In this document: one piece after another, positions 1 to 45,745 of the stretch
Position numbering within the stretch: position 1 is the first letter of the stretch
Layout of the letters: each line of letters starts with the position of its first letter
Assembly (NCBI GenBank): GCA_009885945.1
Contig: VFJR01000109.1
Location: 1-45,745, forward strand
DNA: 45,745 nt
Direction: 5' to 3'
From: Anaerolineaceae bacterium
GTDB taxonomy: Bacteria > Chloroflexota > Anaerolineae > Anaerolineales > Villigracilaceae
Notes under the pieces: model-generated
Told to the model about the DNA's origin: nothing
The model's database searches: none
Seen by the model: the letters and a program-made list of their open reading frames with translations, nothing else
Program-made: the position numbers and the translations under genes

Positions 1-113
1 ATCTCTTTATAAATAAATGTATACGCACCCCATAACCCTGCCACCACAATCACAATGAATTGAAGCCACTCTCTTACATTTTCAGCAGTTAACTTTGGGG
101 ATTGTATTTTCAT
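1..113 (-). CDS. Start of a membrane protein, cut by the window edge
   Basis: An ATG at 113-111 lies two bases after the phosphomutase stop codon and opens a frame that stays open to the window edge (37 codons). The peptide begins MKIQSPKLTAENVREW and continues into a hydrophobic stretch (about residues 17-33, FIVIVVAGLWGAY) that reads as a single membrane anchor. The tight spacing suggests it is the next gene of the operon. No function can be assigned from so little sequence. Confidence 0.55.
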   Translation of the reverse strand, partial: MKIQSPKLTAENVREWLQFIVIVVAGLWGAYTFIYKE

Positions 114-115
114 TT

Positions 116-1564
116 TTACACCACACTCTCTGCCACTTTTTGCCCGTAGCCCAGCAAAGCTTTCACCATTTCATTGTTTCTGCCTTCAGCATAAACACGC
201 AAGACAGGCTCCGTACCAGACGGACGAATTAACAGCCACGAATCATCCGCCATAATATATTTCACGCCGTCGCGCTGGCTGATCTCATCCACTTTTTGAG
301 CCCCAATTTCGCTAGGCGCTTGCTTCAAAAGAAAGTCTGTCATTTCTGCTTTAGCAACGGGGCGACTCAAGCGTAAATCCACGCGCTCATAAAAAGCAGG
401 ACCTACATCTGCGAGCAATTCATCCACCATTTCTGCTAATGATTTTTTAGATGCGGCGATCATTTCCACTAGTAACAATCCCATTAAGGGACCATCGCCT
501 TCTGGAATATGTCCTTTGAATGAGATGCCGCCCGATTCTTCACCGCCAATCAGTACATCTTCCTTCATCATATAATCTGCAATATGATTAAAACCAACGG
601 GGGTTTCATACAATTTCAGACCATATCTTTTTGCAAGTCGATCGATCATGCGCGTGGTGGAAACCGTGCGCACCACCGCGCCAGTTAATCCACGTTTTTC
701 TACAAGATATTTCAAAGAGAGCGCCATGATCTTGTGCGGGTCCACAAAAACGCCGCGCTCATCCATCGCGCCGATTCGATCTGCGTCACCGTCTGTTACG
801 ACACCAAAATTTCCCATACCAGTGCTGACTGCGGTTGCTAAAGCGCCGAGATTTTTAGCAATGGGCTCTGGGTGAACGCCGCCAAAGCCAGGATTCATAT
901 CACTGCGAATTTCTGTAATATCACAGCCTGTGCCTTGCAGAAAAGATTTGATCACGCCGCGCCCAGAGCCATACATCGCGTCTACTACGAAGCGCTGTGG
1001 ATGCTCGGCAATCAGGTCTGTTCTAATCAATTTGTGCATGTGCTCAAAATAAGCAGGCAACGGATTAAATTTTTGGATTAAGCCCGCTTCGCGCGCCTTG
1101 TTAAAATCCATCAAATTCGGTCCACGCGCCTGCTCTTCGTTATCGTTGATATACACTTCTACGCGGCGACATTGTTCTGAAAGCGCCGAGCCCCCAAATG
1201 AGCCTTTGAGTTTAACGCCGTTATAGCGCGGCGCATTATGTGAAGCTGTGATCATAACCCCAGCGGCGGCATTGTTATGCTTCACTGCAAATGAAATAGC
1301 AGGTGTAGGCGAATCCGCTTGGGCGAGCAACACTTTAAATCCGTTGGCAGCTAAGACGCGTGCCACTTCTCCTGCAAAACGATCGGATAAAAATCGAGTG
1401 TCAAAACCGATCACGATTTTGTTGGGGTCAGCATTCCCGCTTTTATCCCAATGATCTGAAGCAACCGCATCTGCGATGGCTTGTGCGACGATGCGTAAAT
1501 TATCAAATGTGAACGTGTCTGAAATAACGGCTCTCCAGCCGTCAGTGCCGAAATGAATAGGCAT
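116..1564 (-). CDS. Phosphohexomutase (phosphoglucomutase/phosphomannomutase family)
   Basis: Alpha-D-phosphohexomutase that interconverts hexose 1- and 6-phosphates via a phosphoserine, feeding nucleotide-sugar synthesis in the cytoplasm. All four family signatures are visible: phosphoserine loop TASHNAPRYNG (Ser108), metal loop DGDADRIG, sugar-binding GGEESGG and phosphate-binding RPSGTEPVLRVY near the C-terminus. At 482 residues the length is normal. I chose ATG 1564 because AGGAG stands about six bases upstream; an in-frame GTG 24 bases earlier has no such site. It follows the membrane/SH3 gene by 45 bases and is probably co-transcribed with it. Whether the substrate is glucose, mannose or glucosamine phosphate cannot be decided from sequence. 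Confidence 0.9.
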   Translation of the reverse strand: MPIHFGTDGWRAVISDTFTFDNLRIVAQAIADAVASDHWDKSGNADPNKIVIGFDTRFLSDRFAGEVARVLAANGFKVLLAQADSPTPAISFAVKHNNAAAGVMITASHNAPRYNGVKLKGSFGGSALSEQCRRVEVYINDNEEQARGPNLMDFNKAREAGLIQKFNPLPAYFEHMHKLIRTDLIAEHPQRFVVDAMYGSGRGVIKSFLQGTGCDITEIRSDMNPGFGGVHPEPIAKNLGALATAVSTGMGNFGVVTDGDADRIGAMDERGVFVDPHKIMALSLKYLVEKRGLTGAVVRTVSTTRMIDRLAKRYGLKLYETPVGFNHIADYMMKEDVLIGGEESGGISFKGHIPEGDGPLMGLLLVEMIAASKKSLAEMVDELLADVGPAFYERVDLRLSRPVAKAEMTDFLLKQAPSEIGAQKVDEISQRDGVKYIMADDSWLLIRPSGTEPVLRVYAEGRNNEMVKALLGYGQKVAESVV

Positions 1565-1609
1565 GGAATCTCCTTGAGGATAGGTCACGTAATACGTAAT
1601 ACGTGATAC

Positions 1610-2911
1610 TTATGGCGTTGGTGAAATTTCCCAATTAGGAAGAGGTGTAGCGGTATTTAAAACAGATTGCAAAACCCAGCCTTCAAGATAAACCCCATTT
1701 TTTGGCGCGATGACATGCACCCACGTGACACTGTCGACTTCTAAAATATCTGGCAATATTTGAACCAATGTGCCATTGTCAAGCGTCGCAACAAATTTTC
1801 CATTTGGCGTGTTACGCAAATTTGCGCCACCGCCTTCTGGCGCGTTAATCTTTGCGTAGACTGGTGTGGGCTCAATTGTTAATGTGATGGTGGGAGTTTC
1901 TGTGATGGGCAGTGTAATTGTTAATGTTAAAGGAACAGGTGTAGGCGTAATGGGAGTGAATGTAAATGTTGCATCAGCGCCGGCTTGAGGAGAAACAAGT
2001 ATCGGCGCAGGATTCGTTGACGAGGGGATGATCAAGCCCAAGTCGGGCGCTGGAAGCGTAGGGGTTGATTCGACAACAATGGAAGTCGGCGCTTCATTTT
2101 CCGCGCTGGTATCTGGTCCTGCAAAAAGAACAAGCCCAACGCTGACAGCTAAGATCAGTACTGCGGCGCCCGTTAATAACATGCCGCTGGTTGAGGGTCG
2201 AATGCGCAATGCAAAAAGTGTGAGCAAACCAAAAATGGATGCCAGCCCAAAATGCACAAAGAAGACCAGCACACCCTGGGGCCAAAGCCCCGGCACGCCC
2301 GCACCCAGCCCAAAGCCCGCCGCGCTCAATGGTAAATAAAATGTAAATGCCACTACAAGGCTTGGCAAAAATGGTTTTGATTCTGAACGAACGAAAGAGG
2401 CTGTTAGCAATATTGCGCCGAGTACAACCACAATTAATTGCGGAACCCATAAGCGTGCGAAATAAAATGCATTGTCGAGAGTGCGGTCGGCAAAGAGTTG
2501 CGAGGCAAAACCTGTCAGCACGCCAATCAGCAAAACGATGACCCCGCTGATCATGAACGCCATAAATGTTTCGAATAAATATTTAAACGAGCCTGCCACA
2601 AACGCCAGCAAAAAGCCCACCCAGGGAGTTAAAAGCGGAGTAAGCAAAACGCCAAGGAAAAGAACGGCGGGGGCATCCAGCCAAAAACCAAGACCAATGA
2701 TCGCGCCGCTTAATAAAGCATAAATGAATAATTCAAAAGATGGGTGCGCGCGCCTTGAAAGGGAGGTGAGCAGTTCTGCCTGCCCCTCGGCATCTGCGGG
2801 CACATCTAAACCGCGGGTGCGGCGCCTGCGCACGCGCGAGCCTTCAGATGTGAATTCTCTTTGCGAGTGCCGCTCAGGTTCGGGGGGGGTATTCATTGGG
2901 TCATTGCTCAT
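1610..2911 (-). CDS. Polytopic membrane protein with C-terminal SH3-like domain
   Basis: Protein of 433 residues, function unknown. Visible parts in order: an Arg-rich cytosolic head (residues 1-50), about six to eight membrane helices (about 55-270), a long Thr/Pro/Ile-rich linker (about 285-350), and a C-terminal SH3b-like domain (about 350-425; motif GGANLRNTPNGK and a closing GWV). The linker and SH3 domain should lie outside the membrane. The first helical pair, around DAPAVLFLGVLLTPLLTP, resembles the helix-rich part of DUF389 proteins; this is my impression only. There is no Shine-Dalgarno sequence; a TATAAT box sits six bases before ATG, suggesting a leaderless mRNA. It is the first gene of the phosphomutase operon. 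Confidence 0.7.
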   Translation of the reverse strand: MSNDPMNTPPEPERHSQREFTSEGSRVRRRRTRGLDVPADAEGQAELLTSLSRRAHPSFELFIYALLSGAIIGLGFWLDAPAVLFLGVLLTPLLTPWVGFLLAFVAGSFKYLFETFMAFMISGVIVLLIGVLTGFASQLFADRTLDNAFYFARLWVPQLIVVVLGAILLTASFVRSESKPFLPSLVVAFTFYLPLSAAGFGLGAGVPGLWPQGVLVFFVHFGLASIFGLLTLFALRIRPSTSGMLLTGAAVLILAVSVGLVLFAGPDTSAENEAPTSIVVESTPTLPAPDLGLIIPSSTNPAPILVSPQAGADATFTFTPITPTPVPLTLTITLPITETPTITLTIEPTPVYAKINAPEGGGANLRNTPNGKFVATLDNGTLVQILPDILEVDSVTWVHVIAPKNGVYLEGWVLQSVLNTATPLPNWEISPTP

Positions 2912-2917
2912 GTTTCA

Positions 2918-2946
2918 ATTATAACGTGATGTATAGAGGCTGGTAA
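2918..2946 (-). promoter_or_regulatory. Promoter of the membrane/SH3 gene, probably leaderless
   Basis: Read on the minus strand: TTACCA (2946-2941), a 17-base spacer, then a perfect TATAAT (2923-2918), followed by only six bases before the ATG at 2911. Transcription would therefore start at or within a base or two of the A of ATG. No ribosome-binding sequence is present. Confidence 0.6.
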
Positions 2947-3010
2947 AAAGATTAACGCGAATATCGCCAATTAGCTAATTTCTCGAATTTTAAAAGATTT
3001 ATTCGCAGAA

Positions 3011-3038
3011 TTGACAGTGCTTTCCTTTAAGGTATAAT
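3011..3038 (+). promoter_or_regulatory. Consensus promoter of tRNA-Lys
   Basis: TTGACA at 3011-3016, a 16-base spacer and TATAAT at 3033-3038: both boxes match the sigma-70 consensus perfectly. Initiation is expected near 3045, about 23 bases before the mature tRNA. Confidence 0.85.
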
Positions 3039-3067
3039 TTCGCCCGCAAGTAAGGTCAATCAAGATT

Positions 3068-3139
3068 GACTCCGTAGCTCAATGGCAGAGCAGTTGCCTC
3101 TTAAGCAATTGGTTGAGGGTTCGAATCCCCCCGGGGTCA
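3068..3139 (+). tRNA. tRNA-Lys (anticodon CTT)
   Basis: A cloverleaf can be folded by hand: acceptor stem GACTCCG (3068-3074) with CGGGGTC (3132-3138, one G-T pair), D arm GCTC...GAGC, anticodon stem GTTGC/GCAAT enclosing loop CTCTTAA with anticodon CTT at 3100-3102, and T loop TTCGAAT at 3120-3126. The T stem GAGGG/CCCCC has one A-C mismatch at its second pair. The discriminator is A at 3139 and CCA is not encoded. It reads AAG lysine codons. A consensus promoter precedes it and a palindromic terminator follows three bases later. Confidence 0.95.
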
Positions 3140-3142
3140 CAA

Positions 3143-3174
3143 AAAAAGGTTGGGCATATATGCCCAACCTTTTT
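3143..3174. terminator. Bidirectional intrinsic terminator between tRNA-Lys and ogt
   Basis: A fully symmetric palindrome of 32 bases: A5, GGTTGGGCA, a TATA centre, TGCCCAACC, T5. It gives a strong hairpin followed by a T run on both strands, so it can end the tRNA transcript on the plus strand and the ogt/ABC transcript (stop codon at 3184) on the minus strand. Confidence 0.9.
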
Positions 3175-3183
3175 GATTCACTA

Positions 3184-3693
3184 TTACCCAATCTTCTCCA
3201 TCCTCAACAACCACTCTTTCGTCTTCAAACCTCCCATACCGCCATAGCCGTGTAACTTTCCATCTGTGCCTAAAACTCTGTGACAGGGAATCACCAGCGG
3301 CATGGGATTCATTCCGTTGGCGGCGCCTACTGCGCGATAGGCATTTGGATGCCCAATTTGAATCGCGACCTGTGCGTACGTGCGCGTCTCGCCATAGGGG
3401 ATAGCTGATACTGCTTCGAGAGCTTTTTTCTGAAACGGAGTGAAGAAAGACCAGTCAATGTTAAAAGTAAATTGTTTACGCTTGCCGTTGATATATTCGC
3501 GCAGTTCTTTGACATAAGGCGCAAGTTTAAGCGCGTTACGTTGCGGAATCAATTTGTGGCGCGCGAGATACACATCCAGCTCAGGCTGGGATTCTGCCCA
3601 TTCAACGGCGACCAAGCCCAAGGCTGAGACAACGAGGCGGAAATCTCCAAGAGGCGTGTTGTTTAATTCGCTGAGGTAGATGGTCATATCCAT
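3184..3693 (-). CDS. ogt: Methylated-DNA--protein-cysteine S-methyltransferase
   Basis: Suicide repair enzyme that transfers the alkyl group of O6-alkylguanine onto its own cysteine. The C-terminal DNA-binding domain (about residues 82-166) carries the active-site motif IPCHRV (Cys137) preceded by NGMNPMPLV, and the helix-turn-helix stretch TYAQVAIQIGHPNAYRAVG. The N-terminal domain (about 1-80) is the divergent methylase-like part. At 169 residues it is a typical stand-alone enzyme without an Ada domain. No good ribosome-binding site is visible, so ATG 3693 and ATG 3687 are both possible starts. It lies last in the ABC export operon, separated by an inverted repeat; a functional link is not obvious. 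Confidence 0.93.
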   Translation of the reverse strand: MDMTIYLSELNNTPLGDFRLVVSALGLVAVEWAESQPELDVYLARHKLIPQRNALKLAPYVKELREYINGKRKQFTFNIDWSFFTPFQKKALEAVSAIPYGETRTYAQVAIQIGHPNAYRAVGAANGMNPMPLVIPCHRVLGTDGKLHGYGGMGGLKTKEWLLRMEKIG

Positions 3694-3696
3694 TTT

Positions 3697-3775
3697 TTAA
3701 CCAGAGATGAACGGGGATGAAAAAACTTTGCTCATATTGCTTTTATCTCTGTTCATCTCCGTTTATCATGGTTAA
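3697..3775. repeat. Imperfect inverted repeat between ogt and the ABC permease gene
   Basis: The left arm starts TTAACCAGAGATGAACGG and the right arm, read on the other strand, starts TTAACCATGATAAACGG; both continue into GATGAA. The arms flank an A/T-rich centre. The element fills the gap between the two genes and includes the permease stop codon. It is one of the family of gap-filling palindromes in this window. Confidence 0.7.
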
Positions 3776-4626
3776 TAATTCGTAGTCATATCAATCATGC
3801 CGCGTTCGCGGGCAATGCGGTCGCAGATTCTAAATACGAATATGCTCAATGTGCCAAACAAAATACTTAAACCGAGCAAAATGCCCAGGATTTGCAAATT
3901 GCCAAGGCTTGCCAAAGTGGGATACGCATTGGCAACATTACCGATCAGCGAACGGCGCATTAACTCAAGCCAATAGGTGGTTGGCATCCAATAGCCAATC
4001 GGTCTCAGCCAATCGGGCAGAACGCTCAACGGAAAAACCGCGCCGCTGAAAATATATAACGCACCCGCTGTGGCTTCACCGAGAAAACCTTCATGCCGCG
4101 CCGTGATCAATGTAACACCCGCCAACAAAAGCCCAAGCATGGCAAGCATGAGGATGCCGAGAATCAAAGAGACGATGAAGAGAATCCAATTCACTTCAGC
4201 AAGCTGTACATTGACATTCAAAAACAAAATGCCCGCCGCAAGCGTGATGAACACGGCAATAGAGCCAGTAATAAAACGCGCAATGCCGCGCCCCAAAAGA
4301 TAAATGGGAATATAAATGGGCGCAATGTACATATATTTGAGGGTCTTGTAATGCTCGCGGTCATCTACCACCGCCCACGAAACACCCGTCATCACCGCCG
4401 CGACATAGATATAAAAAGCGTTGCCAAGATAAATATAGGGAAAAAGATTGCTGTCATAATTCCCTTTGGTAATAACGCCATACATGATCACCAGAATCGC
4501 CGCGCCCGAAAGCGGCTTGATAATGGAATAGACCGCAAAAAGAAACGGGTCTGTCCAATTGGATTCGATCATCCAACCCAGCCAAGCCGCCATGCGGAAA
4601 GAACGCCATGATGTTGAAATTTGCAT
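3772..4626 (-). CDS. ABC-2 type export permease
   Basis: Integral membrane subunit of an ABC exporter, 284 residues, with about six predicted membrane helices (first near residue 28, last near 240-262) and the general look of the ABC-2/DrrB type, including a conserved-looking SGAVFPLSVLPDWL segment before the penultimate helix. AGGAG lies six bases before ATG. It is the third gene of an ATPase-permease-permease operon, so the exporter is probably an ATPase dimer with two different permeases. The substrate is unknown; related systems export drugs, lipids or glycans. Confidence 0.85.
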   Translation of the reverse strand: MQISTSWRSFRMAAWLGWMIESNWTDPFLFAVYSIIKPLSGAAILVIMYGVITKGNYDSNLFPYIYLGNAFYIYVAAVMTGVSWAVVDDREHYKTLKYMYIAPIYIPIYLLGRGIARFITGSIAVFITLAAGILFLNVNVQLAEVNWILFIVSLILGILMLAMLGLLLAGVTLITARHEGFLGEATAGALYIFSGAVFPLSVLPDWLRPIGYWMPTTYWLELMRRSLIGNVANAYPTLASLGNLQILGILLGLSILFGTLSIFVFRICDRIARERGMIDMTTNY

Positions 4627-4641
4627 AAGTTCTCCTGTTGC

Positions 4642-4729
4642 GTCATTGCGAGGGCGCTAGCCCGAAGCAATCTCCCACTGATACGGAGATTGCTTCGTCG
4701 CGAAGAGCAAGATCGCTCCTCGCAATGAC
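4642..4729. repeat. REP-like inverted repeat between the two permease genes
   Basis: The ends GTCATTGCGAG (from 4642) and CTCGCAATGAC (to 4729) are exact reverse complements, and the inner arms GAAGCAATCTCC and GGAGATTGCTTC also match. Together they form a long stem with small bulges around a short CACTGATAC loop. Sequences of the CATTGCGAG...GAAGCAATCTC type are known to me as widespread intergenic repeats in several phyla. This copy fills the gap between two co-directional genes of one operon. Confidence 0.85.
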
Positions 4730-4733
4730 ATAG

Positions 4734-5582
4734 CTATCTTCTACTTTCCGTAATTCGTCCCTCGCGCACTGCGAGCTTCTCTACATACGCCAGCAAAAAC
4801 TTTGAGGATGCGACAAACACCACAGCCATCACAGCCAAGGCATATATTTCTGCTTGCACGCTAAAAAGACCAAATTGAAAACCACCAGAAAAAATAAGCT
4901 GACGCATGGCGTCCATACCCAGTGTTAGCGGAATAAAGGATGCGCCCGCCGCAACCCAAAACGGCAAAAACTTAATCGGGAAGAAAAAGCCAGAAGCAAG
5001 AAAAACGGGTTCCTGTGCTAGGTTTGCCACATGCCAAGCCTCGCGCCCAAACAATAAAAATGTAGAAGCCATCATCATGCCCATGCCATATAAGGCGATC
5101 ATCGCCAGCATGAATACTGAAAACAATTGAAAGAAACTCGATATTTCATAAGTCACACCAAACATAAAAGAGCCGAGCAATGTCACTGTCACAGCGCGCA
5201 ATGCCGTTGCCAGCAAACCACCCAATGCCATGCCCAGTAAAATCGCCATCATCGAATTGGGAGCCATAATATACAAAGCCAAATTGCCTGTTTCTTTTTC
5301 CCAATACAACTGACTCGACATGCTCCACAACACATTTAACCAAAAAGCCGACATCGCGCCGCCCATCACCACAAAGCCAATATAATCTTGGGGCGCTTCC
5401 AATGCGCGATAGACAAACACATAAGAAATGACAGCCAACATAGGCATCACCACTTCAAAAATCACCCATGACATTTCGCGTTGTTGCCCAATAATACGCG
5501 GATAAGCGCGCGCAACGATGGTCCTCAAAAATAATCGCCAGCCTGTATCCTTGCGTGAATATTTTGCGCTAACTGGATTCAT
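4734..5582 (-). CDS. ABC-2 type export permease
   Basis: Integral membrane protein of 282 residues with about six helices (clusters near 38-60, 65-90, 110-135, 142-172, 178-200 and 245-265), of the ABC-2 type. It contains the family-typical sequence EPVFLASGFFFPIKFLPFW before the last helices. GGAGG lies seven bases upstream of ATG 5582, and the gene overlaps the end of the ATPase gene by 14 bases, indicating translational coupling. It probably pairs with the second permease (3772-4626), which is similar in layout but clearly diverged. Substrate unknown. Confidence 0.85.
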   Translation of the reverse strand: MNPVSAKYSRKDTGWRLFLRTIVARAYPRIIGQQREMSWVIFEVVMPMLAVISYVFVYRALEAPQDYIGFVVMGGAMSAFWLNVLWSMSSQLYWEKETGNLALYIMAPNSMMAILLGMALGGLLATALRAVTVTLLGSFMFGVTYEISSFFQLFSVFMLAMIALYGMGMMMASTFLLFGREAWHVANLAQEPVFLASGFFFPIKFLPFWVAAGASFIPLTLGMDAMRQLIFSGGFQFGLFSVQAEIYALAVMAVVFVASSKFLLAYVEKLAVREGRITESRR

Positions 5583-6582
5583 GCGACTCCTCCTCCGCCA
5601 TACTACGCCCTACCAAATCCACAAAGACATCTTCAAGGGTCGGCTCACGTTTTGTTAGATTCATCACCTGCACATCTTTTTGCGTAAATAAATTGATGAC
5701 GCGCGCCAATGCCGCATCTTCTACTAATGAGACTTGCAAACGAGCGCCGCCTTCAATATCAGTCACGGTCACTTTCTGAACTCCAACTTGGTCCTGCACC
5801 ATTTGCGGAGTCAACCCGTTGAGCGGGCTGGTGTCGATCACAAACAGCGCATCCTTTTGCAATTTCTGTTTGAGCGCGGCGGGCGTATCACAGGCAAGCA
5901 CCCTGCCTTTATTAATGATCGCAACACGATCACACAATTCATCGGCTTCGACCATGTAATGCGTCGTTAATAATAAAGTACGTTCTTTATCCGCCTTCAA
6001 CCATTCAATGATAAATTTACGCACATCGCGTGAAGCGCCTACATCCAAGCCAAGAGTCGGCTCATCGAGGAAAAGCACCTCAGGGTCAGTGAGAAAGCCG
6101 CGGATGATGTTCATCTTTTGGCGTAAGCCTGTGGAGAGGTCTGATGATTTGGTGTGTATTCTGTCTTTCATGCCGACCATTTCTAGCAAGGCTTCAATGC
6201 GTTCATTGGCTTCATTGGATGGCACACCATAAAACTGTGAGAACATCCATAAGTTTTCACGCACGGTTAAAAGCCCATAACCAGAAGATTCGCCGCCAGA
6301 GACCATGTTAATGCGCGGGCGCGCTAGGTGCGGCTCACGCTGTATATCTGCCCCTGCAACGCGTGCCCAGCCCGAGGTAGGGGAGAGAAGCGTGGTCAGG
6401 ATTTTGATCAAGGTCGTTTTGCCGGCTCCGTTCGGACCGAGTAATCCAAATAGTTCGCCGCGTTCTACAGTAAGGTTGACTCCCTGCAACGCAATCAATT
6501 CTTTGCGCATTTCTTTCTTACTGCCGCGCAGTTTGTAGATTCTGCCCAGGTCTTGTGTTTCAATTGCTAGGGTTTTTGACAT
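5569..6582 (-). CDS. ABC exporter ATPase (DrrA-like)
   Basis: Nucleotide-binding subunit of the exporter. Visible: Walker A GPNGAGKTT, the Q-loop region, signature motif DLSTGLRQKM in place of LSGGQ, Walker B VLFLDEPTLGLD and the switch histidine in LLTTHYM. The C-terminal 80 residues (after about 245) form the extra domain common to DrrA/CcmA-type ATPases, ending in the typical EPTLEDVFVDLVGR. I start at ATG 6582 because AGGAG lies six bases before it; a TTG 24 bases upstream would itself contain that site. It is the first gene of the operon, with a plausible promoter at 6626-6655. Confidence 0.92.
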   Translation of the reverse strand: MSKTLAIETQDLGRIYKLRGSKKEMRKELIALQGVNLTVERGELFGLLGPNGAGKTTLIKILTTLLSPTSGWARVAGADIQREPHLARPRINMVSGGESSGYGLLTVRENLWMFSQFYGVPSNEANERIEALLEMVGMKDRIHTKSSDLSTGLRQKMNIIRGFLTDPEVLFLDEPTLGLDVGASRDVRKFIIEWLKADKERTLLLTTHYMVEADELCDRVAIINKGRVLACDTPAALKQKLQKDALFVIDTSPLNGLTPQMVQDQVGVQKVTVTDIEGGARLQVSLVEDAALARVINLFTQKDVQVMNLTKREPTLEDVFVDLVGRSMAEEESHESS

Positions 6583-6625
6583 ATTTTCTCCTAAAATGAC
6601 TTGCAAATTCGTTAGTTAGTGCACA

Positions 6626-6655
6626 ATCGTAGGGGTAGCGTAGGTTTGGCGTCAA
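6626..6655 (-). promoter_or_regulatory. Probable promoter of the ABC export operon
   Basis: On the minus strand: TTGACG (6655-6650), an 18-base spacer, TACGAT (6631-6626), then about 43 bases to the ATPase start. The -35 box matches five of six positions and the -10 box four of six. Confidence 0.45.
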
Positions 6656-6721
6656 GTAGTATTTTGATAGTAATAGTATATTTACAGCCGTAAGGTGATT
6701 TCTCTTCTCCTCCTTATGAAA

Positions 6722-6750
6722 GAGAGCCACGGTCGGCGTCCGTGGCTCTC
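6722..6750. other. Orphan 11-bp hairpin between divergent genes
   Basis: GAGAGCCACGG and CCGTGGCTCTC form a perfect 11-bp stem around a seven-base loop TCGGCGT. No T run follows on either strand and no gene ends here; the flanking genes are divergent. The rest of the 6656-6899 interval is A/T-rich, with a TATAAT at 6831-6836 that could serve the plus-strand gene, although no good -35 box accompanies it. Confidence 0.6.
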
Positions 6751-6899
6751 GTAATTTAAGGGGAACCAACAGCGGGGTATATAGAACAATAATTCTATTT
6801 TACTACAACAATTTTCTTGAGGGGAGCAAGTATAATCCTTCAAAACTTGCATGAGAATAATACAGGCGTGCAAAAAACGCACCCTACCAAAGGATACTT

Positions 6900-7883
6900 A
6901 TGAGCATTCAATTCACAATTTTAGGACTCGGACAGATCGGCGCATCCATTGGGCTGGGGCTTGCCAGCCAAAAAGAAAATGTAACTCGCGTAGGACATGA
7001 CAAAGCCCTGAATATTTTAAAAGCCGCTCAAAAAATGGGTGCGCTCGACAAAACAGACTACAACCTGCCCTCCTCGGTTGAAAATGCAGATGTTATTTTA
7101 TTGTGCATCCCAGCGAACGAAATACAAGATACGCTTAAATACATAGCCCCTGTGCTTAAAGAAAATGCTGTCATTATTGATTTCTCGCCTATCAAAAGCG
7201 CGGCGATTGGTTGGGCAAAAGAACACCTGCCTGCCAATAGATATTATATTGGGCTGACGGCAGGCATTAACCCCGAATACTTACATTTGAGCGCGGAGGG
7301 TGTGGACTCTGCGCGCGCGGATCTTTTTCAACATGGAACCATGTTTATCAATGCGCCGCAAGGCACGCCTGAGTCGGTTGTCAAACTGGCAAACGATCTT
7401 TCTAATCTACTGGGGGCAAACGCCCTTTTTGTTGATACAGAAGAAGTAGACAGCTTGATGACCGGCATTCATATTCTGCCTCAACTTGCCGCCGCTTCAT
7501 TATTAGAACTGACGGTTGACCAGCCCGGCTGGCGCGAAGCACGCATGGTGGCGAGCCATGTCTTTGCCCAAAACGCATCTGCGCTAGTGGATGAAAACGG
7601 CTTGAGCGCATCCGCTATGTTAAATAAAAAAAATACATTACGGATGTTAGATGCTTTCATAGAGTCTTTACAAACTATGCGCACAGAGATCGAAGCAGAG
7701 AATACAGACGCGCTAAAGAAGAAGTTTGTGAAGGCGCGTGAGAGTTTTACAAACTGGAAAGACGAACGCTACAAAAACGAATGGCAAAACAACTCAATGC
7801 CAAAGCAGGAAAATATTAGCTTGGCAAAACTGGCTCAACATTTTTTTGTGGGCGGGTTATTTAAGAAGAGGGACGAACAGTAG
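6900..7883 (+). CDS. Prephenate/arogenate dehydrogenase-like protein
   Basis: NAD(P)-dependent dehydrogenase of the TyrA type, expected to oxidise prephenate or arogenate on the way to tyrosine. The N-terminal Rossmann domain shows GLGQIGASIG (residues 9-18) and the later strand DVILLCIPANEI; the middle has a DFSPIK segment where family members carry the D-x-x-S-x-K motif, and the helical C-terminal domain has GIHILPQLAAASL, resembling the family substrate region. Length 327 is slightly longer than usual, with a charged tail after about residue 280. AGGA stands about six bases before ATG. It is monocistronic and the only plus-strand protein gene here. Substrate choice is not certain; other aromatic-pathway genes are not adjacent. 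Confidence 0.75.
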   Translation: MSIQFTILGLGQIGASIGLGLASQKENVTRVGHDKALNILKAAQKMGALDKTDYNLPSSVENADVILLCIPANEIQDTLKYIAPVLKENAVIIDFSPIKSAAIGWAKEHLPANRYYIGLTAGINPEYLHLSAEGVDSARADLFQHGTMFINAPQGTPESVVKLANDLSNLLGANALFVDTEEVDSLMTGIHILPQLAAASLLELTVDQPGWREARMVASHVFAQNASALVDENGLSASAMLNKKNTLRMLDAFIESLQTMRTEIEAENTDALKKKFVKARESFTNWKDERYKNEWQNNSMPKQENISLAKLAQHFFVGGLFKKRDEQ

Positions 7884-7892
7884 ATTTTATTT

Positions 7893-7962
7893 ATCCGCCG
7901 ATTACAGAGATTTTCGCAGATTTTTTCTCTTGCAGATTTAAAATCTGTGAAAGTCTCGAGAA
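7893..7962. repeat. GCAGATT-type inverted repeat after the dehydrogenase gene
   Basis: The left arm contains GATTACAGAGATTTTCGCAG and the right arm AAAATCTGTGAAAGTCTC; reverse-complemented, the right arm (GAGACTTTCACAGATTTT) resembles the left arm read with small shifts. The motif GCAGATTT occurs twice. It lies between the dehydrogenase stop codon and the shared terminator. Confidence 0.45.
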
Positions 7963-8026
7963 TGGTTGTGACATTAGCTCTCCGTAAAAGACCAATGTAT
8001 TTGGTCGTTATAGCAGTTAACATAAA

Positions 8027-8058
8027 AAAAAGCGATGGCAAATTTGCCATCGCTTTTT
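8027..8058. terminator. Bidirectional terminator between the dehydrogenase gene and nuoN
   Basis: A symmetric palindrome: A-run, AGCGATGGCAAA, TTTGCCATCGCT, T-run. It forms a GC-containing hairpin with T runs on both strands, ending the plus-strand dehydrogenase transcript and the minus-strand nuo operon, which converge here. Confidence 0.9.
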
Positions 8059-8075
8059 AATTTAAGCTGTTTCTT

Positions 8076-9512
8076 TTATTTCAACATAACGGCTGTGCTA
8101 GCCAACACAAACAAGAATTGCGGCGCAAGGCTGACGACTACTGTGGCAATCGCGGTGATGCTCCAGGTAAGGTCAAGCCAAAGATCACGCGCAGGGGTTG
8201 GGTCGCCTTCGCGCATGTACATATTGACAATGACGCGCAGATAATAAAAAGCGGAGACTAATGATGTGATCACACCGATCAATGCGAGCGTTGTGTATCC
8301 GCCTTGCAGGGCAGCGCGGAAGAGATAGAACTTTCCGACCATGCCAAGGGTGGGCGGGAAACCAATCAGCGAGAGCATGAAGATGGTCATAGCTGCGGCG
8401 ATGGCAGGATATTTTTTGGCGAGACCAGAATAATCGCTCAACTCCAAGCCTGAACCTGATTTTGTTTCAAGGGCAATCACCACCGCCCAAGCGCCGAAGT
8501 TTGTGAGCATATATGCAACGAGATAAAACAAGCCAGAGGCAATCGCATCTGCAGAGACTTGGGCATCACCGTAAGGCACGAATGCCATCAAGATATATCC
8601 CGCGTGAGCAATGCTGGAATATGCCAACATGCGTTTGATATTCGTCTGTGAAACCGCAACGATATTACCAACAATCATGGTCAACGCGGAAATAGCGGCG
8701 AGCACAGGAGCCATATCCATTGAGATGTTTGGGAAGGCAACTGAGAACACACGTAACAACGCGGCAAAACCTGCGACCTTGGCGCCTGATGACATAAAGG
8801 CTGTCACTGCTGTGGGTGCACCTTGATACACATCCGGAGTCCACATGTGGAAAGGAACCACCGCAACCTTGAAGGCGAACCCGACTAAGATGAGGGCGGC
8901 GCCGATGGTGAGCAGCAGGCTTGGGCTTGAGGATGAAGCGAAAGCAACTATCTCATGCAAATTCGTTGAGGCAGTCGCTCCATAAACCAAGGCAATTCCG
9001 TAGACTACAAATCCAGTTGAGAAAGCGCCCAGCAAAAAGTATTTGATACCCGCTTCTTCTGATTCTGTGTTACGGGTGAAAGCGGCGAGCACATACAAAG
9101 GAATGGACAAAAGCTCGAGCGCGATAAAGACCATGATCAAGTCATTGGATTGCGCCATGAGCATCATGCCAATCACGCTAAAGAGCAGAAGAGTGTAATA
9201 CTCACCACGCTCACTGCCTGTGCGTTTGATATAAGCATGCGCAACCGCAACGCCCAGCAAACCACCGACGAGTTGCAAGGCATTAATAAATGTGGAGAAT
9301 CCATCCTGCACCACCATGCCGCTAAAGCCGTCATTTGAAGCGCCGACTTGCATAAAGGTGAGTCCGAGCGTGAGTGCGAGACCAAAGGCAGTCAGTACTG
9401 CTGTAATGCTTTTGCGTTTGATCAAAAATACATCAAGCAACAAAAGTACGCACGTCCACACGCTGAGGACGATGACTGGTTGAAGAGTTGCGAAATCTAA
9501 AGGTTGGGGCAT
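8076..9512 (-). CDS. nuoN: NADH-quinone oxidoreductase subunit N
   Basis: Antiporter-like membrane subunit of complex I and part of its proton-pumping arm. The 478 residues are nearly all membrane helices (about 14). Family landmarks include the conserved ELLSIPLYVLAAFTR segment with its Glu, the KVAVVPFHMWTPDVYQGAPT loop with Lys and His, and KRMLAYSSIAHAGYILM. It is the last gene of the 14-gene operon, preceded by AGGGAT four bases before ATG and followed by the shared terminator. The 238-base gap to nuoM is the largest in the operon and holds two inverted repeats. Confidence 0.97.
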   Translation of the reverse strand: MPQPLDFATLQPVIVLSVWTCVLLLLDVFLIKRKSITAVLTAFGLALTLGLTFMQVGASNDGFSGMVVQDGFSTFINALQLVGGLLGVAVAHAYIKRTGSERGEYYTLLLFSVIGMMLMAQSNDLIMVFIALELLSIPLYVLAAFTRNTESEEAGIKYFLLGAFSTGFVVYGIALVYGATASTNLHEIVAFASSSSPSLLLTIGAALILVGFAFKVAVVPFHMWTPDVYQGAPTAVTAFMSSGAKVAGFAALLRVFSVAFPNISMDMAPVLAAISALTMIVGNIVAVSQTNIKRMLAYSSIAHAGYILMAFVPYGDAQVSADAIASGLFYLVAYMLTNFGAWAVVIALETKSGSGLELSDYSGLAKKYPAIAAAMTIFMLSLIGFPPTLGMVGKFYLFRAALQGGYTTLALIGVITSLVSAFYYLRVIVNMYMREGDPTPARDLWLDLTWSITAIATVVVSLAPQFLFVLASTAVMLK

Positions 9513-9540
9513 AAATATCCCTTATATATATTTCTTTTTA

Positions 9541-9613
9541 CCACGAAGGGCACAAAGAGCACAAAGGTTTGTTTTGTAAGAGGAAAATCCTTGTGCATTC
9601 GTATATTTCGCGG
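9541..9613. repeat. Imperfect inverted repeat in the nuoM-nuoN gap
   Basis: The left arm starts CCACGAAGGGCACAAAG and continues GCACAAAGG. The right arm read on the opposite strand starts CCGCGAAATATACGAATGCA and continues CAAGG. Roughly two thirds of positions match by eye. CCACGAAGG-CACAAAG strings are familiar to me as dispersed intergenic repeats. Confidence 0.5.
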
Positions 9614-9675
9614 CTCAAACTTACTCAAAGTAATTCATAAAATCTAACTAGCATTGCGAAAAGAGTATTTCATGG

Positions 9676-9730
9676 ACGGGTGGTTTCGATGTGGGCTTCG
9701 CAAAAACGCTCAGCCCTACTCAACCAGCGG
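9676..9730. repeat. Second inverted repeat in the nuoM-nuoN gap
   Basis: The arms GGTGGTTTCGATGTGGGCT and AGCCCTACTCAACCAGC are imperfect reverse complements around a TTCGC...GCTC centre. It is a different sequence type from the neighbouring element at 9541-9613. Confidence 0.5.
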
Positions 9731-9750
9731 GCATGTCACAATGACATAAG

Positions 9751-11280
9751 TTATAGTGGTAACAGTGCAATAATTTTATCAATGGCAGGCGCCATGATAT
9801 TGAAAAACGGAGCAGGGTAGAGACCGATCCAGAAGATGAAGATCAGCAAAGGCAAAACAGTGATGATCTCGCGCCAATTCAGGTCACGGATAGGGTGACC
9901 GTGTTTCTTTGCATCTTCAATAATTTCTCCTTGTGGTCCCAAGAACATCTTTTGGAACATATAAAGAATATAGACTGCCGCCATGATGACACCAAGCGCA
10001 GAGATGCCTGCATACCAAGGAGAGCCTATAGCTTTGGACCCAAACGCGCCAAGCAAAATGGTGAACTCACCCACAAAGCCGTTGAGACCAGGCAAGCCCA
10101 TGGAGGAAAGCGCTACGATCAACATGATGATGCCATACAGCGGGGTAATCTTCCACAAGCCGCCGTACACTTTAATTTCGCGGGTATGAGTCTGTTCGTA
10201 GATCATGCCGACGAGAAGGAACAAGGCGCCAGTGCTGATACCGTGATTGATCATTTGCAGTAGCGCACCTGCAATGCCTTCTGGATTCAAAGCGAACAAA
10301 CCAAGCATCACAAATCCTAAATGGCTGACAGATGAATAGGCTACAAGTTTCTTCACATCTGTTTGGGCGTAGGAAACTGCCGCACCATAGATAATGCCTA
10401 TGGTGGCAAGTAATGCAATGGTTGGAGCGGCATCTACAGCGGCTTGTGGGAAAAGCGATAAATTGAAGCGCAGGAAACCATAAGTACCCATCTTCAACAA
10501 GACACCTGCTAGGATAATTGAGCCGGCAGTGGGCGCTTCTACGTGTGCATCGGGTAACCATGAATGCAGGGGCCACATAGGAACTTTGATAGCAAACGCA
10601 GCCGCGAAGGCAATGAAAAGTAACATTTGCGTACGCGGGTCAATTGCACCTGAGGCATAAAGATCAGGCAAACGCGCAAGCATCTCGGGCATGTTGAATG
10701 AGGCGGTCTTGATGCCCAGCCACAAAATAGCAAGCAACATCAAAATGGAACCCGCCATTGTGTATAGGAAGAACTTGACCGCGGCATACAAACGGCGAGG
10801 TCCGCCCCAGATACCGATCAGGAAATACATTGGCACGAGCGTAAATTCCCAGAAGATGTAGAACAGGAATAAATCTTGCGCCAAGAACACGCCAGACATA
10901 CCCACTTCCAACAACAAGAAGAAGATCATAAAATCTTTGACGCGATCTTCAACCGCAGTCCATGTGGAAAGGATTGAAATGGGTGTTAGGAAAGTAGTGA
11001 GCAAGACCAGCAAAATGCTCAAACCATCCACTGCCAGATAATAATAAATATTCCAGCCAGCCACTTGAATCCAGGCGTACTTGGCATCAAGCTGTAAATC
11101 GGGATTGGATGATTCGAATTTTGAAAACACCCAAAGCGAAATAACGAACGTGATCAATGACGTGACCAGCGCCGTCCAACGGATGGCAGATTTCTGTTCG
11201 GGATTCATAAACAGAATCACCAGCACGCCCACTAGCGGGAAGAAGGTCATCAGGGTAAGAGGTTGTAAAAGAAATTCCAT
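9751..11280 (-). CDS. nuoM: NADH-quinone oxidoreductase subunit M
   Basis: Antiporter-like proton-pumping subunit of complex I with about 14 membrane helices over 509 residues. Landmarks: FYIFWEFTLVPMYFLIG with the conserved Glu, KVPMWPLHSWLPDAHVEAPT with Lys and His residues of the proton path, and VKKLVAYSSVSHLGFVMLG. GAGG lies about eight bases before ATG. It sits between nuoL and nuoN; the 79-base gap to nuoL contains a perfect 41-base palindrome. Length and composition are normal. Confidence 0.97.
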   Translation of the reverse strand: MEFLLQPLTLMTFFPLVGVLVILFMNPEQKSAIRWTALVTSLITFVISLWVFSKFESSNPDLQLDAKYAWIQVAGWNIYYYLAVDGLSILLVLLTTFLTPISILSTWTAVEDRVKDFMIFFLLLEVGMSGVFLAQDLFLFYIFWEFTLVPMYFLIGIWGGPRRLYAAVKFFLYTMAGSILMLLAILWLGIKTASFNMPEMLARLPDLYASGAIDPRTQMLLFIAFAAAFAIKVPMWPLHSWLPDAHVEAPTAGSIILAGVLLKMGTYGFLRFNLSLFPQAAVDAAPTIALLATIGIIYGAAVSYAQTDVKKLVAYSSVSHLGFVMLGLFALNPEGIAGALLQMINHGISTGALFLLVGMIYEQTHTREIKVYGGLWKITPLYGIIMLIVALSSMGLPGLNGFVGEFTILLGAFGSKAIGSPWYAGISALGVIMAAVYILYMFQKMFLGPQGEIIEDAKKHGHPIRDLNWREIITVLPLLIFIFWIGLYPAPFFNIMAPAIDKIIALLPL

Positions 11281-11314
11281 GTTCAGTCCTCGAGTACAAG
11301 ATCGTCAAAGGTTG

Positions 11315-11355
11315 AAGGTCTAAAGTCACAGGTCAGACCTGTGACTTTAGACCTT
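11315..11355. repeat. Perfect 41-base palindrome between nuoL and nuoM
   Basis: Twenty-base arms, left AAGGTCTAAAGTCACAGGTC, mirror perfectly around a single central A at 11335. It resembles the AAGGTCGAAGGTTACAGGTC arm of the element at 34823-34923. Inside an operon it could act as an RNA-processing or stability hairpin, or partly uncouple nuoM and nuoN from upstream genes. Confidence 0.85.
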
Positions 11356-11359
11356 AGAC

Positions 11360-13489
11360 TTATTTTAATAGTAAATATCCTAAAATAAAAACAACGCCAA
11401 ATAAAACAGATAATGCATAGGAACGCACAAATCCGTTCTGAATTTTTCGCATGGCGGTCGAAAAGTTTTGCGTCCATGTGCCCAAGCCATTCGCAAACGC
11501 ATCAATGCCTTTTTGGTCGGCATAATCATTCAACGCAATCGAACTGACCCAGTTGTATGTTCCGAAAATAATTGTGTCATGCACAAAATCATGCCAAAAC
11601 TTCCAATCAATTACATCTGCAAGGAATTGAGATAATTTTTTGAAGGGACTAATGATCAGCGCAAAATAGCCTTCATCCACAAACCATTTATTTTCCATAC
11701 CTGTAAAGATGAAACCCAACGGCTTCTTCAATGGATCAGGCTGACCGATCTTCAATGGCTTGCGTCCATAAATGAGCCAAGAGATGAAAATGGCAGACAA
11801 CGCTAATGCTGTGGAAATTCCTGCCACTTGCAAATTCAACGGTAGACCTTCCACTTCACCGAGCGTATATCCTAACCAATGACCGAGATTATGATAGCCC
11901 TCAAATGGCAGATTTAACGCGCCTCCCGCTACCGATAAAACTGCCAGCGCCACGAGGGGCAGAGTCATCACCTTGGGGCTTTCCTCGGCATGGGCGGCGG
12001 CTTCGTGCCGCGCTTCACCAAAGAAGACCATCCAAATTTGACGACCCATATAGAAAGCGGTGAAAAAGGCGGCAATCGTTAACTGCCAGTAAATGCTGGT
12101 GAAGTGCAAACTCGCATCCAATAGAATTTCATCTTTCGACCAAAAGCCTGCAAACGGAAAGATGCCTGCCAAAGCCAATGTGCCGATCATATACAACCAG
12201 AAGGTTACTGGCATAGTCTTGCGAAGTCCGCCCATGTTACGCATATCACCGGGGTCAAAGACCTCATGATGCTCGTCATGGTGTTCTGCTTTCTTATGTT
12301 TACCCTTAGGCTCTTCAGCGTGCCGAGCATGTTCAGCGTGATGATGCCCGCGTTCGAGACCGAGAATCACAGAGCCAGCAGAAAGGAATAACAAGGCTTT
12401 GAAGAATGCATGTGTAATGAGATGGAACATCCCAGCTACATACGCGCCCATGCCCACTGCCGCAACCATAAAACCAAGTTGTGAGATGGTGGAATAAGCG
12501 AGAACTTTCTTGATGTCATATTGCCCGACTGCGATAGTCGCCGCAAAAAGAGCAGTGGCGGCGCCGGTCATTGCAACAATATATTGAGCCTGAGGCACAA
12601 GAGAATATAAAGGCGCAGAGCGAGTGACAAGATATACACCAGCCGTCACCATGGTAGCGGCGTGAATCAGAGCAGAGACCGGGGTAGGACCCGCCATCGC
12701 ATCTGGCAACCAGATATAAAGCGGGATCTGAGCCGACTTCCCGGCGACGCCGATCAGCATGAAGAGGGTGATCAACACAATGACCCAGGGTTCGGCATGA
12801 GTGGCATTTTCAAATACGGCATCAAATTGAAATGAGCCGAGATGCCAGAACATCAAAAAGCCTGCAATGAGAAAACCAAAGTCGCCGACACGATTGGTGA
12901 TGAAAGCTTTTTTGGCGGCGTCTGAATTTGCCCATGACGGACGTGCGAGGGTGTCCATCTCAAACCAGAAACCGATTAAGAGGAAGGAGCACAGCCCCAC
13001 GCCTTCCCAGCCGACAAAGAGCATCATGTAAGAGTCGCCGCTGACAAGAATCATCATGGAAGCGATGAATAGGTTGAGGAAAATAAAGAAGCGGCGGAAG
13101 CGATTCTCTTCATGCTTGAAGCGCACATCTTCGTGCATGTATCCAATGGCATAGATATGAATGAGCGTGCCAACGCCTGAGACAACCAGCATCATTGTTG
13201 CAGAAAGCGAGTCGACGCGGAAGGTCCAATCGAGGCTGAGATTGCCGATGTGCATCCACTCGGCAAGTTTCCAGCGCAAGACTTCGCCATGATTTATGGA
13301 TACAGAATATGCCAGCAAAATAGAAACAACAAATGCCGCGCCCGATGCCAAACTTGCAACTGCACCCACGCCCCTCTCGCTGAACTTGTGACCAAAAATA
13401 GAATTGATCAACAAGCCCACCAACGGCGCAAACACCAGCCAAGGTGCTAAGAATAAAAATCCGTTATTTACTACTTCGGTCAAGTGCAT
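11360..13489 (-). CDS. nuoL: NADH-quinone oxidoreductase subunit L
   Basis: Largest antiporter-like subunit of complex I (709 residues from this start), with about 16 helices including the long lateral helix region at the C-terminus. Landmarks: FVGWEGVGLCSFLLIGFW, KSAQIPLYIWLPDAMAGPTPV, and KKVLAYSTISQLGFMVAAVG. I start at ATG 13489, which has GGAG six bases upstream; the ATG 12 bases earlier has none. An insertion rich in His, Lys and Glu (about residues 378-410, beginning GHHHAEHARHAEE) precedes the conserved DMRNMGGLRKTMP loop and is longer than in the enterobacterial protein. Confidence 0.97.
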   Translation of the reverse strand: MHLTEVVNNGFLFLAPWLVFAPLVGLLINSIFGHKFSERGVGAVASLASGAAFVVSILLAYSVSINHGEVLRWKLAEWMHIGNLSLDWTFRVDSLSATMMLVVSGVGTLIHIYAIGYMHEDVRFKHEENRFRRFFIFLNLFIASMMILVSGDSYMMLFVGWEGVGLCSFLLIGFWFEMDTLARPSWANSDAAKKAFITNRVGDFGFLIAGFLMFWHLGSFQFDAVFENATHAEPWVIVLITLFMLIGVAGKSAQIPLYIWLPDAMAGPTPVSALIHAATMVTAGVYLVTRSAPLYSLVPQAQYIVAMTGAATALFAATIAVGQYDIKKVLAYSTISQLGFMVAAVGMGAYVAGMFHLITHAFFKALLFLSAGSVILGLERGHHHAEHARHAEEPKGKHKKAEHHDEHHEVFDPGDMRNMGGLRKTMPVTFWLYMIGTLALAGIFPFAGFWSKDEILLDASLHFTSIYWQLTIAAFFTAFYMGRQIWMVFFGEARHEAAAHAEESPKVMTLPLVALAVLSVAGGALNLPFEGYHNLGHWLGYTLGEVEGLPLNLQVAGISTALALSAIFISWLIYGRKPLKIGQPDPLKKPLGFIFTGMENKWFVDEGYFALIISPFKKLSQFLADVIDWKFWHDFVHDTIIFGTYNWVSSIALNDYADQKGIDAFANGLGTWTQNFSTAMRKIQNGFVRSYALSVLFGVVFILGYLLLK

Positions 13490-13499
13490 AAAAGTCTCC

Positions 13500-13534
13500 A
13501 TAATTCGACATTCAAATTACTACTATCGAATTAT
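13500..13534. repeat. ATTCGA-type inverted repeat between nuoK and nuoL
   Basis: Perfect nine-base arms ATAATTCGA (13500-13508) and TCGAATTAT (13526-13534) flank a 17-base centre. The element spans the gap and overlaps the nuoK stop codon. Similar motifs occur at 18509-18524 and 30911-30977. Confidence 0.65.
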
Positions 13535-13833
13535 CCTTTTAGAGAATTAATATCGTCCACGTTGATGCTATGCTTTGCCTTGAAGATTTGCACGATCAAG
13601 GCGAGACCTACAGCCACTTCTGCGGCGGCAACGGTCATCACAAAGAAGACGAAAATTTGCCCGTCAAGATTATTATGCATATTCGCAAACGCCACAAAAG
13701 CGAGGTTGGCGGCATTGAGCATCAATTCGACGGACATGAAAATGATCAGCGGGTTGCGGCGTACAAGCACGCCCAGCGCTCCAGTGATAAACAAAATGGC
13801 GGATAAGATAATGTAGTAATCTACTTTAACCAT
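13531..13833 (-). CDS. nuoK: NADH-quinone oxidoreductase subunit K
   Basis: Small membrane subunit of complex I with three helices in 100 residues, the usual length. The conserved Glu-containing segment [19 protein letters not shown], part of the proton-translocation path, and a second Glu in the last helix ([13 protein letters not shown]) are both present. Its first base is shared with the last base of the nuoJ stop codon, a coupling arrangement; GGGAGG lies about ten bases upstream of ATG. Confidence 0.96.
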
Positions 13834-14366
13834 TATTTGGCGCCTCCCTTTTCATTTTTATCTTGCTTCGATAAAATAATTGCACCGACCATTGCCACTA
13901 GCAACAAAATGGAGGTTGCTTCAAATGGCAAAAGATAATCTGTGAATAAAGCCATACCCAAGCTTTGCAAACTTCCTATTGTATTTATACTGGCATCAGG
14001 GGCGTTTACCATAGCAGTTGGGTTTGATTTGAAAATCAGCAAGTACCCTGCTTCAACAGTAAGGATGACAGCCAAGATAATTGCCAAAGGTCTTTGCCAA
14101 GGCAGGATGTTTGCAGAGTTAAGTCTCTCTGTGCCAAGCAACATGATCACGAAGAGAAATAAGACCATGATCGCACCCGCGTACACAGTGATCTGCGACA
14201 TGGCGATAAACGGCGCGCCCAGCAAAATATAAAAGACAGCGACGGTTGCAAAATTCAACACAAGGAACAAGGCAGAGTACACTGTATTTTTGCTGGTGAC
14301 CATGCCGAGGGCAGTTGCAACAGCAACAAGGGCGAGGGTTAAGAAGAGCAGTAGGTCAATGGTCAT
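13833..14366 (-). CDS. nuoJ: NADH-quinone oxidoreductase subunit J
   Basis: Membrane subunit of complex I, 177 residues, five helices. The conserved third helix, [18 protein letters not shown], contains the region where family members form a pi-bulge involved in coupling. The gene overlaps nuoK by one base and follows nuoI by 12 bases. Length is within the normal range; no unusual feature. Confidence 0.96.
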
Positions 14367-14378
14367 AAATACCTTTTA

Positions 14379-14897
14379 CTAATCTCTTGGATCTTTCATT
14401 TCTGGCACAGAGCGGGTAAAGACACCCGCATCTACTTTTTGAGGGGTTAGCATGGTGTGAACATGTACAGGTTCAAGCAGCATATCTTTAGGATAGATCG
14501 CCTGTCTGCGGTCCGTGAAGGACAGCTCGTAATTATCGCCCATCACAATCGCTTCGGTCGGGCAGGCATCTTCGCAGAAGCCGCAATAGATACAGCGCAG
14601 CATATTGATCTCGTAGGTAGAAGCATACCTCTCGCCGGGTGAGAAGCGTTTTTCATCCGTATTTTCAGAAGCTTCAACAAAGATCGCATCTGAAGGGCAA
14701 GCCGCGGCGCAGAGTGAACAGCCGATGCATTTCTCCAAGCCATTGTCATAACGCTTGAGTACATGCCTGCCGCGAAAACGCGGACGCACTGTTCTTTTTT
14801 GTTCGGGATATTGAACAGTAACGGGTCTTTCAAACATATAGCGGAAGGTCTGCCCGAGACCGCGCGCTAATTCAACCAAAGGTTCAAGAACGCCCAT
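14379..14897 (-). CDS. nuoI: NADH-quinone oxidoreductase subunit I (2 x 4Fe-4S)
   Basis: Ferredoxin-like subunit of the peripheral arm that carries clusters N6a and N6b and passes electrons toward NuoB. Two complete motifs are visible: C57-x2-C60-x2-C63-x3-C67 ([12 protein letters not shown]) and C102-x2-C105-x2-C108-x3-C112 ([12 protein letters not shown]). An N-terminal amphipathic stretch anchors it on the membrane arm. At 172 residues it is typical. Its start overlaps the end of nuoH by 14 bases. Confidence 0.97.
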
Positions 14898-16038
14898 GAA
14901 ATTTGCTCCTCAAAGACCATTGCACTACCGCCACTGCAAACAAACCTAGCATGATGGACACAACGGGAATTGACCAAAAATACAAAACACTTTTAAGTAC
15001 ATCCGCCAGCACAATGCCCACAGCGGTAATGAAGACCAACGCCAAAGATAATGGCAATAAAACTTTCCAGCCAAAAGACATCAAACGGTCATACCGAATG
15101 CGGGGCCAGGTAGCGCGAGTCCAGATCATCACAAACAACAAAATAACTACTTTGATCAACAAATAGACAGGACCCAAAAACCAAAAGCGATCTACACTTA
15201 ATGCGCCGTTGAACCAATCCGTCATGAACCATAATTCACGATAGCCGCCAAAGAACAAAACTGCCGTGATCATGCTGACCACGATCATCTTTTGATATTC
15301 TGCCATAAAGAATAAGGAAAACTTCATGCCTGAATATTCAGAGTGAAAGCCTGCGGTTAATTCCTGCTCGGCTTCGGGCATATCAAATGGCGCGCGATTC
15401 ACTTCTGCCAACACTACAATAAAAAATAGGATTGCGCCCGTTGGCTGAATCACCGCAAACCACATGTCCTTCTGCGCGACCACAATTTCATTTAGGCTCA
15501 TCGAATTGCCTAACAGAATCACCATTACAAAACAAAAACCCAAAGCAAGTTCATAAGAGATCATTTGCGCCGAAGAGCGCAAGCCGCCCAGCATGGCGTA
15601 TTTATTATTGCTCGACCAACCCGCCAGCACAATGCCATAAACTGAGATCGAAGCAATCGACATCAAATACAAAATACCTACATTGATATCCGCCACCGCG
15701 AATGAAATGGTACGTCCGAACAACTCAGTAGTCGGCGCAATTGGAATGACCGCCGCAATGATCAAGGAAGGCACAACGGTCAAAATAGGCGCGAGAAAGA
15801 AAACTATCTTATCCGCGTGAATAGGTGTGAACTCTTCTTTAAAAATAAGTTTGATCGCATCTGCAAAAGGCTGGAACAAGCCAAAGGGTCCAGCGCGATT
15901 CGGTCCAATGCGTGTTTGCATACGAGCCAATGCGCGTCTTTCAAAATAAGTTAAGAAGATGAACCCGCCCAACAGAGCAAAGATCATTACCAAACTTTTA
16001 ATCAGCCACTCAAGCCAGAGAGTCCAATCAGAGATCAT
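14884..16038 (-). CDS. nuoH: NADH-quinone oxidoreductase subunit H
   Basis: Membrane subunit that forms the quinone chamber with NuoB and NuoD. About eight helices in 384 residues. The family segments [20 protein letters not shown] and [20 protein letters not shown], both lining the quinone site, are intact. It overlaps nuoG by four bases (ATGA) and nuoI by 14, so translation is coupled on both sides. The C-terminus is slightly longer than in enterobacteria. Confidence 0.97.
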
Positions 16039-18491
16039 AGCTTCACCTTCGCCACTGCAGGTTCACGAATAGCAAGCCCCATCCCGCGCGGCACCAACAT
16101 CACACCAGCAGAAACGGTCTCATCAATTTTCACTTTTGCTTCGCCGCTCACGCCGTCAAAACTAACTTTCACTTGCGCGCCTTCCACAACACCCCATTGC
16201 TCAGCAGTGTCAAAATTCATGGAAACGGTTGTTTTCCCAATACGTTGATTCAACAACTGAGCAGATTCAATGGTCGCGCCGCGATGATACAACTTGGAAA
16301 CGGGCACTGCCAGCAAATCTGTATCTTTGACCTTGGGCAGCGCTTCTTTTTGCGCTCGAGGGATGCGTACTGTTTCTCCGCGCGTTGCCCCCGCTGATAA
16401 ATGTACGCCAAGACCATGAGTGTTCTCATAGGTTGTGCCGCCGTAATACATATCACCGCGCCCGATCATGGGCAATTGCACGCGCACATTCGAGAGTTTT
16501 TCGTAAGTCAATCCTTCAAAGGGCTTAAGCGTTTCAGCTAAAATTTCAAAGACAATATTTGCATTCGCGCTTTGCATAATAAAGTTCATGTGTTTTGCAA
16601 TTTGCGCAGTAATAGCATAATCTGCGCGCGCATCACCCACAACCGCAACTGCGGGATAAAAACGCTGTACGCGCCGTTCTCCAGAAGTAAACGTACCCTC
16701 ACGTTCTACATGAGTTTGAGCAGGCAAAACCACATCTGCAATTTCAGTGGTCGCATTTTCAAGAATATCCTGCACCACAACAAAATCTGCGCTCTCCAAC
16801 GCTTTCGCAAGCTTCGGATCATCCCCTACAGGATCGGCGCCAGCGATATACACCACTTTGCCCTTAAGCGCCGCGGCGAGATCATCTTCTGGTTTGAAGC
16901 CCATTTCCCACGCGCCCTGATCGTTCGCGCGTTCCCAGACGCCGATCAAACCATTATTGGCTTTGCCAACATGTTCTGTTTCATTCAAAGCTTTTGCGCA
17001 AGCTGTGGCAAGGCTGGCTGAACCCGCAACCCCAAGCCCTTCACTGCCATAAATAATAATGGCATTCTGCGCCTTCATAAAAGCGTCGCCAAGCTTACCT
17101 TTTTTCGTTAATTCTTGAACGCTCTTGATTTCCTGTCCATAGTCATAACGCTCAACAAAAGAAGCATATTTATCCAGCTTGGTCTCGCGTGGATTCATCA
17201 CAATTAAAGTTGCGCCGCGTTCCGCCGCTTGTTTGACACGCAGATACCAAATAGGCGCTTCTTCATATAAATTAGATGCCACCACTACGATCGTAGAGCC
17301 GCTTCCTAACACGCCGAGGTTTGTGCCCGCGCTAACGCCGACTTGCGCTGTCAATTCACCGCCGCCAATATGAGAATACAAAACAGCCTTGCCGCCAAAT
17401 TGATCCGCTAATGTTTTTAAGTTGAATAGATCTTCATTGGCCAAACGTCCAGAAGCCAACACAACAAAATTCTTCTTGGCTTTGAGGAAGTTCTCACCCG
17501 CAAGTTTGGTTGCCGCTTCCCAAGAAACGCGATTCACTTTGCGGTCTTTGCCTGTGCGCGTCAAAGGCTTGGTCAATCTCTTTTTGCTTTCAGTATAGTG
17601 ATACGCAAAGCGTCCTTTATCACATAACCAAATTTCATTTACTTCTTCATTTTGCCTTGGCATCACACGCTTGATAACAATATTCCCGCCGGCTTTGGCT
17701 TCGCGGCGAGTGTTCAAAGTAGTGTTACAACCCACAGGGCATTGTGAACAAACAGAAGCTTGCGCGTCCAATTCCCAGGGGCGCGCGCCAAAGCGGAAGT
17801 CCGCAGTGGTTAAGGCGCCAACAGGACAAATATCAGTGGTGTTGCCCGAGAAAACAGAATCAAACCCGGGCTCCGAAAATGAAACGATCTGGGTGCTGCG
17901 TCCGCGTTCGTCAAAACCGATCACCGAGTCGCCAGCAACCTCATCTTGAAAACGAATACAGCGCGCGCATTGGATACAACGCTCGCGGTCAAGGTAAATT
18001 AATTCACTGAGAGGCACTTGTTTTTCAAGATGTAATTTTTCATCATAGATAAAGCGACTCTGAGAGGATCCATGCGCCATAGTGAGATTCTGTAATGGAC
18101 ATTCGCCGCCTTTGTCGCAGACTGGGCAATCGAGCGGATGTGAAGTGAGCAAAAATTCAACGGTACTTTTTTGCCCGGCATTTGCCTTCTCGGACTGAGT
18201 CAACACAACCAAGCCTTCTTCCACACGATTGGTGCAAGAAGTTTCCAACTTAGGCATGAACTGAATCTTGGGCGCGCCATTTTCCATGACGATCTGACCA
18301 GTAGCGCGGTCGCGCATCGGTCTGCCAATTTCCACAAGACACATGCGGCACATGCCCACGGGTTCAAGTTTTGGATGATGACAAAAAACGGGAATATCAA
18401 TCCCCGCCATCTTTGCGGCGTCTACAATCAACGCCCCTTCAGGAGCTGTTATTTGCTTACCATCAATTGTGAGTGTTACTTGTTTACTCAT
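16035..18491 (-). CDS. nuoG: NADH-quinone oxidoreductase subunit G
   Basis: Iron-sulfur subunit of the NADH module, 818 residues from the chosen start. N-terminal 2Fe-2S ferredoxin domain (CHHPKLEPVGMCRMC), His-ligated cluster region (HPLDCPVCDKGGECPLQN), 4Fe-4S ligands CIQCARC with a later CPVG, then CSQCPVGC plus a downstream Cys in EIWLCDKGRF. The last set fits the off-path N7 cluster found in only some lineages. The remainder is a molybdopterin-oxidoreductase-like domain without obvious cofactor function. GGAG six bases before ATG 18491 decides the start; the longest frame would begin 27 bases upstream without such a site. Confidence 0.96.
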   Translation of the reverse strand: MSKQVTLTIDGKQITAPEGALIVDAAKMAGIDIPVFCHHPKLEPVGMCRMCLVEIGRPMRDRATGQIVMENGAPKIQFMPKLETSCTNRVEEGLVVLTQSEKANAGQKSTVEFLLTSHPLDCPVCDKGGECPLQNLTMAHGSSQSRFIYDEKLHLEKQVPLSELIYLDRERCIQCARCIRFQDEVAGDSVIGFDERGRSTQIVSFSEPGFDSVFSGNTTDICPVGALTTADFRFGARPWELDAQASVCSQCPVGCNTTLNTRREAKAGGNIVIKRVMPRQNEEVNEIWLCDKGRFAYHYTESKKRLTKPLTRTGKDRKVNRVSWEAATKLAGENFLKAKKNFVVLASGRLANEDLFNLKTLADQFGGKAVLYSHIGGGELTAQVGVSAGTNLGVLGSGSTIVVVASNLYEEAPIWYLRVKQAAERGATLIVMNPRETKLDKYASFVERYDYGQEIKSVQELTKKGKLGDAFMKAQNAIIIYGSEGLGVAGSASLATACAKALNETEHVGKANNGLIGVWERANDQGAWEMGFKPEDDLAAALKGKVVYIAGADPVGDDPKLAKALESADFVVVQDILENATTEIADVVLPAQTHVEREGTFTSGERRVQRFYPAVAVVGDARADYAITAQIAKHMNFIMQSANANIVFEILAETLKPFEGLTYEKLSNVRVQLPMIGRGDMYYGGTTYENTHGLGVHLSAGATRGETVRIPRAQKEALPKVKDTDLLAVPVSKLYHRGATIESAQLLNQRIGKTTVSMNFDTAEQWGVVEGAQVKVSFDGVSGEAKVKIDETVSAGVMLVPRGMGLAIREPAVAKVKL

Positions 18492-18508
18492 TAAATCTCC
18501 GAGAAAAC

Positions 18509-18524
18509 CGATATTCAAATATCG
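18509..18524. repeat. Short ATTCGA-type palindrome between nuoF and nuoG
   Basis: CGATATT and AATATCG form a seven-base perfect inverted repeat around CA. It stands in the 42-base gap between the nuoF stop codon and the nuoG start, just upstream of the nuoG ribosome-binding site, and shares its motif with 13500-13534 and 30911-30977. Confidence 0.5.
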
Positions 18525-18533
18525 AGTATTGTC

Positions 18534-19793
18534 TTACACTTTCACTACTTTATCAAAATCGCCTTTGAATCTTTCGATGCCGGTGACGACTGCCATCGCA
18601 GAAAAATCACCGAGGGCGCATAAGCACTTGCCTTGCATTTGTTTTGCCACATTGAGCAAAAGATCAACATCACCTTGTTTGCCGTCACCGCCATGAATAC
18701 GGTGGACAATGTTTTGCATCCAATATGTTCCTTCACGGCAAGGCGTACATTTGCCGCACGATTCATGCTTGAAGAAATGAATGGTCTTGTTAATGACCCA
18801 GTCAATACTAACCGTATCATCAATCACGATCACGGAAGCAGAACCCAGCTCAGAACCTAGCGTACGCACTGATGCGTAATCCATGGGAGTATCTAAAATT
18901 TTATCATCGCCGTTAACCACGATCAGCGAGGAAGATGCGCCTGCGGGCATCAGCGCTTTCACTTGGCGGGCATCCTGCACGCCCGCGCCATTTTTTTCAC
19001 CATAGATCAATTCGCGGAAAGTTGCGCCAAAGGGCAATTCATAATTTCCAGGACGGCGCACCCGACCAGAAAGTGAAAAAACTTTCACACCAGAGCTATC
19101 TGCCGTGCCCATACTTTTATACCAATCCGCACCATTGGCAAGGATCATCGGTACATTGGCGAACGTTTCCACGTTATTGATAATAGTGGGTTTGCCATAT
19201 AAACCAAAGGTTGGCGGAAATGGTGGACGTACACGAGGTTGTCCGCGTTTGCCTTCGAGAGATTCAAGCAAAGCAGTCTCTTCACCGCAAATATATGCGC
19301 CTGCACCCAAGTGAGTATAAATTTTGAGCGAATAATCTGTGCCTAAAATTTTATTTCCAAGCAATCCTGCTTCTTCCATCTCTGCGATTTTTTCATCTAG
19401 GAAGGCGGCTAATTGCCAGAACTCACCGCGCAAATAAATGTAAGCAACATTTGCTGCGACTGCGTAAGAACATAAAGCAAGTCCTTCTAAAAATTGAAAG
19501 GGGTTGCTTTCCATAATCTCGCGGTCTTTAAATGTACCGGGTTCGGATTCATCGGCATTGGCAACCACATAATGAGGCCAATTCTTATTATCAATGAAAG
19601 ACCACTTCATGCCTGTGGGAAACCCCGCCCCGCCCCGCCCGCGCAAACCTGAATTCTTAACTACATCGGTAACTTCGGTCGGCTGCATCTTTTTGACAGC
19701 GTTCTTAAAAGCAGAAAAGCCGCCGTTCTTTTTATAAACATCAAATTGATTTAGGTTTGGAATGTCGCGGTGACGAAGAACTACATGTGCCAT
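18534..19793 (-). CDS. nuoF: NADH-quinone oxidoreductase subunit F (FMN, NADH site)
   Basis: Catalytic subunit that oxidises NADH through FMN and carries cluster N3. Visible: the glycine-rich site GLRGRGGAGFPTGMKW, the FMN/NADH segment NADESEPGTFKDR, GAGAYICGEETALLESLEG, and the cluster motif CGKCTPCREG with a distal Cys in GKCLCALGDFSA. At 419 residues it is typical. It directly abuts nuoE with no spacer. Confidence 0.98.
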   Translation of the reverse strand: MAHVVLRHRDIPNLNQFDVYKKNGGFSAFKNAVKKMQPTEVTDVVKNSGLRGRGGAGFPTGMKWSFIDNKNWPHYVVANADESEPGTFKDREIMESNPFQFLEGLALCSYAVAANVAYIYLRGEFWQLAAFLDEKIAEMEEAGLLGNKILGTDYSLKIYTHLGAGAYICGEETALLESLEGKRGQPRVRPPFPPTFGLYGKPTIINNVETFANVPMILANGADWYKSMGTADSSGVKVFSLSGRVRRPGNYELPFGATFRELIYGEKNGAGVQDARQVKALMPAGASSSLIVVNGDDKILDTPMDYASVRTLGSELGSASVIVIDDTVSIDWVINKTIHFFKHESCGKCTPCREGTYWMQNIVHRIHGGDGKQGDVDLLLNVAKQMQGKCLCALGDFSAMAVVTGIERFKGDFDKVVKV

Positions 19794-20300
19794 TTACTTA
19801 ACCTCCTTGCCAGCATACTTCAGCCCTGCGATCACTTCCATTGCTTTATTAATGGTCATGTTTTCGTGATAATTAATACCGTCTGGTCCCTGAGTTTGGA
19901 ACATAGGCGCCTTATCACAGGCGGCAAGACAGGTCACTGTTTCAAATGTTACCAAACCGTCTGCGGTGGTCTCGCCTACTTTGATACCGACATTGCCGCA
20001 TAATTCTTCAAGGAATTTGTCGGCGCCGCGCAAGGCACAGGGCAAGTCGTTGCAAATTTGGACACGATATTTACCCGCCTTTGCATCATGATACAAAGTA
20101 TAGAAACCTACAACAGAAGCTACTTCTGTTTCAGTAATATCTAGGATTTTTCCAATATCCTGCATGCCGGCTTTGGTGATATAGCCTTCCTCGCGTTGAG
20201 CAAGAAACAGCAATGGCATAACCGCTGAACGTTTGTGCTCAGGCGGATATTTGGAAAGGATCTGTTTTACTTCTTTTGGATATTTTTCTACAAGACTCAT
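19794..20300 (-). CDS. nuoE: NADH-quinone oxidoreductase subunit E (2Fe-2S)
   Basis: Thioredoxin-fold subunit carrying the N1a 2Fe-2S cluster next to NuoF. The four ligands are visible as C-x4-C (CNDLPC) and C-x3-C (CLAAC). The N-terminal helical part has the family pattern KYPPEHKRSAVMPLLFLAQ. Length 168 is standard. The gene overlaps the nuoD stop by four bases and abuts nuoF, consistent with stoichiometric production of the NADH module. Confidence 0.97.
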   Translation of the reverse strand: MSLVEKYPKEVKQILSKYPPEHKRSAVMPLLFLAQREEGYITKAGMQDIGKILDITETEVASVVGFYTLYHDAKAGKYRVQICNDLPCALRGADKFLEELCGNVGIKVGETTADGLVTFETVTCLAACDKAPMFQTQGPDGINYHENMTINKAMEVIAGLKYAGKEVK

Positions 20301-21526
20301 CGGTCAATATCTCCGAGCACAATATCAATGGAAGCAAGGATAGCGACTAGGTCTGCCACCAAATGCCCATTTACAATTTTTGGCAAAACCGCCAAATTAT
20401 CAAACGAGGGTGTACGCATATGGATGCGATGCGGCTTGGGACCGCCATCCCCTTCAAGGTATACGCCTAATTCGCCGCGCGGAGATTCAACTGCGCTGTA
20501 CACGGATGCTTTGGGCGCAAGAAAACCTTCTGTCCATAATTTAAAATGATGAATCAGAGATTCCATGCTGACGCCGATCTCGGAACGCGGCGGCGGAACA
20601 AACTTGCGATTCTCACTACGCACAGCGCCCATCGGCAATTTATCCATCGCCTGCTGAATGATCTTTAATGATTCGCGCATCTCTTCCACGCGCACAATAT
20701 AACGATCAAATGTATCGCCTGTTGTGCGAATGGGTACATTGAAATCATATTGTTCATAGCCTGAATAGGGACGTGCTTTGCGTAAATCCCAATTGACACC
20801 GGACGCGCGCAGGTTGGGTCCGGTCACTCCATATTGAAGCGCAGTAGCCGCATCCAGAACGCCGATTCCAGCCAAACGGTCAATCAGAAGCGGGTTCTTC
20901 GTCAATAATGCTTCATACTCATCAATTCGTTTTGGAAAAGTCTTTAGAAAATCACGCACAGCTTTTTCAAATTCAACAGGCACATCGCGCCACAAACCAC
21001 CGGGGCGAATAAAAGTGGTCATCATACGCTGTCCTGAGACCAACTCAAAAATATCAAGGACTTCTTCGCGCTCACGGAAGCAGTAAAGGAATACAGACAT
21101 TGCCGCAAGATCAAGCCCGAAGGCGCCGAGCCAAACCAAATGCGATGCGATGCGTTGCAATTCCACCAAAATCACACGCAAGGCTTGAGCGCGCGCGGGC
21201 ACATCCAAATCTACGAGTTTTTCAACTGCCATCACATAAGCAAGATTATTGCCCATCGGATTCATATAATCGAGGCGGTCGGTCATCACCTCTGCCTTCT
21301 GATAGGTTTTGGCTTCCATATTTTTTTCAATGCCGGTATGGAGATACCCAATATCAGAAATGCAGTTGATAATTGTTTCGCCGTCCAACTCTAACAACAG
21401 GCGCAAAACGCCGTGTGTGGATGGATGCTGAGGACCCATGTTCAACAACATGGTTTCGCCGCTAATGGCGCGTTCTGACACCAAATGCCTAAATTGATCT
21501 ATGTTTACTTCTTCAAGCTGAGCCAT
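20297..21526 (-). CDS. nuoD: NADH-quinone oxidoreductase subunit D
   Basis: The 49-kDa-type subunit that helps form the quinone-binding site; related to the large subunit of [NiFe] hydrogenases but without nickel ligands. Landmarks: NMGPQHPSTHGVLRLLLELD with the quinone-site His, TYQKAEVMTDRLDYMNPMGNN, and the C-terminal PSFDNLAVLPKIVNGHLVAD...GDIDR. Length 409 is normal. It begins two bases after nuoC and overlaps nuoE by four. Confidence 0.98.
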   Translation of the reverse strand: MAQLEEVNIDQFRHLVSERAISGETMLLNMGPQHPSTHGVLRLLLELDGETIINCISDIGYLHTGIEKNMEAKTYQKAEVMTDRLDYMNPMGNNLAYVMAVEKLVDLDVPARAQALRVILVELQRIASHLVWLGAFGLDLAAMSVFLYCFREREEVLDIFELVSGQRMMTTFIRPGGLWRDVPVEFEKAVRDFLKTFPKRIDEYEALLTKNPLLIDRLAGIGVLDAATALQYGVTGPNLRASGVNWDLRKARPYSGYEQYDFNVPIRTTGDTFDRYIVRVEEMRESLKIIQQAMDKLPMGAVRSENRKFVPPPRSEIGVSMESLIHHFKLWTEGFLAPKASVYSAVESPRGELGVYLEGDGGPKPHRIHMRTPSFDNLAVLPKIVNGHLVADLVAILASIDIVLGDIDR

Positions 21527-21528
21527 AA

Positions 21529-22041
21529 TTATTCCTTTGGAAACGGCTTCTTCAAACCGATCTCATCAAAGTTAAAAGAAAACTGCGGTTCTTCATAGCC
21601 AAGAGGAAAATCCTTACGCAATGGATGACCTTCGGTATCATCGGGCATCAGAATACGGCGTGGATCAGGATGACCTTCCACTTCGACGCCGAACATATCG
21701 AAGAGTTCGCGCTCACGCCAATTTGCCGCTTCATATACACGCGTCACAGTCGGAACTTTGGGGCTGGTCCCGTTTACTGGGACTCGCATCTGCACTGAAA
21801 GATTTTTCTCCACTGAGGTAAGTTGATAAACCACATGAAAGCGCGGCATTTGCTGTGGGAAATAATCTGTAGCCGTCAACGCGGAAAGCATTTCAAATTT
21901 ATATTCGTCGCGCAAAATTGTGAGTGCTTCCACAATTTGCTCAGGCTTGACGAACAAATGCACTTCATCACGAAACTCTTCAAGAGTCGCGCCAAATTTT
22001 TCCTGAATTGTTTTTACAATCGGTTCGAGTTTTTTATCCAT
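21529..22041 (-). CDS. nuoC: NADH-quinone oxidoreductase subunit C
   Basis: The 30-kDa-type subunit of the peripheral arm, 170 residues. The signature RERELFDMFGVEVEGHPDPR and the C-terminal HPLRKDFPLGYEE are clear. It is a separate gene rather than fused to nuoD as in enterobacteria. A 50-base gap to nuoB contains a short CG-rich inverted sequence (CCGCCGTCCTCGGCGGCG, near 22050-22080). Confidence 0.96.
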   Translation of the reverse strand: MDKKLEPIVKTIQEKFGATLEEFRDEVHLFVKPEQIVEALTILRDEYKFEMLSALTATDYFPQQMPRFHVVYQLTSVEKNLSVQMRVPVNGTSPKVPTVTRVYEAANWRERELFDMFGVEVEGHPDPRRILMPDDTEGHPLRKDFPLGYEEPQFSFNFDEIGLKKPFPKE

Positions 22042-22091
22042 GTTGCTCCAGCCGCCGTCCTCGGCGGCGAGACGCCGCCGAGAGCATATGT

Positions 22092-22595
22092 TTATTTAAC
22101 TTGCTTATATTTCTCAGCATATCCCTTAAAGGTTTCGCTGTTTACTTTTTCATATAAGGTCATAACGCCGTGAATTAATGCTTCGGGGCGCGGAGGGCAG
22201 CCTGCCACATACACATCTACAGGCAACACTTCATCTACACCTTGGAAGATTGCGTAGTTATTGAAGACGCCGCCACAAGAAGCACAATCGCCCATGGCAA
22301 TCACCCACTTAGGTTCAGGCATTTGATCGTATAAACGCCGAATGACAGGTCCCATTTTCTTAGAAAGGCGTCCAGCCACGATCATCAGATCTGATTGGCG
22401 CGGGCTAGCACGCATTAATTCCATACCAAAGCGGCTCATGTCATAGTTGGAGGCTTGCGCCGCCATCATCTCAATCGCACAGCAAGCCAGACCAAATAAC
22501 ATGGGCCACATGGCATTGGTGCGAGACCAATTGACTAGATCTTCAAGTTTGGTGGTGACCACACCCATATCACCAAGTTTTGTTTCTATTCCCAT
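22092..22595 (-). CDS. nuoB: NADH-quinone oxidoreductase subunit B (cluster N2)
   Basis: Holds the terminal cluster N2 that reduces quinone. The tandem cysteines C38-C39 ([10 protein letters not shown]), the Cys in GDCASCGG and the Cys in [11 protein letters not shown] supply the four ligands. The ATG at 22595 overlaps the end of nuoA and has AGGAG eight bases upstream. The longest frame starts 111 bases earlier, but that extension lies inside nuoA and has no homology-like content. Length from this start is 167, normal for the family. Confidence 0.97.
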
Positions 22596-22939
22596 TCCAA
22601 TGCTCCTTTTTTCCAAGCATATGCATATCCTACCAATAAGATACCGATAAAGACAGCCATCTCGATCAAACCGAAAATACGCAGTTGACGAAAGACAACC
22701 GCCCAAGGCAAAAAGAAAATAACTTCAATATCAAATAAGATAAATAAGACCGCAATCAAATAGAAACGCACAGGGATTCTGCGGGTACCTTCTCCATAGG
22801 GAAGCATACCTGATTCATAAGGTACATCTTTGGCTTTTGATTTCTTTTTTGGGCCGAGCAATTCCCCCATACCAATTGCACTCAGCGCGACGAATGTAGA
22901 CACGACGATCATTAATGCGATTGCTACGTATTCGAGCAT
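22586..22939 (-). CDS. nuoA: NADH-quinone oxidoreductase subunit A
   Basis: Small three-helix membrane subunit, 117 residues. The conserved loop [15 protein letters not shown] and the following [21 protein letters not shown] segment, which packs against NuoH near the quinone site, are present; this sequence has ESGM where many homologues have a Cys (ECG). It is the first gene of the operon, with GAGGTG five bases before ATG and a likely extended -10 promoter about 70 bases upstream. Confidence 0.96.
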
Positions 22940-23008
22940 GATAACACCTCAAAACACTTTTTAATAAAAAATCTCTGCGATTGTGCATAATCGCACGTTC
23001 TTTAGCAG

Positions 23009-23014
23009 AGTATA
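23009..23014 (-). promoter_or_regulatory. Possible extended -10 box of the nuo operon
   Basis: Minus-strand TGATATACT (box TATACT at 23014-23009) lies about 70 bases before nuoA. There is no convincing -35 hexamer at 17 bases, so an extended -10 promoter is proposed. The same TGnTATACT pattern occurs upstream of dnaN and radA. Confidence 0.4.
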
Positions 23015-23029
23015 TCATAAGAGTTTTTT

Positions 23030-23292
23030 AAGGGCTAGTGAAAGTGCTACTTTTCACAAAAATGATGATATTTGTCATATCCATAACAAACTATATTCAC
23101 CCTTGTCTAAGTAAGGTGGTCGATGATAATAATTAGAACTCTTCATTGCGCTAGCAGTTTCCTTCCGCTTGATATGTACATGTACCATTTAGAGTAAGCA
23201 ATCTCCGTGACATTGCATATTCTGCGAGACGGGAAAGAGGAAAGCTATTCAACAAAAATTCGGTGTCATGTTGCTGATGGTTTTTGTGGTTC
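23030..23292. other. Non-coding stretch between the sigma factor gene and nuoA
   Basis: No convincing coding frame or clear intrinsic terminator is visible after the sigma factor stop codon. It holds a weak GTGAAAG...CTTTTCAC hairpin near 23039-23058. Two fragments, CATTGCGCTAGC near 23145 and AAGCAATCTCCGTGACATTG near 23197-23216, look like remains of the REP-like family seen intact at 4642-4729. Confidence 0.4.
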
Positions 23293-24888
23293 TTAATCCC
23301 CTAGAAAATCCCGCAGTTGGTTACTACGAGATGGATGCCGCAATTTCCTCAACGCCTTGGCTTCTATTTGACGAATGCGCTCACGTGTAACTGTGAAGTA
23401 GCCGCTAACTTCTTCCAAGGTATGCTCTTTTCCATCTACCAGCCCAAAGCGGAATTCGAGCACTTGTCTTTCACGGTCGTTTAAAGAAGCTAATGCTTCT
23501 TGCACTTGTTCACGCAATAAACCGTTGGTCACTGAATCTACAGGAGATAATGTGTCTTCATCTTGAATAAAATCTCCCAAGGTACTGGAGTCTTCATCCC
23601 CTCCAACAGGACCCTCTAAGGAAACAGGTTCTTCGGCAGAACGCAGAGCACGATAGACTTTTTGTGTAGCAGATTCCCAGCGTAAGCGCAAATCATCGCT
23701 TAAGGGAATTCCTTTTGTTTGCGCTAAACTAATTTCATCTACATCAAGCTCAGATAAAAAGCCGGCGTTTAAAGAAATCTCTTCGTTGGTTGGGTGACGC
23801 CCTAATTTTTGAACCAATTCACGCTGGGCGCGCAAGATGCGCGAAATGGATTCAAACAAATGCACAGGGATGCGAATGGTGCGCGATTGCTCTGCAATGG
23901 AACGATTGACCGCCTGCCGAATCCACCAAGTAGCATAGGTGCTGAATTTAAAACCACGGCGCGGGTCAAACTTACCCACTGCGCGTAAAAGACCAAGGTT
24001 GCCCTCTTGAATTAAATCTAGAAATGGAATACCGCGTCCTAAATAACGTTTTGCAACGCTCACCACCAGCCTGAGGTTGGCACGCACGATGGCGCGATTG
24101 GCTTCATCAGCGCGCTGTTCGGCAGAATCAATTTCGGATGAAAGAATCGTTTCCTCGGACAGTTTCCGCTTGAGGGAAGAAAGAGGCGGAAGGGTTTGCT
24201 TTTCCTTCATATAAATTGCCAGCCAGGTACTGTAATCCACAGGCAAAAGATACATGCCGATCAAAACGTTATACGCCATGTGAATCATGTTATCCCACAT
24301 GGGATCATGCCCCCACAATTCATTTTGAAGATAGCCGCGCAAATAAGAAGGTAAATCTTCCCAGCCGTTGTGTAACGATTGCGCTTCATTCAAAATAAGA
24401 CAGAGGTCTGGAATATGAGTTTGCAATCTTTTTGCATCTTCAATCAAACGCCCCCATGAAGTGTGCAGATCATCCAACAAGCCGTGATAAACATGCAGCG
24501 CCGGAGATGCACCTTTGCGAGCGGGGCGGCGCTGTAAAGCATGAATGACGCGGCTGGCTTCGATCAAGGTTGCGATGTGAAATTCGCCATCCACATTTAG
24601 AAGTTTAACCAGCCCGATTTCTTGCAAGTATAAACGCACGGGGTCTTCGGATAATTCTGCAGAGACGGCAGGGTTGCGCGCAATTTCTGAAAAATCCAGA
24701 TCATCTTCATTTGTAATTTCATCTTGCTCTATCAGGCTGGCTAGCTCTGGCTCATCCAACTGCACATTATCATTCTCAGAAATAATTTCTTCGTCCTCTG
24801 TTGTAGATGACGAATCATTACGCGTTTGATCTTTATCAAACGACTGTGCTTTGTTTATGATTGAGCTGACTTTTTTCTTTAACGTCAT
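23293..24888 (-). CDS. rpoD: Primary RNA polymerase sigma factor (RpoD/SigA family)
   Basis: Housekeeping sigma factor, 531 residues. An acidic N-terminus (1-75) precedes region 1.2 ([17 protein letters not shown], about 81-97). A large insertion (about 118-255) occupies the place of the non-conserved region of sigma-70. Region 2 follows ([20 protein letters not shown] through [15 protein letters not shown], about 271-331), then region 3 and region 4 ([15 protein letters not shown] and [18 protein letters not shown]). The region 2.4 and 4.2 sequences match group 1 factors and fit the TTGACA/TATAAT promoters seen here. A GGTGGA lies about ten bases before ATG. It follows dnaG by 28 bases in the classical dnaG-rpoD order. 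Confidence 0.93.
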
Positions 24889-24916
24889 TCCGCACCATCC
24901 ACCAATAGTTAAGAAA

Positions 24917-26860
24917 TTATTCTAGTCTCTTCAGTGTTATTTTTCTACCCGCCTTATCAAGATCGTGCAATAAACGCGCGTGCTGCATAACCATCTCTTG
25001 TACTGAAGCCGCGCGCAAATCACCCAATTCGCGCGCTTCTTCCTGCATATATTTCAATTGATTCAAATTCTCGTTGGTGGTACCGCGCCGCAACTTAATG
25101 ATGCCGCGCAATAACTCTTCCAATAATTTATCGTCTGTCGAATCAAGCAAATCATTTTTTTGCATCAATTCCTGTGAAAGCGCCTGCAACGTTTCGGGCA
25201 CTGCCTCGAGCAGGAATTGACGATGTTCACTTTTATCCTGCTCTACCGACTGACGCACGATCTCAAACAAAAATTGATGATCTGTATAATCAAAGTCCTG
25301 CGCGGCAAGCGGCGTTAAGCCATGTTCCTGCAGTGAACGATCCAGCCGATATAACAACTCTGGTTTGCGCAATAACATTGCTAATGTATGCTCTTCCACT
25401 TTTTGACCAGACGAAACAGAAAGCGCCATCGAAACAGATTCACGCCTGATCGTACCTTGACTCGCGGAACGCGGGCGCTTCACCTTCGCAACTTGAGGCT
25501 GATTACTGACCAAAGCGCTTTCGTTTACCTTTAGCATTCTCGCCAGCGCCTGACGGTATGTCTCACGCTCCATAGCGGTGGGCAGGTCTTCTATTAAAGG
25601 TAATATTTGCGCGGCAATTTCATTTTTGATCTTGGGGTTATTAATATCCTTGCCAACTACCAGCGCGTCCATCACATGTGTGACGATCGGTTTGGCATTT
25701 TCAATTAAACGCTTCCATTCATCTTTGTCACGCGCCACGATCTCATCTGGATCCATATCATCGGGCATAGATGCCACGCGCAAATCGGCTTGCAAGCGCG
25801 CTTCATTTTTGAGCAAGCCGCGCGCATCAAAGGCTAACTCACCTTCACGATCCATAGCAGAGCGCGCGGCATCTAAACCGCGTAAGACAGCGCGTTGACC
25901 GGCTGTATCAGGATCGAGCGCGAGCACGATTCGGCGCGATGATTTCTTTAATAAACGCAGTTGATCTTCCGTAATTGCAGTACCCATTGGCGAGACAACA
26001 TTTTCATATCCAGCTTGATGCAATGCAATCACATCCAAATAACCTTCAACGATGACAGCCTGGTCTGCCATGCGAATGGGTTTGCGGGCGCGGTCTAAGC
26101 CATAGAGGATATGCCCCTTGGTAAAGATGGGCGTTTCTGGTGAATTAAGGAATTTGGGAATATCGTTTGGGTCTACAATACGCGCGCCAAAGCCCGCCAT
26201 CTTTCCATTTTCATCGCGGATGGGAATCATAATGCGATTGCGAAAGCGGTCAAAAGTGCGCGAGGCGGGAGTTGGCTGTTGGGAATCATGATTCGGGTCT
26301 GGGTCTTTGACCGATAACATACCTGAATCAATTAAGTCTTTTACAGTGTAACCTTTGGCAGTAAAGTGTTTGAGAGCGTTATCGTATCCTTGCGGCGCAT
26401 ATCCTAAACCAAATGTTTCTATGGTGCTGTCTGTCAGCCCTCTTTTTTCATGCAAATAATTTAATATTTCTTTATTGTTGAATAAATGACTGCGATAATA
26501 AACAACAGCTTCTTCCAAGAGTTCGCGCAGATGGTCGTTGATTTCTTTAATTTCAGGGTTTTGCGGTTGATAGGTTTCCAGTTCCACGCCGGCGCGTAAT
26601 GCCAGTTTTTGAAGCGCTTCTTTAAAGTCTAAGCCTTCGCGCTTCATGGTGAATTTGAAGATGTCCCCGCCTTCATTACACGCGCCAAAACAACGCCACG
26701 TGCCCGTCTCGGGCCAGACGACGAATGCAGGTGAATGTTTATTCTCGTGGAACGGGCAAAAGCCGGTGTGATTCCGTCCTGTCTTGCGAAGCTTTACCCC
26801 GGCTTCACTGACAAGGTCGAGAATATCTATTTTGGATTTGATCAGGTCTAGGTTGGACAT
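24917..26860 (-). CDS. dnaG: DNA primase
   Basis: Synthesises RNA primers for replication. Visible: N-terminal CHC2 zinc domain with C35, H38, C57 and C61; catalytic TOPRIM core with [27 protein letters not shown] and the acidic LALDPDTAG motif; then a helical C-terminal region that should bind the replicative helicase. The last two zinc ligands are spaced CFGAC (x3) rather than the usual CFGC (x2). Length 647 is normal. A TTGCAA-17-TATAAT promoter lies about 50 bases upstream; no strong ribosome-binding site is present. Translation probably continues into rpoD on one mRNA. Confidence 0.96.
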
Positions 26861-26910
26861 TTTAGTTTTTAGCGAATTAGCGTTTGGCGATTAGCAATTG
26901 CGCTGGGGAT

Positions 26911-26939
26911 ATTATAGGCTTGGTTTGGGGATGTTGCAA
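26911..26939 (-). promoter_or_regulatory. Promoter of dnaG-rpoD
   Basis: Minus strand: TTGCAA (26939-26934), a 17-base spacer, then a perfect TATAAT (26916-26911). A start about 44 bases before the dnaG ATG is expected. The leader contains a low-complexity GCTAAT/CGCTAA stretch. Confidence 0.65.
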
Positions 26940-26948
26940 ATGTTAAAG

Positions 26949-27049
26949 TAACTCACCTTACGCAGAACGTCCCGCAGGTTTCCTTGAAACACCTTGTTGA
27001 ACCGCTCAAACCTGCGGGACGGTATTTTTAGATTGCGTAATGTGAGTTA
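26949..27049. repeat. Candidate miniature inverted-repeat element
   Basis: Terminal arms of 16 bases, TAACTCACCTTACGCA (26949-26964) and its complement at 27034-27049, match at 15 positions. Inside, GTCCCGCAGGTTT (26969-26981) and AAACCTGCGGGAC (27008-27020) form a perfect 13-bp stem. AAG borders both ends and could be a three-base target duplication. A related end, TAACTGACCTTACGCA, occurs at 29097. Confidence 0.6.
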
Positions 27050-27060
27050 AAGTAATTATG

Positions 27061-27095
27061 AAAACCTCCGAGTTCTTGAAGAACTCGGAGGTTTT
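27061..27095. terminator. Terminator downstream of miaB
   Basis: AAAACCTCCGAGTTC and GAACTCGGAGGTTTT make a perfect 15-bp stem around a five-base centre, with a long T run on the plus strand and four T on the minus strand. It lies six bases after the miaB stop codon on the minus strand. Confidence 0.85.
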
Positions 27096-27100
27096 TTTGA

Positions 27101-28438
27101 TTAGAGCGAAATCAGCGCGGGTTGATGCAGTAGTTGTGCTTGCATTGACCAAGGTCCTGTCCAGGTAATGGTAACGGGCAGGACTTTCCCTTTGAGATCG
27201 TCATTTGATTCAACGAAAACCAGTTTGTTGGTGGGAGTGCGTCCGCGCCAACGATCTTTGACTTTATCTTCAAATAACACTTCAACAATTTCGCCTAAAT
27301 ATTTCTTATTGATCTCTGCCACGATTTGCTCTTGCAGGTCATCGAGCATGTGCAGGCGGCGAAGCTTATCTTCTTCTGGGACGTTATCCTCCATGCGACG
27401 AGTGGCGACGGTACCCTCTCTCAGCGAGTAACGCGCCAAATGGACAACATCCAATTTGAGGTCAGAGAGGACGCGGTGTGTTTCCATGAATTGTTCTTCG
27501 GTTTCGCCGGGAAATCCAACGATGATATCTGTGGCGATGGAGCAATTCGGAATCTGTGCGCGGATTTTTGCAACAAGGTCACGATATTGCTGTTGAGTGT
27601 ATCCGCGCTTCATGTTTAATAAAACTTCATCATCACCGGCTTGAATAGGAAGTTCAATGTGCGGCATGATGCGCGGCAGTTCGGCGATGGCTTGGATGAG
27701 ATCATCATCAAAATAATTGGGATGCGAAGTTAAGAAGCGAACACGCTCAATACCTTCTACTTCATGCAAGACACGCAAGAGCGCGGCAAGATTGGGACCG
27801 TCCGGAATATCTTTGCCATAGCGATCTACAATTTGACCGAGCAATGTAATTTCTTTAACGCCCTGACGTGCAAGCGAACGAACTTCGCTGACAATATCGC
27901 CCACAGGACGCGAACGCTCACCGCCGCGCTTGGAAGGGATGATACAAAACGTGCAGGCATGCGAACAACCATACACAATGGGCACATGCGCGCTGACGAG
28001 TTTGCCCTGCTCTGCAATTGGCAGAATCAGTTCTTCGTCCATCATTAAGAAGCGGCGCGTAGTTTCTGAATCTTCGAGAGACTGCACTTCGCCTTGCGTG
28101 AGATGCGAAATCAATGGACCAGGGTCAGAGGGCGGAGAGAAGACATCCACAAACGGAAGGCGGGCACGCAATTTTTCTGCGCCGCGCACACCGACCATGC
28201 AACCCATGACGTTGATAACAAGATTAGGATTCTTCTTCTTAAGCGGCGCGAGTGACGTAATGCGTCCCATGGCTTTATCTTCTGCTGATTGACGCACGAC
28301 ACAGGTATTTAAAACAATAACATCGGCTTCTTCGATGGTTTCGGTTAGGATATAGCCGAGGTGCTCAAGCGACGAACCGACGCGTTGCGAGTCGGCGACG
28401 TTCATTTGACAGCCTTCGGTCCAGATATGGTATTTCAT
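27101..28438 (-). CDS. miaB: tRNA-2-methylthio-N6-dimethylallyladenosine synthase
   Basis: Radical-SAM methylthiotransferase that converts i6A37 to ms2i6A37 in tRNAs reading UNN codons. The N-terminal domain has the three auxiliary-cluster cysteines C10 (EGCQMN), C46 (LNTCVV) and C80 (MGCMV). The radical-SAM motif is C158-x3-C162-x2-C165 (GCSHACTFCIIP), and the C-terminal TRAM domain starts near residue 375. MiaB fits better than MtaB or RimO because of the GCQMN start and overall length of 445. A TATAAT box lies only ten bases before ATG and no ribosome-binding site is seen, so the mRNA may be nearly leaderless. Confidence 0.93.
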   Translation of the reverse strand: MKYHIWTEGCQMNVADSQRVGSSLEHLGYILTETIEEADVIVLNTCVVRQSAEDKAMGRITSLAPLKKKNPNLVINVMGCMVGVRGAEKLRARLPFVDVFSPPSDPGPLISHLTQGEVQSLEDSETTRRFLMMDEELILPIAEQGKLVSAHVPIVYGCSHACTFCIIPSKRGGERSRPVGDIVSEVRSLARQGVKEITLLGQIVDRYGKDIPDGPNLAALLRVLHEVEGIERVRFLTSHPNYFDDDLIQAIAELPRIMPHIELPIQAGDDEVLLNMKRGYTQQQYRDLVAKIRAQIPNCSIATDIIVGFPGETEEQFMETHRVLSDLKLDVVHLARYSLREGTVATRRMEDNVPEEDKLRRLHMLDDLQEQIVAEINKKYLGEIVEVLFEDKVKDRWRGRTPTNKLVFVESNDDLKGKVLPVTITWTGPWSMQAQLLHQPALISL

Positions 28439-28448
28439 AGTGGGCAGG

Positions 28449-28454
28449 ATTATA
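28449..28454 (-). promoter_or_regulatory. -10 box of miaB with very short leader
   Basis: A perfect TATAAT on the minus strand ends ten bases before the miaB ATG, leaving a leader of only a few bases. No good -35 hexamer accompanies it; the upstream sequence is a low-complexity TAATCCC/CTAATTCC stretch. Confidence 0.5.
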
Positions 28455-28494
28455 CCAAGTGATGTTGGGGAATTAGGGGATTAGGGATTAGGAA

Positions 28495-28520
28495 AAACGA
28501 AAACCGCCAAGAGTGGCGGC
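28495..28520 (-). terminator. Terminator of the first pilin-like gene
   Basis: On the minus strand, CCGCCA and TGGCGG close a four-base loop and are followed by TTTTCGTTTTT. The plus-strand flank GGCGGCTTGAAA is identical to that of the terminator of the second pilin gene, at 29231-29239. Confidence 0.75.
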
Positions 28521-28551
28521 TTGAAAAGTAAAATATGATTTGATTTATAAA

Positions 28552-28926
28552 CTATGGTGGATAAGCATCATCCAACTGACTGCAACTTGCATTTTCTATC
28601 TTTCCATAACCAGCAGCTATTGCCTCAGGATTAGCGTATGCATCAAGGGGGTCAAGAACGACCACCCATGAACCTTCTAAATTTTGATATTGACTAATTC
28701 CTCCACCACCTGCACGACTAGTGCCGCAATATGCTGCAAGAGCCTGCCTCATGGTAGCTTGACCAACGATGCCCCCGCCAAGTGAAGCAGCAACACTGCT
28801 CATTTTTTCACTTGCGTTCGTACCAACGACGGAAACAGCAACAATTACAACAATAGCGATTAAAGCAAGAATTAACGCGTATTCCACCATGCCCTGACCC
28901 TCCTGTTTCTTTCTGTGTAAATTCAA
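28552..28926 (-). CDS. Flp-type pilin-like protein with extended C-terminal domain (copy 1)
   Basis: Probable type IVb (Flp/Tad) prepilin. A short basic leader (MNLHRKKQEG) is followed by the prepilin-peptidase motif and helix QGMVEYALILALIAIVVIV, with Glu at +5 and Tyr at +6 after cleavage behind the Gly. Normal Flp pilins stop soon after the helix; this protein (124 residues) continues for about 85 residues, with a Cys in AAYCG and another in NASCSQL that could form a disulfide. I start at TTG 28926: it aligns with the ATG of copy 2 and has GGGAG eight bases upstream, while the ATG at 28941 has no ribosome-binding site. The unit has its own promoter and terminator. No tad assembly genes are in the window. 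Confidence 0.8.
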   Translation of the reverse strand: MNLHRKKQEGQGMVEYALILALIAIVVIVAVSVVGTNASEKMSSVAASLGGGIVGQATMRQALAAYCGTSRAGGGGISQYQNLEGSWVVVLDPLDAYANPEAIAAGYGKIENASCSQLDDAYPP

Positions 28927-28972
28927 TATGAAAGCTCCCATTAATGTTTTTTGAAATTATTTTGAATAAGTA

Positions 28973-29001
28973 TGTATATACCCCTCATATCTAATTGTCA
29001 A
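28973..29001 (-). promoter_or_regulatory. Promoter of the first pilin-like gene
   Basis: Minus strand: TTGACA (29001-28996), a 17-base spacer and TATACA (28978-28973). The spacer ATTAGATATGAGGGGTA closely resembles that of the copy 2 promoter. Confidence 0.8.
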
Positions 29002-29096
29002 TCAAATAACCCTTTAAAGTAGAAAACTGTACAGAGTTGTATGGTATGCATCCATCAACGGCTTTGTTTATCATTTTTTTCGATATTGCCAATTAC

Positions 29097-29185
29097 TAAC
29101 TGACCTTACGCAAAAAATCATCTTTTCACTGCTGATGCGCTCTTACGCCATCTCAGCCCTGACGTAAACGTCAGGGCTGAGATGG
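29097..29185. repeat. Palindromic element between the pilin-like genes
   Basis: Begins with TAACTGACCTTACGCA (from 29097), nearly the same as the left end of the 26949-27049 element. It contains a perfect 18-base inverted repeat, CCATCTCAGCCCTGACGT and its complement (29148-29185), around AA. No second terminal arm is found nearby, so it may be a one-ended or decayed copy. Together with the flanking promoter and terminator this accounts for the 28942-29297 gap. Confidence 0.55.
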
Positions 29186-29210
29186 GATTTGAGATTCTGG
29201 GTTTGGGTAT

Positions 29211-29236
29211 AAAAAAGCCGCCGGGGACGGCGGCTT
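29211..29236 (-). terminator. Terminator of the second pilin-like gene
   Basis: On the minus strand AAGCCGCC and GGCGGCTT close a six-base loop and are followed by T6. It lies about 60 bases after the stop codon of the gene at 29298-29639. Confidence 0.85.
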
Positions 29237-29297
29237 GAAACCTATAAATTATGATGGACAAAACTATAAAATGGTTCAGGATATATGTAGGGAAACG

Positions 29298-29639
29298 CTA
29301 ACGGCAATCCGTATTGGACACATTATAACCTGCGGCTATGAGATCAGATCTTGGCTCTCCATTAACCCTAAAAGCAACTATATATCCGTCGGAGCCAGAA
29401 TATAGGTCTATATTTTGGTCAACGCCCGGGTTAGCTGCACAAAATGCATCACGAGCCTCACCCATCGTTGGATAACTGACTGGACTGCCGCTAAGCGAAG
29501 CGGCGACACTGCTCATTTTTTCACTTGCGTTCTGCCCTACAACCGAAACTGCCACAATCACCACCACAGCAATCAGCGCTAGAATCAACGCGTACTCCAC
29601 CATGCCCTGACCTGATTGCTTATTTTTCTCTATATTCAT
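29298..29639 (-). CDS. Flp-type pilin-like protein with extended C-terminal domain (copy 2)
   Basis: Paralogue of the adjacent copy 1. Leader MNIEKNKQSG is followed by QGMVEYALILALIAVVVIVA, with Glu and Tyr at +5 and +6 after the predicted cleavage. The helix and the following NASEKMSSVAASL are nearly identical to copy 1. The C-terminal part differs but keeps anchors: a Thr-Met before the first Cys (AFCA versus AYCG) and IAAGY before the second Cys. AGGAGC lies seven bases upstream of ATG. At 113 residues it exceeds a usual Flp pilin. It probably belongs to a Tad-like fibre or a pseudopilin set; assembly genes are elsewhere. Confidence 0.8.
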   Translation of the reverse strand: MNIEKNKQSGQGMVEYALILALIAVVVIVAVSVVGQNASEKMSSVAASLSGSPVSYPTMGEARDAFCAANPGVDQNIDLYSGSDGYIVAFRVNGEPRSDLIAAGYNVSNTDCR

Positions 29640-29679
29640 AGCAAAAGCTCCTATTAATATTTTTATAAAATTTTAAACG

Positions 29680-29708
29680 CTTATACATCCCCTATATTTT
29701 ATTGTCAA
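29680..29708 (-). promoter_or_regulatory. Promoter of the second pilin-like gene
   Basis: Minus strand: TTGACA (29708-29703), a 17-base spacer ATAAAATATAGGGGATG, then TATAAG (29685-29680). The spacer shares the ATAT-AGGGG pattern with copy 1, showing that the promoter was duplicated with the gene. Confidence 0.8.
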
Positions 29709-29814
29709 TTCAATAGGTTTACAAAAAAGAAGGTTTTGCAAAATTGTATAGTGTAAGTAGGTCAACATCATTAGTTTTTTGTATTCGTTTGCAGTCTCTT
29801 TCACAAAAATTAAC

Positions 29815-29864
29815 AAACAAGAAGCAGGTACACAATGATTCACCTGTGTACCTGCTTCTTGTTT
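29815..29864 (-). terminator. Terminator of the polysaccharide operon
   Basis: Twenty-base perfect arms (starting AAACAAGAAGCAGGTACACA on the plus strand) flank a ten-base loop. On the minus strand the stem ends in CTTCTTGTTT and is followed by GTTAATTTTTG. It lies 29 bases after the stop codon of the last operon gene. Confidence 0.75.
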
Positions 29865-29892
29865 ACCTTCTTACCTATTTACTTGCTCTATC

Positions 29893-30903
29893 CTACCCCT
29901 CCAACTTGCCCTCTTTAAACAACTCCTCAAACGGAGCCACAAACTTCTTGATTCCTTCCATATCCAGCCATTCTGTATTGTTATCGCTGGAATAACGAAA
30001 GCCATCTGGTAATGTCTTGCCCTTATCCTTCCATGAGTAACCAAACCAAGTTGCCTCGGCGGGCTGAACTACGAACATAGTTTCAAGCTCAATCGTATTG
30101 CGCGCTTCATCTTCCGAGATCATCAACTCATGTAGTTTTTCACCGGGACGAATGCCAATAACGTTAATTTGCGCTTCGGGGGCAATTGCCTTGGCAAGGT
30201 CAATCACTTTTGTGCTGGGAATCTTCGGCACAAATACTTCGCCGCCTTCCATCTGTTCAATACAGTTGATCACGAATCTCACGCCTTGATCCAGCGACAG
30301 CCAAAAGCGCGTCATTCTATCGTCGGTGATGGTGATCTTGCCGCTTGAACGTTGCTTTAAGAAGAGAGGCACCACCGAACCGCGTGAGCCAACTACGTTT
30401 CCATAACGAACGCACGAATAGCGAGTAGATGTTCCAGCGGCGTAGGCGTTGCTTTGAATGGTCAACTTCTCGGCGGCAAGTTTCGTCGCGCCATAAAGAT
30501 TCGCAGGACTAACTGCTTTATCGGTACTGACGGTTAATACTTTTTTCACGCCCGCATCCAGCGCCGCCTCCACCACATTGCCAGTGCCGTTGATGTTGGT
30601 CTTGATCGCTTCCATCGGGTTATATTCACAGGCAGGCACTTGCTTCAACGCGGCGGCATGTACCACAATATCCACACCATGCATGGCGCGCACCAAACGC
30701 TCGCGGTCACGCACATCGCCAATAAAATAACGCAAGCGCGGATCGTTATATCCGCCCACTTGCATTTCATGCTGTTTCAACTCATCACGGCTAAAAATGA
30801 TGATCTTCTTTGGTTGTTTTTCTTCCAGCAAGATTTTTGTAAATTTCTTACCAAAAGAACCTGTGCCGCCTGTTATTAGTACAACTTGATTTTTCCAGTC
30901 CAT
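29893..30903 (-). CDS. UDP-N-acetylglucosamine 4,6-dehydratase (PseB-like)
   Basis: Extended short-chain dehydrogenase acting on UDP-GlcNAc to give a 4-keto-6-deoxy sugar, an entry step to pseudaminic acid or related amino sugars. Visible: NAD-binding GGTGSFGKKF (residues 12-21), FSRDELKQHEM, the HAAALKQVP loop, and the active-site stretch STDKAVSPANLYGATKLAAEK, all close to the PseB/FlaA1 cytosolic type. Length 336 is normal; there are no membrane helices, unlike CapD/WbpM. GGAG lies seven bases before ATG. It is the last gene of the operon. Partner aminotransferase genes are absent here, so the final sugar is unknown. Confidence 0.85.
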   Translation of the reverse strand: MDWKNQVVLITGGTGSFGKKFTKILLEEKQPKKIIIFSRDELKQHEMQVGGYNDPRLRYFIGDVRDRERLVRAMHGVDIVVHAAALKQVPACEYNPMEAIKTNINGTGNVVEAALDAGVKKVLTVSTDKAVSPANLYGATKLAAEKLTIQSNAYAAGTSTRYSCVRYGNVVGSRGSVVPLFLKQRSSGKITITDDRMTRFWLSLDQGVRFVINCIEQMEGGEVFVPKIPSTKVIDLAKAIAPEAQINVIGIRPGEKLHELMISEDEARNTIELETMFVVQPAEATWFGYSWKDKGKTLPDGFRYSSDNNTEWLDMEGIKKFVAPFEELFKEGKLEG

Positions 30904-30910
30904 AGGATCT

Positions 30911-30977
30911 CCGATATTTGATAATTCGATATTCGGAATTCGGCACCTACAATCAAGTATCGAATAACGAATATCGT
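30911..30977. repeat. ATTCGA-type inverted repeat in the polysaccharide operon
   Basis: The left part CGATATTTGATAATTCGATA and the right part read on the opposite strand (CGATATTCGTTATTCGATAC) match at most positions with one gap. It fills the 82-base gap between the methyltransferase and dehydratase genes and carries the same motif as the two nuo-operon elements. Confidence 0.6.
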
Positions 30978-30985
30978 TCTTGTTT

Positions 30986-31810
30986 TTATTTCCTAATCAC
31001 AATCAACGGATACTGCCCATTCTCGCCAAAGAAGCGCGGAAAGGTTTCTTCCATCCAAAAGACAAAACGCAAATACGCTTTGCCGCCCAATTGCGGGCGC
31101 ACAAACCAACGCATAAAGCGCGGACTTAAACTACGCCAGGGGTAAATCTCTAACTTAATCACATTTTTCAATTCACTCTTCAACCAACGCGGCGTCATCT
31201 TTTCAACGAAGGTGCCAGCCTCATCATTTTCCGCTGACCAATTTTTCTTTTTCTTGGCAGAACGTCCCGTCAATGCGCGCGCAATGCCAATAAAAGGTTC
31301 CGCTATTTTCATTAACAGTGGATTATGCCAGCCATTGATGATCGCACCAGACCGATTCGACTTCATTGTACGAGTTAATTCCATATACGCGCGTTTGTGT
31401 TCACTCAATGGCAAATGATGAATCGTATGCATAGAGACAACGCCGTCAAAAGAATCAGACTTGAAGGGTAAGTTAGCAATATCCGCAACCACAAACAGCC
31501 CTTTATCACCAAGCCGTGTACGCGCCTCTTTCAGCGCCGTGATAGAAATATCCAAACACAGACGATATTTATATCCCTCCGAATAAGTTAAATACTCGGG
31601 CCATTGCACGGGACCAGAACCTGCATCCAGCAAAATATCACCAGCGGGCGCAAGATATTTCTTCACGCGCATATGACATTTATGTACATACTCACGTGAA
31701 ACTGGGCGCAGATCTTCATAACGCGCGTTCTGATACAGCCCATCTCCAATTTGCGACCAGCCGATCTGATCATAAAATTCACGAACTTGTTGTTTTGTAT
31801 TTTCTGCCAT
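30986..31810 (-). CDS. SAM-dependent methyltransferase
   Basis: Class I methyltransferase of 274 residues. The SAM-binding site is visible as ILLDAGSGPVQW (motif I, about 60-71), followed by CLDISITAL (acidic end of strand 2), VVADIANLPFKSDSFDGVVSMHTIHHL (motifs II-III), typical of the Methyltransf_11 group. The C-terminal 100 residues are basic and aromatic-rich. Its place in a polysaccharide operon suggests it methylates a sugar or a lipid-linked glycan, perhaps capping the chain; this is inference. TGGAAT stands upstream of ATG. Confidence 0.8.
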   Translation of the reverse strand: MAENTKQQVREFYDQIGWSQIGDGLYQNARYEDLRPVSREYVHKCHMRVKKYLAPAGDILLDAGSGPVQWPEYLTYSEGYKYRLCLDISITALKEARTRLGDKGLFVVADIANLPFKSDSFDGVVSMHTIHHLPLSEHKRAYMELTRTMKSNRSGAIINGWHNPLLMKIAEPFIGIARALTGRSAKKKKNWSAENDEAGTFVEKMTPRWLKSELKNVIKLEIYPWRSLSPRFMRWFVRPQLGGKAYLRFVFWMEETFPRFFGENGQYPLIVIRK

Positions 31811-31832
31811 ATTTATTCCATCAATTAAATTT

Positions 31833-31884
31833 CTTTCATCTTTCTTCTTTTGTCTATCAAATTAAGAAAGATGAAAGAAGAAAG
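31833..31884. repeat. Pyrimidine/purine inverted repeat between transferase genes
   Basis: Arms CTTTCATCTTTCTTCTTT (31833-31850) and AAAGATGAAAGAAGAAAG (31867-31884) are reverse complements at 16 of 18 positions, around a 16-base centre. It occupies most of the gap between the capsule-type gene and the methyltransferase gene. Confidence 0.6.
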
Positions 31885-31888
31885 GTGT

Positions 31889-33463
31889 TTATGCTTTCCA
31901 GTCAATTCTTTTACCCGCCAAATATTCAAACGATTTTCCAAATTCTTTCTGTCCATCTTTTGAAAGCACATCACTCAACGGCGAGACTTCCATGTCTTTC
32001 CAAAAGTGCATCAGCCTCCATGGGAATGGAAGCGGGTATTCAAAAAAGAATCGGTACGCATATTCCCAGGCAGTTTCAATTTGCGTTTTGCTTAAAACTG
32101 TTTTACTCTGCAACGAGCTTTGAATCAACGAGAAATATTCAGCCCAAGTTTGCGGGTCAAATGTAAAGCCGCGTTTGCGATAATGCGTCTGCCCGCACAC
32201 GATCACGGGAATTCCATTCATCGCCATTTCCAATCCTGTCGTAGTGGTATACACCAAACCCAAATTTGCAATTTCCATTAAATCATAAGTATTCACTTTT
32301 TCAAGAGGTTCGATCAAATGAATATTTTCTGGAATTTCTGCCAACGCACCTTTTACTACACTGGACATGGAAGTGCCCTTCATCAGCCTTTCGCCAGGGT
32401 GAATCCGAATCACCAACTGCGCCTGAGGCTGGTCTGCAAAAAACTGAACCGTTTTCTTAATCCAAGCCGCCATGCTCGGCGCAAAAATATTTCTTCCCAA
32501 AGTCAAACTATCGCCCAGTACATTTGTGGTTAACAAAACAATCGGACGTTTTTTATCCAGCTTCAATTCCTTGCGTAATGTTTCGCCGCCTTTGGTTTCC
32601 ACGTCCTGCCATTTGCGCGCAGATTTGCCAAAAGACTTGCCGCCCATTCTAGCCGATTCAAGTTCCTCAACGAGAACACGTTCATCTTTCAATAATTTAT
32701 GTCCGCCGCGCGCTTTCCACAAAGAGTCTGTATTTTGGCGCATCACTTCATCATTTTGCGCGATCCACACTTGCTCGCGGCTGTCGTTGAATTCATAAGT
32801 TACAGTGTGCAGGTCAAGATAACGCGCGGCGCGATAGACTGCGCCAAGCTCTGTAATAGTGCCATTAGGAATCAACACCGTATCTGGCTTGAGTTCCTGC
32901 ATCAGCGTCAACGCGGCGCGGGCGGCAAAGTCATTGCGTTTAAATCGTAATTTATACAACGCAGAGTTTGTATCCACATCCTCGATTTGGTCAGTGTACT
33001 GCGCGTCGTAGATAGAGATAAGGGAAATGCCCGGGCGTAGATCGGCTGGCAAAATGGGAGCAGGCTCAACGTCAAGTAATGAAGCGTAATGAACAAGCCC
33101 TTTGAGCGGGGATAAAACTCGACGTGTGTATAAATCCTGGCGGCGAGAATCAAACTTGTTGATGTCTTTACGCCAATCATGATATGGAAGATAGGCAATG
33201 GTGACATCATGCCCTAGTGCGCGCAATGTCAGCCCAATGATGGCGGCTTGCTCAACCCAATAATGAAGCGTGGCGAAGAGTAAAAGTTTTTTGCCTGGCT
33301 TTGCTTTTTCTATGTATTGGCGCGCCTGTTCAATAGCAAGCGGCAAATGCTTTTCAAGCTGACTTAAGTTATAACGCGTGTTGGGACGACCTTTGCGAAG
33401 CGAATCGTAAAGGTCTGCAGAGTAGGGGATGTTACCGAGAATGGTTTTGAGGGAGTGTTTCAT
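31889..33463 (-). CDS. Capsule-type polysaccharide transferase-like protein
   Basis: Protein of about 524 residues, probably a GT-B-fold glycosyltransferase. The C-terminal half has a pattern I associate with the capsule polysaccharide biosynthesis family (KpsC/KpsS-like): RIHPGERL, then TTTTGLEMAMNGIPVIVCG followed by HYRKRGFTFDP, a probable nucleotide-sugar site. The N-terminal half has LLFATLHYWVEQAAIIGLTL and a histidine-containing loop, typical of the acceptor domain. Start uncertain: ATG 33463 or GTG 33478, neither with a clear ribosome-binding site. It lies between the ABC exporter genes and the methyltransferase, so it most likely extends or modifies the exported glycan. Confidence 0.65.
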   Translation of the reverse strand: MKHSLKTILGNIPYSADLYDSLRKGRPNTRYNLSQLEKHLPLAIEQARQYIEKAKPGKKLLLFATLHYWVEQAAIIGLTLRALGHDVTIAYLPYHDWRKDINKFDSRRQDLYTRRVLSPLKGLVHYASLLDVEPAPILPADLRPGISLISIYDAQYTDQIEDVDTNSALYKLRFKRNDFAARAALTLMQELKPDTVLIPNGTITELGAVYRAARYLDLHTVTYEFNDSREQVWIAQNDEVMRQNTDSLWKARGGHKLLKDERVLVEELESARMGGKSFGKSARKWQDVETKGGETLRKELKLDKKRPIVLLTTNVLGDSLTLGRNIFAPSMAAWIKKTVQFFADQPQAQLVIRIHPGERLMKGTSMSSVVKGALAEIPENIHLIEPLEKVNTYDLMEIANLGLVYTTTTGLEMAMNGIPVIVCGQTHYRKRGFTFDPQTWAEYFSLIQSSLQSKTVLSKTQIETAWEYAYRFFFEYPLPFPWRLMHFWKDMEVSPLSDVLSKDGQKEFGKSFEYLAGKRIDWKA

Positions 33464-33473
33464 TTGGAAATAC

Positions 33474-33533
33474 GCCACTGAGTCACAGAGACACGGAGAA
33501 AATATTTTCTCTGAGACTCTGCGTCTCTGTGGC
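33474..33533. repeat. 60-base imperfect palindrome between wzt and the transferase gene
   Basis: The two 30-base arms (left GCCACTGAGTCACAGAGACA, continuing CGGAGAAAAT) are reverse complements at 24 of 30 positions with no gap. The element runs from the start region of one gene to the stop codon of the other. CACAGAGAC-type strings are familiar to me as dispersed intergenic repeats. Confidence 0.8.
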
Positions 33534-34822
33534 TAATCTAGTTTATCGATTGTCCAATTAAGCCGCGGACGAACAGGACCCTGACGAAGCTCTGGCCATT
33601 GTGTGCCGGGTGCACCAGAGATATCTACGTTAAATGAAATTGCATTTTCGTCCATGAAATAACGTTTGACACCAAAGGAACTGGCATTGATGCCAAGATA
33701 ATAGCGACCTTCATTAAAGAAATCGGCGGGGATTTCACAGCGGCTAATGTAACGCCCAGCTGTGCGCGCACCAAATTGCTCAAATTGTTTCGCGTCATCG
33801 GTATCGAAGGCAGTGAAAACATATTCACCGCGCATCGTGTTGAGATAGATGCCCACACGCAAGCCTGTAACAGCTTCATCGAGTTGATATTCCCATTCAA
33901 AAGTTGCAGGCTCAGTGGATCGGACAGTATCAATAATTTTTCCGTTTTTATCTTTGATGCGCAATGCAATCGGCGTGAATGGCGCGCTATTGGGGGGCAG
34001 ATCTTCTTTTCCCCATATACGTTCGCCTGTTTCTGCTTGACCCGAGGAGAGATAAAAATCAACAGCTTCCGGCGTGGGTGCGCGTTTGATCAGTTGTCCT
34101 TTTTTAAGTACGATGGCTTCATTGGTCAGGCGCAATATTGCGGACATGTTATGGCTAACGAATAAAACAGTGCGTCCTTGCTGGGCAACATCGTTCATTT
34201 TGCCAAGACACTTGCGTTGAAATTCTGCATCGCCCACTGCCAGGACTTCATCTACAACCAGAATCTCAGGCTCAAGATGGGCGGCAACTGCAAACGCAAG
34301 CCGCAAATACATGCCCGATGAATAACGTTTGACGGGCGTGTCAATAAACTGACCAACTTCAGAGAACTCAACCATTTCGTCAAACTTGCTGTCAATTTCG
34401 GCGCGTTTCATTCCTAAAATAGCGCCGTTCATATAAATGTTTTCACGCCCTGATAGTTCAGGATGAAAACCCGTTCCCACTTCCAGCAGTGAGCCGACTC
34501 TGCCGCGAACGCTGACTGTGCCTTTGGTGGGTTCTGTGACGCGCGAAAGGATTTTTAGCAAGGTGCTTTTGCCAGCGCCGTTTCGCCCGACAATACCCAG
34601 CACTTTCCCTTCTTCTAAATCGAAGGAGACATCATTGAGCGCCAAAAAAAAGTTTTTGTTTTCGCGTCTAGCAGATTTACCCGCCAGCGCCTTTGCCAAA
34701 CGCACTGGCGCGTAGACTGTGTCCATTAATACATCACGCAGCATGTTATAGCGAAATTTTGATTCTGCCGCGCCGATTTGATATTCTTTGCTGATATTTT
34801 TTACACTGATAGCTGTTGTCAT
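33533..34822 (-). CDS. wzt: Polysaccharide ABC exporter ATPase with C-terminal glycan-binding domain
   Basis: ATPase of the Wzm/Wzt (TagH) class that exports undecaprenyl-linked polysaccharide. Walker A GRNGAGKST (residues 80-88), signature YSSGMYLRLAFA and Walker B EILVVDEVLAVGD are intact, and the N-terminal insertion (about 20-55) is typical of the class. After about residue 275 a beta-rich domain follows that matches the Wzt C-terminal carbohydrate-binding domain in position and size (total 429 residues). ATG 34822 is preferred over a TTG 24 bases upstream that lies within repeat sequence. It pairs with the permease gene at 34929-35774, separated by a repeat element. Confidence 0.88.
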   Translation of the reverse strand: MTTAISVKNISKEYQIGAAESKFRYNMLRDVLMDTVYAPVRLAKALAGKSARRENKNFFLALNDVSFDLEEGKVLGIVGRNGAGKSTLLKILSRVTEPTKGTVSVRGRVGSLLEVGTGFHPELSGRENIYMNGAILGMKRAEIDSKFDEMVEFSEVGQFIDTPVKRYSSGMYLRLAFAVAAHLEPEILVVDEVLAVGDAEFQRKCLGKMNDVAQQGRTVLFVSHNMSAILRLTNEAIVLKKGQLIKRAPTPEAVDFYLSSGQAETGERIWGKEDLPPNSAPFTPIALRIKDKNGKIIDTVRSTEPATFEWEYQLDEAVTGLRVGIYLNTMRGEYVFTAFDTDDAKQFEQFGARTAGRYISRCEIPADFFNEGRYYLGINASSFGVKRYFMDENAISFNVDISGAPGTQWPELRQGPVRPRLNWTIDKLD

Positions 34823-34923
34823 AAGGGTTGAAGGGTTGAAAGTCAAAAGTCAAAAGTCAAAGGTCAAAGGTCAAAGGTCGAAGGTCTTGAGGTTTGCGAC
34901 CTGTGACCTGTAACCTTCGACCT
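34823..34923. repeat. AAGGTC-type repeat block between wzm and wzt
   Basis: Tandem seven-base units of the type AAAGTCA/AAGGTCA (about 34836-34880) lead into an inverted repeat: AGGTCGAAGGT (34875-34885) and ACCTTCGACCT (34913-34923), with GACCTGTGACCTG inside. The arm AAGGTCGAAGGTTACAGGTC parallels that of the nuoL-nuoM palindrome. It fills the gap and appears to replace a normal ribosome-binding site for wzt. Confidence 0.75.
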
Positions 34924-34928
34924 ATAAT

Positions 34929-35774
34929 TTAGATTGTATCCGCGAAGGTCTTTTCCATACTGCGGAAGTAGAAGAGACCTGAAATCAGAATCAAAATTGA
35001 AATAGAGGCAGAAACCCAAAACGTCAGATCAGGCCCATTGCCGGAGCCGAGCAATGCCCAGCGAAAACCATTGACTACACCTGCCATTGGATTCAATGAG
35101 TAGGCAATTTGCCATTTTTCAGAAACCACAGAGGAAGAATAGGCAACGGGTGTAATGAACAGCCAAAATTGAGTCAGAAACGGCAGGGCTTGATTCACAT
35201 CACGGTATCTGACGTTAATCGCTGAAAGCCACAAAGCAACGCCCATTGCAGTGATGATCGCCAAAAGCAGAAAGAGCGGCAAAGTCCAAATGATATTCCA
35301 AGCGGGCGTCACTTGATAGTAAAACATTAAGGCAATCAAAATAACAAAGGCGATTAAAAAATCAACCAAGCCAGCAAAGACAGACGCCATCGGCAAGATG
35401 AGGCGCGGGAAATAAATTTTGCTGACCATATTGTGATGTGCTACCAGCGAACGGCTGCCCTGATTTAACGCGGTAACGAAAAGTCCCCAAGGTAATAACG
35501 CCGTGAAGGCAAAGACGGGGTAGGGAATTCCGTCAGTGGGTAATTTTGCAACTTTGCCAAACAGGAATGTAAAAACCAGCATGGTCATTATTGGTTGAAT
35601 GACAGCCCAAGCCATGCCTAGCATCGTTTGCTTGTATTTCACCTTTACATCGCGCCAGACCATAAAGAAGACAAGCTCACGATATGTCCACAAGTCTTTT
35701 AAATTAAGCGCCGCAAGACCTGTGGAAGGCTTGATGTAAACAGTAGTGGGTTCTTGTTTTGTAAGTTCAGTCAT
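34929..35774 (-). CDS. wzm: Polysaccharide ABC exporter permease
   Basis: Membrane subunit of the polysaccharide exporter: 281 residues, six predicted helices, ABC-2 fold. The N-terminal LWTYRELVFFMVWRDVKVKYKQ and the following TMLGMAWAVIQPIMTMLVF are characteristic of Wzm/TagG permeases. I start at ATG 35774 with GGAA about nine bases upstream; the longest frame begins 150 bases earlier inside the preceding gene, where the peptide is not membrane-like. It forms the transporter with the ATPase encoded downstream. Confidence 0.88.
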   Translation of the reverse strand: MTELTKQEPTTVYIKPSTGLAALNLKDLWTYRELVFFMVWRDVKVKYKQTMLGMAWAVIQPIMTMLVFTFLFGKVAKLPTDGIPYPVFAFTALLPWGLFVTALNQGSRSLVAHHNMVSKIYFPRLILPMASVFAGLVDFLIAFVILIALMFYYQVTPAWNIIWTLPLFLLLAIITAMGVALWLSAINVRYRDVNQALPFLTQFWLFITPVAYSSSVVSEKWQIAYSLNPMAGVVNGFRWALLGSGNGPDLTFWVSASISILILISGLFYFRSMEKTFADTI

Positions 35775-35787
35775 TGTTTCGTTTCCA

Positions 35788-35821
35788 CGTTTGCAAGTTG
35801 GAACGTTCCAACCTGCAAACG
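35788..35821. repeat. 34-base palindrome between the fucose synthase gene and wzm
   Basis: Arms CGTTTGCAAGTTGGAAC and GTTCCAACCTGCAAACG match at 16 of 17 positions with no loop. It lies just downstream of the upstream gene's stop codon, within the polysaccharide operon, and is unrelated in sequence to the other elements. Confidence 0.75.
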
Positions 35822-35823
35822 TT

Positions 35824-36795
35824 CTAATCGATTTTTTCTCGATTTGCCTTGAACCAATCAATCGTCCTGCGCATACCATCTTCAAAAGAGACTTGCGCAC
35901 TCCAGTTGAATAATTCTTTTGCACGGCTCACGTCCAAACCGCGGCGAGGTTGACCGTTAGGCTTATCGGTTTGCCAAGTGAGCTTGCCTTCAAAGCCTGT
36001 CATTTTGACGATCATTTCAGTGAGGTCTTTAATCGAGATTTCATATCCTGAGCCAAGATTAACGGGCAAATCGCCGTTGTATTTTTCTGCCGCAGAGACG
36101 ATGCCATCGGCGGCATCTTCCACATATAAGAACTCGCGTGTAGGAGAACCATCGCCCCAAACTAGCAATTCATGTTCATTGCGCGATTGTGCTTCCACAG
36201 CTTTACGAATCAAAGCTGGGATAACGTGCGATGTTTGTAAATTAAAATTATCGCGGGGTCCATAAAGATTTACAGGCAAAAGATAAATGGCGTTGAAACC
36301 ATATTGCTGGCGATAGGTCTGCGCCTGCACCAGCATCATCTTTTTAGCAAGACCATAAGGCGCATTGGTTTCTTCAGGATAACCATCCCAAATGGCATCT
36401 TCTTTGAATGGAACAGGTGTAAATTTCGGATAAGCGCAGACTGTGCCTGTGGCAACAAATTTCCCAACACCGTGCTTATAAGCTTGATGCATCAATTCCA
36501 CACCCATGATCATGTTATCGTAAAAAAATTCAGCGGGATGTTCGCGGTTGGCGCCAATCCCGCCTACGTTCGCGGCTAGGTGGATGATGACTACATTTTT
36601 TGGGTCAACATTTTTTAATGAATCGACATACAAACGTTCAATGGCTTCGCGGCTGGTAAGGTCATAATCTTTTTTGCGCGGAATAAAAATATCACTTGCG
36701 CCGCGCGATTTTAATTTTTCAACAACAAATGATCCTAAAAATCCGCCGCCGCCCGTGACGATCACGCGTTTATTTTGCCAAAAGGTTTCAGCCAT
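35824..36795 (-). CDS. fcl: GDP-L-fucose synthase-like epimerase/reductase
   Basis: Extended SDR enzyme expected to convert GDP-4-keto-6-deoxymannose to GDP-L-fucose with NADPH. Visible: NADP site [11 protein letters not shown] (residues 14-24), [19 protein letters not shown] as in the GMER family, [18 protein letters not shown], and the catalytic Tyr-Lys in [11 protein letters not shown]; near the C-terminus [18 protein letters not shown] matches the substrate-binding region. Length 323 is typical. The companion GDP-mannose 4,6-dehydratase is not in the window, so a related GDP-sugar product remains possible. Confidence 0.85.
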
Positions 36796-36819
36796 AAAAA
36801 AACTCCTTGTTAATAAAGC

Positions 36820-37830
36820 TTACTGCACAATGAATTGCGCGTTACGATAACTTTCAGATAAAGGATTACGAATAAAGCCAGATTTTAAAGCAAACAAAAC
36901 TTCACGGATACCATCGTCTACAGTTTTGGTAGTTTCATATCCTAGTATTTTTTTTGCTTTGGCAAACGAAACCGTAATGTCACGCATATCACCGCCAAAG
37001 GTTAAGTCTTTGTGCTCAACAGTTGTTTCAGGCATGCGCTTTAAAACCAACTGCACAATTTCATCTTTTGTGTAATTGCCATTATCTGTTCCAAGGTTAA
37101 ACACTTGTCCGCGCACCTTTGCATCATCTGCTTGCAGCCCTATCATTATGCCGCGCACCACATCAAGGATATGCACAAAAGAACGTGAATAACCGCGTTG
37201 ATAAATGATCAATTCCCGTTTTGTAAATGCTTCCAATACAAATTGATTAATGATCAAATCAAAACGGATGCGAGGAGAGATTCCGTACAGTGTCGCAAAA
37301 CGAAAGACCAGTGGCGAAACAGAAGATTCTTTTTGCGCGAGTAAAAACTCTTCTGACGCGATCTTTGTTTCAGCATATAAAGATTGGGGATTAAGCGGAG
37401 ATTCTTCTGTAACAGGCTTGCCATCAGTAGATAAACCATAATTGCTATAGGTGGATGCAAACACGAATCGTTCCACGCCTAGATCGGATGCCTGCCCATA
37501 AACAGTTTTTGTGGCTTCAACGTTATAGCGCCACGCGGCTTGCTTGCCAACAGCCTGACATGCAGGGAAGCCAACAATTGCAGCAAGATGAACAACAGCA
37601 TCTGGCTTCTGCCATTCTTTTTTAAGAGCATCTTTTACAGCACGCGGCTCAGTGACATCAGACTTAACAAAGTGAAAATTAGGATGATGAAAAAAACCCA
37701 TCAGCGGTTCGCCGCCAAAGAGTAAGCTGTCTACGACAGTAACACGATAGTTGGCGCGTAACAGCTCCGAGGTCAGAAGAGAGCCGATGTAACCCGCACC
37801 GCCAGTGATTAGCACGTGCTTTTCTGTCAT
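36820..37830 (-). CDS. NAD-dependent sugar-nucleotide epimerase/dehydratase
   Basis: Extended short-chain dehydrogenase of 336 residues. The N-terminal Rossmann motif GGAGYIGS (residues 10-17) and the acidic strand VTVVDSLLFGG bind NAD; VVHLAAIVG and the catalytic SLYAETKIASEEF (Tyr-x3-Lys) are clear. Its start overlaps the regulator stop by four bases (ATGA). The substrate is not evident; the sequence resembles the broad group of nucleoside-diphosphate-sugar epimerases in surface-glycan loci rather than a classical GalE. Confidence 0.8.
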   Translation of the reverse strand: MTEKHVLITGGAGYIGSLLTSELLRANYRVTVVDSLLFGGEPLMGFFHHPNFHFVKSDVTEPRAVKDALKKEWQKPDAVVHLAAIVGFPACQAVGKQAAWRYNVEATKTVYGQASDLGVERFVFASTYSNYGLSTDGKPVTEESPLNPQSLYAETKIASEEFLLAQKESSVSPLVFRFATLYGISPRIRFDLIINQFVLEAFTKRELIIYQRGYSRSFVHILDVVRGIMIGLQADDAKVRGQVFNLGTDNGNYTKDEIVQLVLKRMPETTVEHKDLTFGGDMRDITVSFAKAKKILGYETTKTVDDGIREVLFALKSGFIRNPLSESYRNAQFIVQ

Positions 37831-38303
37831 ATGGATATCTCCATCTTCAAGTTCACTTTAAATCCATCCACTTGCAAAGCAGGGATATTTTTTTCGTTTA
37901 CAACAGTGATGCCTTGTTCAATACAGGTCAATCGGCAAATGTCCGCCACATCACCAGAACCGACGACGCGTACACGATCATACCCCGCCAGGCGAATTTC
38001 CTTGACATGATCTTTCACACGCTGACGAGTCTTACGATAAATAGAAAAAGATTTTTCCACATAATCAACTGCAAGGCGGGCACGCAACGCGATTCCCTCA
38101 GGGGTAATAATGTAGAGCAATTTCTTTCGCTCGGCTCGTGAAACTTTTACCGCGCCTTTGGCAATAAGGCGTTTTAAATGCCAATTGACTGTACCAACCG
38201 CAACCCCCAGCTGTATCGCCAAGGTAGATTGATTCACATTTGGGTCGTTTTCTATGCGTTCGAGCAAGGTAAGCTCGCGAAGGTCTTCGTTTGTCGTTTC
38301 CAT
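37827..38303 (-). CDS. Winged-helix regulator of the polysaccharide operon
   Basis: Probable transcription factor, 158 residues. Residues 10-70 form a winged helix-turn-helix (LLERIENDPNVNQSTLAIQL, then VGTVNWHLKRLIAKG and a beta wing KLLYIITPEG). A helical linker (75-105) leads to a C-terminal part, VRVVGSGDVADICRLTCIEQ, that looks like the first half of a Rossmann fold and could sense a nucleotide or nucleotide sugar, or be a truncated domain. It is the first gene of the operon, coupled to the epimerase. A 17-base palindrome covers its own transcription start, suggesting autoregulation. No ribosome-binding site is visible. Confidence 0.75.
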   Translation of the reverse strand: METTNEDLRELTLLERIENDPNVNQSTLAIQLGVAVGTVNWHLKRLIAKGAVKVSRAERKKLLYIITPEGIALRARLAVDYVEKSFSIYRKTRQRVKDHVKEIRLAGYDRVRVVGSGDVADICRLTCIEQGITVVNEKNIPALQVDGFKVNLKMEISI

Positions 38304-38310
38304 AATTCAA

Positions 38311-38327
38311 AATTCAGTGACTGAATT
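38311..38327. promoter_or_regulatory. Candidate operator over the operon start site
   Basis: AATTCAGTGACTGAATT is a perfect palindrome with eight-base arms around a central G. It overlaps the last three bases of the -10 box and is centred about where transcription should begin. A further AATTCA half-site lies next to the start codon. The position is ideal for repression by the winged-helix protein encoded immediately downstream. Confidence 0.6.
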
Positions 38328-38352
38328 ATAACCTTGTTCAGGGGTCGGTCAA
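38325..38352 (-). promoter_or_regulatory. Promoter of the polysaccharide operon
   Basis: Minus strand: TTGACC (38352-38347), a 16-base spacer and a perfect TATAAT (38330-38325), giving a leader of about 15 bases before the regulator ATG. Confidence 0.75.
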
Positions 38353-38379
38353 GATATGGAGTGATCACCATCCCATCTG

Positions 38380-38422
38380 CAAATAAAAAACGACCACCTT
38401 ACCGGTGGCCGTTTTTTATTTG
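38380..38422. terminator. Terminator of dnaN
   Basis: CAAATAAAAAACGACCACC and GGTGGCCGTTTTTTATTTG form a long stem (one mismatch) around a short centre, with A and T runs that work as a terminator in both directions. It lies nine bases after the dnaN stop codon. Confidence 0.88.
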
Positions 38423-38430
38423 CGTTAACT

Positions 38431-39561
38431 TTATCCCAAATGCATGGGCATGATCACATGCAGGAAATTATCATCACCCACAGGGCGCACCACACCCGGT
38501 GAATTTGCGGCGCCTGTTTCCAGCGCCACATTCGGGCTTTTTACTACTTCCAAGACTTCACGCAGAAACTTAACATTGAAAGCGATTAACACACCGCTTC
38601 CATCTACAGTAGCCTCTACGATAGTCTCATTTTTACCAGTTTCTTCAGATGTCGCAGAAATTTCCACCTCACCGGGCTGCATATCGCCATTGGCGCTCTT
38701 AATATTTAAGCGCGCCACATTTGAACCTTCGCGGGCGAAAATCTCAGCTTGTTTACAAGCTTTTAGCAAGGACGCCGTGGATACAAGCGTACGTGATTTG
38801 TAATTGCGAGGAATGATCTGATGATAATCTGGGAATGTTCCATCAATTAACTGAGAAACTAATTCCACATCTTTCACGCGGAAGACAACCTGCCCGCGTC
38901 CTTTCGGCACAACCATCGCAATTGTCTCTTCACCATCATGTGCGATACGCGCCAATTCATTAAGCGCTCGCGCAGGAATAATCGCATTAAAAGAACCATA
39001 GGATGACCCAAGCACAGCTTTGCGTACAGAAAGTCTAAAGCCATCCGCTGCCGCCATGGTTAACTTATCTTTTTCAACTTGTACCAACACGCCCATCAAG
39101 ACAGGGCGCGCTTCGTCAGTAGATGCCGCAAAAGCCACCTGTTGAATCATCTCTTTAAAATCTGCTACATTTAATTGCACCGCACCTTTAAGATCAGGCA
39201 CTGGCAATGGCGGGAACTCTTGCGCATCAATACATTTAACATCATTCGTAGATGTACCCCCGCGAATATTTAAAGTCTGTGTTGCTGTATCCAGCGATAG
39301 CTTAACTTGGTCAGCGGGTAAGGTGTTCACCAAATCTGAAAATGTGCGTGAAGGTACTGTCGTCGAGCCTTCCTCTTCAATACGCGCCGCGATCCAACAA
39401 GTAATGCCCAGCTCAAGATTGGTGGCAGAGAGTCGCAAACGACCTTCATCAGAGGCGATCATAATGTTGGCAAGCACAGGCAATGTACTGCGCGGCGATA
39501 CTGCCCGCGAAACAATGCTTAACCCACGCGCTAAATTTTCCTGCAATACGGTCACTTTCAT
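38431..39561 (-). CDS. dnaN: DNA polymerase III sliding clamp (beta subunit)
   Basis: Ring-forming processivity clamp, 376 residues in three similar domains of about 120 residues. Landmarks: N-terminal VSRAVSPRSTLPVLANIMI, FRLSVRKAVL in domain 2 (matching the RLS/AVR pattern of homologues), and the C-terminal end RPVGDDNFLHVIMPMHLG, matching the usual LMPMR-type C-terminus. AGAGG lies about eight bases before ATG. It is not beside dnaA or recF here; instead it follows two membrane-protein genes, so the usual origin context is absent. Confidence 0.97.
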   Translation of the reverse strand: MKVTVLQENLARGLSIVSRAVSPRSTLPVLANIMIASDEGRLRLSATNLELGITCWIAARIEEEGSTTVPSRTFSDLVNTLPADQVKLSLDTATQTLNIRGGTSTNDVKCIDAQEFPPLPVPDLKGAVQLNVADFKEMIQQVAFAASTDEARPVLMGVLVQVEKDKLTMAAADGFRLSVRKAVLGSSYGSFNAIIPARALNELARIAHDGEETIAMVVPKGRGQVVFRVKDVELVSQLIDGTFPDYHQIIPRNYKSRTLVSTASLLKACKQAEIFAREGSNVARLNIKSANGDMQPGEVEISATSEETGKNETIVEATVDGSGVLIAFNVKFLREVLEVVKSPNVALETGAANSPGVVRPVGDDNFLHVIMPMHLG

Positions 39562-39607
39562 ATTTGACCTCTATAAAATAAATTATTTTTTAATAAATAT
39601 CTTTAAA

Positions 39608-39613
39608 AGTATA
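39608..39613 (-). promoter_or_regulatory. Possible extended -10 box of dnaN
   Basis: Minus-strand TGATATACT (box at 39613-39608), followed by an A/T-rich 46-base leader to the dnaN ATG. No clear -35 box. dnaN could also be read through from the upstream membrane genes. Confidence 0.35.
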
Positions 39614-39616
39614 TCA

Positions 39617-41533
39617 TTAAAAACCAGTGACCATTGAGACACCAAACGCCAACAAGACAACCAACAATTGGCACGCAAATAAAGCGGCAAAAACATAGGC
39701 AATATAAGTCCACACAGAAGTTAATCTGTTTATAGATTGCGGGCGCAGTTCCTCGCCTTCAGATAAAGTCTTTGCTGATTCGACTGCCGCATTAACATCG
39801 TTCACCCAAAAAACGCCCGCCGCATCATCCGCAACGATAAGTTTGGTGCCGCTAAATGAGCGCATCCACGCCTCAACATTTTCTGGCGTATTCACAGCCA
39901 AGGAACCTGAGAGTATGACAGTATTCACTTTTAAATCAGTGGGAATTTTATCAACAGTGTTCACAACTATCACTTGTACTTTAGGGGCTTGCTTCATAAA
40001 CGCGGCTTTCACAGATTCGCCAAACTTGCCGCTAACAGTATCAAAGACCAGCACGCCAAACGCCGCCTGCCTTGCTTCTATTTCATCTGTACGCCCTGAG
40101 CCATCCCTTCTTAAAGAAGTAAGGTGATAAAGCAGCAAGATCGCAAACAAAACAAAAGTCTGCAGACTATTGATAATCGTATTGCCAAAATCTCCGCTAT
40201 CAGCGCCTAAGACATTCCTGAACAAGGTATAAAGCAGAATACCAGCCGATATCATGCCGCCAATTACGGAAGCAAAGATCACCAAATACAAATATGTTTT
40301 ACGAATCACCGAACGACGCGCATCATCCCCAACCGCGCCATCACTAGCTGCTTCCGTCTGCATGGGCATCCACACGATCAACCATAATGGCAAGCCAATT
40401 AAGAGTGCAGAAAGCGAGCTGGCAAGCGGATAACGAAACCAGCCTTCACTTAAATAGCTCTGCTGTGAGATTAAATTAACCAGCACAGATAGCAGGGATT
40501 GCATGCCATAGAACACGACTGCCACACCGATCAGAGAAAGGATATAAAAATATAACCTTTTCTTGCCTGCACGGTAGATCATTTTTTCTTCAAAAGCAAA
40601 TTGTTGATTCAACCACTTTCCGTAATATGCCCAAATCACAGCAAAGGGAATACCAATGGAAATAGAACTGCTGACTCTGTCTAAAAGTTCACTCCATGAT
40701 AAACCAGCGCCAAATAATTGTTGGAATATATTATAAAAAAAGGTAGCGCTTGTGCTAAGCACCGTGATGACACCGCCAAGGGAGAGCAGATAGAGAATGC
40801 CGAGGCGTAGAGGAGATTCCTTTTCAGCAGAATCAGGCAGAGCATCCTGCAAGACGCGCCAAGAAAAATACCAAATGGGGGAACCAACGACAAGCAATGC
40901 AATTGCATTGACCGCCACTTCACGTCCCATTTCTCCCAGCACTGTGCTATTGGATAAAGTCAAAGCAAAATCCAACGCTTGTTGTGCGCCATAGATCACC
41001 ATCATCAAACCATATAACATCCAGATAAAACGAGACATGCGCCGAATATCCGCAAAATCATCCTGTGCTGGCAGGGCTTGCCAAGCGAAACGTAATATAT
41101 TCCAAAAATACGCGGCAATCAGCAGGTTGATCGTAATGGCTATCAGATTATCGCCCCAAGTTTGCGAACCTCCAACCAGCGCGCGGTATTGATCTAATTG
41201 TGCGGTGGAAAGAAAAATACGCGTAATAAGAGCCAGTAGATTTTGTACGACAGGTATAACAGTTGCCAAAAGTATTCCATACAAAAACACTGCGCGTATG
41301 CTGGCAGTTTTCTCATCATCATCTTTTGCGGCTGACCATTGTGCCCATAACCAGTGCACAAGAAAGATAGGAATACCCACAAGGATTGCAGACAAGGCGC
41401 CAGCAAGTTCTGATGACCCGCCTACCAAACTTGACTTGAAGATGGACCGAAGCAGACTGACCGTGCCCCATAACACTACTTCGATACTGATAAAAGCAAT
41501 GGCATAAAAATATAATCTTTGAATTGTTTTCAT
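39617..41533 (-). CDS. DUF5671-type repeat membrane protein with a soluble C-terminal domain
   Basis: Protein of 638 residues, function unknown. It appears to contain four to five repeats of a two-to-four-helix unit, each starting with an R-L-Y-F-Y or similar aromatic patch and ending in a short basic-acidic loop (RLYFYAIAFISIEVVLW at 6, RMSRFIWMLYGLMMVIYG near 166, KRLYFYILSLIGVAVVFYG near 325, RKTYLYLVIFASVIGG near 410). This resembles the DUF5671 unit. After about residue 485 comes a soluble alpha/beta domain of about 120 residues (FGVLVFDTVSGKFGESV to NAAVESAKTLSEG), followed by one last helix (about 613-635). It follows the 157-residue gene by 42 bases. Confidence 0.7.
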   Translation of the reverse strand: MKTIQRLYFYAIAFISIEVVLWGTVSLLRSIFKSSLVGGSSELAGALSAILVGIPIFLVHWLWAQWSAAKDDDEKTASIRAVFLYGILLATVIPVVQNLLALITRIFLSTAQLDQYRALVGGSQTWGDNLIAITINLLIAAYFWNILRFAWQALPAQDDFADIRRMSRFIWMLYGLMMVIYGAQQALDFALTLSNSTVLGEMGREVAVNAIALLVVGSPIWYFSWRVLQDALPDSAEKESPLRLGILYLLSLGGVITVLSTSATFFYNIFQQLFGAGLSWSELLDRVSSSISIGIPFAVIWAYYGKWLNQQFAFEEKMIYRAGKKRLYFYILSLIGVAVVFYGMQSLLSVLVNLISQQSYLSEGWFRYPLASSLSALLIGLPLWLIVWMPMQTEAASDGAVGDDARRSVIRKTYLYLVIFASVIGGMISAGILLYTLFRNVLGADSGDFGNTIINSLQTFVLFAILLLYHLTSLRRDGSGRTDEIEARQAAFGVLVFDTVSGKFGESVKAAFMKQAPKVQVIVVNTVDKIPTDLKVNTVILSGSLAVNTPENVEAWMRSFSGTKLIVADDAAGVFWVNDVNAAVESAKTLSEGEELRPQSINRLTSVWTYIAYVFAALFACQLLVVLLAFGVSMVTGF

Positions 41534-41575
41534 AACGATCTACCTTCCATCATTGCAAATGCCGTGATATGGCTA

Positions 41576-42049
41576 TTACGGCTGATACGGCTTCTGGTAC
41601 CAGCTATAGTCCCAAAAGTTATAGGGCATTAAGTTGAGCTTCCATGTACCGTTTTGCTGAGTAAGCAATGCGCGATCCTGATTTCCATAACGCGGGGAAA
41701 ACGGATCACTATTCGCGTAATATAAGGTCAAAGAAACAATGGCTTCATCTTTATTGATTTCTACAGTCCCCACATCCAAGCCTACATCGGCAGGGTTGAT
41801 CATGCCATTGAAAAATGATTTTCGGAAATCATCATAAACAGGTTTATATTCCAAGTCGGCTAGATAGCCATATGCTTTTTCATAATCCTTGTTTAGGATT
41901 GCCAGCACATAGTTATGCACTACACCATCGGGGGAGTTGTCTGCCATATAATCGCGCTTATCCTGTCGAACAAAGAATAAAGCCAACGCCAACAGCACGA
42001 GCAAACCAATGCCGACCAAAATGCCAGTAAGGAAACGATCTTGTTTCAT
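41576..42049 (-). CDS. Membrane-anchored protein, DUF4878/NTF2-like
   Basis: Unrecognised protein of 157 residues. One N-terminal membrane segment (about residues 9-26, ILVGIGLLVLLALALFFV) anchors an external domain. That domain has the pattern of small NTF2-like/DUF4878 domains: NYVLAILNKDYEKAYGYLAD, a middle FRKSFFNG, and VSLTLYY...NGTWKLNLMPY. The start is supported by GGAGGTG eight bases upstream. It has its own promoter and precedes the DUF5671-type gene and dnaN, possibly in one transcript. Function unknown. Confidence 0.7.
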   Translation of the reverse strand: MKQDRFLTGILVGIGLLVLLALALFFVRQDKRDYMADNSPDGVVHNYVLAILNKDYEKAYGYLADLEYKPVYDDFRKSFFNGMINPADVGLDVGTVEINKDEAIVSLTLYYANSDPFSPRYGNQDRALLTQQNGTWKLNLMPYNFWDYSWYQKPYQP

Positions 42050-42075
42050 ATTATAAGCACCTCCGAGCCAACTTC

Positions 42076-42104
42076 ATTGTATTGTTTTAGTAAGTTAAAG
42101 GCAA
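42076..42104 (-). promoter_or_regulatory. Promoter upstream of the 157-residue anchored protein
   Basis: Minus strand: TTGCCT (42104-42099), a 17-base spacer and TACAAT (42081-42076), about 26 bases before the ATG. The -10 box matches five and the -35 box four of six consensus positions. Confidence 0.55.
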
Positions 42105-42113
42105 GTGGAGAAA

Positions 42114-42164
42114 AAACAAGAGAGAGAGAGGAGCGTATTGCACGCTCCTCTCTCTCTCTTGTTT
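42114..42164 (-). terminator. Terminator with a 23-bp GA/CT-rich stem
   Basis: A perfect 23-bp stem built of GA repeats and GGAGCGT closes a five-base loop; on the minus strand it ends in CTTGTTTTTT. It lies 22 bases after the stop codon of the gene at 42187-43188. Confidence 0.88.
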
Positions 42165-42186
42165 AATTTCATTATGAGTATTTTAA

Positions 42187-43188
42187 CTACTCAGCAGTCA
42201 AGGTAAACAGTGACTGTTGTTTTACCAATACTTCTCGCGCATTTCGAATGGCTTTGTCCGCATCGACTGAGGCGCCGCTGTTTGTTAACAATCTGCGCAA
42301 TTCTTGGTCATCAAATAGCCTTTGCCAATCCTGATAGCCCATTTTATCAATATGATTGTTAATGATGAAGCTATCTTCTACTTGAAGCTTTTTACCCACA
42401 GTTGTGCGAATAGCAAAAAAAGAAATCAATTTTGTAGCATTGGTACCATCTGTCATAGAAATGCCAATCACATCCATGATGGTTTTTACACGGGATTCCA
42501 AATTAGCTTGCACACGTGCCTGCTGATTCCGATTAAGGAATCTGCGAAACCATTCTGGCATGACCCAGGTCAAAATTTGCAGGGTAGCGCTTGTAAAATT
42601 GATACCTACAACAATAATGGAGCCAACATTACTATCCCATAGACCTGTGGTTAATAATGTTCCTAAGACTGCACCAATAAAATCGACTATTGAATACGTG
42701 ATCATTAACAGGTAACGGGACTTGACCCAATCTTCTGCAGATTTGTCATTAGCGATATTAAGATAAGAGCTCAAAGACTCACGAATATGCCAACCCCAAA
42801 TAATGACAACATTCGTGTATACCATCCACGCAGAGAGCTCAAAATTATCAGTTATTGTTCCATAAAGCCCGCCGAATAAACCGATCACAGCCAAAGCCAT
42901 AAAGATGGGCATGGGGCTGTATTTTCCCTGACGGAAGGTAGTGTGAATAAACATGATCAGGGCAATTTCTGAAAATGAAATGAAGGTCCAGAAGATATAA
43001 CGGTTGCCCATTGTGCCTGCGTCAGCAAAAGGTATTGCAACTACCAACGCCAGAAATTGGGCGCTTAGCCAATATAAGTTAACCAAGCTGTTTCTGCGGG
43101 CAGTGAAAAATAAAGGCAAAGCCACAGTCAATCGCAGTAATGAAACTATGATCAGTATCGCCATTTTTACAATCATTTCGGGATCCAT
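42187..43188 (-). CDS. Uncharacterised seven-helix membrane protein
   Basis: I do not recognise this protein (333 residues from this start). It shows about seven membrane segments in the first 220 residues and a cytosolic C-terminal part of about 110 residues that begins with a basic, Gln-rich patch (RRFLNRNQQARVQANLESRV) and ends with a helical, charged region (QRLFDDQELRRLL). There are no obvious catalytic motifs. AGGAG lies eight bases before ATG 43188, so the in-frame TTG 21 bases upstream is not preferred. It is monocistronic, with its own -10 box and a strong terminator. Confidence 0.65.
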   Translation of the reverse strand: MDPEMIVKMAILIIVSLLRLTVALPLFFTARRNSLVNLYWLSAQFLALVVAIPFADAGTMGNRYIFWTFISFSEIALIMFIHTTFRQGKYSPMPIFMALAVIGLFGGLYGTITDNFELSAWMVYTNVVIIWGWHIRESLSSYLNIANDKSAEDWVKSRYLLMITYSIVDFIGAVLGTLLTTGLWDSNVGSIIVVGINFTSATLQILTWVMPEWFRRFLNRNQQARVQANLESRVKTIMDVIGISMTDGTNATKLISFFAIRTTVGKKLQVEDSFIINNHIDKMGYQDWQRLFDDQELRRLLTNSGASVDADKAIRNAREVLVKQQSLFTLTAE

Positions 43189-43229
43189 AGTAGATTCTCC
43201 TAGGCACAAAAAGGATAGTGTTTTAATTT

Positions 43230-43235
43230 ATTATA
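43230..43235 (-). promoter_or_regulatory. -10 box upstream of the seven-helix protein
   Basis: A perfect TATAAT on the minus strand, 41 bases before the ATG at 43188. A convincing -35 hexamer is not visible at 16-18 bases. Confidence 0.4.
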
Positions 43236-43341
43236 AGACCATTTTTTCACTGTGCAGTAACAACTAAAGTAATTATTAGATAATATCGGTAATTAGAAAA
43301 AAGAGCAAAACTTTATTTTATCTTCACAGATGCAGTATGAA

Positions 43342-43381
43342 ATTAAGCGGGGCTGTCTTAAAATAGACAGCCCCGCTTAAT
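43342..43381 (-). terminator. Terminator of radA
   Basis: ATTAAGCGGGGCTGTCT and AGACAGCCCCGCTTAAT make a perfect 17-bp stem around a six-base loop. It starts 20 bases after the radA stop codon; the T run that follows on the minus strand is short. Confidence 0.8.
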
Positions 43382-43400
43382 AGTTAATTAACAAACAAGC

Positions 43401-44801
43401 TTACTCTACCCGTTTTGATTTCTCTTCGACCAACGCCTTATCCAACGCCTCATGAATTGAACGCGCTTCTATAATTTGAATTCCTTTTGGATACGGCTCG
43501 CCTTGGCGAATCGCCTTTGGTACGATGGCTGTTTTAAAGCCAAGCTTTTCCGCTTCTCTTAATCGCGCCGCCATTTGACCGGGCATGCGCAGTTCACCTG
43601 CCAAACCAATTTCGCCGATCAAGACCGCATCTGCCTTAACAGGTATATCCTTCCAAGACGATGCGATTGCGGCAGCGACAGCCAAGTCTGCGGCGGGTTC
43701 GTCAATTTGCAAACCACCCACTACATTCACAAAGATATCCTGCTCTGCAAGCTTCATGCCCATACGGCGGGTTAAAACTGCAGTGATTAATAAGAGGCGA
43801 TTAAAGTCAGTACCATTGGGTGTTCTGCGCGCATTTCCAAATTGGGTAGGGGAGGTTAATCCTTGAATTTCCACGAGTAATGGACGCGTTCCTTCCATTG
43901 TTACTGCAATCGTGGAGCCTGCCGCATTAACCAATCGTTCTGCCAAAAATGCTTCGGATGGGTTTGTTACTTCAGCAAGTCCGCCTTCGCGCATTTCAAA
44001 GACACCTACTTCAGAAGTAGCGCCAAAACGATTCTTCACCGAGCGTAACAAACGATATGCTTGAAAACGATCTCCCTCAAGATACAAAACCGTATCCACA
44101 ATATGTTCCAAAACACGCGGACCTGCGATATTACCTTCCTTGGTCACATGCCCAATCACAAATACAGACACATTGCGCGTTTTGGCAAGCTCTCGCAATT
44201 GAGAAGAACATTCACGTACTTGAGAGACAGAACCAGCAGACGAATCAAGCTGAGAGATGTAAACCGTTTGAATCGAGTCAACGATCAATAAATCTGGCTT
44301 GACATCATTGACGTGATTCAAAATAATTTCGAGATTTGTTTCAGTAACCAGTAAAAGATTTTTTGGAAGTTCTTTGCCCTCTTGTAAACGAGCCGCGCGC
44401 ATTTTGATCTGTCGTTCTGATTCTTCGCCCGAGACGTACAACACACGTTTTGTTTTCGCCATCTCAAGAGTCATTTGCAGCATCAATGTGGATTTGCCAA
44501 TACCGGGATCACCGCCCACCAAAACTATGGAGCCAGGCACAATGCCGCCGCCTAAAACGCGCGCAAATTCACCGATTGGCAAATGGATGCGCTCTTCCGC
44601 GTCACCACCAATTTCGCTGATCGGGCGAGGAGCAGACCTTCCCGTTAAGCCCCGCACCGCAGGATTCTTGGATGTGGGTTCATCGTGGACAACTTCCTCC
44701 ACCATACTGTTAAAAGATCCGCATTGCGGGCATTTCCCCATATAAGAGGCGGAGACGCGACTACATTCCTGACAAACATAACGTGTATGAGTTTTAGCCA
44801 T
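43401..44801 (-). CDS. radA: DNA repair protein RadA
   Basis: RecA-like ATPase that promotes branch migration in recombinational repair. In order: a C4 zinc finger (C10, C13, C24, C27), Walker A GGDPGIGKSTL (about 94-104), Walker B LLIVDSIQ, the RadA-specific KNRFG motif in SVKNRFGATSEVGVF, and a C-terminal Lon-protease-like domain (about 290-455) without the proteolytic Ser-Lys pair that I can recognise. Length 466 is normal. AGGTG precedes ATG by six bases. It follows the dihydrouridine synthase by 64 bases that contain a hairpin. Confidence 0.96.
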   Translation of the reverse strand: MAKTHTRYVCQECSRVSASYMGKCPQCGSFNSMVEEVVHDEPTSKNPAVRGLTGRSAPRPISEIGGDAEERIHLPIGEFARVLGGGIVPGSIVLVGGDPGIGKSTLMLQMTLEMAKTKRVLYVSGEESERQIKMRAARLQEGKELPKNLLLVTETNLEIILNHVNDVKPDLLIVDSIQTVYISQLDSSAGSVSQVRECSSQLRELAKTRNVSVFVIGHVTKEGNIAGPRVLEHIVDTVLYLEGDRFQAYRLLRSVKNRFGATSEVGVFEMREGGLAEVTNPSEAFLAERLVNAAGSTIAVTMEGTRPLLVEIQGLTSPTQFGNARRTPNGTDFNRLLLITAVLTRRMGMKLAEQDIFVNVVGGLQIDEPAADLAVAAAIASSWKDIPVKADAVLIGEIGLAGELRMPGQMAARLREAEKLGFKTAIVPKAIRQGEPYPKGIQIIEARSIHEALDKALVEEKSKRVE

Positions 44802-44817
44802 TGTTCACCTAAAAAAA

Positions 44818-44844
44818 TAAGTCGGATTCAAATTATCCGACTTA
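44818..44844 (-). terminator. Hairpin with T7 tail just before radA
   Basis: On the minus strand TAAGTCGGAT and ATCCGACTTA form a ten-bp stem with a seven-base loop, followed by ATTTTTTT that runs into the radA ribosome-binding site. It may end the dihydrouridine synthase transcript; if the promoter at 44846-44851 is real it would instead lie in the radA leader as an attenuator. Confidence 0.7.
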
Positions 44845-44845
44845 C

Positions 44846-44851
44846 AGTATA
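44846..44851 (-). promoter_or_regulatory. Possible extended -10 box of radA
   Basis: Minus-strand TGTTATACT (box 44851-44846) between the dihydrouridine synthase stop codon and the hairpin. No good -35 box is present. Confidence 0.35.
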
Positions 44852-44865
44852 ACAGAATTAATGTT

Positions 44866-45745
44866 CTACATCACCGCTGTATACATTTGGTTGATCAGCC
44901 CCATAAACTCTGCCGAAGGTCTTACGCGCAGAACTTCTCTGCGTTCATCACGCGTTAAGTTTTTGAGCATAAGATATTGCACGGCATGTTTGCGGAATAA
45001 TCTTTGCCCAGCTTCTTCGCCATAAAATTTAACATTGAATTCCAGATGCTTTTGAAAAACATCACGCACCTGCTCAGGTGAGACTTGATCGCGGTCTAAT
45101 CCAGAAAATATCCAAGGATTGGTCATGGCAGCCCGCCCGATCATCACAGCATCACAACCCGTGTGATCCTTCATGCGCTGAATATCTGCAACCGTACGCA
45201 CATCGCCGCTGCCGATCACTGGAATCTTAACACTGGCTTTCACTTCGGCAACAGCATCCCAATTTGCATTGCCACTATACCTTTGCTCTTTTGTGCGTCC
45301 ATGAACTGCAATCAGCGAACCGCCATTTTCTTCCACCACACGCGCAATCAACTTATAATTTTTATTATTATCCCAACCCAGCCGAATCTTGCCGGTGACC
45401 GGTACTTTTAAAGCAGAAGTTAATTTCTTGAACGTTTCTGCAATCCTTATCGGAGAAGGCATCATCCCCACGCCAGCGCCGCGTTCTGCAATTGTTTTTG
45501 CGGGACAACCCATGTTGACATCAATAATATCTGGATTAAGCGGCTCGATTTGCAGTGCGGCTTTCAGAATCAAATCCGGATTATCTCCATAGATCTGAAA
45601 TGTGACTGGCCTTTCACCCGCTTCATAATACAAGCGTTTGGCTGGTTCTTTGGAACGGCTGAGAATTTTTTCCACTTTGACAAATTCGGTATAGCTCATC
45701 GCTGAGCCGAGCATCCTGCAAATGGAACGGAAGGGCCAATCAGAA
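44866..45745 (-). CDS. dus: tRNA-dihydrouridine synthase, 5' end outside the window
   Basis: FMN enzyme that reduces uridines in the tRNA D-loop. The TIM-barrel landmarks are present: DVNMGCPAKTI with the catalytic Cys, VTGKIRLGWD, IAVHGRTKEQRYSG and PVIGSGDVRT...GCDAVMIGRAAMTNPWIF. This is closest to the DusB type. The frame is open to the window edge: before the first internal Met it reads SDWPFRSICR, matching the conserved start region TDxPFRxLC of the family, so the true start lies just outside and the Met at 45714 is not the start. About 290 residues are visible. Confidence 0.92.
   Translation of the reverse strand, partial: SDWPFRSICRMLGSAMSYTEFVKVEKILSRSKEPAKRLYYEAGERPVTFQIYGDNPDLILKAALQIEPLNPDIIDVNMGCPAKTIAERGAGVGMMPSPIRIAETFKKLTSALKVPVTGKIRLGWDNNKNYKLIARVVEENGGSLIAVHGRTKEQRYSGNANWDAVAEVKASVKIPVIGSGDVRTVADIQRMKDHTGCDAVMIGRAAMTNPWIFSGLDRDQVSPEQVRDVFQKHLEFNVKFYGEEAGQRLFRKHAVQYLMLKNLTRDERREVLRVRPSAEFMGLINQMYTAVM

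Follow-up and report, generated by a model that had tools for sequence, protein, structure and literature searches.

Twin flp genes with diverged cysteine-bearing heads beside miaB in an Anaerolineaceae genome

Two adjacent flp genes upstream of miaB

The DNA analysed here, called the window below, is the 45,745-nt contig VFJR01000109.1 of the Anaerolineaceae assembly GCA_009885945.1. Its minus strand carries two successive flp genes, B and then A, flanked by a polysaccharide-synthesis gene before B and by miaB after A. The features of the region are as follows.

27101..28438, minus strand: miaB, a conserved neighbour used as the marker of the locus (TIGR01574; 402 bits, cut-off 355)
28501..28522, minus strand: terminator after A (AAGCCGCC-loop-GGCGG and a T run)
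28552..28926, minus strand: flp-head gene A, 124 aa, consisting of TTG start, leader, helix and head
28555..28779, minus strand: head of A, 75 residues, with mature Cys57 and Cys105; predicted to have the element order of B plus a last helix, at low confidence
28934..28939, minus strand: ribosome-binding site of A (GGGAGC), from the sequence
28973..29001, minus strand: promoter of A, TTGACA-17-TATACA, from the sequence and a degenerate pattern
29215..29236, minus strand: terminator after B (AAGCCGCC-loop-GGCGG and a T run)
29298..29639, minus strand: flp-head gene B, 113 aa, consisting of leader MNIEKNKQSG, helix and head
29301..29492, minus strand: head of B, 64 residues, with mature Cys57 and Cys102; predicted helix-strand-strand-helix-strand
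29647..29652, minus strand: ribosome-binding site of B (AGGAGC), from the sequence
29680..29708, minus strand: promoter of B, TTGACA-17-TATAAG, from the sequence and a degenerate pattern

The twin flp feature is well supported and its reality was confirmed. The initial annotation had described two adjacent Flp-type prepilin genes with near-identical helices. Both whole proteins pass the Pfam Flp_Fap cut-off (PF04964; 36.5 and 37.2 bits against 32.2), and 37 of the mature residues 1-39 are identical; without its leader, mature B scores 31.5 bits, which is below the same cut-off. A prepilin processing motif has Gly at the cut site and Glu at +5, and both residues are present in EG/QGMVEY of A and SG/QGMVEY of B, where the slash marks the cut. 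The start of gene A is most likely the TTG at 28926, because this codon lines up with the ATG of B, and the ATG at 28941 given in the open reading frame list runs into the GGGAGC ribosome-binding site. The mature chains are then 114 (A) and 103 (B) residues long, and at the sequence level the assignment of both as Flp prepilins is supported.

Each gene has a TTGACA-17-TATA promoter, as originally proposed, and promoter, leader and terminator are indeed common to the two units; the GGGG block of the promoter spacers is shifted by one base between A and B. A generic sigma-70 scan, which requires the -10 box to end in T, listed neither promoter; this miss was not counted against the sites. By the same scan, promoter-like sites were no more frequent in the region than in shuffles (3 versus 4.0). 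A degenerate pattern derived from the two promoters matched just those two sites in the window and none of 100 shuffles had two matches, a result that is descriptive only because the pattern was drawn from the same two sites.

Sequence and predicted structure of the heads

Two cysteines and the motif IAAGY are common to the heads of A and B. Alignment of the two heads by Smith-Waterman gave a z of 6.1, with 1 of 200 shuffles equally good, and they are probably related, weakly. When it was checked whether the C-terminal domain is an already catalogued Flp variant, the heads matched no Pfam or NCBIfam family above cut-off, and NCBIfam returned only sub-threshold matches for the two proteins.

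Structure models made from two-row alignments had mean pLDDT values of 69 and 58. The modelled head of B is a small alpha-beta unit with pLDDT of about 70-84 in most blocks, preceded by a stretch below 50, and the modelled head of A is mostly below 70. The canonical Tad pilin is short and has no globular domain, whereas an alpha-beta head is predicted here with modest confidence. The best PDB sequence matches of the twins, 8u1k_A ('PilA') and 8u2b_A ('Flp family type IVb pilin'), with E-values of 7e-4 and 0.006, are Flp/Fap pilins with the same prepilin leader, cut site and single hydrophobic helix; their chains have 45 residues and are headless, while A and B are headed.

Several candidate relatives of the heads were discarded. 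Solved structures resembling the B model in Foldseek (best E 0.51) were indistinct from background, and so was the C-terminal domain of YpbH in VIA-align (best Z 3.0, rmsd 3.1, 54 residues aligned). Cytochrome c554, the best PDB profile match of the heads (E 0.0086), was judged to be due to chance. The B head found no match among phages.

Divergence of the twins and a third flp gene

By the Nei-Gojobori method the helix segments of A and B differ with dN 0.06 and dS 1.54 (dN/dS about 0.04), and the heads with dN 0.69 and dS 1.28 (dN/dS about 0.5, a weak value as dS is near saturation). This bears out the earlier observation that the C-terminal regions have diverged except for the spaced cysteines and IAAGY. 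The near-saturated dS and the loose head alignment preclude a comparison of the ages of helix and head, but the two parts are clearly under different constraint. DNA similarity between the two units extends from 106-112 nt 5' of the mature start to about codon 41, the end of the helix.

A third flp gene lies on contig C135, where it is cut off by the contig end; its leader and the start of its helix are of the ordinary short type. The start of this contig (L016:1-1940) carries genes for a NarL-type response regulator and a histidine kinase, then the flp gene, and the contig ends within a 26-nt stretch identical to gene A, so that the end is probably an assembly break at a repeat. This third gene may be the one for the main subunit.

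Over 62 nt of helix DNA, A and the C135 gene have 58 matches, A and B 50, and the C135 gene and B 47. Since the helix of A is closer to the C135 gene than to B, helix segments may have been exchanged between paralogs. Whole-unit duplication, as initially proposed, agrees with the common promoter, leader and terminator but is an incomplete account of the affinity of the A helix to C135. The likeliest history, judged on this short 62-nt stretch, is unit duplication with later exchange of a helix segment between paralogs.

Tad machinery of the genome

The assembly to which the window belongs comprises 3.43 Mb in 209 contigs and is 95.7% complete. The initial annotation had noticed no tad genes next to the twins and had proposed a genome-wide search for Tad machinery and prepilin peptidase. 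No match to TadA, TadB/C, prepilin peptidase or TadE was found on the window's contig, and tad genes on the twins' own contig were rejected. The genome does contain a Tad pilus gene set, split between contigs C175 and C193. C175 encodes TadA and two proteins of the TadB/C type, adjoined by CpaB/RcpC and by a receiver-plus-ParA-type ATPase like TadZ/CpaE (the TadZ assignment being by domain content only); genes for a prepilin peptidase and TadE are adjacent at the end of C193. The only flp genes found by the Flp_Fap search of the assembly were the twins and the C135 fragment, with none on C175.

An Anaerolineae pilus cluster is given as pilA-CpaB-CpaE-CpaF-TadB-TadC in an excerpt of one report (PMC4877987). 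Its machinery genes are the same as those of C175, but according to this excerpt the cluster includes pilA, whereas here the headed flp genes lie at miaB and none was found on C175.

Headed flp genes beside miaB in the family

Genomes of the same family were searched for relatives, which were recognised by a helix profile built in this analysis. A flp-like match was present in 142 of 152 genomes, mostly with several matches per matching genome (1 to 9 among the matches listed). The family loci contain at least 56 distinct short Flp frames of 37-57 mature residues without cysteine, often in tandem, and at least 16 extended frames; these two numbers give no ratio, as the loci were partly picked for long frames. 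A scan of genome contigs yielded 15 loci, 13 of which were read (L030 and L032 were left out), and in these the mature Flp had 40-57 residues, save for a chance 14-residue motif match in L034. Genome G010, the first such case noticed, has two headed flp genes 5' of miaB, as in the window, with a run of N separating the two. Because extended, cysteine-bearing flp genes recurred beside miaB, miaB was searched throughout the family.

A miaB match was obtained in 132 of 152 genomes and 129 regions were read; the other three (G148, G084 and G080) were short of upstream sequence. The miaB start was readable in 128 of the 129 (the exception is G112), with at least 600 nt upstream in 118. The best 30 regions were read to about 1.5 kb 5' of miaB and the rest up to 3 kb or as far as the contig reached; a second miaB copy in G105 is outside the count. 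Three genomes were not counted as head-bearing, namely G102 (a 32-aa frame with 1 cysteine), G081 (38 aa) and G133 (a short flp 2.7 kb away). The frame of G102 (L120) is a headed flp frame beside miaB that is likely broken and retains the promoter form.

On this basis, 22 of 128 genomes, the window's included, have one or two headed flp genes 5' of miaB and in the same orientation, and the remaining 106 have none in the stretch read. The 22 genomes are spread over 6 of 26 genera, and five of them (G000, G145, G117, G111 and G010) have twin loci. The number of cysteines is even (2, 4 or 8) in all 27 headed miaB-linked proteins; two of these proteins have a cysteine in the helix, and cysteine makes up 3.9% of the heads. 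The 27 proteins are not 27 independent cases of cysteine parity, since the heads fall into 10, 14 or 15 groups (see below). An origin of the heads as a read-through artefact was rejected on the grounds of their recurrence and even cysteine numbers. The extended domain, which had been called unusual for Flp pilins, is not peculiar to this pair, as 22 of 128 genomes have headed flp genes at this place, and their heads are often unrelated.

Searched against Pfam without their leaders, ten headed pilins matched no family above cut-off; none reached that of Flp_Fap, and those of G118 and G142 had no match. Three headed relatives found no match in NCBIfam. Extended flp genes on contigs other than those with miaB numbered three (L036/L083, L064 and L045), one of them without cysteine. 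The frame at L045:1474-2970, on a non-miaB contig, joins a Flp helix to a repeat region of about 440 residues that has no cysteine.

Elsewhere in the order, in families other than this one, 96 genomes matched and 57 of them were read; 56 had a readable start and 53 at least 600 nt. None of these 53 had a headed flp at miaB, as judged with a helix profile built from the present family, which a divergent flp could escape, and one genome has a short flp 2.3 kb from miaB.

A receiver-domain frame lies immediately 5' of the miaB-linked flp in 7 of the 22 genomes (L067, L106, L114, L116, L124, L134 and L143), and such a frame in G010 matches Response_reg of Pfam. Together with the two regulators preceding the C135 flp gene, these frames suggest that expression is under signal control. 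The window pair, unlike those seven, has no adjoining regulator gene. The promoter form of the window is also found 5' of the far gene in G111 and of the truncated frame in G102.

Types of heads

The sequence of G136 equals that of G135 and was left out of the head comparison, although kept among the 27 proteins. The resulting 26 heads, compared by Smith-Waterman against shuffles with single linkage, fall into 10 groups at z 6, 14 at z 8 and 15 at z 9. The type YGAN...FGDP...K-C occurs in eight genomes including G136; other types are NNC...C[ST]W, HGNWHATW and GYATGPGYGWDC, and there are singletons. The same head type is found in different genomes and different heads are found on similar helices.

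The two genes of each of the five twin loci are similar in DNA up to mature codon 37-55, a limit at the end of the helix or slightly beyond it. The twins of G145 are 89.5% identical over 219 nt of helix and linker DNA, beyond which no DNA similarity was found, and one of their heads matches the head of G132. The near gene of G010 has an FGDP-type head, which gave no match in plasmids, and in PDB this gene had weak matches of the Flp helix only.

The head of the far gene of G010 matched that of window B in BLASTP with an E-value of 6e-4 for that single comparison, and in hhalign with P 0.009 but a probability of 4%. A profile of the G010 and G118 heads retrieved those two and two weak matches from the family, the window genome being absent at E 0.01. 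Kinship of the window heads to heads of other genomes is suggestive and goes no further, because the BLASTP and hhalign links are weak and the profile search missed it. Matches to the window heads in 25 of 396 genomes of the class (E up to 0.1, own genome included) were all dismissed as relatives, as the E-values are per genome and about 40 matches were expected by chance.

Proposed function and alternative explanations

We consider it fairly probable (about 0.7) that A and B are Tad pilin subunits with disulfide-held, exchangeable heads, encoded at a conserved locus. The type IV leader peptidase of C193 would cut after Gly10 (G/QGMVEY), and the TadA/TadB/TadC machine of C175 would pack the conserved helix into a thin filament. 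The head, of 64 or 75 residues and presumably closed by one disulfide, would then be shown on the outside of the filament; the part that varies is the head and not the helix. The miaB locus most likely serves to diversify the pilus surface, for adhesion, cell-cell contact, carbohydrate binding or evasion of pilus-binding phages; the heads probably serve adhesion or recognition. A tentative extension, which we would not yet favour over its contrary, is that the miaB locus is a head-exchange site, where recombination in the helix segment joins new heads and twins hold alternative heads. Such repeated refitting of the pilus surface within one bacterial family would be like that of variable type IVa pilins or phage tail tips.

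Whether the headed proteins build the shaft or decorate it is the point on which two of the alternatives differ. In one of them, to which we give a little less than an even chance, the twins are minor or tip pilins and the short-type Flp of C135 makes the shaft, which A and B decorate, cap or prime. The ordinary leader and helix start of the C135 gene, and the two regulator genes ahead of it (NarL-type response regulator, histidine kinase), fit this explanation, but the gene is truncated at the contig end. A precedent is provided by the Kil pili of Myxococcus, which according to an excerpt of their description (PMC12075869) have tip complexes that can be exchanged and have predicted disulfides, and Flp adapters as separate proteins; the Kil tips described there, however, each comprise three proteins, and a scan of ten genes around the twins, at 23.3-37.8 kb, found nothing pilin-like. 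Two separate consensus-like promoters would not suggest low expression either. The opposite arrangement, in which the headed proteins are the main shaft subunits, the filament is wholly coated with heads and the pair forms a mixed or switchable coat, seems to us rather unlikely. It is in keeping with the twins being the sole complete flp genes from the Flp_Fap search and with each having its own promoter and terminator; against it stand the incomplete third flp gene and the family genomes, mostly with several flp matches (1 to 9, among the matches listed) and with headless short frames.

That the twins are membrane-anchored proteins outside any pilus, with the Flp-like helix as a signal anchor and the head acting in the envelope, would explain why their contig lacks tad genes. 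We regard this as improbable, since Tad genes are present in the genome and the cleavage motif and helix are kept (37/39 residues, dN/dS about 0.04) as expected of a packed subunit. Neutral decay, with the heads as functionless remnants, is very improbable: the low mutual similarity of most heads and the G102 frame of only 32 mature residues would suit it, but cysteine numbers are even in 27 of 27 proteins, head groups are common to several genomes, and the dN/dS of the twin heads is about 0.5, weak evidence with dS near saturation.

The preferred reading, of Tad subunits with exchangeable heads, has parallels in known systems. Type IVa pilins have a conserved helix and a cysteine-bounded variable C-terminal region. 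They are alike in principle, with a variable disulfide-held head on a conserved helix, but belong to another family, as Flp_Fap is the match of the twins and their heads and those of the relatives divide into 10 to 15 groups by sequence. The Kil pilus, as far as the excerpt describes it, likewise combines a common Tad shaft with exchangeable, disulfide-bearing displayed parts; these are separate minor-pilin complexes (PMC12075869), whereas in the headed Flp proteins the part that varies and the helix form one chain. Such a fusion of variable heads with the Flp helix, found at a single conserved locus, looks new within the full-text literature searched, subscription papers aside.

In a table of a review, seen in excerpt, the Tad pilins of Caulobacter are listed as being without the globular domain that other type IV pilins have, and the adhesion module is entered as undefined (PMC7616799). 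The locus described here is a direct candidate for what Tad pili present. With its wide range of head types, all at one site and on helices of the same kind, it can serve as a test bed; its interest lies in making testable what Tad pili present. If the heads are swapped by recombination, this would be surface variation for a pilus type not known to vary so in the literature searched.

Neighbourhood of the twin genes

A palindrome with exact 16-base arms (CATCTCAGCCCTGACG) and 4 bases between them sits at 29149-29184, in the stretch that separates the B terminator from the A promoter; elsewhere in the window it recurs as one single arm at 1540, with 3 mismatches. After the polysaccharide gene, a hairpin at 29816-29863 with 20 pairs (the last being G-T), a loop of 8 and a T-rich tail may insulate the twins from that gene. 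The region 29893-37830 is occupied by surface polysaccharide genes, which encode epimerases, a capsule-type synthesis protein and an ABC exporter with a Wzt C-terminal domain.
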